Origin: Verrucomicrobiota bacterium
Lineage (GTDB): Bacteria; Verrucomicrobiota; Verrucomicrobiia; Verrucomicrobiales; DEV007
Direction: 5' to 3'
DNA: 39,612 bases
Assembly (NCBI GenBank): GCA_030625775.1
Contig: DAOUQC010000045.1
Coordinates: 1 to 39,612 of the forward strand
The notes under the pieces are model-generated. The model was not told where the DNA came from. It did not search any database and saw only the letters and a list, made by a program, of their open reading frames with translations. The translations under genes and the position numbers were made by a program. Of the stretch, positions 1 to 39,612 are shown one piece after another; the stretch's first letter is position 1, and each line of letters begins with the position of its first letter.

Positions 1-1
1 C

Positions 2-103
2 ACCGAGTTCTGGACCGATCTGCAAATCCTGCCCGCCGAACTTGGCAATGACGCTGGCATCATCGGCAGCAGCGCCCTGGCTGCAGATGCATTGGGAGAA
101 TGA
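2..103 (+). CDS. ROK-family sugar kinase, C-terminal end (partial)
   Basis: Only the last 33 codons are inside the window; the frame is open to the left edge and stops with TGA at 101-103. The encoded tail contains ELGNDAGIIGSSALA, which matches the conserved 'GNDAGIIGAAALA' ending of ROK-family glucokinases and related sugar kinases. Such enzymes phosphorylate glucose or other hexoses in the cytoplasm using ATP. The sugar specificity cannot be judged because the ATP-binding loop and the zinc-binding motif lie outside the window. It faces the asnB gene tail to tail, with 62 bases between the two stops. Confidence 0.7.
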   Translation, partial: TEFWTDLQILPAELGNDAGIIGSSALAADALGE

Positions 104-125
104 GCACTCATCCTACTCTTCTCAA

Positions 126-160
126 CTGGCATCCCAGAGGAATCCTCACCTCTTCGCCAG
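126..160. terminator. Stem-loop between convergent genes, possible terminator
   Basis: CTGGC at 126-130 pairs with GCCAG at 156-160. Inside it AGAGG near 136-140 pairs with CCTCT near 148-152. It sits in the 62-base gap between the ROK kinase stop and the asnB stop. There is no clear U-tract on either side, so an intrinsic terminator is only a guess. Confidence 0.3.
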
Positions 161-165
161 ACGCC

Positions 166-2076
166 CTAATCATCAAAGCGGATTGACTGGTCAATAAAAA
201 TCATGTGCCACAGCTCCAAAATAACCAAAGACATCACCTGCTTTAAGCTGACAAAATCCTGCCCTTGCATGCCATCGACCAGATTCCGGATCACCTTGGG
301 GTCAAAATAACCCCGCTTTTTCACCTGATCTTCATTCAAGGTCAATTCGATCAAGTCCTTGATTTTCGGGTTGGTGAAAAAATACTCCATCGGCAGAAAA
401 AATGGATTTTTGGGACGATTAGCCACTTCAGGCGGCAGCATCTTCGCCGCCAATTGACGCTCGATGATCTTATCCTTGAACCATTTTGCCTTCAGATGTG
501 GTGGCATCTGGAAGGCCAGATCAATCAATTTGTGATCGAGGAAGGGCAACCGGATCTCCAGCGAATGCGCCATGGTATTTTTATCCTGACGGATCAAAGC
601 CCAATCCTGCAGCCATTCGTCATACTGCAACTTGAGCAAGCGATCGAGGAAAGGCCCCTTCTCATCTGGTGTAGCCGCGATCCAATCGCTGCTCGCTCGC
701 AGCTGTTCATTCTCACCATAAACCGCCCGCCGATCGTCTTCACTCCACAGGGTTTTCAGAGCAAAATAATTCTCCCGCATCGGACGTTTGCGATAGGGCC
801 CCATGAATTCAACCAGACGGCGTTTGCCGCTCTCTCCAAGATAAGCAGGGAAATCAAAAAACTTATTCAGCAAACCCACCGGCATCATTTTGAGCGCCGG
901 CATCGCCAGACCCGAGTGCACAAATCCCGGCACCGTTTTTTTATACAGCTCCACCAACTGGGTGATCTTGTGAAAAGAATAACCCGCGAACATTTCATCA
1001 GCTCCCTCCCCGCCCAGCACCACTTTAAAATCCTGCGAACAACTGGCTGCCAAACGGTCAAAGGCAATGATCAAAGCATCGCCCACCGGACGGTCCATCT
1101 GCCAGATGATCTCCGGTAAACGATCAAAGTCGTCCGGCACCACATCGATTTCATGATGGGTGGTTCCCAGTAATTTGGCAGTCGCCGCCGCATCCTTGGT
1201 TTCATCAATCGGCGAGTCAAAACCCAGCGAAAACGTATGCAGGTCGGAATTAAATTCCTTCGCAGCTGCCGTGATGATTGATGAATCCACGCCCGCACTC
1301 AAGTAGGCGGCCACCGGCACATCACTGCGCATGGTGAGTTTTACGGCTTCGCGGAACTTGTGATCAAGCTGTTCCAAATACTCACCATCGGATGCGTAGT
1401 TATTGTCCTGTTTCAAGGGCGGCTGCCAGTAGCGTTTGATGATCACCTCGCCAGACGACCTCAGGGTCAGCGTGTGCCCAACGGGCAAGGTGTAGATGTC
1501 CTTGAACATCGTCTCCGGTTCCGGCACATAACGCAGGGTCAGATAAGGATCGATGGCATTGAGATTGGCCGCCCGCTCAACGTGAGGGCATTCCACAATC
1601 GCCTTGACCTCCGAAGCAAAAACAAACTTACCCTTCTGGTTCCAGTAATAAAATGGCTTCTGCCCACAACGGTCACGGGCAAAAAAAGTGTCGCCGGTCT
1701 TGCGATTGTGAACCGCAAAAGCAAACATGCCGTTGAGCTTTTGCACCACCTCCTCGCCCCATTCTTCAAAACCGTGCACCAACACCTCGGTGTCCGAATG
1801 GGTCTTGAATACATGACCACTGGCGATAAGCTGCTCGCGAAGTTCAAGGTAATTGTAGATCTCTCCATTCTGGACCACCACCAAATCTCCCGTCTCGTTA
1901 TAGATCGGCTGATCCCCGCCCTCCAGATCGATGATCGAAAGCCGACGATTGCCAAAGGCAAAACGATCCGCTTCAAAAAAACCTTCCCCATCCGGTCCGC
2001 GATGACGAAGGATTTTCGCCATGCGGCGCAAGTAGTCTGGATCATTAAAACCGGAAAATCCAAAAATCGCGCACAT
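166..2076 (-). CDS. asnB: AsnB-type glutamine-dependent amidotransferase (asparagine synthetase family)
   Basis: A 636-residue class II amidotransferase. Cys2 directly after the start Met is the expected glutaminase nucleophile (MCAIFGF), followed by RHRGPDG (25-31) and NGEIYNY (70-76) of the N-terminal glutaminase domain. The C-terminal synthetase domain carries the ATP-pyrophosphatase loop SAGVDSS (260-266; the usual form is SGGVDSS). The family releases ammonia from glutamine and transfers it to an AMP-activated carboxylate, classically aspartate. It is the last gene of a tight minus-strand operon, 13 bases after an FAD oxidoreductase gene, which in turn follows a Rossmann/SAF dehydrogenase gene. 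Many AsnB paralogues in such settings amidate sugars or other acids rather than aspartate, so true asparagine synthesis is likely but not certain. Length is normal for the family. Confidence 0.9.
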   Translation of the reverse strand: MCAIFGFSGFNDPDYLRRMAKILRHRGPDGEGFFEADRFAFGNRRLSIIDLEGGDQPIYNETGDLVVVQNGEIYNYLELREQLIASGHVFKTHSDTEVLVHGFEEWGEEVVQKLNGMFAFAVHNRKTGDTFFARDRCGQKPFYYWNQKGKFVFASEVKAIVECPHVERAANLNAIDPYLTLRYVPEPETMFKDIYTLPVGHTLTLRSSGEVIIKRYWQPPLKQDNNYASDGEYLEQLDHKFREAVKLTMRSDVPVAAYLSAGVDSSIITAAAKEFNSDLHTFSLGFDSPIDETKDAAATAKLLGTTHHEIDVVPDDFDRLPEIIWQMDRPVGDALIIAFDRLAASCSQDFKVVLGGEGADEMFAGYSFHKITQLVELYKKTVPGFVHSGLAMPALKMMPVGLLNKFFDFPAYLGESGKRRLVEFMGPYRKRPMRENYFALKTLWSEDDRRAVYGENEQLRASSDWIAATPDEKGPFLDRLLKLQYDEWLQDWALIRQDKNTMAHSLEIRLPFLDHKLIDLAFQMPPHLKAKWFKDKIIERQLAAKMLPPEVANRPKNPFFLPMEYFFTNPKIKDLIELTLNEDQVKKRGYFDPKVIRNLVDGMQGQDFVSLKQVMSLVILELWHMIFIDQSIRFDD

Positions 2077-2089
2077 GAGTCTAAAGGGT

Positions 2090-3520
2090 TTAACTGCTCA
2101 GCCCGGCTTCCTGTTTGAGAATTTCATCTGCCGCATCCGCCCCCATACGCATCGCGCTGTGCATATTTGGATAACAAAAACCTCCCTGACGTCCCACCGA
2201 TCGAACATTCTCAAGTGAAAGCACAAAATCCTGCACAGCCTGCAAATGAGGCTCAAAACCGAGATCAAATACCGGATACCCATGTTTTGTCCTCAGCACA
2301 TGCGTCTCGACAATTTCTTCTTTTGTGCAAATCCCCTCGTCCGCGAGATCGGCTGCAATCTTATCAATGAAAGACTGGTCGCCATTCCACTTCTCATCCC
2401 CCACTTCACAAGTCGTTTCAACAATCAGGACCGTGTGATCCGCCGGCCGCACCGTCAGGCCCGCATTTTTTGGCTCACCCACACGGTGAAAACAACGACT
2501 ACGATAATAAATATAAAGCGAGTTGATGGCTTTCTCCTTGTTCACCAACAAACCGTAAACCGCAATTGGCTTGGTTCGCAGTTGATCCGCCGCTTCACGA
2601 ACTTCATCCGGAGCGAGTTCACCTGAAGCTTTCACAAAATCATGAATCGGGATCGTTGAAATCACCTCGTCACAGCTAATTTCATGTTCCTCTGCCCCCT
2701 CTCCTTTCCGAGCATCCCGATAGCTAACCGCTGTGATACGATCCCCCTCCCGGTGAATCCCACATACTTCTGCATTGGTAATCACCCGGCAGCCAAGCTT
2801 CTCGATCTCACCCGCCAGGCAGCGGGCCATGCCCTCGGCCCCATTACGTGAATAATGCAAGGTCTCCTCGGAAAGTGCACTTTCCACCGCCCCGCCCTCC
2901 TTTTCCTTGACCCCGAATTTGCCGAGAACCTTCTTGATCACGTCCACCGCCGACAGCCGTGGCATTTTGGTGGTAATAAAAGTCGCCGACAACTCAGTAG
3001 TCGGAAAACCCCAGTAATTCTCAGTGAAATCTTTAAAGAAAAAACGATACAACGGTTTGCCATACAGTTGGATCAGCGCCTCCTCCGCATTCTGCGGCTC
3101 CTTGGGATTGATCTTATTGAGAAACTGATAAAAAAGCAAACCTACCGAACAACGAATGAGCATGATCTTCGGCATACCCTTGACCATGTCACCGAACTGC
3201 AACGGGTAACGATAAAAAGCCCCCGCCCACTTGATCGTTGCATTCAAGGGCACCTCAATCCTCTCATCTCCCATGATGCCCTTGATCGTCTCGAAAACCT
3301 CCTTGTCAAAAGCATGCAACATATGACAACCGAGATCATAAAAATTCTCGCCACGCTTGTGCCCGCGTGCCAAACCACCGGTCACCTCCTCCTTTTCGAG
3401 CAAAATGACTTTTTTCCCCGCCTTGGCCAGTGTCAATGCCGCATACATGCCACAAGGACCTCCGCCCAATACGACAATTTCATCCGATGATGTTTTCTCG
3501 ACTTCGCTGGGCGACTCCAC
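2090..3520 (-). CDS. FAD-dependent oxidoreductase (protoporphyrinogen oxidase / UDP-galactopyranose mutase-like fold)
   Basis: A 476-residue flavoprotein. The N-terminal dinucleotide-binding site is visible as VVLGGGPCG (16-24), followed about 15 residues later by LLEKEE, whose Glu normally binds the FAD ribose. Next comes the GGLA segment typical of the amine oxidase/phytoene desaturase/protoporphyrinogen oxidase superfamily. The C-terminal stretch SVGRQGGFCYPNMH followed by an alanine-rich helix is the usual second FAD contact. I see no signal peptide, so it is expected in the cytoplasm. Relatives are often found in polysaccharide clusters, where they are annotated as UDP-galactopyranose mutase-like or as unnamed NAD(P)-binding proteins; the substrate is not identifiable here. 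It lies 15 bases downstream of the Rossmann/SAF gene and 13 bases upstream of asnB, so the three are almost certainly one transcript. Confidence 0.8.
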   Translation of the reverse strand: MESPSEVEKTSSDEIVVLGGGPCGMYAALTLAKAGKKVILLEKEEVTGGLARGHKRGENFYDLGCHMLHAFDKEVFETIKGIMGDERIEVPLNATIKWAGAFYRYPLQFGDMVKGMPKIMLIRCSVGLLFYQFLNKINPKEPQNAEEALIQLYGKPLYRFFFKDFTENYWGFPTTELSATFITTKMPRLSAVDVIKKVLGKFGVKEKEGGAVESALSEETLHYSRNGAEGMARCLAGEIEKLGCRVITNAEVCGIHREGDRITAVSYRDARKGEGAEEHEISCDEVISTIPIHDFVKASGELAPDEVREAADQLRTKPIAVYGLLVNKEKAINSLYIYYRSRCFHRVGEPKNAGLTVRPADHTVLIVETTCEVGDEKWNGDQSFIDKIAADLADEGICTKEEIVETHVLRTKHGYPVFDLGFEPHLQAVQDFVLSLENVRSVGRQGGFCYPNMHSAMRMGADAADEILKQEAGLSS

Positions 3521-3535
3521 AGTATTAACTGGATT

Positions 3536-4807
3536 TCAAATTTCAGCCTGACGCTGAAGCAACCGATGCAACAGGATATCAGGAAACTCTACGTCATCCG
3601 CTTTCACTGCTTCATCCTTGGCAATATCCCGCTTCAAGACCGCCTTCTTTCCAGGCTCCCCTTCCAGCAAGGCTATCGCCAAATGATTATCTGCATTGGC
3701 CGCTTCACAAGTCCGGATCAGCCCATAACACTCAGCACCACCAATACTGTGCTCAACTTCCTGCCCGGCTTTCAAATCCGTCTTTGCGTAAGCATACACA
3801 TCGGCCACCTGACCGTGATCCGGAACCAGAATCGCTTTCCTATTCAGACAAACCTTGGCTATGGCCCGAGGTGTTTCAAGGTGGCACAAATGATACGGAC
3901 GGGAGAACAAATAATACGGACCATCTCCCAACTTATAATATTGCAAATACGGCTTTTGGAATTCCGCATCGCAACGACCCACCACATAAACCCCGCCCCC
4001 GGGTTCAGCACCAAGAATGTAGTCGACCCGTCCTTTGCCCTCGTAAGCATCAAAGTCAAACGAGCTCATCACCTCGCTCACCTCGCTACATACGGGGCCC
4101 TCCATACCATCCACGAATGGCACCAAACCCGTTGCATTACAGATCAAGGCCATTTCCACATTCAGCTTGGTGCCGTCTGTATAGGCACAACACTGGACCG
4201 CACTCAAATTACGTTTGTCCGCCTCATGTCGAATAGAATCGGGAGTGGCATACCGGTCGAGGAAACCTTTGATGTTGCCCGCCTGAACGATATCAAATCC
4301 CCACATTTCGATTTCGTCGATCATCGTCATGATGACCCCGTGCTGGTCACCAGCGTCACTGGTCACGATGACATTTTTCTTCGCTGCCTCGGCATTCAAC
4401 AGCGGGCCATACACAAGGTCGACCTCTGCATTCATCAAAATGACGTGCATACCTCCCTCAATCGCAGCCAGACAATATTCCGCCGCCTCCGCAATCGCGT
4501 TGGTAGCTTCCACAAAAGCTTCCAGCTTGAGCTCGTCGTTGCGCTTCAGCAAACTCAAAGCATCAGTCGAAATCAGAACCTGTTTGTCGGTCAAAGCAGG
4601 AATGCTCCTCCCATCAAACTCCACCGGTTCCAGATTAATCAGCTCTGCCGCTTTGCGAGCAGCCTCAAGATCAATGTCAGCGATGAAACCAAGCTCCATG
4701 CTCGGTGTTGTGCTGACCTGCCAGGCGATGCCTCGCCCCATTGCCCCTGCACCCACCAGTCCAACCCGAATGGGATTACCCTCTCTCTGACGTAATTGTT
4801 TAAGCAT
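3536..4807 (-). CDS. Homoserine dehydrogenase-like Rossmann protein with C-terminal SAF domain
   Basis: A 423-residue protein. The N-terminus has a Rossmann dinucleotide-binding loop VGLVGAGAMG (15-24) followed by an acidic residue pair in FIADID, which favours NAD over NADP. The C-terminal roughly 80 residues (DLKAGQEV, then the duplicated-looking RDIAKDEAV) resemble the SAF fold found in sialic acid synthase, antifreeze proteins and FlgA. This architecture matches what I recall as COG4091, 'predicted homoserine dehydrogenase with SAF domain', whose reaction is poorly defined. It is the first gene of the three-gene operon with the FAD oxidoreductase and asnB. Lack of a signal peptide puts it in the cytoplasm. 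Homoserine dehydrogenase activity should not be assumed. The likely promoter lies in 4808-5094, which it shares with the divergent cytochrome/VCBS gene. Confidence 0.8.
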   Translation of the reverse strand: MLKQLRQREGNPIRVGLVGAGAMGRGIAWQVSTTPSMELGFIADIDLEAARKAAELINLEPVEFDGRSIPALTDKQVLISTDALSLLKRNDELKLEAFVEATNAIAEAAEYCLAAIEGGMHVILMNAEVDLVYGPLLNAEAAKKNVIVTSDAGDQHGVIMTMIDEIEMWGFDIVQAGNIKGFLDRYATPDSIRHEADKRNLSAVQCCAYTDGTKLNVEMALICNATGLVPFVDGMEGPVCSEVSEVMSSFDFDAYEGKGRVDYILGAEPGGGVYVVGRCDAEFQKPYLQYYKLGDGPYYLFSRPYHLCHLETPRAIAKVCLNRKAILVPDHGQVADVYAYAKTDLKAGQEVEHSIGGAECYGLIRTCEAANADNHLAIALLEGEPGKKAVLKRDIAKDEAVKADDVEFPDILLHRLLQRQAEI

Positions 4808-4843
4808 GATTTGTGATTAAAAATTAAATATTTACACGCATTT

Positions 4844-4875
4844 ACCCAGCACCCTGATACAAGTGCTTGCTGGGT
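4844..4875. other. Inverted repeat in the leader of the Rossmann/SAF-FAD-asnB operon
   Basis: ACCCAGCA (4844-4851) and TGCTGGGT (4868-4875) form a perfect 8-bp inverted repeat with a 16-base spacer. A second short pair, AGCAC (4848-4852) and GTGCT (4863-4867), overlaps it. It lies 37 bases upstream of the operon's first start codon and about 220 bases before the divergent VCBS gene. It could be an operator or a leader hairpin; nothing in the sequence decides. Confidence 0.35.
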
Positions 4876-5094
4876 TCTACCTGCTTACCTGCATCCAACA
4901 ACCATACGACAAACGCCTGATCCCAGATACACCTGCCTATTTATGGTTCTCAGACCGCTAAGTGCAAGAAATAATATGACTTCCGCCCGCTTTCGTCAGG
5001 ATGCCTGATTTACTGAAAAAAGACTCTTTTCCACCTTTCAACATCTATCTCATGACGAAATAATGTTTGCCAAAGCCTCCTCTCAGACGGAAGA

Positions 5095-6663
5095 ATGGGG
5101 GTAAATTGCAGTAAAAACCGCATGCCACGCCTACCCAATTGTTTTTTAATCATCGCCTTGCTCGCAGGCTGGCTGACATTTTCCTCTTCCGCTGTAGCCA
5201 GCGAGGCCAAAACCCCGGCAGAAATACTCGCTGCGGACAGGGCGATTTACAAAGGCGTGCCTGATTCCGTCCTCCAGTTGCGCCGCGCAGCCTGCGCCAT
5301 TTGCCACAGCGTCCCCGATCCCATGGACATGCCACGTGCGGCCTGGGCACGGGTGATCCAGGACATGAGAGGGCACCTGCAAAACCAGAATGTCCCGCTC
5401 ACTGATCAGCAAAACGCTGAACTGCTGCACTTTTACCAGAGCTTCAGCTTGGAAAGACTGCCTCGACTACCCAATGACTTCCTGCCCCCCAAACTGACTT
5501 TTGAAAAACACTCCGTTGGCAATCCTCCCTCAAGCCCACGGCCTCATGTCACCAACGTCAACATCACCGATCTCGATCAGGATGGAAAGGCCGATGTCAT
5601 CGTCTGTGATGAACTGCTCGGAACCGTATCGTGGCTTCCCTACCAAAAAGGCGGCCCCTCCCCTGAATCACCTACAGAGGAAATCGAACTCGCCATGGTA
5701 CTGGCACCCGTGCACACCGAAGTGTTTGATTTTGACGGCGACGGCGATCTGGACATTGCCGTCGCTTCGATGGGTTACATGCATCCTAATGACCTGCTCA
5801 TTGGCGAAGCCGTCCTCCTGATTAATGACGGTCAACAAAACTTTGAAAAGCGAGTGCTTATTTCCGGCACCCCGCGCATCTCCGATATGCAACCCGGAGA
5901 CATCGATGGCGATGGCGACATCGATTTCGGACTCGCCATGTTTGGTTGGCGCACCACTGGAGCCGTTGGTTGGCTGGAACAAGTCAGCCCCGAAAAATTC
6001 GAACTTCATACGATTGCGCAAATCAATGGAGTGATGCACATGGAACTCGTCGATCTGGATCAAGACGGACGACTTGATCTGGTCACCTTGATCAGTCAAC
6101 AGCATGAAATGCTCCTGCGCTTCATGAACAAGGGGGAGGGCAAATTTGATCCTTTTCCAATTGGCGAAGCCAAGCACCCCACTTTTGGATCCTCTGGTTT
6201 TCAAGTCGTCGATCTCGATCAGGACGGCGACCCGGACATCCTCTACTCCAACGGTGACCTGATGGATACCGACCCCTCCCCCAAACCCTATCACGGCATC
6301 CAATGGCTCGAAAATACCGGTGATCTCAATTTTGTCTTCCATGACATCACCCGCTACCACAGCTGTTACCGGGCGGTAGCAGCAGATCTGGATGGCGACG
6401 GCGACATGGATGTCATCGGCTCCAGCCTCTACTTCGACTGGAAAACCCACGACCTGCCCAGCCTCATCTGGCTCGAAAATGACGGCAAGCAGAACTTCAC
6501 CCGTCGACGCATCGCCTATTCACCCAGCAATCTCGCCACTATCGATGTCGGTGATCTCGATGGCGACCAACGCCCCGACATCATTGGCGGCGGTATGCAT
6601 GTGCCCGGCCCTCTGGGCAGGGTGGGACGGATCACTACCTGGCTGAACAAAGGCCGGCCTTAG
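5095..6663 (+). CDS. Exported protein with cytochrome c-type heme motif and VCBS/FG-GAP repeats
   Basis: A 522-residue protein with an N-terminal hydrophobic signal sequence (CFLIIALLAGWLTF) ending in an Ala-rich cleavage region. Residues 67-71 are CAICH, a heme-c attachment motif, inside a short helical segment (about 40-130) that resembles a single-heme cytochrome module. From about 155 to the end there are seven acidic calcium-loop repeats of the VCBS/FG-GAP type, for example DFDGDGDLDIAV, DIDGDGDIDF and DLDGDGDMDVIG. Such repeats form a beta-propeller in extracellular or periplasmic proteins. A second in-frame ATG at 5122 gives a tidier signal peptide (MPRLPNC...) and may be the real start; neither start has a convincing ribosome binding site. 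Possible roles are electron transfer coupled to binding or oxidation of an extracellular substrate. The function is unknown, but the domain composition is clear. Confidence 0.8.
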   Translation: MGVNCSKNRMPRLPNCFLIIALLAGWLTFSSSAVASEAKTPAEILAADRAIYKGVPDSVLQLRRAACAICHSVPDPMDMPRAAWARVIQDMRGHLQNQNVPLTDQQNAELLHFYQSFSLERLPRLPNDFLPPKLTFEKHSVGNPPSSPRPHVTNVNITDLDQDGKADVIVCDELLGTVSWLPYQKGGPSPESPTEEIELAMVLAPVHTEVFDFDGDGDLDIAVASMGYMHPNDLLIGEAVLLINDGQQNFEKRVLISGTPRISDMQPGDIDGDGDIDFGLAMFGWRTTGAVGWLEQVSPEKFELHTIAQINGVMHMELVDLDQDGRLDLVTLISQQHEMLLRFMNKGEGKFDPFPIGEAKHPTFGSSGFQVVDLDQDGDPDILYSNGDLMDTDPSPKPYHGIQWLENTGDLNFVFHDITRYHSCYRAVAADLDGDGDMDVIGSSLYFDWKTHDLPSLIWLENDGKQNFTRRRIAYSPSNLATIDVGDLDGDQRPDIIGGGMHVPGPLGRVGRITTWLNKGRP

Positions 6664-6684
6664 ACAGGGGCTGCTACCAGTCTG

Positions 6685-7056
6685 CTAATAGTAGCTCGGC
6701 CGCCTTTGATCCCGCTGATAATATCCATCTGAAGGGGCGGGCGGTGGTGGCGGATATCCCCGATTGTTTCTTTGATCGTAGTATGGTTGGCGACTTTGAT
6801 TGTCGTAATACTGCCGCTCACGATCATCGCGGGCGCTTCCTATCAAAGCTCCACCCGCCACACCGGCAGCCGTGCCAATTGCAGCTCCCTCAAGCCCTCG
6901 CCCTGACTGATGCCCTATAATGGCTCCAGCTCCAGCTCCAATCAGTCCCCCAATCACCGCTCCATTCTTGGTATTCGGTGCGTATTGGCTGCATGATGTT
7001 GAGGAAATTCCAAGGGCCACCACAGCGGCCAGAATAAAAAAATTGCTTCGGTTCAT
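6685..7056 (-). CDS. Glycine-zipper lipoprotein, small envelope protein
   Basis: A 123-residue protein. The N-terminus is a lipoprotein signal: a hydrophobic core (FFILAAVVALGI) then SSTSC, a plausible lipobox with Cys22 as the lipidated residue. Residues about 32-75 form a glycine zipper (AVIGGLIGAGAGAIIGHQSG and a second GAAIGTAAGVAGGALIG), as in SlyB/Lpp-associated and YMGG-type outer membrane proteins. The C-terminal third is rich in Tyr, Arg, Gln and Pro and looks disordered. It is probably an outer-membrane-associated lipoprotein involved in envelope integrity; the precise role is unknown. It converges on the VCBS gene with only 21 bases between the stops. Confidence 0.75.
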   Translation of the reverse strand: MNRSNFFILAAVVALGISSTSCSQYAPNTKNGAVIGGLIGAGAGAIIGHQSGRGLEGAAIGTAAGVAGGALIGSARDDRERQYYDNQSRQPYYDQRNNRGYPPPPPAPSDGYYQRDQRRPSYY

Positions 7057-7268
7057 AACTTTATCGATTAGATTTTAGTTTCAGCGTTACCACTTTGACG
7101 CATTTGTCTTAACTATTATTCACTTCTCCAAATAAAAAATGCTGGTTTTCCATCAAAACTCCGGGAAAACTCACTGATTCTCTGACCGGTCCCATGTTAT
7201 ATTACCCTCCAGTTGACGCAAGCGACACTTTTGCTAGCTTTCCCCAACCTCTACCCCCGTCTAAATCC

Positions 7269-8036
7269 ATGAAAACCCACCCCGCACTTCTCATTCTCTT
7301 TTTCTGTTTATCCGCCATGCTTACCGCACCCGGGGCCTTGGGGAAAGATGAGCAAATCTACGAACTGCGCACCTATCACGCCTCTCCCGGCAAGCTTGAC
7401 GCCCTGCTGTCCCGTTTTCGAGACCACACCGTCGAACTTTTTAAAAAACACGGCATGAGCAATGTCGCCTACTGGGTACCTGCCAAAAACGACGAACAAA
7501 TTCTAATTTACCTGATGGCTTATCCCAATCGCAAAAAACGCGATGAGATGTGGAAAGCTTTTGCCAACGATCCGGACTGGAAATCGGCCTACGCCGCTTC
7601 AACCAAAAATGGCAAATTGATCACAAAAGTGGATCAGGTTTTCCTCAAACCCACCGACTGGTCACCCTCTTTCAAAATCGACAAACAGACACCCGAACGC
7701 CTTTTCGAACTGCGGCGTTACACCACCAATCCCGGAAAACTGCCCAACATTCATGCTCGATTCAGAGATCACACTATTGACCTGTTCAAGCAACACGGCA
7801 TGGACAACCTGGCTTATTTCCTCCTGCTGCCTGGTCAAGAAGGCGCAGATAATACCCTCGTTTATTTCCTCGCCCACAAAGACGAAACCTCGCGCAAACA
7901 ATCTTTCTCAGGCTTTGGTAAAGATCCCGCCTGGCAGTCCGCTCGCAAAGCATCGGAAGTCGACGGTAAAATCCTCATCAAAGGAGGAGTAAAATCGATC
8001 CTGATGATACCAACCGATTTTTCTCCGACTCAATAA
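7269..8036 (+). CDS. Exported double-NIPSNAP domain protein
   Basis: A 255-residue protein with a signal peptide (MKTHPALLILFFCLSAML, cleavage near Ala-Leu-Gly). Two tandem copies of the NIPSNAP ferredoxin-like domain follow. The first opens with IYELRTYHASPGKLD and contains FRDHTVELFKKHGM. The second opens with LFELRRYTTNPGKLP and contains FRDHTIDLFKQHGM. The two halves are clearly related by internal duplication. The open frame extends upstream to 7194, but the added 25 codons precede an ideal signal peptide, so the ATG at 7269 is preferred. Exported NIPSNAP proteins are common in Verrucomicrobiota and Planctomycetota; their biochemical role is not established. The stop codon lies 5 bases before the 3' end of rnpB on the opposite strand, so the two genes are tail to tail. 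Confidence 0.85.
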   Translation: MKTHPALLILFFCLSAMLTAPGALGKDEQIYELRTYHASPGKLDALLSRFRDHTVELFKKHGMSNVAYWVPAKNDEQILIYLMAYPNRKKRDEMWKAFANDPDWKSAYAASTKNGKLITKVDQVFLKPTDWSPSFKIDKQTPERLFELRRYTTNPGKLPNIHARFRDHTIDLFKQHGMDNLAYFLLLPGQEGADNTLVYFLAHKDETSRKQSFSGFGKDPAWQSARKASEVDGKILIKGGVKSILMIPTDFSPTQ

Positions 8037-8041
8037 AAAGT

Positions 8042-8505
8042 GTGGAACAGGCCTTGTAAGCCGGATTCTGTTTTTCCCCGAACCCGGACAAGCCGGATTC
8101 AAAAAAGGACGATCATTTATCTAAACCTGCCGGCCCGAAAGCCAGCAGCCTTCTCCACCGAAGTGAAGTGCGACTAATACCCGGACTCATCCTCGTCCAC
8201 CGAAGTTTCAGAGAGCCGGGCTGGCGGCCCGTTTGTCCTGTTATGTCTTGCACCGCATGGGGTTTGTCGTGCCTCCCCGGTTACCCGAAGGAGCGGTGAG
8301 CTCTTACCTCGCCATTTCACCCTTACTCTTTTCTGCCTAAACAAAAAGGAGCGGTTTATTTTCTGCGACACTTTCCGTCAACGGAAGCTTTCGCTACCCG
8401 CCTCCCCTGGTTTCTCAGGGCAATGCTGCCTTATGGTGTCCGGACTTTCCTCTGAATCCAACAGCCTAAACTGCGGAAACAGCGATCATCACCGACCTGT
8501 TCCAC
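8042..8505 (-). ncRNA. rnpB: RNase P RNA (bacterial type A)
   Basis: This is the catalytic RNA of RNase P, which matures tRNA 5' ends. Read on the minus strand, it shows the near-universal 5' P4 element GAGGAAAGTCCGGACACC (8452-8435). Further in are a GGTGAAA-like block and the conserved GGTAAGAGCTCACCG segment near 8310-8290. The 3' conserved element is ACAGAATCCGGCTTACAAGG (8071-8052). The ends pair as helix P1: GTGGAACAGGTC (8505-8494) with GGCCTGTTCCAC (8053-8042). The length of about 464 nt is longer than the roughly 375-400 nt of a typical type A RNA, implying an enlarged helix in the specificity domain. Directly after P1 the minus strand reads ACTTTTTATT, a U-tract inside the 3' end of the NIPSNAP gene that could support termination. 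The ends given are those of the P1 pairing. Confidence 0.95.
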
Positions 8506-8550
8506 GTGATGACTGTAGTGCCAGGGAAGCAAGAGGTAAAGGGGAAGCCT

Positions 8551-9057
8551 TCAATTCACAAAAAATGCATCCGCAATATAATAAACAATCATCGCCAGCG
8601 AAACCATAGCTTTGGCAATAATCCCTGCTCCCCCCCCAATCAATGTCCCCCAGGTCGACTTGCCCGCTGCGTTGAGTTCTTTTTTGGCAAAAATCATTTC
8701 GAAAATAAATGCCCCCAGCAGCGGCCCGATGATAAGACCAATAAAACCAAAAAATATCCCAATAATGCCTCCGGCAATCGCTCCACCTATTCCCCATTTA
8801 CTGGCTCCGAACCACTTGGCCCCGATGGCTCCGCTCAACCAATCAACGAATACAGACAATCCGAATAACAAGGTTAACACTACAAAACTCAACCAGGTCA
8901 AACCACTCTGGCTTTGCCCGAAAAGAAAATAGTGCGCCACTGCACCCAGCAAGATGAAAAATGATCCCGGCAAAATCGGCAAAAAGGTACCCACCAGTCC
9001 ACCAAACATCAAGGTGCCGACCGTGACCCACTTGATTGCCAGAATGAAAATTTCCAT
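8551..9057 (-). CDS. DUF456 family membrane protein
   Basis: A 168-residue integral membrane protein with about four to five hydrophobic segments. It starts with GGLVGTFLPILPGSFFILLGAVAHY and has a glycine-rich central hairpin, WGIGGAIAGGIIGIFFGFIG, then LIIGPLLGAFIFE. The LPILPG and GPLLGAFIFE elements are hallmarks of DUF456. The family has no established function. It lies 23 bases downstream of a nitroreductase gene on the same strand, and rnpB begins 45 bases beyond its stop, so transcription may read from this gene toward rnpB. Confidence 0.85.
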   Translation of the reverse strand: MEIFILAIKWVTVGTLMFGGLVGTFLPILPGSFFILLGAVAHYFLFGQSQSGLTWLSFVVLTLLFGLSVFVDWLSGAIGAKWFGASKWGIGGAIAGGIIGIFFGFIGLIIGPLLGAFIFEMIFAKKELNAAGKSTWGTLIGGGAGIIAKAMVSLAMIVYYIADAFFVN

Positions 9058-9080
9058 CTACTTCAGATTTTAAACTCAGT

Positions 9081-9743
9081 TTACTCTTTCCAGATAATTT
9101 TTTCTGCCACCGAACCGCGTTTGCCCTTCGGCCACTTATCGTCCTCAGCAGATTCTGCCTTTTCGTCAGACCCGGCCTCCTCCGGCCAACCGAGATAAAA
9201 AATTCCCAGACATTGATCGCGCTCCGGATCGAGCTCAATGAATTTGCTCATCTCCGCCGTGTAAACAATCGGTGGTGTCGACCAAAATGCACCCAAACCA
9301 ATCGCCGATGCAGTCAGGTGCATGTTCTGGACGGCACAAGCCACCGCCTCGATTTCCTCCACTTCGGGAATTTTCTCCGAATCCTGACGCTTCATGCCAA
9401 TGACGATTGCCACATCAGCACGCAGCGGATTGATCCCCAACTTCTCCAATTTGTCTTCGCGAAAATCTTCCTCTGCTGTTTTGAGCACATAAAGTCGCCG
9501 CAAAAATGCCGCCAAATCCTCCCGGGCTTCACCGGTAAAAACAGTGAACCGCCAAGGCTCGGTCAAAGCATGACTCGGTGCCCAATTTGCATTTTCAAGG
9601 ATTGCCGCGACAAAACGCTTGTCCACCGCACGATTGTCCATCTGCTCCGGCTTGATCGTGCGCCGACGACGAATCAAAGCCGACGCTGCGGCGAGGCGCA
9701 GAGAGGTGGGGTCAAGTGGAACATCCGGTGTATCTTCAGGCAT
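9081..9743 (-). CDS. Nitroreductase family protein (FMN-dependent, YdjA-like)
   Basis: A 220-residue protein. It opens with RRRRTIKPEQM, the basic FMN-phosphate-binding stretch of nitroreductases. ENANWAPSHALTEPWRFTVF (about residues 50-69) is the family's second signature, and GLGAFWSTPP (about 151-160) is the Gly-rich region that closes the active site. The pattern resembles small YdjA-type enzymes that act as dimers and reduce nitro or quinone compounds with NAD(P)H. The physiological substrate is unknown. The C-terminus carries an acidic and lysine-rich insert before the final VAEKIIWKE. It is in a minus-strand series between a transglutaminase-like gene and DUF456. Confidence 0.85.
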   Translation of the reverse strand: MPEDTPDVPLDPTSLRLAAASALIRRRRTIKPEQMDNRAVDKRFVAAILENANWAPSHALTEPWRFTVFTGEAREDLAAFLRRLYVLKTAEEDFREDKLEKLGINPLRADVAIVIGMKRQDSEKIPEVEEIEAVACAVQNMHLTASAIGLGAFWSTPPIVYTAEMSKFIELDPERDQCLGIFYLGWPEEAGSDEKAESAEDDKWPKGKRGSVAEKIIWKE

Positions 9744-9789
9744 AGAGCTAAGTCTTGGCCTTCAGAAGGTCTGCTGTCAAGACGCTGCG

Positions 9790-10830
9790 CTAATGTCTTT
9801 GCTGTTTTGCGGCAAACAAGTCGTGCCATAAATCCTCGGCAGAACCTTCTTTCACAACTTTGGCATCCCACGAAATACCGGGCATGAGCTTCGGTTTGGG
9901 CAGGGATTGACTGTAAGCATCCCTTGGCAATGCAGTAGCCCACACCCACGATCCTTCGCGGGTCAGAATAATAACGGTGTTGCCGAATTTGCCAAAACCA
10001 ATCGGGCCATCGTATCGCCCTGCGCCGAGATTGGGATCTACGGGAATCCAGCCATGACTTGCAAGATACACCTCGGCAATATTGTGATTAGGCTGAGCCG
10101 CTGAAATTTGATCCCTGCTACCCATATTAAAAACCCCGAGAAGCCGGGCAGGTATCGCTTGGGTTCGGCAGAGAGCTGAAAACAAACAGGCATATTCGGT
10201 GCAATCACCTATCTTTGTCTGAAGCGCCCTTTGTGCACCCAGTGGTTTTGTTTGCTCCTCAAACTTAAGTATTTTGGCCGGAAACTCATAAGCCGCCCGC
10301 GCTTTGTCCAACTCGTTTTGTAACCCGCTGAAAACCACAGCAGCCGTCTCCTTGATTTCACCGGAATCAGATTCGATCAAGTGGGATGGTTTTAAATATC
10401 GATCGAGCGCATCGCTTGTTGAGCAGCCTCGACCTTGGATGTTTTCAACCAACGAATAATCAATTGGCATCAAAAGAACCAGAAAGGTCACATCTTTCAC
10501 AACTTCCTCATTTGCAGGAACAGGGAAATCAAATTCAAGATATTCATTTGCACCATTCTTGTGCTGCCTGCGCGAAACGGGCAACACATCACTGACGGCC
10601 AGAACCGCTCGTTGCGAATGAAGATCCGGCGGCATAGTCACGCGGAATATGTAACGTGACACAGCCGTGCTGTTTGCATTTTTCACCCGGAGATGCGCAG
10701 TAAGTTTTACCAGACGCGACGGCTGATCTGGAATCAGTAATGGTGCAGCCAATTTTGATCTGTCTGCGGCATGCGATACCACGGACAAAGCCAAAACACC
10801 GATGACGTATATGAAAACAGTGCGTGTCAT
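9790..10830 (-). CDS. Exported transglutaminase-like (cysteine protease fold) protein
   Basis: A 346-residue protein with a signal peptide (MTRTVFIYVIGVLALSVV, cleavage near SHAADRS). The C-terminal half is a transglutaminase-like domain with a visible triad: Cys210 in GDCTEYACLF, a His in PNHNIAEVYL and an Asp in IPVDPNLG. Such domains hydrolyse or crosslink peptides in the periplasm. The N-terminal half (about 25-150) looks like a beta-rich domain. The open frame continues to a TTG at 10911 that overlaps the stop of the upstream decarboxylase gene, but those extra 27 residues would precede the signal peptide, so ATG 10830 is chosen. No ribosome binding site is obvious. It lies in the same minus-strand run as rapA and the decarboxylase gene. 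Confidence 0.8.
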   Translation of the reverse strand: MTRTVFIYVIGVLALSVVSHAADRSKLAAPLLIPDQPSRLVKLTAHLRVKNANSTAVSRYIFRVTMPPDLHSQRAVLAVSDVLPVSRRQHKNGANEYLEFDFPVPANEEVVKDVTFLVLLMPIDYSLVENIQGRGCSTSDALDRYLKPSHLIESDSGEIKETAAVVFSGLQNELDKARAAYEFPAKILKFEEQTKPLGAQRALQTKIGDCTEYACLFSALCRTQAIPARLLGVFNMGSRDQISAAQPNHNIAEVYLASHGWIPVDPNLGAGRYDGPIGFGKFGNTVIILTREGSWVWATALPRDAYSQSLPKPKLMPGISWDAKVVKEGSAEDLWHDLFAAKQQRH

Positions 10831-10907
10831 TTTACAATTCGGAAGAAGCCCGTCGATGCTGCCCCAGACTCCTATATTTACGAAGCACAGAAAAGAAAAA
10901 TTTGGAA

Positions 10908-12437
10908 TCAAGCCATCTCACGTCCAGCGCAAGCCACCAATTCCGGCAAAGCTTCAATCTCGTTCAAAGTCGTTCGGAAATTCACAATACAGGCCCGTAA
11001 GGCAAAACGTCCGTCAACCACCGCATTCGACAAATACACCTTGCCGTCGGATTGAAGCCTCTTCAGCAATTCTCGATTCAACTCATTCAACCATTCATCC
11101 CGATCCTCCACTCCATCGGGAACAGTTTCAGGCACGTAACGAAAAGTAGTGATACTCAAACTCTGGGTGAGCGCCTCCAGATTGGGATGTACGCCAACAC
11201 GATCATAAAGTGCTTTTGCCAGAGCAATATCATCGCGGATCATGCGAACGTAGCCTTCACGCCCTGCCTGGCGCCACGCCATCCACACCTTCAAAGCGCG
11301 GAAGCCGCGTGAATTTTGCAAGCCCAGCTCGTAATAATTGATTGTCGCATTTTCATCCGGATTTTCACCGTCTTCATCCTGATCAAAAAGATAATAGTCC
11401 GGATGAAAACTGAAGGCATCAATCAAGTTTTGTGGATTGCGCACTAAAGTGCAACCTGCCTCCAGGGGAGTGTATAGCCACTTGTGTGGATCCAGGGCAA
11501 TCGAATCCGCCTGTGCCAAAGCGCGGAGATCCACGGACGCTTCGGGCAACATCGCGGCAAAAGCCCCATAAGCTCCATCGACATGAAACCATAAATCGTT
11601 AGCTCGGCAAATGCGTCCGATGGCCTCCAGGGGATCAACCGTGCCAGTGCTGACCGTGCCCGCTGATGCCACCACCAGAAAAGGTTGGTGACCGGCCTGG
11701 CGATCTTCAGCTATTTTCCCTTCGAGTTCCACCAGATCCATTTTCTGCTCACCATCAACAGCAACCCACGTGATCGCATCCGTGCCCAAACCAAAGAGAT
11801 CCGCTGCTTTTTGAACCCATGTATGAGTTTCCCTTGAAGCATAGAGACGCATACCCTGCTCTCCACCGCGTGCCCCTTTACCACGAATATCCCACTTGGC
11901 CTTCGCTTTTCTGGCAGCAAGAAATCCAACAAAATTAGCCATGTTGCCTCCACTGACCAGCAAACCTCCGTAACCTTCCGCGCAGCCAACAGACTCACGA
12001 ATCCACTCAATCGTTTGCTTTTCTATCTCGGTGGCAACCGGGGACAAGGCCCAGGCCCCCACATTGGCATTAACAGCTGCAGCCAGTAAATCCCCCAGAG
12101 CACCAATCGGCGCAGCTGATGAAGTAACATAAGCCATGAAATTCGGATGACCGTTAAAAAGCGAATGGTCAAAAAGCAAACCCGTTGCCTCATCCAGAAT
12201 TTCTGTAGCAGGAACACCTTTTTCCGGCAAAGAGCCCCCTCCCAAAACCGACCTGACCTCAGTCACCGTTTCATCGGGGTTTACCGGACGCGAAGGCAAG
12301 GATTCCAGGAATCCGGCAATCCGGTCAACCATCTGGTATCCGAGCTTGCGGAACTCATCAGGCCCCATGTCGAGTGCTGCCTCACGCGACCCAAGGCCGC
12401 CATCATCTATTTTTTCACTGTCATTCTCCAGGCTCAT
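10908..12437 (-). CDS. Group II pyridoxal-dependent amino acid decarboxylase (AADC-like)
   Basis: A 509-residue PLP enzyme. Key elements are LLVSGGNMANFVGFLAAR (phosphate-binding region), FHVDGAYGAFAAM (Asp that holds the pyridine nitrogen) and ALDPHKWLYTPLEAG with the Schiff-base Lys319. The N-terminus (FRKLGYQMVDRIAGFLESL) matches aromatic-L-amino-acid decarboxylases and related glutamate or tyrosine decarboxylases. The product would be an amine plus CO2, in the cytoplasm. Substrate choice cannot be read from the sequence by eye. Its ATG overlaps the rapA stop by four bases (ATGA), so it is translationally coupled to rapA. It is followed by the transglutaminase-like gene. Confidence 0.88.
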   Translation of the reverse strand: MSLENDSEKIDDGGLGSREAALDMGPDEFRKLGYQMVDRIAGFLESLPSRPVNPDETVTEVRSVLGGGSLPEKGVPATEILDEATGLLFDHSLFNGHPNFMAYVTSSAAPIGALGDLLAAAVNANVGAWALSPVATEIEKQTIEWIRESVGCAEGYGGLLVSGGNMANFVGFLAARKAKAKWDIRGKGARGGEQGMRLYASRETHTWVQKAADLFGLGTDAITWVAVDGEQKMDLVELEGKIAEDRQAGHQPFLVVASAGTVSTGTVDPLEAIGRICRANDLWFHVDGAYGAFAAMLPEASVDLRALAQADSIALDPHKWLYTPLEAGCTLVRNPQNLIDAFSFHPDYYLFDQDEDGENPDENATINYYELGLQNSRGFRALKVWMAWRQAGREGYVRMIRDDIALAKALYDRVGVHPNLEALTQSLSITTFRYVPETVPDGVEDRDEWLNELNRELLKRLQSDGKVYLSNAVVDGRFALRACIVNFRTTLNEIEALPELVACAGREMA

Positions 12438-15223
12438 GTGCCCGGGGTGGCCAGAATCATCCTCACCGAATCCATTCGCAGGACGGCTTCCTGCAAATGT
12501 TTTTTCAAGGCATCCCTCTCCTCAACAGCCATGATGATCTCCGACTCCCTGACCGGATGACCCATTTTTTGCAATTTTTTCAGACGATCAATTTCGCCGT
12601 CGAGCTGCTTTTCCATTTCAGCAACGGCTTCGCAGCGTACATCGGCCGCATTTTTTTCCGCCAGATCCTTCGCTGCTTCAATCATTTTCGGCAAGGTGCC
12701 TTTCAAGGCCTTGGATTTTTTCTGCAGCCAATCAGTAGGCCCCTCTTTCGAACGCCGAATCATCTCAGGCACAAACACCTTTGACCGGTCACGCAACTGG
12801 TGATCTACCAGCGCCCTCACCGGCTGCGAAGGAAGAAAACGATCCGCATGAAATTTTTCCGGAGCCACACATTCCAACACACAAACAATATCCAGCAACA
12901 ACGCTTGCTCGGGCGCCGCTTCGATTCGCCCGAATGACGCATTACCACGTTCAGAGCCCAACAACACATCGATCGCGCTGGTCACCATCGGGTGATCCCA
13001 GGTGAACAATACAATATCTTCACGGGCCAACGCCACCTCCCGGTCAAAGGTCAGAGAAATCCCCTCTTCCGGCAAACCTGGAAAAGCCTCCGGCGAAAAC
13101 AGGTGCTCGGGGGAAATCGTATAAGAATGATCATCCAAATCCTCCACCGTCACTCCAAAATGATCGAACAGGCGCAACATAAAACGCTGCAGCCCACGCT
13201 CATCGTCCAAAGCCTCGATTTCCTCCGCCAACTCTTCTCCACGTATCTTGTCAAAGGAACTAATCTCCAAAAGATGATCCCTGCCCAGCTCCAATTCGTG
13301 ATCGACCTTTTCCTTGAAAGCCTTACCGCGATCAAGCAAATCCGGCAACTTGGCTTTCCAATCCTTGTCAGCCAACAGCTGCTTCAACTCATCCTGATAT
13401 TCCCTCTGAATGGCACTTGACCCATGCAAGGTGTGTTCAAAGGCTCCCAAACCTTCGTGATACCACCGGGCCAGCATCTCCCCCACGCTATCCGTCAAAT
13501 AGGGCACGTGAATATGAATATCCGCCTCTTGGCCAATGCGGTCCAAACGACCAATGCGTTGTTCGAGCAATGCGGGATCGTCCGGCAAATCAAACAAAAC
13601 CAGGTGATGGGCAAACTGGAAATTCCGCCCCTCACTGCCGATCTCCGAGCAAATCAAAATACGTGCGCCATCCTCATCGGCAAACCAGGCCGCATTGCGG
13701 TCGCGCTGCAACAAAGTCAGGCCCTCGTGAAATACCGCTGCCATCGCGCTGATATGCTCACGCAGGACTTCTTCGATTTTTTCTGCCATCTGCCGACTGT
13801 GACAAATCAGCAGGAATTTTTCATCTGGATTATCACCTAATAAAGTGGACAACCAAAGGATTTTGTCAGCAGTTTCATCGCTGTCAGGTTTTGCAACCAG
13901 TGGCCAAAGGTGCGCCTGACGTTCAGGGAACCCCTCCAGAACCTTACGTCGATTGCGGAACATTACTCGTCCCGTTCCGTATAAATCGACCAGAGAAGCG
14001 GTCAACTCATTACGAATTTCCCCGCCCTCATCCTCAGCCAGTTTTTCCAGCACCTCCGCACCGAGCATTTTTCCCAACAGTTTCTCTTCCGGTTTTTTCA
14101 GCTTTTCACCCGAGCGTAAACTGTCAGCCAACTGTGACACTTCCTGATAGTGATCGGATTCCTCGATAAACTCAGCCAGGTTAGAAAAACGATCTGGATC
14201 CAACAGGCGCAACCGCGCAAAGTGCCCCTCGCGCCCCAGTTGTTCCGGCGTTGCCGTCAGCAACAATAATCCCGGGGTTTCCACCGCAATCGCCGCCACC
14301 GCTTCATAGGCCGGACTCGCCTCTTCCGGACTCCACTCCAGATGGTGCGCCTCATCCACGATCAGCATATCCCAACTTCCCTCCGCCGCCTGCATGGCCC
14401 GCTCTGGATTATCCGCTAGCCACGAAGTGCCGCAAATCACCAGTTGATCATCAAAAAACGGATTATCCGAGTCCTCGCCTGCTTCAATCGACAACGCACG
14501 CTCTTCGTCATAGATCGAAAATGACATCTGAAAACGGCGATACAGCTCAACAAACCACTGATTGATCAGCGCATCGGGCACCAGAATCAAAATTCGGCTC
14601 GCACGGCCACTCTGGTTCAAACGGTGCAGAATCAGACAAGCTTCGATTGTTTTGCCCAGGCCCACCTCATCCGCCAGCAAGACCCGGGGAGCAAATCGAG
14701 AAGCCACTTCATTCGCTATATACAGCTGGTGAGGAATCAAGGAGATACGTCCACCCACCAAACCCCTCACTTTGCGCGAACGAGCTTCGTGTTTGTAACG
14801 CCTCGCCGCCTGGCGCAATTTCCAGGTTCTCGGCTCATCCACATGACCGGCCAACAGGCGAGCCTCCGGTTTTTGAAAACTGATTTTATCGGAAAGCTCG
14901 CTTTCCGGCAGTTCCTTGCCGTCCGCATCGATGTATATCAAACGCCCCTCGTCATTGCGAACATCGACCACCACGGAAGCTTCATCCGCCTGATTACGAA
15001 CGGTGTCCCCCACCGAAAACTCCACCCGGCGCAGGGGAGCACTGCGGGCGGCATAAGTCAGGGTCTGGTCACTTGCCGGAAAAATCACCTGCACCCTTTG
15101 AGTTCCGGCAGCAATGATCAAGCCCAGCCCCAACTCCGGCTGCATTTCACTGATCCAACGCTGACCGGGTGCAAAATCACTGGGGTTTGATGAAGCAATT
15201 TGATGACGGGATGGGCGAGACAT
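12434..15223 (-). CDS. rapA: RapA-like RNA polymerase-associated SNF2 helicase
   Basis: A 929-residue SWI2/SNF2 ATPase. From the chosen start the order is an N-terminal Tudor-like region (FAPGQRWISEM...), Walker A LLADEVGLGKT (about 182-192), the DEAHH box (about 290-294), and a helicase C-terminal domain with EGRNFQFA and QRIGRLDRIGQ (motif VI). A long C-terminal region matching RapA's interlock completes it. RapA recycles stalled RNA polymerase after transcription. Length is close to E. coli RapA (968 residues). The open frame begins at 15310, but the extra 29 residues are not conserved-looking; MSRPSRHQIASSNPSDFAPG at 15223 aligns with known N-termini. It heads the minus-strand series rapA, decarboxylase, transglutaminase, nitroreductase and DUF456. 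Confidence 0.88.
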   Translation of the reverse strand: MSRPSRHQIASSNPSDFAPGQRWISEMQPELGLGLIIAAGTQRVQVIFPASDQTLTYAARSAPLRRVEFSVGDTVRNQADEASVVVDVRNDEGRLIYIDADGKELPESELSDKISFQKPEARLLAGHVDEPRTWKLRQAARRYKHEARSRKVRGLVGGRISLIPHQLYIANEVASRFAPRVLLADEVGLGKTIEACLILHRLNQSGRASRILILVPDALINQWFVELYRRFQMSFSIYDEERALSIEAGEDSDNPFFDDQLVICGTSWLADNPERAMQAAEGSWDMLIVDEAHHLEWSPEEASPAYEAVAAIAVETPGLLLLTATPEQLGREGHFARLRLLDPDRFSNLAEFIEESDHYQEVSQLADSLRSGEKLKKPEEKLLGKMLGAEVLEKLAEDEGGEIRNELTASLVDLYGTGRVMFRNRRKVLEGFPERQAHLWPLVAKPDSDETADKILWLSTLLGDNPDEKFLLICHSRQMAEKIEEVLREHISAMAAVFHEGLTLLQRDRNAAWFADEDGARILICSEIGSEGRNFQFAHHLVLFDLPDDPALLEQRIGRLDRIGQEADIHIHVPYLTDSVGEMLARWYHEGLGAFEHTLHGSSAIQREYQDELKQLLADKDWKAKLPDLLDRGKAFKEKVDHELELGRDHLLEISSFDKIRGEELAEEIEALDDERGLQRFMLRLFDHFGVTVEDLDDHSYTISPEHLFSPEAFPGLPEEGISLTFDREVALAREDIVLFTWDHPMVTSAIDVLLGSERGNASFGRIEAAPEQALLLDIVCVLECVAPEKFHADRFLPSQPVRALVDHQLRDRSKVFVPEMIRRSKEGPTDWLQKKSKALKGTLPKMIEAAKDLAEKNAADVRCEAVAEMEKQLDGEIDRLKKLQKMGHPVRESEIIMAVEERDALKKHLQEAVLRMDSVRMILATPGT

Positions 15224-15428
15224 TTTGAGCAATAAAGAAAAAATAGGAACGATCAATAGACGCAATCCAACACCAGCTTTGACCGCTAACAGAGAATGCC
15301 TCTGCTTCAAGAAAAATCAACCGTTCTTCATCTGTGAATGGTTCTCTGCAGACAATTCACAACAAAAAACGCAGAATCATCCAGCTCGGCTTGAGAGATG
15401 CCCAAGGAAACCTTATACTGCATGCATT

Positions 15429-15875
15429 ATGTCAGAGCATCGAGCAAATCTCACTTGGACCCGTGGCGACAACGGGTTCGGTTATAAGGAATTCTCCCGC
15501 GATCACCGCTGGGATTTTCCCTCCAACACTCAATTCCTGAATGCATCGGCCGCACCGAAATATCTTGGCAGTGAGGACTGCGTGGATCCGGAAGAGGCCT
15601 ACGTTGCTGCCCTGGCCAGCTGCCATATGCTCACCTTTCTTGCCGTCGCTTCGATGTCCGGCTATGTGGTGGATTCTTATCAGGACTCCGCTGTAGGTCG
15701 GCTCTCTCCCAATGATAATAAAAAAATGGTTATAAGCAGAGTTAGCCTTAGCCCTGTCATCAAATTCTCCGACGAAAAAACTCCTGATGCCGGGCAATTG
15801 GAACAGTTACACCAAAAGGCCCACCACGAATGTTTTCTCGCCAACTCGGTGAAAACAGAAATTGTGTGGCAATAG
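15429..15875 (+). CDS. OsmC/Ohr-family peroxiredoxin-like protein
   Basis: A 148-residue protein. Residues 54-70 (PEEAYVAALASCHMLTF) contain Cys65 and the C-terminal region KAHHECFLANSV contains Cys135, the two positions used by OsmC/Ohr enzymes to reduce organic hydroperoxides. The basic, aromatic N-terminus (HRANLTWTRGDNGFGYKEFSRDH) fits the OsmC side of the family. It should act in the cytoplasm as a thiol peroxidase. The open frame extends to 15225, but the upstream 68 codons lack any domain character, so ATG 15429 is preferred. It sits 9 bases before a small unknown gene, with which it probably forms an operon, and is divergent from rapA. Confidence 0.82.
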   Translation: MSEHRANLTWTRGDNGFGYKEFSRDHRWDFPSNTQFLNASAAPKYLGSEDCVDPEEAYVAALASCHMLTFLAVASMSGYVVDSYQDSAVGRLSPNDNKKMVISRVSLSPVIKFSDEKTPDAGQLEQLHQKAHHECFLANSVKTEIVWQ

Positions 15876-15884
15876 CTGAATACC

Positions 15885-16241
15885 ATGACACCACTAGCCC
15901 TCCTCCAAGCCGAATGTGAGTCCAGCGATGACTGGCTGCAGCTGCAAAACCTTCTCTCGCAGCTCGATAGAATTACTCTGGATCCAGCTCTCAAAAAACT
16001 TTTCGAACAAGTGGATCAAAGTGATTATTCGCTCTCGGATTGGATTAAAGCACTGCTAATCTTTGATCAATGGCTGGATGATAAGAAAATTCAAGGGCGC
16101 CCTGTGGCAAGCATGCTCAGCTATATCCACTGTTGCACGCTCACCTTGTCCGACAATCTCGCCCCACCCGATCTGGCCCGGCTCACCAACGAAATGCTTA
16201 AGTTGTATGGCTTTGATGCGGCAAGTGAGAGCACGACATAG
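15885..16241 (+). CDS. Small acidic helical protein of unknown function
   Basis: A 118-residue protein that I do not recognise. It is mostly helical and acidic, with leucine-rich amphipathic stretches (LLQAECESSDDWLQLQNLLS, WIKALLIFDQWLDDKK), and has no signal peptide or membrane segment. It begins 9 bases after the OsmC stop, and both are followed by a gap with an intergenic repeat, so co-expression with the OsmC-like enzyme is the only functional clue. Its coding character is supported by length, amino acid composition and tight spacing, not by homology. Confidence 0.6.
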   Translation: MTPLALLQAECESSDDWLQLQNLLSQLDRITLDPALKKLFEQVDQSDYSLSDWIKALLIFDQWLDDKKIQGRPVASMLSYIHCCTLTLSDNLAPPDLARLTNEMLKLYGFDAASESTT

Positions 16242-16271
16242 CATCACGCAAAGGTGCTGAAAGCTCTTCGC

Positions 16272-16308
16272 CAATCGCAATCGATTGCGAAAAACGATAG
16301 CGATACCG
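16272..16308. repeat. Dispersed intergenic repeat, copy 1
   Basis: This 37-base stretch matches 32454-32490 at 28 of 37 positions without gaps; both contain ATCGATT and CGAAAA at the same offset. It overlaps a 16-bp perfect palindrome at 16275-16290 whose left half is TCGCAATC. It lies between the stops of the small acidic protein gene and the pseudokinase gene. The role is unknown; it could be a terminator-like or REP-like element. Confidence 0.45.
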
Positions 16309-16328
16309 CTGGCAATTGAAAAAATCTG

Positions 16329-18938
16329 CTACTTTTTCAGCCCTTCCAGCTGCCGTTTGGTCCAATTGACCCCTTCCGTTGCCTGGGCATCTTTGGGATA
16401 GGTTGCGGACACCGCCTGCCACTGGGAAAGAGCTGCCGTATAAAGATCAACCGCTCCTTTTTTGTCGCCGGTTTTCTCACGAGCAAAAGCCGCCAGGCCG
16501 CCGGCATAGGCATACAAACGTTGGTAAGCAACGTTGCCTGCATCATCTTCCAATAACTTTCCTATCAACTGAATTGCCCGGGTCAGGGCTGGTTTCGATT
16601 CAGCAAATTGGCCGACATCACCATACAACTCCGCCATGTGGCAATTACGCTTGGCCAGCGAAAACCGCACACCCACATCCACCCGTTTCGATTCACCTGC
16701 TTCCTCAATTACAGTTTCAAGTAGCTTGGCCGCGTCTTTTTCCAGCTTGATCCCTGCCACTGACTCCCCTGCATCGCGCTGCAGCGCGGCCAAAGCTCCC
16801 AGACACTCAGCTAATGTTGTGGCATAACGTGGATCCTCGCTATGAGAGGGCATCAATCGTGATAGCAGCCTCATAGCGTCCTGAAGTGATGCTGCATCCC
16901 TCTTCAATCCTCCCAACACTACCAAATTGGATGCCAGGCGATATTGGTAATCGTCCACTGCCCCATTCAAGGAAATCGCTTCACTCAACAGTTCCACACT
17001 TTTTTTGTACATCTCCAGAGCAGAATCCTGCTGCCCTGATTCCATCAAAATCTCTCCGATCCCTGTAAAAGCGGTTGCCAGGGATGCCAGAATTTCTGCA
17101 TTCTGGGGACTCTTTTCCTGTAGATTGACCAGAGCATCCGCGGCCGCTTCAAAACCTTCCCCCGCCAGTTTATTTTCACGATTGAGACGACGCCAGCGCG
17201 CTTCAGTTAACAGGTTTTTGGCCGCTTCCAGATTTCCTTCTACTGCCTGCTCCGGTGATTTTTCCACCCACGCCTTCCATAAAGCCGACGATTCCTTCAA
17301 CATTGTGACTGCCTGGGCAGCCTCTCCTTCCAAATCATAAAACACCTCACCTTGACGCTGCCTCACTAACGCCAGATTCCTTACGATCGTCAGGTCATCC
17401 GGCTTTTGTTTATTCAGAATTCGCAGTCGTTTTTCTGATTCGTCAAAAGCCCTTGTTGCCTGGCCCAGCTCACCTCGCTCACGATAAATTTCGCCGAGAA
17501 AACGATAAGCATCAGAACTAGGACCAATCAGATCCGGACTTTCCCCGTAACGCTTCACCTTCTGCTCATAATATGACTTTGCATCGACAAGTCGCAGTCT
17601 CCTCTCCAACTGGAACCCTGGCACATCCGTATCACGATGTTCGAGAATCATCTCGAAAAACCGATCTCCATAGGTCTGCATTGACAATAAAAAGTCTTCA
17701 ACTTCCTTGGCATTCTGCTGAACTTTCCGTGTTTCATCCTTGGCGCTGGCGACTTCCGAATCCTTGTTTTTTAGTGCTGCCCCCAACTCGCTCTGCACTT
17801 TTTCGATCTGGCTTTTACTGACCTTCACCCCTTCATCTGTTTGTGATATAGCCTCTTGCCACTCCTTTTGAGCCTCACTGAATTTCCCGTAAAACATCAT
17901 CCCCGCAACGATTCCCAAAATTGCCAGAATACTGGCCAGGCCTACTCCCATTCGAGCCTTGTTCAGGCGCCCCTTCATCGCCTGCTCTGCCACCACATAA
18001 CTGCCCTGCATCTGGCGGATCGCTGCAGAATTTTCCAGCATTTGAAAGTCTGCCAGTACTTCACGCATGTCAGTGTAGCGATCCTGAGGATCCAAACTCA
18101 AGCAGCGTTCGATGATCCCCCGCCGTTCCTCCAAAGCCTCTGTCGCCGCCGCGTGAGGCCAGTTGATATCCGGTTGCTTTTCCATCCATTCAACATACTG
18201 CCCTGGCTGCTGGAGAATTGTCGCAAACGAAGACATCTGGCTTCCCTTACGCAAGTCATGATCACGAAGGAACTCTTGAAACAAAGCATTCAGCCTGGGC
18301 AAATGACCCGTTATCAACTGGTAGGCAACCACTCCAAAAGAATACACATCCCACTGCTGTCCCCGACCATTGGTGAAATCCCCCGTAGTCAGTTGTTCCG
18401 GACTGGCATAAAATCCAATATCTCCCATTTCCAGATAGTGCAGACCCCCGACATAACCCTGCCCCCAATCACTCAGGCGAATCTGATATCCCGAACTGAC
18501 ACTTCCACTGAGAAAAATATTACTCGGCTTCAGGCCTACATGAATCACCCCATAACGATGCTCAAAAGCCAAGGCATCTGCCAGCTGACCCACCAAGACT
18601 GACGCCTGTTCTTCATCCACAACACCGATCAATCCGGTGATGTCGTCCCCCACCCATTTTCCTGTTTCCGGATCCCTACTGCCGTGAAGTGATGTGATCT
18701 GGTAATAGGGATTATCCACTAGATTGTGCCCACACAGATCCACCAGCCCCGGATGAACCGGTGCTCGCGCCAGGCGATCCAGATTTTCCTGTACCAGGGA
18801 CGGATTGATTGCCAAAGCTTTAAGCACATTGACCACCCGGTCCTCGCCCGTCTCACAAGTGCAACGGTAAACAAAACCGCACCCCCCTTCCCCTACCAGT
18901 TCTTCAAACTGATAGCCCTCTATCTCTGGCAAATTCAT
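16329..18938 (-). CDS. Membrane protein kinase-like receptor (probable pseudokinase) with helical-repeat tail
   Basis: An 869-residue protein. Residues about 9-300 are a Ser/Thr kinase fold with an intact glycine loop (GEGGCG, 16-21), a KPSN segment (137-140), DWG (157-159, standing for DFG), the APE-like ASPEQL (178-183) and WDVYSFGVV (196-204). The catalytic loop reads VIHVGLKPSN, so the HRD triplet is HVG and the catalytic Asp is Gly135. The VAIK lysine position appears to be Asn37 (VVNVLK). One transmembrane helix spans about 331-350, then a coiled coil about 355-415, then tetratricopeptide-like helical repeats to the C-terminus, presumably periplasmic. It most likely binds nucleotide or partners rather than phosphorylating. 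A GGAGG at 18940-18944 lies only one base before the ATG; see the separate entry. Confidence 0.85.
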   Translation of the reverse strand: MNLPEIEGYQFEELVGEGGCGFVYRCTCETGEDRVVNVLKALAINPSLVQENLDRLARAPVHPGLVDLCGHNLVDNPYYQITSLHGSRDPETGKWVGDDITGLIGVVDEEQASVLVGQLADALAFEHRYGVIHVGLKPSNIFLSGSVSSGYQIRLSDWGQGYVGGLHYLEMGDIGFYASPEQLTTGDFTNGRGQQWDVYSFGVVAYQLITGHLPRLNALFQEFLRDHDLRKGSQMSSFATILQQPGQYVEWMEKQPDINWPHAAATEALEERRGIIERCLSLDPQDRYTDMREVLADFQMLENSAAIRQMQGSYVVAEQAMKGRLNKARMGVGLASILAILGIVAGMMFYGKFSEAQKEWQEAISQTDEGVKVSKSQIEKVQSELGAALKNKDSEVASAKDETRKVQQNAKEVEDFLLSMQTYGDRFFEMILEHRDTDVPGFQLERRLRLVDAKSYYEQKVKRYGESPDLIGPSSDAYRFLGEIYRERGELGQATRAFDESEKRLRILNKQKPDDLTIVRNLALVRQRQGEVFYDLEGEAAQAVTMLKESSALWKAWVEKSPEQAVEGNLEAAKNLLTEARWRRLNRENKLAGEGFEAAADALVNLQEKSPQNAEILASLATAFTGIGEILMESGQQDSALEMYKKSVELLSEAISLNGAVDDYQYRLASNLVVLGGLKRDAASLQDAMRLLSRLMPSHSEDPRYATTLAECLGALAALQRDAGESVAGIKLEKDAAKLLETVIEEAGESKRVDVGVRFSLAKRNCHMAELYGDVGQFAESKPALTRAIQLIGKLLEDDAGNVAYQRLYAYAGGLAAFAREKTGDKKGAVDLYTAALSQWQAVSATYPKDAQATEGVNWTKRQLEGLKK

Positions 18939-18939
18939 T

Positions 18940-18944
18940 CCTCC
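18940..18944 (-). promoter_or_regulatory. Strong Shine-Dalgarno of the pseudokinase gene, questioning its start
   Basis: On the minus strand GGAGG is followed by A and then ATG, a spacing too short for normal initiation. The third codon is TTG at 18932-18930, exactly 7 bases after the GGAGG, an ideal distance. Translation may therefore start at TTG, shortening the protein by two residues. This is one of the few clear ribosome binding sites in the window. Confidence 0.5.
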
Positions 18945-19096
18945 TTGAGCTCATCGAGCAAACAACGCACACCACTCTACTCACTCCAAATCGCCTGCGG
19001 GTAGTAAGTTCTGGATGCTTATCATGTCTTCGGCTTGGCCGGCCTCTCCCACAGCTGCGGGATCGACTGGCTGACTCCGCGCTTCACGCTCCGGCT

Positions 19097-19139
19097 CTTA
19101 ATTCTTAATTTTAACTCCCTGGTTCTTAACTCCTAATCA
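19097..19139. repeat. AT-rich intergenic tract with CTTAATT/CTTAACT units
   Basis: Degenerate 7-8 base units recur: CTTAATT, CTTAATT, TTAACTCC, CTTAACTCC. The tract lies in the gap 18939-19189, between the pseudokinase start and the stop of the 100-residue unknown gene. A similar pyrimidine and AT-rich tract is at 20817-20853. No function is evident. Confidence 0.4.
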
Positions 19140-19189
19140 ACTACTCCCATCCTCTATCGAAAAATAGCGGCACCTGATCCGTTTTGCGT

Positions 19190-19492
19190 TCATTTTTTGT
19201 TCAAAATGTATTCTACGATGCTTTCCCATTCAGCTTCGATTTGCTCCGGGTCAATCTCTGGGCGGCCAGCACGATTATACCAATAGGCGGCATTACCCAT
19301 ATCTCCCTCGATCGCGTGTAAAAGAGCGTGAATCCATGAGCCCAATGGCGTATCTATATCCTGCGCCACTTCATGAGACTCATGCCAGCGATCCTTTTTA
19401 GCCCACCACAAGGCCGACAACTCCAAACCTAGCCCTTCAGGTGGTTCCGCATCACTGACCACCGACGCAAGTAACTCTCCTACTGTTTCCAT
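19190..19492 (-). CDS. Small conserved-looking protein of unknown function
   Basis: A 100-residue soluble protein with a notable run of Trp, Tyr and His: LWWAKKDRWHESHEVAQDID, then SWIHALLHAIEGDMGNAAYW and YNRAGRPE. The pattern (ALWWAKKDRW...H...GDMGNAAYWYNRAG) resembles a small uncharacterised family I recall from several bacterial phyla, probably a single helical hairpin of TPR-like type. No catalytic motif or signal peptide is visible. It is divergent from the RNA methyltransferase gene, with 66 bases between starts, so both promoters must share that short gap. Confidence 0.7.
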   Translation of the reverse strand: METVGELLASVVSDAEPPEGLGLELSALWWAKKDRWHESHEVAQDIDTPLGSWIHALLHAIEGDMGNAAYWYNRAGRPEIDPEQIEAEWESIVEYILNKK

Positions 19493-19558
19493 CGTTCTTC
19501 CACTCTATCCCATTCACGCCCTTCGTAAAACAGAACACTAAAAACTTTTTCTATTTTT

Positions 19559-20809
19559 ATGTCTCGAGCACCTTCCAAATTCAACCCTGAACCCTTTGCT
19601 TACCACACGGAACTCGAACTCAATATCGAGTCACTCACCAGTCTCGGCCAGGGACTGGGCCGCATTGATGGCTGGGTTATTTTTGTGCCCTTCTCTTTGC
19701 CGGGGGAGAAAGTTCGTGCCCGCATTTTTCGTAATCATAAAAACCACAGCGAAGCTGATCTTATCGAGGTCATCACTCCCTCCCCTCACCGTGTGGAGCC
19801 GCGATGTGATTTGTTCAGCCTCTGTGGAGGCTGCCAATATCAAAACTACCGTTACGAGCAGCAACTTGAATGGAAACGCGCACAAGTCGCCGAGTTGCTG
19901 ACCCACATGGCAGGGATCGAAGCCGAGGTATTACCCGTCATCCCCTCACCCCGCGAGTGGACCTACCGGTCAAAAATCACTCCTCACTTCCAAAAACCCA
20001 AAGATGGTAAAATTGAAAATATCGGTTTTCTCAAAGCAGGGGTTCGCTCACAACTGATCGACGTTAAACATTGCCCCATCGCCTCTGACGCTATTAACAA
20101 AGCTCTTCCCCGGGTAAGAGAACGGGCTCACGCGGAAGCGCTCAGCTACCGCAAGGGCGCTACTCTGCTGTTGCGGGAATCCGCAGAGGAACCCGATCTG
20201 GTAATCACTGAGAACAATGAAGTTTGCGAGGAACACCTCGGCGAGTTGCGTTTTCAATTTGCCGCCGGAGAATTTTTCCAGAACAATCCCTCCATCCTGC
20301 CGGCTTTCACCGAGCATGCACGCAACGAAGCGCTCAATGCCTCCACCAGCCAACCTGCCAATCGCTACCTCGTCGACACCTACTGTGGCAGCGGCCTTTT
20401 CGCCCTGAGCTGTGCCTCACACTTCGAACAAGTCTCCGGCATCGAGATCAGTGATGCCGCCATCGACTGGGCCAAGCGCAACGCCAGGCTCAACGACATT
20501 GATAACTGCCAGTTCCAACAGGGAGATGCACTCGCCATTTTTGAAAATATCACCTTCCCCGCCGACCAGACCGCTGTCATCATCGACCCTCCACGTAAGG
20601 GATCCAATCCGGGATTCATCGATCAATTACTGACTTTCGCTCCCGCGACCATCGTCTATATTTCCTGCAACCCCGCCACCCAGATCCGCGACCTGGAACT
20701 CCTGCTCGCCAACGACAGTTACCAGCTCACCAAAATCCAACCCTTCGACCTCTTCCCCCAAACCCGCCACCTCGAGTGTGTCGTCACCCTGAATAAAAAA
20801 TCTCCCTGA
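19559..20809 (+). CDS. rlmD: 23S rRNA (uracil-5-)-methyltransferase, RlmD-type
   Basis: A 416-residue SAM-dependent RNA methyltransferase. Order: TRAM RNA-binding domain (about 18-72, with GQGLGRIDGWVIFVPFSLPGE), an iron-sulfur cluster region with Cys83, Cys89 and Cys92 (CDLFSLCGGC) plus a fourth Cys in DVKHCPIA, then FFQNNP, the SAM-binding loop DTYCGSGLFAL, the catalytic-site DPPRKG and the nucleophile region VYISCNPAT. The family makes 5-methyluridine; the E. coli homologue RlmD modifies U1939 of 23S rRNA. Assignment to RlmD rather than another family member rests on the TRAM-plus-cluster layout and is likely, not proven. It is divergent from the 100-residue unknown gene and 54 bases upstream of the Tat-exported BNR gene. 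Confidence 0.85.
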   Translation: MSRAPSKFNPEPFAYHTELELNIESLTSLGQGLGRIDGWVIFVPFSLPGEKVRARIFRNHKNHSEADLIEVITPSPHRVEPRCDLFSLCGGCQYQNYRYEQQLEWKRAQVAELLTHMAGIEAEVLPVIPSPREWTYRSKITPHFQKPKDGKIENIGFLKAGVRSQLIDVKHCPIASDAINKALPRVRERAHAEALSYRKGATLLLRESAEEPDLVITENNEVCEEHLGELRFQFAAGEFFQNNPSILPAFTEHARNEALNASTSQPANRYLVDTYCGSGLFALSCASHFEQVSGIEISDAAIDWAKRNARLNDIDNCQFQQGDALAIFENITFPADQTAVIIDPPRKGSNPGFIDQLLTFAPATIVYISCNPATQIRDLELLLANDSYQLTKIQPFDLFPQTRHLECVVTLNKKSP

Positions 20810-20816
20810 CTCCCCA

Positions 20817-20853
20817 TTCCTATTTCTTTATTCCTTATTCCTTATTCTCAATT
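20817..20853. repeat. Tandem-like ATTCC/TTATTCC tract before the BNR gene
   Basis: Imperfect tandem units of ATTCC, TTTATTCC, TTATTCC, TTATTC fill the gap between the RNA methyltransferase stop and the BNR gene start. A shorter echo (CATTCCTAATTC) sits at about 22892-22903 between the FabG-type and CoA-transferase genes. It may be a sequence-slippage tract or a leader feature; no terminator hairpin is seen. Confidence 0.4.
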
Positions 20854-20863
20854 AGCCGCCCCC

Positions 20864-22108
20864 ATGAACCGACGCCACTTCCTCCAAACCTCCACCACTC
20901 TCACCGCGGCTGCCCTTTCCCCCAATCTGGCCCGGGCAGCTGACAGCCCACTCATCCAATCGATCGAAAAAATCACCCTGCGGAAAAATCGCAGCGGTAA
21001 AGGCATCACCTGGTTCCATCCGCGAGCCTGCATGATCCCTTCAACGGCAGGCAGCAAAACTCCGGTCGCTTTCATGACATTACAGGAAATAGCAGGATCG
21101 GATTTTTTCGGCCCTGTACACTCAAGTCAGTCACTTGATCTCGGCAAGACCTGGAGTGATCCCGATGGAATCACCCCCCTCGCCCGCTTTCCCGTGGAAG
21201 GTCACGAGGGACTCGAACAGGGTGTCTGTGACGTGGTGCCACAATACCACCCTGTCAGCAAAAGCATCCTCGCCCTCGGCCACAATGTTTTTTACCGCGG
21301 AAAACATTTCAGTCGCAAAGACCAACTGCCTCGCTTTCCCACTTACACCGTCCGCCGCCCCGACGGCACCTGGACAGACTTAAAAAAACTGGAATGGGAC
21401 GACCCGCGCGGAGCCTTCATATACACCAACAACTGCGGACAACGTGTGGTGCTACCCAATGGCGACATCATCATGTCCTTCACCTTCGGCCCCACCTCTG
21501 CCGCCCGTTCCGTGGCCGGCGTGCGCTGCTCCTTCGATGGAGAAACCTTGAAGATCAAGGAAGTCGGACCCGCCATCACCAGTAATAAAGGCCGCGGATT
21601 ACTGGAGCCGTCGGTGACTCAATTTGATGGGCATTTTTACATGACCATTCGCGCCGAGGACAATCACGGTTATCTGGCGGTCAGCGATGATGGCTTGAAC
21701 TACACCGACAAAATCCCCTGGGCCTGGGACGACGGCGAAGCACTCACCATGTCCACTACCCAGCAACACTGGCTCACTCATAGCGACGGTTTGTTTTTAG
21801 TTTATACCCGCAAAGCTGAATCCAATAACAAGGTCACCCGCTGGCGTGCTCCGCTGTTTGTTGCCCGGGTCGATCCGGAGAAACGCTGTCTCATTCGCTC
21901 CTCTGAGCAAGTCGTACTGCCTCTCGTTGGCGACGGCAACAAAGATCCCGACAACGTCGCCCTGATGGGCAACTTCAATGTCACCAATGCCAGCCCCGAC
22001 GAATCATGGGTCACCGCCGGTGAATGGATGCCAAAAAAAGATGCACGCGGCGACGTGGTGCTTGGAAAAATTCGCTGGAGCAAACCCAATCGACTGCCTT
22101 TGTATTGA
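20864..22108 (+). CDS. Tat-exported sialidase-like (BNR repeat) protein
   Basis: A 414-residue protein. The N-terminus MNRRHFLQTSTTLTAAALSP is a twin-arginine signal (RRHFLQ) followed by an Ala-rich cleavage site before ADSP. The mature part resembles the six-bladed propeller of sialidase/exo-alpha-glycosidase-like proteins, with an Asp-box-like S-x-D-x-G-K-T-W in SQSLDLGKTW (about residues 87-96) and a later AVSDDGLNYT. The sialidase active-site arginine triad cannot be confirmed by eye, so the substrate may be another glycan. Tat export implies folding, perhaps with a cofactor, before transport to the periplasm. The FabG-type gene begins 9 bases after its stop. Confidence 0.75.
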   Translation: MNRRHFLQTSTTLTAAALSPNLARAADSPLIQSIEKITLRKNRSGKGITWFHPRACMIPSTAGSKTPVAFMTLQEIAGSDFFGPVHSSQSLDLGKTWSDPDGITPLARFPVEGHEGLEQGVCDVVPQYHPVSKSILALGHNVFYRGKHFSRKDQLPRFPTYTVRRPDGTWTDLKKLEWDDPRGAFIYTNNCGQRVVLPNGDIIMSFTFGPTSAARSVAGVRCSFDGETLKIKEVGPAITSNKGRGLLEPSVTQFDGHFYMTIRAEDNHGYLAVSDDGLNYTDKIPWAWDDGEALTMSTTQQHWLTHSDGLFLVYTRKAESNNKVTRWRAPLFVARVDPEKRCLIRSSEQVVLPLVGDGNKDPDNVALMGNFNVTNASPDESWVTAGEWMPKKDARGDVVLGKIRWSKPNRLPLY

Positions 22109-22117
22109 TCCAATACC

Positions 22118-22882
22118 ATGCTACCTATCGACCTCAGCCCAAAAACGGCGCTCATCACCGGAGCCTCCCAAGGCATCGGCGCGCAAATTGCCCGCACTTT
22201 CCACGCTGCAGGCGCCAAGGTCATCCTCAATCATCCGGGTTTTGACCAGACTGAATCTGACGCCAGCGAATTCGCCGCAGAGCTCAACGGCAAACGTGAA
22301 AATTCCGCCTATATTTTCGCCGCGGATATTTCCGATGCTGAAGCCGTGGAAAAAATGATGCAGGGCGTGAAAGCCTCTCCCAATCTCGGCAGCATCGACT
22401 ATCTCATTAACAACGCCGGCATCCTCCGCGACAAAACCGTCGCCAAGATGTCGCTCGATGACTGGAAGGCCGTCATCGACGTCAATCTCAGCGGCACGTT
22501 CCATACAGCCAAATACGGTCTCGAAATCATGAACGATGACGGTGCGATTGTCAGCCTCGGCAGTATCGCCGCGCTGCAGGGATTTTACGGACAAGCCAAT
22601 TACGCCGCCGCCAAAGGAGGCGTTCACGCCATGACCCGTGTGCTCAGTCGTGAATGCGCCCGGCGAAACATTCGTGTCAACGCTATCGCCCCCGGTGTGA
22701 TCCAAACCGACATGGCCGCAACCATCCCGGAAGAGGTCCGCAAGGAGATGCTGAAAAACGTACCCCTCGGACGCCTCGGACTGCCACAGGAAATTGCCAG
22801 TGTTGCCGTTTTCCTCTGCTCGCCTCTGGCATCTTACATCACCGGCCAAACCATCGAAGTCAACGGCGGCTGGCGCGGATGA
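22118..22882 (+). CDS. Short-chain dehydrogenase/reductase, FabG-type
   Basis: A 254-residue SDR. The cofactor loop TGASQGIG is at 14-21, the NNAG motif is near residue 101, and the catalytic Ser149, Tyr162 and Lys166 are present (Y-x3-K). The C-terminus [14 protein letters not shown] is the usual FabG/PhaB ending. It reduces 3-oxoacyl thioesters, either the ACP form for fatty acid synthesis or the CoA form. Its position 33 bases before a 3-ketoacid CoA-transferase gene favours a CoA-linked role such as 3-hydroxybutyryl/acetoacetyl-CoA interconversion, but that is inference. Its ATG is 9 bases after the BNR gene stop. Confidence 0.85.
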
Positions 22883-22915
22883 TTGAATTCACCATTCCTA
22901 ATTCTAAATCCCCCC

Positions 22916-24448
22916 ATGCCCCCTGTCATCTCTAGTGCCACTGAAGCCATCGCCGCCATTCCTGATGGCGCAACGATCGCGGTGAGCGGATTTGTCGGTG
23001 CCGGTCATCCCGAACAACTCACAACAGCCCTTGAAAAATGCTTCATGGCATCCGCCTCCCCCCGCGACCTCACTCTGGTTTACGCCGCAGGGCAGGGAGA
23101 CGGCAAAGACCGGGGACTGAATCATCTGGCTCACGAAGAAATGCTCAAACGAGTGATTGGCGGCCATTGGAATCTTGCGCCCAAACTCGGCACCCTTGCG
23201 CTGGAAAACAAAATAGAAGCTTACAATTTTCCCCAGGGGGTGGTGTGCCAGCTGTTCCGCGAAATTGCCGGCAAACGCCCGGGAGTGATCACTAAAGTCG
23301 GGCTCAATACTTTCATCGACCCTGACAATGACGGTGGCCGTCTCAACGAAAGCACCACCGAAGCACTGATCGATCGTCTTGAAATCGACGACGAAATCTG
23401 GCTTCGGTACCGCAGCTTTCCCATCAACGTCGCTCTCATCCGCGCCACGACTGCCGACAAAAACGGCAATCTCTCAGTCGAACGCGAAGGCATCATCGGG
23501 GACATCCTGCCCATCGCTCAGGCCGCGCACAACCATGGAGGAATCGTCATCGCCCAGGTCGAAAAAATTGTCGACCGCATTGCCGATCCCAAAGCCGTAC
23601 GCGTGCCAGGCATCCTTGTTGATCATCTGGTCGAATCCCCATCCGGCCATGCGGGCCACGAGCAAACCTTCGCAGAATCTTTCAATGAAGCCTATGTGAT
23701 TTCCCGTGACGACAAGGTTCCGACCACTTTGGAACCACTGGCCTTTTCCTGCCGGAAAATCATCGGGCGGCGGGCCCTTCAGGAAATCCAGAAGGGTGAC
23801 ATTGTCAACCTCGGTATCGGCATGCCGGAGGCGGTTGCCTCGGTAGCAGCCGAATCCGGACGTCTGGAAGAATTCACCCTCACTCTTGAATCCGGACCAA
23901 TCGGCGGTGTTCCTGCCAGCGGATTGAGTTTTGGTTGCAGCCTCTACCCAGACGCCATCATCGACCAACCTTCCCAATTTGATTTCTATGATGGCGGCGG
24001 CATCGATCTCGCAGCACTCGGTGCAATCGAAATTGATCAACAAGGCAGCGTTAACATCACCCAGTTTGGGAAACGATTTGCCGGTGTTGGCGGGTTTGTC
24101 AACATCACCCAGAACGCACGCCGCGTTGTTTTCTGTGCACCGTTCCGGGTCAAGGGCCTGGACGTCAAAGTTGATGAAGGGCAGCTAAAAATCACCAATG
24201 AAGGCCTCATCCCCAAATTCGTCAAACAAGTGCAACAGGTTGCCTTTCACGGACCTTCCGCAATCGAACGTGGCCAGGAAGTCCTTTACGTCACCGAACG
24301 CGCCGTCTTCCAGCTTACCAGCGACGGCCTCGCACTCATTGAAACCGCCCCCGGCATCGATCTGCAAACCCAAATCCTCGACCAGATGGAATTCACCCCT
24401 ATTGAGGACAATCCCGCGACTATGCCATCACAGTGCTTTGAGCAGTAA
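22916..24448 (+). CDS. Acyl-CoA:acetate/3-ketoacid CoA-transferase (fused alpha-beta, YdiF/Pct-like)
   Basis: A 510-residue family I CoA-transferase in which the alpha and beta halves are joined in one chain. The N-terminal half begins with the glycine-rich AVSGFVGAGHPEQL. The C-terminal half carries GIGMPEAVA and the catalytic Glu325 in LESGPIGG, where the thioester intermediate forms. It moves CoA between acyl-CoA and acetate or other short-chain acids. The open frame starts at a TTG at 22883, but ATG 22916 gives the cleaner N-terminus (MPPVISSATEAIAAIP). It follows the FabG-type gene by 33 bases and is closed by a terminator at 24611-24665, so BNR gene, FabG-type gene and CoA-transferase gene probably form one operon. 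Confidence 0.88.
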   Translation: MPPVISSATEAIAAIPDGATIAVSGFVGAGHPEQLTTALEKCFMASASPRDLTLVYAAGQGDGKDRGLNHLAHEEMLKRVIGGHWNLAPKLGTLALENKIEAYNFPQGVVCQLFREIAGKRPGVITKVGLNTFIDPDNDGGRLNESTTEALIDRLEIDDEIWLRYRSFPINVALIRATTADKNGNLSVEREGIIGDILPIAQAAHNHGGIVIAQVEKIVDRIADPKAVRVPGILVDHLVESPSGHAGHEQTFAESFNEAYVISRDDKVPTTLEPLAFSCRKIIGRRALQEIQKGDIVNLGIGMPEAVASVAAESGRLEEFTLTLESGPIGGVPASGLSFGCSLYPDAIIDQPSQFDFYDGGGIDLAALGAIEIDQQGSVNITQFGKRFAGVGGFVNITQNARRVVFCAPFRVKGLDVKVDEGQLKITNEGLIPKFVKQVQQVAFHGPSAIERGQEVLYVTERAVFQLTSDGLALIETAPGIDLQTQILDQMEFTPIEDNPATMPSQCFEQ

Positions 24449-24610
24449 GACCATCGTCACCGATCGCCTCTACCGGACATTTTTCCAGTGCAGCTTCTCC
24501 TATAAAGACGACTTTGTCATTATCACCCCTCCTGAAAACCCAAAGCAAAGCACTCCTCATCCAAACTACTCATGGCTAGCCCTCCCTGGAAAAGTCATCA
24601 AATTTTAAGA

Positions 24611-24665
24611 GAACCACTGATCCCGCAGCCGCAGGATCAGTGTAAATCAGTGGTTCCAATTTTTC
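24611..24665 (+). terminator. Intrinsic terminator after the CoA-transferase gene
   Basis: GAACCACTGAT (24611-24621) and ATCAGTGGTTC (24646-24656) form a perfect 11-bp stem, followed by CAATTTTT. A second nested pair, CTGATCC with GGATCAG, lies inside. The right half (24636-24657) belongs to a short repeat family also seen at 34201-34231. It lies 163 bases after the CoA-transferase stop; the region 24449-24610 between them shows no gene. Confidence 0.65.
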
Positions 24666-24669
24666 CGCA

Positions 24670-26082
24670 TTGCCCTACAATCTCCCCGTGCCTGACATCG
24701 ATTCCTTTTCTTTCCAAAGCCTGACCCGTGCCACCGATATCGGAGCCAACTGCTATCTGCTCCAGATGGGCAACAGCCGCATCATCCTCGACGCCGGCAC
24801 CCACCCCAAACGGGAGGGGGCCGACAATCTGCCCGATTTCGATCAACTCCCCTACGACTCGATCGATGCGATCATCATTTCCCATTCCCATCTCGATCAT
24901 GCCGGCGCACTTCCTGTATTGATCCGCTGTCAGCCGGGAGCGCAGGTATTCATGACCGAAGAAACCATCGAATTGGTGGACTCCATGCTGCACAACTCGG
25001 TCAACGTCATGACCAGCCAACGGGACGAACTGGACATCCCGGAGTTTCCGCTATTCACCCACAAAGAGATCAACACTATCCAGGCCGACTGGCAAGCCCG
25101 CCGCACCCGGCAGGCTTTCTCGCTCGGCAAAAACAACGAAATCACCTGTGAGTTCTATCCCGCCGGACACATCCTCGGTTCAATCGGCATACGCTTGGAA
25201 TGGAATGGCAAATCCGTGTTTTATACCGGTGACGTTCACTTCGAAGACCAGACCTTGAGCAAAGCTGCTGATTTCCCTACTGAGCACATTGATGTGCTGA
25301 TCACTGAAACCACCCGAGGGGCCGCACCTCGTCGCCCTGATTATACCCGGCAAGGAGAGATCGATCGCCTGGCCGATACCATTCGCACAACTATCAATCG
25401 AGGTGGCTCGACACTGATCCCCCTGTTTGCGCTGGGGAAATCCCAGGAGTTGCTGCTCATCCTCCACAAGCTTAAAAAGTCCAGCCAGCTGGATGATAAC
25501 ATCCCCATCTATGTTGGTGGCCTCACCACCAAGATGACGGTCACCCATGACCGGTTTGCAGACACCTCCCACCGCAATCACAACGGCTTTCGTTTCCTGA
25601 CGGGGGGCATGGATTTGATCATCGCATCCAAGAAGCGAAAAAAGAAAGACGCCAACCGCAGCATCCCCTACGACCGCGGGCGCATTTACGCACTTTCCAG
25701 CGGCATGATGACAGAGAACACCGTGTCCCATGGTTTTGCCCGCCACATCCTTCCAGATGAGCGCAACTCCATTCTGTTTGTCGGTTACGCTGCCCCGGAT
25801 TCTCCAGGCGGACGCCTATTGGAAGCCCGTGGGGATGATGAGTTCCAGCTCGACGAAGAAGGATCACCCATTTCCCTGCGCTGCCAGATCGAAAGATTTG
25901 ATTTCAGTGGGCATGCCACACGGGGTGAACTGCGCGATTATGCCCGCAAGGTGAAAGCTCCGCATGTGATTCTCGTGCACGGAGATGAACCGGCACGCCA
26001 ATGGTTTCAGCAAACACTCCGTGCAGATTTGCCAAACTCAAAAATCACCATCCCCGCACCGGGCGAAATGATTTCCATGTGA
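24670..26082 (+). CDS. Metallo-beta-lactamase/beta-CASP RNase-like protein
   Basis: A 470-residue protein. The metal-binding motif HSHLDH is at 72-77, with the other family motifs in order: PAGHILGSIG, FYTGDVHFED, the beta-CASP segment LIPLFALGKSQELL, SSGMMTENTVSH, FSGHATRGEL (motif B His) and the C-terminal ILVHGDEPA. This is the architecture of CPSF73/YSH1-type RNA endonucleases and their bacterial relatives, which process or degrade RNA with two zinc ions. The start is uncertain: TTG at 24670 or GTG at 24688; no ATG occurs until 24766, which would remove a core strand. The first bases directly follow the terminator at 24611-24665, so a promoter must overlap it or transcription reads through. 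Confidence 0.85.
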   Translation: MPYNLPVPDIDSFSFQSLTRATDIGANCYLLQMGNSRIILDAGTHPKREGADNLPDFDQLPYDSIDAIIISHSHLDHAGALPVLIRCQPGAQVFMTEETIELVDSMLHNSVNVMTSQRDELDIPEFPLFTHKEINTIQADWQARRTRQAFSLGKNNEITCEFYPAGHILGSIGIRLEWNGKSVFYTGDVHFEDQTLSKAADFPTEHIDVLITETTRGAAPRRPDYTRQGEIDRLADTIRTTINRGGSTLIPLFALGKSQELLLILHKLKKSSQLDDNIPIYVGGLTTKMTVTHDRFADTSHRNHNGFRFLTGGMDLIIASKKRKKKDANRSIPYDRGRIYALSSGMMTENTVSHGFARHILPDERNSILFVGYAAPDSPGGRLLEARGDDEFQLDEEGSPISLRCQIERFDFSGHATRGELRDYARKVKAPHVILVHGDEPARQWFQQTLRADLPNSKITIPAPGEMISM

Positions 26083-26116
26083 AAATTGCCCTGCTTGCCT
26101 GCCGACAAACCGTCTT

Positions 26117-27160
26117 TCAATCACTCGGCGCCTCCGCATCCTGTTCAAGTTTTTTCACTCGCTTGAATAGACCTCCAAGCCGCTTGAGGTGCATCTTGAT
26201 ACGCAAATCTTCTTTCATCGGCACTGCCGGATAACCGAAATAAGTTCCCCCACCTTCAAGATCTGAAATTACCTTTGCCCCTCCTCCCAGCACCGCTTTA
26301 TCTCCAATTTTGATATGCCCGGCAATCCCCACCTGGGCAGCCATCGTTACATAATCACCGATCACTGAACTGCCTGCGATGCCTGACTGGCATACGATGA
26401 TACAATGTTTACCCACCACGACGTTGTGGGCGATTTGCACCTTGTTATCAATTTTAGTGCCTTCACCAATCACCGTTTCGCCAAAACGGGCACGGTCGAT
26501 CGTGGTGCTTGCTCCAATTTCCACATCATCCTCAATTCTTACGATACCCAGTTGCTCCACCTTTTCGTGACGGCCATTCACAAACTCAAAACCAAAGCCA
26601 TCAGCACCGATCACTGTGCATCCATGGATAATCACCCGCTTACCGATAAGGCTACCTTCCCGGATCGATACATTGGCCGCGATCTCACAATCATTTCCGA
26701 GCACAGCCTCCTGCCCAATCGTAGTGCAAGCTCCAATTCTGGAGCCATCACCAATGATCGCCCCGCGGGCGATCACCGCATTCGGCCCAACTTCAACCCT
26801 GTCTGCGTTAATCTCCACTCCATCACCAATCACCGCTGATGGATGAATACCCGGACAAAACCCGACTACAGGTGCTCCGTATTTCCGCACCACCGCATCA
26901 AAGGCCGTCACCGCATTTTCCACCACTACCAGAGCGATGCCTTCCGGCGCTTGGGAGGAATCAAACAAGGCCTGTGTGACCAGTACCGCCCCGGCTTTTG
27001 TTTTTGATAAATCGTCAGTGTATTTGGGATCCCCCAAAAAGCTAACGTCACGTGAATCAGCCTTCTTAAGCGATTCAAAACCTCCCAGAACCAAACCCTC
27101 CTGACCTGCAAGTAATTTACCGTCAACCAGATCAACCAGCTCTTGCAAGGTCAGTTTCAT
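26117..27160 (-). CDS. lpxD: UDP-3-O-(3-hydroxyacyl)glucosamine N-acyltransferase
   Basis: A 347-residue left-handed beta-helix acyltransferase of lipid A synthesis. The N-terminal uridine-binding domain (about 1-105) is followed by hexapeptide repeats such as VIARGAIIGDGSRIGACTTIG. The catalytic His245 is in VQIAHNVVVG, and GADGFGF (186-192) is the usual substrate loop. It transfers a 3-hydroxyacyl chain from ACP to UDP-3-O-acyl-glucosamine in the cytoplasm. The gene lies downstream of ompH, as in many diderms, but a terminator at 27223-27252 separates them, so it may have its own promoter in 27161-27222. Length is normal. Confidence 0.95.
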   Translation of the reverse strand: MKLTLQELVDLVDGKLLAGQEGLVLGGFESLKKADSRDVSFLGDPKYTDDLSKTKAGAVLVTQALFDSSQAPEGIALVVVENAVTAFDAVVRKYGAPVVGFCPGIHPSAVIGDGVEINADRVEVGPNAVIARGAIIGDGSRIGACTTIGQEAVLGNDCEIAANVSIREGSLIGKRVIIHGCTVIGADGFGFEFVNGRHEKVEQLGIVRIEDDVEIGASTTIDRARFGETVIGEGTKIDNKVQIAHNVVVGKHCIIVCQSGIAGSSVIGDYVTMAAQVGIAGHIKIGDKAVLGGGAKVISDLEGGGTYFGYPAVPMKEDLRIKMHLKRLGGLFKRVKKLEQDAEAPSD

Positions 27161-27222
27161 ATGCTTACCGGTGCGTCAGCGCAGCTGGCTGGATTCCGCT
27201 CAAACCTGCACTTTCCCTACAG

Positions 27223-27252
27223 CAAAAAATCGCGCCATTTTCAAGACGCGAT
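27223..27252 (-). terminator. Intrinsic terminator after ompH
   Basis: On the minus strand an 8-bp stem (ATCGCGTC with GGCGCGAT, one G-U pair; 27252-27245 and 27236-27229) closes an 8-base loop and is followed by TTTTTGC. It begins 9 bases after the ompH stop and ends 62 bases before the lpxD start. Confidence 0.75.
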
Positions 27253-27261
27253 GTCATTCAC

Positions 27262-27882
27262 CTATTTCTTTTCCTCAGCTGCTTTTTCTTCAGCTTTTGG
27301 CGCTTCAGCGGGAGCATCCTTGTTCAAGGTAGCAATCACTTCCTTGGTCAAATCTGGAACTTTCTCGGTGACCACCACCAAAACTTTGTTGCCACGTGGC
27401 AAAAAGGATTTATCGATCACCATATCAAGGCCTGATTTTTTGGAGATATTGTCAACGATGATACGCACTTCCTCCACCAGGGTTTTTTCCATTTGTTGGC
27501 GGGCATTGAGCAACTCCCCCTGGGCCTTGCGTTGCGCTTCCTGCAGTTCACGCTCCTTAGCCCGGCCTTCCTGCACCAACTGCTGCATTTCAACAGCTGC
27601 CCCCTGGCGCTGCTCCTGACTCAAAGCGGTATCACGCGCTTTTTTATCCAGTTCCGCCAGACGAACCTGGATTCTTTTGAAATCAGCGATTCTCTCATCC
27701 AGCTTGGCCCGACTTGCTTTGGCCTGACCCTCCACATCCTTTACCTTGAGCTTGGTTTTGTAATAATTATTCAAGCACTCCTGCATATCGACCACGCCGA
27801 TTTTTACGCCCTGTGCAGAAGCAGTCGAAGCCCCGGCAATCAGCGCTGCCAGCAATACACTTAAGAAAATTTTCACGTTCAT
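27262..27882 (-). CDS. ompH: OmpH/Skp family periplasmic chaperone
   Basis: A 206-residue protein. A signal peptide (MNVKIFLSVLLAALIAGAST, cleavage after ASA) precedes KIGVVDMQECLNNYYKTK, the conserved start of the Skp core. A long charged coiled coil follows (about 50-150, rich in Glu, Arg, Lys and Gln), then a beta-strand part and an Ala/Glu/Lys-rich tail. Skp holds unfolded outer membrane proteins in the periplasm for BamA. The open frame begins at 27915, but ATG 27882 starts the signal peptide. It is between bamA and lpxD, the usual order, with terminators on both sides. Confidence 0.92.
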   Translation of the reverse strand: MNVKIFLSVLLAALIAGASTASAQGVKIGVVDMQECLNNYYKTKLKVKDVEGQAKASRAKLDERIADFKRIQVRLAELDKKARDTALSQEQRQGAAVEMQQLVQEGRAKERELQEAQRKAQGELLNARQQMEKTLVEEVRIIVDNISKKSGLDMVIDKSFLPRGNKVLVVVTEKVPDLTKEVIATLNKDAPAEAPKAEEKAAEEKK

Positions 27883-27982
27883 GATCCAGTCAGTTTGTTT
27901 GGTTGTTCTATGCAAATTGCCCCCTTACCTCCAGCCGAAAGTCATCGGCGAAGGCGGACGAGCCACCAACGCCCCATAAAGC

Positions 27983-28006
27983 AAAAAACGCAACCCTAAG
28001 ATTGCG
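27983..28006 (-). terminator. Intrinsic terminator after bamA
   Basis: On the minus strand CGCAATC (28006-28000) pairs with GGTTGCG (27995-27989) in a 7-bp stem with a TTAG loop, followed by TTTTTTG. It lies 60 bases after the bamA stop and about 100 bases before the ompH start. Confidence 0.8.
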
Positions 28007-28065
28007 CCCATTGTAGAAAGTCCGGAGCTGCCACATTCAGAAGCCCCGCTCTATGCTGTTTCCAA

Positions 28066-30387
28066 TTAGAAACGGTATCCGATCGTAAAATTGAAGCGAC
28101 CACCCGAATCGTTGAATTCATCTGCTTGGATAGGAATACCGTAATCGAGCTGGATTGGTGCTCCACCAAGAATGAAAAGACGCAAGCCGATACCGTAGTT
28201 TGAATTGATGTCCCCACCTGTATCCCATGCACTCACGCTCACGGCACCCACATCATAAAACAATGCTCCGCGAATTTTCTCGATCAACGGGAAGGTGTAT
28301 TCCGCAGTTCCAAACCAAGCGGTGCGTCCCCCAATCGCTTCACCATTGATATCTTTTGGACCCACCTCGCGGTAATCAAAACCACGCAGATTATTCGCAC
28401 CACCCAGGAATTCCCGTTCGAAGATAGGCACCTCACTCCCTGCATCATCCACCGTATTGAAGGCTCCAACAAAACTTAGAATCGTGTCGAAAGGCAAATC
28501 AAAATACTGAGAGCCACTCAACTCAATTCCATAAGTTTTCACATCACCGCCAAGCCCTGAATAATCGCCACCAAAGGTCGCCTTGTGACCGTTTCTCGGC
28601 AGGAACAAATTGTCCCGGGTGTCATGAACCACACTGGCCCCCACCATGCTTTGAAAATAAGTGCCAGCCTCGGCCGCAATCTCAGGAGAAGCATCGCCTT
28701 CCGGGCTGATCTCTACATTCTGCGCGCGATACTCTCCACGCACATAAGCAAATTCTCCAACCGGTTTACGCAGGAAAATATCACCACCGTATTCACTTTG
28801 ATCGTAATAATCACTGAGGAAAAACAGATCGCGGTAATAAAGCTCCCCGCCCAGTGCAAGGCGACGCCCCATGAACCAAGGTTCGGTCAATCCGATCAAA
28901 AAGTCCCGCCGCTCTGTGCCGTAACGCAAATTCGCGCGAAATTTCTGACCCGCACCCGTCATCGACGGCCAGTTGCCCAAATCGAAGTTGGACTGTGTCA
29001 CATCAACAAAACCAACCAAGCTGTCAATCGAACTGAAACCGGCACCGAAGTTAACCGTTCCCGTAGGTTTCTCTGCCACCGTGATGTTCAAATCCTTCAC
29101 ATCAATGTAAGAGGTATCTACCGGCAAAACATCCACACTGGAGAAGTAGTTCAGATTCATCAGACGCTGCTGAGTTGCATCAATCCGCACGGTATCGTAA
29201 ATTTCCCCTGGATTGACCGCCATTTCACGCCGAATCACCCTGTCCTGGGTTTTCTGGTTGCCTGTAATATTGATTTTGCCCAGGTTGAACTTGCGGCCTT
29301 CGGTCACTTCATAAGTCACATTGACGACATCCCCTTCTCCACCTGTCAGCTGAGGCTCAACACGAGCGTCCGCATAACCCTGCGAACCGTAGAGATTGCG
29401 AATCATCTTAATGTCGTCCTTGAGTTTTTGTCCGGAATAGGTCTCATCCGCTTTCACTCTGATATAAGGCGAAACATCCGTTTCTGTCGACATCACCCGC
29501 ACCCCGTTCACAGTTACGGAACCAACTGAGAATTTTGTGCCTTCCTCGATAGTGATGACCAGATCGATGTTTTTTTCATCAACCCGCACCCGACGCACAT
29601 CCGCCACCTGGGCATTCAAATAGCCGAAATCCTGATAATAATCTTCAATCCGACGGACATCATCATCCATCATATCATCATCAATCCGCCCCTTTTTGGA
29701 AAACATATTGAACAGGCCCTTCTGCTTCTGCTCCATCTGTTTGCGCAAGATCTTCGCACTGAAAACCTCGTTACCAATAAACTCCACTTTCCGCAACACT
29801 CCTTTACCGCCTTCATCCACGTTATAAGACAAAGTGGAAAAACCCTGGGCATTCGGTGCACTGATCTTGTAATCAACCGAAACCTCGGGATAACCCTCCT
29901 TACGGTATATCTCCTGGATTTTCGTGCGACCTTCCTGAATCTGGGCAATATCGATCGATTCCCCCACTTCAAGATCCACCTTCTTGCTCAGTTTTCTCGT
30001 CTTCACCGCCGAATTGCCACGGAAAACCACCTCACCCAGCATTGCCCGGGTCTGCACCACAACAATCAGCCGCACGCCCGTATCTCCCTGGGGCTCTGCA
30101 AGAATACGGATATTCTCCACATCACCACCCGCATACAGTTTCTTGATATCCTCATCCACCTTGGCTTGTGAAAACGGATCCCCCACCCTGGTTGACAATC
30201 TTGCAAGAATACGATCCTTGGTCACTGTCTGCGCGCCGACATACTGGACTTCTATTTTGCGAACTGTTTTTGCTACTCCCACTTCCTGGGCCAAAGCCAT
30301 TCCCGTCACAGCGAGGTGAATGATAAGTCCTGCACAAAGGCAAGCAGCCCCTTTCAGCAGTTGTGAACCAGTCTTTTTAAATTTCAT
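28066..30387 (-). CDS. bamA: BamA outer membrane protein assembly factor
   Basis: A 773-residue Omp85 protein, the core of the BAM machine that inserts beta-barrel proteins into the outer membrane. A signal peptide (GAACLCAGLIIHLAVTGMAL) is followed by about five POTRA domains (about 40-425; for example VRKIEVQYVG, GVLRKVEFIGN and KFNLGKINITGNQ). A C-terminal barrel follows, with NLRGFDYREVGP as the L6 'RGF' motif and the final NFTIGYRF ending in Phe. Size and layout are normal for the family. The gene precedes ompH and lpxD on the minus strand, but a strong terminator lies between bamA and ompH. Its promoter is in the 400-base region upstream that it shares with ruvB. Confidence 0.95.
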   Translation of the reverse strand: MKFKKTGSQLLKGAACLCAGLIIHLAVTGMALAQEVGVAKTVRKIEVQYVGAQTVTKDRILARLSTRVGDPFSQAKVDEDIKKLYAGGDVENIRILAEPQGDTGVRLIVVVQTRAMLGEVVFRGNSAVKTRKLSKKVDLEVGESIDIAQIQEGRTKIQEIYRKEGYPEVSVDYKISAPNAQGFSTLSYNVDEGGKGVLRKVEFIGNEVFSAKILRKQMEQKQKGLFNMFSKKGRIDDDMMDDDVRRIEDYYQDFGYLNAQVADVRRVRVDEKNIDLVITIEEGTKFSVGSVTVNGVRVMSTETDVSPYIRVKADETYSGQKLKDDIKMIRNLYGSQGYADARVEPQLTGGEGDVVNVTYEVTEGRKFNLGKINITGNQKTQDRVIRREMAVNPGEIYDTVRIDATQQRLMNLNYFSSVDVLPVDTSYIDVKDLNITVAEKPTGTVNFGAGFSSIDSLVGFVDVTQSNFDLGNWPSMTGAGQKFRANLRYGTERRDFLIGLTEPWFMGRRLALGGELYYRDLFFLSDYYDQSEYGGDIFLRKPVGEFAYVRGEYRAQNVEISPEGDASPEIAAEAGTYFQSMVGASVVHDTRDNLFLPRNGHKATFGGDYSGLGGDVKTYGIELSGSQYFDLPFDTILSFVGAFNTVDDAGSEVPIFEREFLGGANNLRGFDYREVGPKDINGEAIGGRTAWFGTAEYTFPLIEKIRGALFYDVGAVSVSAWDTGGDINSNYGIGLRLFILGGAPIQLDYGIPIQADEFNDSGGRFNFTIGYRF

Positions 30388-30787
30388 CCTTTTTCGGTAT
30401 ATGGTGTAAAAACAGAACTTTAGAGTACGTCAAATACGCATTCTGCCACTCCTCGTGACGAATGCGTCCCGTCTCTTCTCGGGAAATAATAACCAAAGGT
30501 CAAGAATCAAATAATTCAACCTTCGGTTACAATAATTTTAACTTTTATGATTATTAAGTATACTTAAGCAGATTACCAGCATATTTTTTACCAATCCTAT
30601 AAGCCTTACCAAGCAAATCTTTCAGTCGACTCATCTGGTTTTTAAGATATCTTTATTTTTTGCACTCTTCAGAAATTTTACTTTTTCTATCAATTCACCT
30701 GTTTGCCCCAGCCGCTTTCCTTGCCCGTTCCCCTTTCAATTCCAACTGAAATCTGCCCGACATTCGGATAAGACTAACTGAAATATT
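30388..30787. promoter_or_regulatory. AT-rich divergent region between bamA and ruvB
   Basis: No coding sequence is visible in these 400 bases. It holds three inverted repeats: ACGCATTC (30436-30443) with GAATGCGT (30460-30467), 49 bases upstream of bamA; TAACCAAAGGT (30490-30500) with ACCTTCGGTTA (30519-30529), matching at 10 of 11 positions; and a perfect 14-bp palindrome at 30554-30567 whose left half is TTAAGTA. The middle part is strongly AT-rich. Promoters for both genes must lie here; I could not assign -35/-10 boxes with confidence. Confidence 0.5.
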
Positions 30788-31810
30788 GTGAGCGAACACT
30801 TTTACGCTGAAAATTCCGAAGCGCCGAAGACAGATTACGATCTCAGTCTGCGACCACCGGATTTTTCCGAGTTTGCCGGCCAGGAGAAAGTAAAAGAACG
30901 GCTGATCCTCATGGTCGAGGCAGCCAAACAACGCAATGATGCACTGGATCATGTGCTCCTCAGTGGCCCCCCCGGGTTGGGAAAAACCACTCTAGCTTAC
31001 ATTCTGGCACAAGAGTTTGGCAGCGAAATGCACTGCACCAGTGGACCTCAAATTGAAAAAGCGGGAGATCTTGCCGGCATACTGACCAACCTCAAACACG
31101 GGGACTTCCTCTTCATCGACGAGATCCACCGCCTGCATCCTGCCATCGAGGAGTATCTCTATCCCGCGATGGAAGACTACCGACTGGACATCATCATCGA
31201 TCAAGGGCCGAGCGCACGCTCAATCCAACTGACCCTTCCCCGTTTCACCCTGGTGGGTGCCACCACCCGCGCCGGAATGCTCACCGCCCCGCTTCGATCC
31301 CGCTTCGGCATGGCAAACCGCCTGGACTACTACCCGGCCGAGGTTCTGCAGAAAATACTTATCCGCTCAGCGGCCCTAATCGATATCACCATCGAAGCCG
31401 AAGGAGCTTTGGAAATCGCCCGCCGCTCCCGTGGCACACCACGTATTGCCAATCTCCTGCTGCGCTGGACACGTGACTATGCCCAGGTCAAAGCCGACAA
31501 CATCATCACCTCTCCGGTGGCCGATGCCGCTCTGAAAATGCGGGAAATTGATGCCGACGGTTTGGACGAAACTGATGTCCGCTTGTTGGAATCCATTATC
31601 TACAAATTTGGCGGTGGCCCTGTCGGCCTCAAGTCCCTGGCCGTCGCTGTAGGAGAAGATGAGTCCACCATTGAAGAAGTGTACGAACCCTACCTGATCA
31701 TGCAGGGATACCTCAACCGCACCCACCGCGGACGAGTTGCCATGCCCGCCGCATACGCAAGACTGGGAGCTGAGCCTCCACAAGAACTGCAGAAAGACCT
31801 GCCCTTGTGA
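30788..31810 (+). CDS. ruvB: Holliday junction branch migration ATPase RuvB
   Basis: A 340-residue AAA+ protein. The N-terminus [19 protein letters not shown] is the RuvB hallmark; Walker A is GPPGLGKTT (60-68), Walker B is FIDEIHRL, sensor 1 is LVGATTRAG, and the arginine-finger region is APLRSRFG. The C-terminal winged helix (GFxx-like [14 protein letters not shown]) binds DNA. RuvB drives branch migration with RuvA. The start is GTG at 30788; it gives the expected length. ruvA and ruvC are not in the window. A membrane protein gene follows 35 bases downstream. Confidence 0.96.
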
Positions 31811-31845
31811 AGATTGTCCGATCCCGGTAGCGCCCCTCCTGTTTC

Positions 31846-32388
31846 ATGAGTAATTATTTTCAAGCTTTCGCCAAACTCGGGACAGTTCTCAAGGACAGCG
31901 ATTACCTCTATCTGTTGCTAGAGCCGGTATTCATTTACGGCATCACCCTTGGCCTTATCGCATTCATCATCGCTTATTTCATCAAAAACACCCCCTTCCA
32001 GATTTCGGCCCTCACCCTCATCGCCTTATCCTCGCTGACAATGTTTCCCTACCTTTCAATGCGGGTAAAAGCCCAGGATCGCATCGATCAGGTTTACCAT
32101 ATCGAATCACCCAATCACGCCAAAAATTTTAAAGAGAATACCCAGCAGAGAAAATCCCATCTGTGGTTATATGTGGTAGTCACCGTCACCGCGGGCTTTG
32201 CTGCGATGATTGGGCCACGTCGCAACCGCCTCGGCCTTTTGTTTGCAATTATATGCTTAGGCTTCGCCGCCAAAAGCATCCAATTCAGCGTCTGGATGCA
32301 CTACCAGGACGCCCTGGTTTTTCACCCCCACCTGAAGCATAGTGATTCGCCGGTTCAAAAACGGCTGAAGGAGAAAAAGGCGAAATAG
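31846..32388 (+). CDS. Small integral membrane protein of unknown function
   Basis: A 180-residue protein with about four transmembrane helices: YLLLEPVFIYGITLGLIAFI, then IALSSLTMFPYLSM, LWLYVVVTVTAGFAAMI and LGLLFAIICLGFAAKSI. It has a basic C-terminal tail (KRLKEKKAK). A soluble loop of about 40 residues between helices 2 and 3 contains a conserved-looking RIDQVYHIE. I do not recognise the family. It begins 35 bases after ruvB and is probably cotranscribed with it; no functional link is apparent. Confidence 0.7.
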   Translation: MSNYFQAFAKLGTVLKDSDYLYLLLEPVFIYGITLGLIAFIIAYFIKNTPFQISALTLIALSSLTMFPYLSMRVKAQDRIDQVYHIESPNHAKNFKENTQQRKSHLWLYVVVTVTAGFAAMIGPRRNRLGLLFAIICLGFAAKSIQFSVWMHYQDALVFHPHLKHSDSPVQKRLKEKKAK

Positions 32389-32453
32389 GGATTCAGCTTT
32401 TTAGACTGTAGGCATTCAGGGTTTTGAATTGAGAGCAGCAGCAGCTATTTTCG

Positions 32454-32490
32454 CAATCACTATCGATTCCGAAAAGCTATGGAGATAGCT
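32454..32490. repeat. Dispersed intergenic repeat, copy 2
   Basis: Matches 16272-16308 at 28 of 37 positions. It is in the gap between the membrane protein stop (32388) and the TraB gene. It carries its own short hairpin, AGCTAT-GGAG-ATAGCT, at 32475-32490. The rest of the gap shows no gene. Confidence 0.45.
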
Positions 32491-32640
32491 ATTAAAAAAT
32501 CCACCCTCTTAAAAAGCTAAAGCGCTACCCCTGAGCAAAAACAACCAATACTTATTTTTCCGAAAAACTCTTTTCTCGAATTTATCATGCGACACTTTTA
32601 TCGGCATGTGTGATCATTTTCCAATTAGTTCTTTCCACCA

Positions 32641-33576
32641 ATGACTCTCCGTCGCTACATTTCCACATGCTTTTTACTACTGTGCACGCTTGTCCCGGCA
32701 GTCAATAGCAAAGAACCAGCTGCTTCCACGGAGCCCCTGAGTGTACAACGTGCTTGCGTCTGGAAAATCCAAGGCAGTAGCAACACTGTTTATATCGCCG
32801 GATCTGTTCACCTTCTGAGACAAGAAGATTACCCTCTGCCCAGCGCCTACGACATCGCTTACCAAGACAGCGCCCGTCTGTATTTTGAAATCGACATGGC
32901 GGAGATGAACGATCCCAAGACCATAAAAAGAATGCAAAAGCTTGGCAGCTATTCCGCCCGGGATTCGCTGAGACGTCATGTGAGCCCCGGCACCTTCAGA
33001 CTGCTCGCTGCGCATCTCACCAGCCGCGGTCTTCCCACCCTTCTTTTCGAACAAATGAAACCCGGACTGCTGGCCATTAATTTATCATCCATGGAAGCCA
33101 TGCGCATGGGCGCACGTGCCGATCTCGGTCTCGAAGTCAAATACCACCAACTGGCGATCAAAGACGGTAAACCCTCAAGCGGACTCGAAACCGTGGAATT
33201 CCAGGTCACCCTCTTCGACAAACTCAATGACCGCGAACAGGATCGCATGCTGCGCGCAACCCTGGAGAAAATCGATGACATGCAAAAAATTCTAGCAGGA
33301 CTGATCGACGCATGGAAAGTCGGTGATATCCAGAAAATGGACACACTCTTGAATGAAGAATTCAAGGAAGACCCCAAACTCAAAAGCTTGCTCATCGACA
33401 AACGCAACCAATCCTGGGTCCCTAAAATCGAAGAAGCCTTTCTAGGCAGCGAAAATGTGCTCTTCATCGTTGGAACCGGGCACCTGGTAGGTAAAGGCAG
33501 TGTCATCGATCTGCTGCAAAAACGCGGCTACTTTCCCCAGCAGATGAACTCACCAGTTGTTAAAGCAGTTAAATAG
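32641..33576 (+). CDS. Exported TraB/GumN family protein
   Basis: A 311-residue protein with a signal peptide (YISTCFLLLCTLVPAVNS) followed by the TraB/GumN fold. Motif GSVHLL (about 54-59), preceded by SNTVYIA, and C-terminal VGTGHLVGKGSV give the two conserved Gly-x-x-His elements; an acidic residue in YFEIDM completes the probable metal site. The family includes TraB pheromone shutdown proteins and eukaryotic Tiki Wnt proteases, so a metal-dependent peptidase in the periplasm is a reasonable guess. No ribosome binding site is clear. Its stop region and that of the gene at 31846 share a short sequence (AAATAGGGA). Confidence 0.82.
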   Translation: MTLRRYISTCFLLLCTLVPAVNSKEPAASTEPLSVQRACVWKIQGSSNTVYIAGSVHLLRQEDYPLPSAYDIAYQDSARLYFEIDMAEMNDPKTIKRMQKLGSYSARDSLRRHVSPGTFRLLAAHLTSRGLPTLLFEQMKPGLLAINLSSMEAMRMGARADLGLEVKYHQLAIKDGKPSSGLETVEFQVTLFDKLNDREQDRMLRATLEKIDDMQKILAGLIDAWKVGDIQKMDTLLNEEFKEDPKLKSLLIDKRNQSWVPKIEEAFLGSENVLFIVGTGHLVGKGSVIDLLQKRGYFPQQMNSPVVKAVK

Positions 33577-33742
33577 GGAATGGCTGTTTGGCTTTTAGGC
33601 CGGAGCTCTCTGAGCGGCAGCACTTGAGTTGGCAGCACACCAGCTCTGACTGCGACAGTATTCAAAAAGACAGATTGCAAGCAATCCATCTTACGTCCAC
33701 AAGCTTTCGATCATCAGGTTTCAAGCTCCCACCTCCCGCCCA

Positions 33743-34195
33743 TCACCTCAATGTGAAATGCTTGAGGTCAAATGTATCTGTAAGAAATATCATTCCACTT
33801 TCCTCTCCACTAAAATCCCAATCTGCAGAGTAAAGCACCTTGTAGCCACTTTCACTTTGCCTAACAGCTACTAAATCCACCTTCCTGATCGAGTAGGATT
33901 GATCAGGATCGTCAGGATAATGAGCAATCATACGAATGATCCAACTTTTACCCGGTGCATCCAAACACAGCAGCGAAGCAGAACCCGGTTCTAATTCGTA
34001 TACTCTCAATACCACTTGATCAGCTAATATCATCCGCGACGACGCTTTGCCGCTAATATTACCTGCATAAGCCTCCCCGAGAAAAGGCCCTTGCTGAGCC
34101 AGCGCTCCCCAATGCCAACCCAGCTCATTAACCACTGCTATTGCAGCGATGATTAAAAGCCCTGACACCATTGCAATAACCCTCTCTTTTTTCAT
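33743..34195 (-). CDS. Membrane-anchored protein of unknown function
   Basis: A 150-residue protein with one N-terminal hydrophobic helix (VIAMVSGLLIIAAIAVV) after a basic MKKER, suggesting a signal anchor or uncleaved signal and a periplasmic beta-rich part (VLRVYELEPGSASLLCLDAP, YKVLYSADWDFSG). No family is recognised. It lies 78 bases downstream of the MurQ/GCKR-like gene on the same strand, separated by a short repeat at 34201-34231. Confidence 0.6.
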   Translation of the reverse strand: MKKERVIAMVSGLLIIAAIAVVNELGWHWGALAQQGPFLGEAYAGNISGKASSRMILADQVVLRVYELEPGSASLLCLDAPGKSWIIRMIAHYPDDPDQSYSIRKVDLVAVRQSESGYKVLYSADWDFSGEESGMIFLTDTFDLKHFTLR

Positions 34196-34200
34196 CTTTC

Positions 34201-34231
34201 ATCCGTGCCTTTCCGTGAAATCCGTGGTTCC
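34201..34231. repeat. Short intergenic repeat of the 'CCGTGAAATCCGTGGTT' type
   Basis: Contains TCCGTGAAATCCGTGGTTCC (34212-34231), which aligns with 24637-24657 at 18 of 20 positions with one gap. Both copies are intergenic. The unit itself has internal direct repeats of ATCCGTG. Confidence 0.4.
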
Positions 34232-34273
34232 TCTTTTCTCTCTCAGGTATTAGCCCGAAGCGATCATTAAAAC

Positions 34274-35857
34274 CTATACTTTGCCGCATAAAAACACCTC
34301 CAGTGTTCTCAATACAATCGATTCACCTGGCGCCAATTTCACTTTTTGACGAAACAGCTCCCGGCATATGCTTTCGTATGTGGGCAAAGCCTGCCCATCC
34401 TGCAGACGACGAGACAGCAACAATCCCACATATCGCACCGCCCGGTCAATCAGCTTGTTATTGGAAGCCGCCACGTAAGTCATCAGGTTGTCTTCGTAAC
34501 GGCCCAGACGTCCCATGACGAGAGTGGAATGAATATTGAGCACTAACTTCAACAGCAATTGACGTGAGAAGCGGGACAAACTCTCAGTGGGAATAGTGTG
34601 ATCCTGAAGTCCCCCTAATACCAAGCGCAATCCCAACTCTTCATCGTAGATTTGAAATTTCACAAAATCATCACCTGGCGCAGAAAGTGATCCAGCTCCC
34701 TGATCTGAAAAATCAAAACCCAACAAGCGCTCGCGGCCTGCAAGTTGCGCAAGCCCTGCCCACTCGAGTGTCCGGGGCTCACGCCGCAGAAGTTGTCGCC
34801 ATGCCTGCCCGGCATCAGACGCCCCCTGCAAATGCAAATAACAAAGTGACGGCGGATCACCTGCTTCTAATCGATTCTGAAAAGGCACCAGACTGAAGGT
34901 TGGCGCTCGCTCGGTCGTGTCGGTCAGTACCGTGATGGCGTATTCGGGAATCGGCTCATATAATATACACTTCCCTCTTTGATAAGCCAAACTCTCAGCT
35001 TCGATGAATCCTTTGAGAAAGGAAAAATCTACCGCCTTCAATTCAGCAATAAATTTTTCCACTTCAGCAGGAAGGGCGGGCGGGTCATCCCGATGAGCTA
35101 TAGCCCAAGCCACAGCTGCCATCAAAACGGTGCTCGCCTGCATCCGGGTGCTACCAGATAAGGCCATCGGCCCCACTGGAAGTGAAATGCTCCGGATACC
35201 CGGCGATTCAATCACCTGCCGGGAACGCTCTGCCACCCGACAGAGAATTTCGTCTGGATTGCAGTAGATGAAATAGGGAGCCCTTGCTGATTCGCCCTCC
35301 ATAGCTGCAGCGGCTTCCGTGGCCCCTATCACAAAAGGAGTTTCTCCGCCTTCGGTTGTAGAGATCAAGAGATCTCCCGGGACAAAACCCAGATCCATCA
35401 ATTGACGGGCACCGTATTCCGGAAAGTCTTCAAAGCTCTCAATCGACCGGATCAGTGCAGCATCCCCCCCAGCCATGAATCCAAAAATATCCCCATCCTC
35501 TAGGGTTTCTCCCAGTTGCCCGCGACGCGCAAAAATTTCCAGTGACAGTGATAAACGACCTGTTGCCCCACAACCACAAAGAAAGATCCGATGCCCTTCA
35601 GTCAGGGTGCGGTGAATTTCTTCAGCCATAGGAATGAGCAAGTGAGAAAGCTCACTCATTTTTTCCAGCGCAGCCAGGTCTACCTGTTTGAGCACATCGA
35701 TTGCTGCCGGAAGATCATGCCCGGCCAAAGCCGAAAGCTGCAGAGTATCCGGATGCTGACTCTCGGTCATCAGTTCACCCAAATGAAAATCCGCTGCAAT
35801 CTTCAGAAATGATTCCAGCTCATTGAGAGGTGATGCAGGCACGGGTGCAACTGTCAT
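34274..35857 (-). CDS. Double-SIS MurQ/GCKR-like sugar-phosphate-binding protein
   Basis: A 527-residue protein. The N-terminal half aligns with N-acetylmuramic acid 6-phosphate etherase MurQ: TESQHPDT, then FLCGCGATGRLSL for the SIS phosphate loop, FMAGGDAALIRSIE, TTEGGETPFVIGATEA, YCNPDE and ALSGSTRMQASTV. MurQ proteins are about 300 residues; this one is nearly twice that and fits the GCKR (glucokinase regulatory protein) layout with a second SIS-like half. Of the two MurQ catalytic glutamates the one in RSIE is kept, while the one in the DASE segment seems displaced by two residues. It may bind sugar phosphates without full etherase activity. The open frame begins at 35920; ATG 35857 (MTVAPVPASPLNEL) is a better start. 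It is divergent from the GntR gene. Confidence 0.75.
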   Translation of the reverse strand: MTVAPVPASPLNELESFLKIAADFHLGELMTESQHPDTLQLSALAGHDLPAAIDVLKQVDLAALEKMSELSHLLIPMAEEIHRTLTEGHRIFLCGCGATGRLSLSLEIFARRGQLGETLEDGDIFGFMAGGDAALIRSIESFEDFPEYGARQLMDLGFVPGDLLISTTEGGETPFVIGATEAAAAMEGESARAPYFIYCNPDEILCRVAERSRQVIESPGIRSISLPVGPMALSGSTRMQASTVLMAAVAWAIAHRDDPPALPAEVEKFIAELKAVDFSFLKGFIEAESLAYQRGKCILYEPIPEYAITVLTDTTERAPTFSLVPFQNRLEAGDPPSLCYLHLQGASDAGQAWRQLLRREPRTLEWAGLAQLAGRERLLGFDFSDQGAGSLSAPGDDFVKFQIYDEELGLRLVLGGLQDHTIPTESLSRFSRQLLLKLVLNIHSTLVMGRLGRYEDNLMTYVAASNNKLIDRAVRYVGLLLSRRLQDGQALPTYESICRELFRQKVKLAPGESIVLRTLEVFLCGKV

Positions 35858-35995
35858 GACATGCGGTTTCAAAAATTTCAAGCAAGGCAACAAACTCATC
35901 ATCGACAATTTTTCACCCACCCGTCAATGGCTATTTAGGAACTGGAGTGCTTCTTTTATTATTTTAATTTGCCCTTTTTTTATTTTTGATATATC

Positions 35996-36017
35996 ATTCT
36001 ATAGACTTCTATAGAAT
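35996..36017 (+). promoter_or_regulatory. Perfect 22-bp palindrome, likely GntR operator
   Basis: ATTCTATAGA (35996-36005), a 2-base spacer CT, and its exact reverse complement (36008-36017). It ends one base before the ATG of the GntR gene. Each half also contains the 8-bp palindrome TCTATAGA, and the two copies are spaced 10 bp apart, one helical turn. Position and symmetry fit autoregulation by the adjacent dimeric GntR protein, by blocking both promoter and ribosome access. Confidence 0.65.
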
Positions 36018-36716
36018 ATGCCCTCCAATCGATCTCAACAAGCCTACGACTATATTCGCAGCAAACTCCTGGATTCCTCTCTGCCTCCAGGTTCCCGACT
36101 TTCCTATGGCAGCCTGGGCAAAGAAATCGGTATCAGCGCCACCCCGGTTCGAGAAGCCGTCGGGCAACTGGCGAGTGAAGGTTTTGTCGAACTCATCCCG
36201 CAACTGGGCGCCGTGGTGCGCTCACTGAGTCGCGATGAAGCCATTGAGCTTTATGAAACCCGCGAAGCACTGGAAGCCTACGCGGCAGGCAAGGCAGCCG
36301 AACGTGCTGCCGACTGGCAGATTTGCGATCTAGAGGAAAATCTTGCAGATTTAAAGAAGTGGGTGGCGAAAGTCAAAAGCAGCGGCAAGGCAAGCGCGGG
36401 GAAAACAGCCGCGAAAGAGTTTCATCACCTCGATCTCGCTTTTCACATGATGGTCATCGAAGCCTCACGCAATCGGCGCATTATGAAAGTCGTCGGTGAC
36501 TCCCATATCCTGACCCGCATTTTTGAAGCGGACCGGCATGAGTTCGAGATCGAAGTTTTGAACAACACCTCGGCTGATCATGAACGTATTTTAAAAGCAA
36601 TCAAAAAACGTGATGCCGAACAGGCTTCGGCTGCCATGCAAAACCATATACACAACAGCCTGCAACAAATCCTCGCCAAAAAAGACCGCGAATCCACGGA
36701 TCGCTGGTGGCAATAA
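36018..36716 (+). CDS. GntR-family transcriptional regulator with FCD domain
   Basis: A 232-residue regulator. The N-terminal winged helix (about 1-72) contains AYDYIRSKLLDSSLPPGSRL and GISATPVREAVGQLASEGFV, the classic GntR signature. The C-terminal all-helical FCD domain (LYETREALEAYAAGKAAERA, DLAFHMMVIEASRNRRIMKV, and DHERILKAIKKRDAEQA) binds a small acid ligand, often through a metal held by Asp and His residues. The start abuts a 22-bp palindrome. It is divergent from the MurQ/GCKR-like gene and lies 25 bases upstream of the VCBS-sialidase gene, so it probably controls one or both in response to a sugar acid or related ligand. Confidence 0.9.
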   Translation: MPSNRSQQAYDYIRSKLLDSSLPPGSRLSYGSLGKEIGISATPVREAVGQLASEGFVELIPQLGAVVRSLSRDEAIELYETREALEAYAAGKAAERAADWQICDLEENLADLKKWVAKVKSSGKASAGKTAAKEFHHLDLAFHMMVIEASRNRRIMKVVGDSHILTRIFEADRHEFEIEVLNNTSADHERILKAIKKRDAEQASAAMQNHIHNSLQQILAKKDRESTDRWWQ

Positions 36717-36741
36717 TTCAAATCCAATCACCCCCTTAGCT

Positions 36742-39612
36742 ATGAAATCACTGAAACAAACCCTCCCTCTTCTCTGCGGCGCTTTGACATTGCTCACGCA
36801 ATCATATTTGCACGCTGATCTTGAGCCACTGAAATACAACAATCCCGGATTAAAAGTCGATTTAGGTGTCGGTCTGTGGGCCTGGCCGATGCCGATGGAC
36901 TATGATGGCGATGGCGATATGGATCTGCTGGTCGCCTGTCCGGACAGCCCGACCAACGGCGTATATTTTTTCGAGAATCCCAGTCAGGATCCGAAGGTGA
37001 AAATGCCGGTATTCAAAGCCGGGGTGCACATTGGAAAAACAACGCATAATTTCCAGGTCAGCTATGTCGACGGGAAACCACACATTTTAAAACCCGGTTA
37101 CGAATTCCCCCGCGATGCCAAGAGTGGAAAGTTTGATTTCGACAAACCAAAAAAGATCTATAAAAAAACCAACGTCTACAAAAACGGCGTGCGCGGCAAC
37201 ATGTGGCGTTATGTGGATTATGATGGTGACGGCGATCAGGATTTGATCATCGGGGTGGGTGACTGGTCGGATTACGGATGGGATCATGCCTACGACGCGC
37301 AGGGGCGCTGGCGTAACGGGCCGTTGCATGGCTATGTTTATTGGCTGAAAAATGAAGGCTCAGATAAAGAACCTGATTATGCGGATGAGCCGACACAAAT
37401 CAGAGCAGGCGGTGGAGACATTGATGTATATGGCAGGCCTTCCCCAAACTTCGCTGATTGGGATGGCGATGGTGATCTGGATTTGATCTGCGGTGAATTC
37501 CTGGATGGCTTCACCTATTTTGAGAATATTGGTGAGCGGAAAAAACCCATTTATGCTTCGGGTCAAAAAATGACCAATTCCGATGAAAAACCGCTGACGA
37601 TGGATCTGCAAATGATCACCCCGACGGCTTACGATTGGGATGGAGATGGCGATCTGGATTTGATCGTGGGAGATGAAGATGGCCGTGTTGCGCTGGTGGA
37701 GAACACAGGAAAAAACAAAGCAGGAATGCCTGTCTTCATACAACCTGTCTATTTCCAACAACAAGCCGATACACTGAAATTTGGCGCTCTGGCAACCCCC
37801 TTCGCCTACGACTGGGATGAAGACGGTGACGAAGACATCCTCTGCGGAAATACGGCGGGTTACATCGGAATTTTTAAAAACCTGGGCAAAGGTAAAAACA
37901 GCTTACCAAAATGGGATGCCCCCAGATTACTCGAAGTCAAAGGCAAGCCATTCCGGATTATGGCAGGACCCAACGGATCGATCCAGGGACCTTGTGAAGC
38001 CAAGTGGGGGTATTCCACGCTATCGGTAGCCGACTGGGATTACGATAAAAAGCCCGATCTTTTGGTGAACGGAATTTGGGGGCAATTACACCGCTTTGAA
38101 ATCGAAAACCCTAAAAACAAATCGCACTCAGCTGTTCATCGGATTTTTGAAATTTCACCACAATCGAATCCAAGTTGGTTCTGGTGGGACAAAAACGAAA
38201 AGATTCCCACCACCCAGTGGCGAACCACCCCCATCGCTATTGACTGGAACAGCGACAAGTCGATGGACATTGTCGCACTCGATAGAGAAGGCTACCTCTC
38301 CCTCTTTGAACAAAAAGGATCTCCTCAACGCATCTTCCTCGACGAAGACCTGCAAGCAATCCAACTCAATACCAAGTCTGCCGGCGGCTCCGGTCGTTAT
38401 AAACTTGCCGTGGTTGACTGGGATGGCGATGGCCGCAAGGACATCCTGGTCAATTCACAAAACGCCACCTGGTATCGTAACTGCAAAGATGCTCCCGACG
38501 GAAAGATCATCTTGAAAAAAATCGGCAATCTCGCCGAACGCAATGTTGCCGGTCACACCTCCAGCCCGGCTGTCTGCGATTTCGACAAGGACGGCAAGCC
38601 TGACCTGTTGGTCGGCGCGGAGAACGGGCGCATCTACCACATCAAACACGATGACTGCATCACTTACTCCGGCGACCAATTAAAAGCCCGTGATCCCAAA
38701 CCTATAACAAAACCAAGATTCCCCGGCTTCGTCAGTGAGGACTTTGTTTTCACCAAGGCAAAGTTTCCCCAGTGCCACGCTTCATCAATCTGCCTTACCT
38801 CCCGCGGCCTGGTAGCGACCTGGTTCGGCGGAAAAAAAGAAGGTGCCCAGGACGTCGGCATCTGGGTAAGTTATCACGATGGCGCGAACTGGAGCCGCCC
38901 CAAGGAAGTCGCAAACGGCATCCAATACGAAGGCAAACAATACCCCTGCTGGAATCCCGTGCTTTACCAACCAGCGGGAGATGCCCCTACCCTGCTGTTT
39001 TTTAAAGTCGGGCCATCACCGAGCAAATGGTGGGGAGAAATGATGGTCAGCTATGACCGCGGTCGCACTTGGCGCGAACGGCGACGTTTGCCGGAGGGCA
39101 TTGATGGGCCAGTGCGCTGCAAACCCGTCATACTGGATGACGGCAAAACACTGCTGTGTGGATCCAGTACTGAATACGACGGTTGGACGGTTCATTTTGA
39201 ACAGACAGATGACCTCGGCAAAACATGGAAACGAGTCGGCCCGATTAACAAAAAAGAGAAGTTCAGTGCCATCCAGCCCACCATCCTGCAACACAAGAAT
39301 GGCAAGCTTCAGGTTCTCTGCCGCAGCAAACGCGCCGGCATCACCACCTCATGGTCATCGGATCAGGGCAAAACCTGGAGCAAGATGGAGTCGATCGGCC
39401 TGCCAAATCCGAACTCCGGCATTGATGTGGTGACCCTGCACGACGGTCGATTCCTGATGATTTACAATCACCTCGGTTCCGGTAAAACCGGCTGGGGACG
39501 GCGCGGCCTGCTCAATCTCGCCATCTCCAAAGACGGCAAGGAGTGGCGCAAGGTCGCCGTATTGGAACAGGAGGAAAAAGCCGAGTTCAGCTACCCGGCC
39601 ATCATCCAAACA
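36742..39612 (+). CDS. Large exported VCBS/FG-GAP and sialidase (BNR) fusion protein, 3' end missing
   Basis: An open frame of 957 codons that runs off the right edge. It starts with a signal peptide (MKSLKQTLPLLCGALTLL, cleavage near HAD). Residues about 50-650 hold roughly nine VCBS/FG-GAP calcium-loop units, for example DYDGDGDMDLL near 53, DYDGDGDQDLI near 159, DWDGDGDLDLI near 239 and 298, and DWDGDGRKDIL near 558. From about 665 a sialidase-like propeller begins, with Asp boxes such as SYDRGRTW, TDDLGKTW and SSDQGKTW. Similar proteins act on surface or host glycans outside the cell. The gene lies 25 bases after the GntR gene and may be cotranscribed with it. The glycosidase active site cannot be confirmed here. 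Confidence 0.85.
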   Translation, partial: MKSLKQTLPLLCGALTLLTQSYLHADLEPLKYNNPGLKVDLGVGLWAWPMPMDYDGDGDMDLLVACPDSPTNGVYFFENPSQDPKVKMPVFKAGVHIGKTTHNFQVSYVDGKPHILKPGYEFPRDAKSGKFDFDKPKKIYKKTNVYKNGVRGNMWRYVDYDGDGDQDLIIGVGDWSDYGWDHAYDAQGRWRNGPLHGYVYWLKNEGSDKEPDYADEPTQIRAGGGDIDVYGRPSPNFADWDGDGDLDLICGEFLDGFTYFENIGERKKPIYASGQKMTNSDEKPLTMDLQMITPTAYDWDGDGDLDLIVGDEDGRVALVENTGKNKAGMPVFIQPVYFQQQADTLKFGALATPFAYDWDEDGDEDILCGNTAGYIGIFKNLGKGKNSLPKWDAPRLLEVKGKPFRIMAGPNGSIQGPCEAKWGYSTLSVADWDYDKKPDLLVNGIWGQLHRFEIENPKNKSHSAVHRIFEISPQSNPSWFWWDKNEKIPTTQWRTTPIAIDWNSDKSMDIVALDREGYLSLFEQKGSPQRIFLDEDLQAIQLNTKSAGGSGRYKLAVVDWDGDGRKDILVNSQNATWYRNCKDAPDGKIILKKIGNLAERNVAGHTSSPAVCDFDKDGKPDLLVGAENGRIYHIKHDDCITYSGDQLKARDPKPITKPRFPGFVSEDFVFTKAKFPQCHASSICLTSRGLVATWFGGKKEGAQDVGIWVSYHDGANWSRPKEVANGIQYEGKQYPCWNPVLYQPAGDAPTLLFFKVGPSPSKWWGEMMVSYDRGRTWRERRRLPEGIDGPVRCKPVILDDGKTLLCGSSTEYDGWTVHFEQTDDLGKTWKRVGPINKKEKFSAIQPTILQHKNGKLQVLCRSKRAGITTSWSSDQGKTWSKMESIGLPNPNSGIDVVTLHDGRFLMIYNHLGSGKTGWGRRGLLNLAISKDGKEWRKVAVLEQEEKAEFSYPAIIQT

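Follow-up and report, generated by a model that had tools for sequence, protein, structure and literature searches.

The gene at positions 16329–18938 on the minus strand of the window (here, the whole stretch of 39,612 nucleotides that was analyzed) encodes an 869-aa receptor-like protein with a kinase domain, a transmembrane (TM) helix and a TPR tail. It likely belongs to a family of receptor pseudokinases found throughout the order, which cross the inner membrane once and act by binding and allostery. Because relatives across the Verrucomicrobiales keep the loss of the catalytic residue, the protein is probably a conserved signaling scaffold and neither an enzyme nor a broken gene.

A kinase fold without its catalytic residues

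The gene was delimited by its open reading frame, Pfam matches and orthologues. The frame has no internal stops and starts with an ATG that is preceded by AAGGAGGA, a strong ribosome-binding site. Its first 303 residues form the predicted cytoplasmic pseudokinase domain (18030–18938, minus strand), as defined by Pfam and alignments and modeled mostly with a pLDDT of 85–97. Pfam Pkinase (PF00069) matched residues 9–295 (E = 1.1e-19; 71.3 bits against a curated cut-off of 31.7 bits) and Foldseek matched the kinase fold, which places the protein in the Hanks-type (ePK) superfamily. The motifs listed in a first-pass annotation of this DNA were all located: a kept glycine loop (GEGGCG, residues 16–21), KPSN, DWG at the DFG position (residues 157–159), SPE in place of APE, and WDVYSFG (residues 196–202).

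The catalytic loop (18519–18542, minus strand; residues 133–140) is encoded by CAT GTA GGC CTG AAG CCG AGT AAT, or His-Val-Gly-Leu-Lys-Pro-Ser-Asn, so that HRDLKPSN has become HVGLKPSN and a Gly occupies the place where catalysis requires Asp. The VAIK motif of strand β3 reads VVNV, with Asn37 replacing Lys, and both substitutions agree with the original reading of the gene. A second conserved loss, missed in that reading, is the αC Glu, which is also absent from the domain. The window protein thus lacks three residues expected of an active Ser/Thr kinase: the HRD Asp (HVG), the VAIK Lys (Asn37) and the αC Glu. HVG also occurs in two other genomes of the window's genus, in proteins 80 and 79% identical to this one; clean codons and an identical reading in three genomes therefore exclude a frameshift or sequencing error, as had been argued from the codons. 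The window's own genome encodes 14 kinase domains, of which 12 read HRD or HCD and the window gene reads HVG; for the remaining domain, on contig C50, the motif scan gave no reading.

Residue losses, spread and origin of the family

Using one seed profile and a MAFFT alignment, we assembled 151 family members, or 87 once those at least 80% identical were removed; most of the genomes are metagenome assemblies, and the genome sets of the separate searches overlap before near-copy removal. The HRD Asp was missing in 150 of the 151 members, which come from several families of Verrucomicrobiales and include the isolates Brevifollis gellanilyticus and Verrucomicrobium sp. This alignment with orthologues and active kinases had been set as a test of the annotation, and it upholds the annotation's central claim by rejecting a single-strain loss of the Asp. 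A loss among the VAIK Lys, HRD Asp and DFG Asp that is conserved in orthologues is what defines a pseudokinase by sequence, and the family shows one.

Across the 87 non-redundant members, the residue at the HRD Asp position was N in 49, G in 28, S in 4, A in 2, and C, H, Q and D in 1 each, next to an invariant His133 (87/87). The αC Glu was found in none of the 87, compared with 12 of 12 members of the active sister family described below, and at each position of the αC helix (44 to 61) at most 20 members were acidic. Nucleotide-holding positions were mostly intact: the catalytic-loop Asn was kept in 72, the DFG Asp in 75 and Gly21 of the G-loop in 84, while the β3 Lys position held K in 70, R in 13 and Q in 1. 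The Lys, catalytic-loop Asn and DFG Asp were present together in 61 members. Judged from these alignments, the family is marked by missing its catalytic base and αC Glu while retaining most residues that hold Mg-ATP. The window's genus stands one step beyond this pattern, having also lost the VAIK Lys. The suggestion that this Lys loss might be a shared trait did not hold: because Asn is confined to the single cluster formed by the window's genus and other members have Lys or Arg, the degraded ATP anchor reads as a local, genus-level extra and not as a trait of the class.

One member (L102:1790-2920) is the sole carrier of an Asp at the HRD position, reading HAD in an open reading frame cut by the contig end; its genome has 7% contamination, and the HAD is nested in the pseudokinase clade, suggesting a possible regain of the catalytic base. 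Separately, the window's taxonomic family holds a second, more divergent pseudokinase subfamily with HxNLHPGN and mostly WDVYRFG (L048:11350-13884, L096, L098, L100, L104, L105 and L107-L109), which in L048 lies beside the orthologue.

These residue patterns bear on what the domain could still catalyze. A protein kinase that is weak or works by another route, with Asn or another residue at the HRD Asp position supporting slow phosphotransfer or autophosphorylation, is hard to reconcile with a position that is filled variously by N, G, S, A, C, H or Q, that in 28 members (window protein included) holds a Gly unable to act as a base, and that is accompanied by loss of the αC Glu in all members and of the VAIK Lys in the window's genus. 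It draws support from the largely retained Lys, catalytic-loop Asn and DFG Asp and from the roughly half of members that read HxN, given that weak activity has been reported for the HRD-to-HRN pseudokinase domains of HER3 and JAK2 (PMC7586955). The HxN share and the one HAD member count against our preferred explanation. On balance, we consider residual kinase activity improbable. Conservation of the Mg-ATP-holding residues without the catalytic Asp in those 61 members would also suit a fold turned to a different nucleotide-using reaction, such as AMPylation (as in SelO) or glutamylation (as in SidJ), two known cases of such repurposing (PMC12599244). SelO and SidJ, however, carry active-site signatures of their own, and among columns conserved at ≥72% we found no family-specific new set of polar active-site residues; with the Lys also lost in the window's genus, this reading seems very improbable. 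The inactivity of the family is a prediction from sequence.

Most Verrucomicrobiales genomes encode a full-length relative. In a scan of 84,980 species genomes, the best 80 loci were all from Verrucomicrobia, including Prosthecobacter, Verrucomicrobium and Brevifollis, with a handful of these loci representing the active sister and not the pseudokinase. In a class sample (286 genomes) and a phylum sample (387 genomes), members were confined to Verrucomicrobiales, except for one more distant member from another family of the class (G183, HGAVKPTN). At E ≤ 1e-20, no member was found in an Akkermansia-like genus with small, mostly complete genomes (2.2–3.5 Mb). In the genomes sampled, the family thus spans the order and is very rare outside it.

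A kinase-domain tree built without the catalytic columns grouped the pseudokinases of the order into one clade (98/89 bootstrap/SH-aLRT; 94/76 once G183 was included), whose neighbors are active HCD kinases with CDFGQS. The state of the Asp on this tree requires two changes, one loss and one apparent regain in L102. Because active kinases surround the clade, the topology suggests evolution from an active receptor kinase to a pseudokinase. The nearest family in the tree (HCD..DFGQS) has the same kinase-TM-TPR layout and shares Pkinase, one TM helix, a TPR tail, WDVYSFG, PEQL and other motifs with the pseudokinases, but it retains the HRD-type Asp, αC Glu, Lys and DFG, is far more conserved, and was detected in only some members of the window's taxonomic family. 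As far as sequences can show, the pseudokinases descend from active HCD kinases of identical layout, lost the catalytic Asp and αC Glu once, and have since been kept without them under purifying selection. The window's own genome encodes an active-looking HCD kinase with a TM helix and TPRs (L116:1521-3713, on contig C91 of G000) that is sister to the pseudokinase and 56–93% identical to copies in 15 other genomes of the same taxonomic family.

Between three genomes of the window's genus, dN/dS in the kinase domain was ~0.04–0.08, figures that are approximate given a dS of 1.6–2.8, near saturation. By these estimates the pseudokinase domain is under strong purifying selection, and the constraint is plain despite the approximate values. 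Mean domain identity over the 16 genomes carrying both proteins was 40% for the pseudokinase and 68% for the active sister, which was the more conserved of the two in 120 of 120 genome pairs; lower identity in the pseudokinase is what would be expected once catalytic constraint is lost. Degraded catalytic motifs could in principle mark a decaying gene, with losses fixed by chance in one lineage. We give this reading almost no weight: orthologues are full-length in most genomes of the order, reading frames are intact, and the low dN/dS excludes a dying gene.

Topology, gene context and proposed mode of action

AlphaFold2 run with 35 orthologues gave a mean pLDDT of 85 and a confident kinase and TPR fold, in line with the structure prediction that had been proposed as a check. 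A continuous helix was predicted at residues 291–345, ending in a single TM segment (17886–17945, minus strand; residues 332–351) that is supported by both hydropathy and the predicted fold. Beyond this segment, the model shows a low-confidence linker, a 63-residue helix (371–433) and 18 further helices that form a TPR superhelix reaching residue 869. Pfam TPR models matched the tail, and Foldseek matched it to the TPR superhelix of O-GlcNAc transferase. The segment previously named a coiled coil corresponds to a low-confidence predicted helix (pLDDT 45–72). A TM helix followed the kinase domain in 77 of 84 non-redundant members, and the kinase side was the more positive one in 65 of these 77. 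Because of this charge bias, we infer that the TPR part (16332–17828, minus strand) lies outside the cytoplasm and the kinase inside. Hydropathy, charge bias and the predicted fold together back the one-pass membrane receptor layout of the first-pass annotation.

Upstream of the pseudokinase and on the same strand, the window contains a conserved gene for a 100-aa all-helical protein (19190–19492, minus strand) at a gap of 251 bp. In the window's taxonomic family, 18 loci have this gene next to the pseudokinase (gaps, 39–458 bp). Of 57 relatives' genomes, 49 carry it, many at a site apart from the pseudokinase; it is absent from the Akkermansia-like genus. Its product carries the motif LW..KK..W..AH..AQ...GSWIHA.LH.IEGD.GNA.YWY.RAG and has a predicted fold with a pLDDT of 94, with no match in Pfam, NCBIfam or PADLOC and no significant match in a search against PDB folds. 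Downstream of the pseudokinase, a gene named by sequence reading as a CysQ-type bisphosphate nucleotidase occurs in 14 loci of the window's taxonomic family (L047-L059, L064, L069), followed in several by genes for a membrane protein and an AsmA-like protein; it is absent beside the pseudokinase in the window's genus.

We rejected both genes as general partners, as neither is an order-wide neighbor and most other genomes place the 100-aa gene away from the pseudokinase. No neighboring gene was conserved across the whole order, and context therefore assigns no function. A defense system was likewise rejected, since PADLOC kinase models matched as distant kinases only. The remainder of the window is ordinary housekeeping, including a RapA-type RNA polymerase recycling ATPase (12434–15310, minus strand; NCBIfam, 1041 bits), BamA, RuvB, LpxD and a class A RNase P RNA (8041–8502, minus strand; Rfam RF00010, 191 bits).

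For a pseudokinase receptor that works through binding and allostery, we propose that the periplasmic TPR superhelix would bind a protein or peptide, or oligomerize, and that the signal would travel through the membrane along the continuous helix 291–345. The kinase-fold domain might then change conformation and control a cytoplasmic partner, either another Hanks kinase or a non-kinase effector, through contact and not phosphotransfer. Loss of the αC Glu precludes the usual Lys-Glu switch, and any switching would have to occur by other means. Among the relatives, most domains probably retain Mg-nucleotide binding, with the nucleotide serving a structural or regulatory purpose. Having Asn in place of the VAIK Lys, the protein of the window's genus probably binds nucleotide more weakly or not at all, and is more likely to act purely as a scaffold. 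The first-pass suggestion of a scaffold or nucleotide sensor is plausible.

A more specific form of this mechanism would make the pseudokinase a heteromeric partner and allosteric regulator of the active sister kinase on contig C91, as HER3 is with HER2. The sister is the nearest paralogue, shares the layout and co-occurs with the pseudokinase in 16 genomes of the window's taxonomic family. The two genes are, however, unlinked, and some families of the order carry the pseudokinase with no close sister kinase detected, so we regard this pairing as possible but unlikely. Because no neighbor is order-wide and the sister is found in part of the window's taxonomic family only, neither is an obligate partner.

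Relation to known pseudokinases

A 2025 review describes seven bacterial pseudokinase families (ActPs1-3, GLW, CP1, DYD and DLHK) in addition to EssB, SidJ and SelO, and mentions neither Verrucomicrobia nor TPRs (PMC12599244). By these descriptions none of the seven fits, each being set apart by motif, layout or host. ActPs2 pseudokinases are likewise membrane proteins with an active family as their source, and their HRD Asp is often Asn; however, ActPs2 is actinobacterial and has a β3 Arg, HRN, a DFG deletion and a 250-aa activation-loop extension (PMC12599244), whereas the verrucomicrobial family has mostly Lys, usually keeps the DFG Asp, and combines a domain of ~300 aa with TPRs. GLW proteins also have a TM helix after the kinase domain and a replaced HRD, but GLW stands at their HRD position and a bulky Leu or Trp at that of the Lys, whereas here His133 is invariant and the Lys mostly kept. 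DYD and DLHK show the opposite pattern, with the HRD Asp kept and the Lys lost. CP1 has no TM helix and an attached COG3899 ATPase, unlike the TM-bearing, TPR-tailed proteins described here. ActPs1 and ActPs3 (MviN-type), compared by motifs and not by profile, are actinobacterial and have lost all three motifs, whereas the DFG Asp and catalytic-loop Asn are kept here.

EssB/YukC resembles the family in having a cytoplasmic pseudokinase, one TM helix, an outside part and scaffold action, but all its motifs and its G-loop are degraded and it belongs to the T7SSb of Firmicutes; no T7SSb-type secretion genes were seen among the annotated flanking genes. HER3, EphB6 and plant receptor pseudokinases are likewise single-pass receptors with a cytoplasmic pseudokinase, a likeness that is analogous only, as their domain order along the chain is reversed and their outside domains differ. 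A literature search found no report of a verrucomicrobial pseudokinase. The claim of an undescribed class stands with respect to the seven reviewed families, although the proteins may belong to one of the other families in the atlas of 42 bacterial kinase families that underlies the review.

To our knowledge, few bacterial pseudokinases have a known job. The family forms a clean natural series, with a single origin, an identifiable active sister of the same layout, a spread across the order (the Akkermansia-like genus excepted) and a nucleotide anchor lost by degrees (Lys, Arg, Asn). We see about an even chance that the whole order relies on a dedicated class of transmembrane receptor pseudokinases, of single origin and with TPR superhelices in the periplasm, to transduce signals without catalysis, as a bacterial counterpart of the HER3 type; most lineages would have kept nucleotide binding and some, such as the window's genus, dropped it. 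With members in the cultured genera Prosthecobacter, Brevifollis and Verrucomicrobium, the family makes signaling by bacterial receptor kinases without phosphotransfer directly testable.
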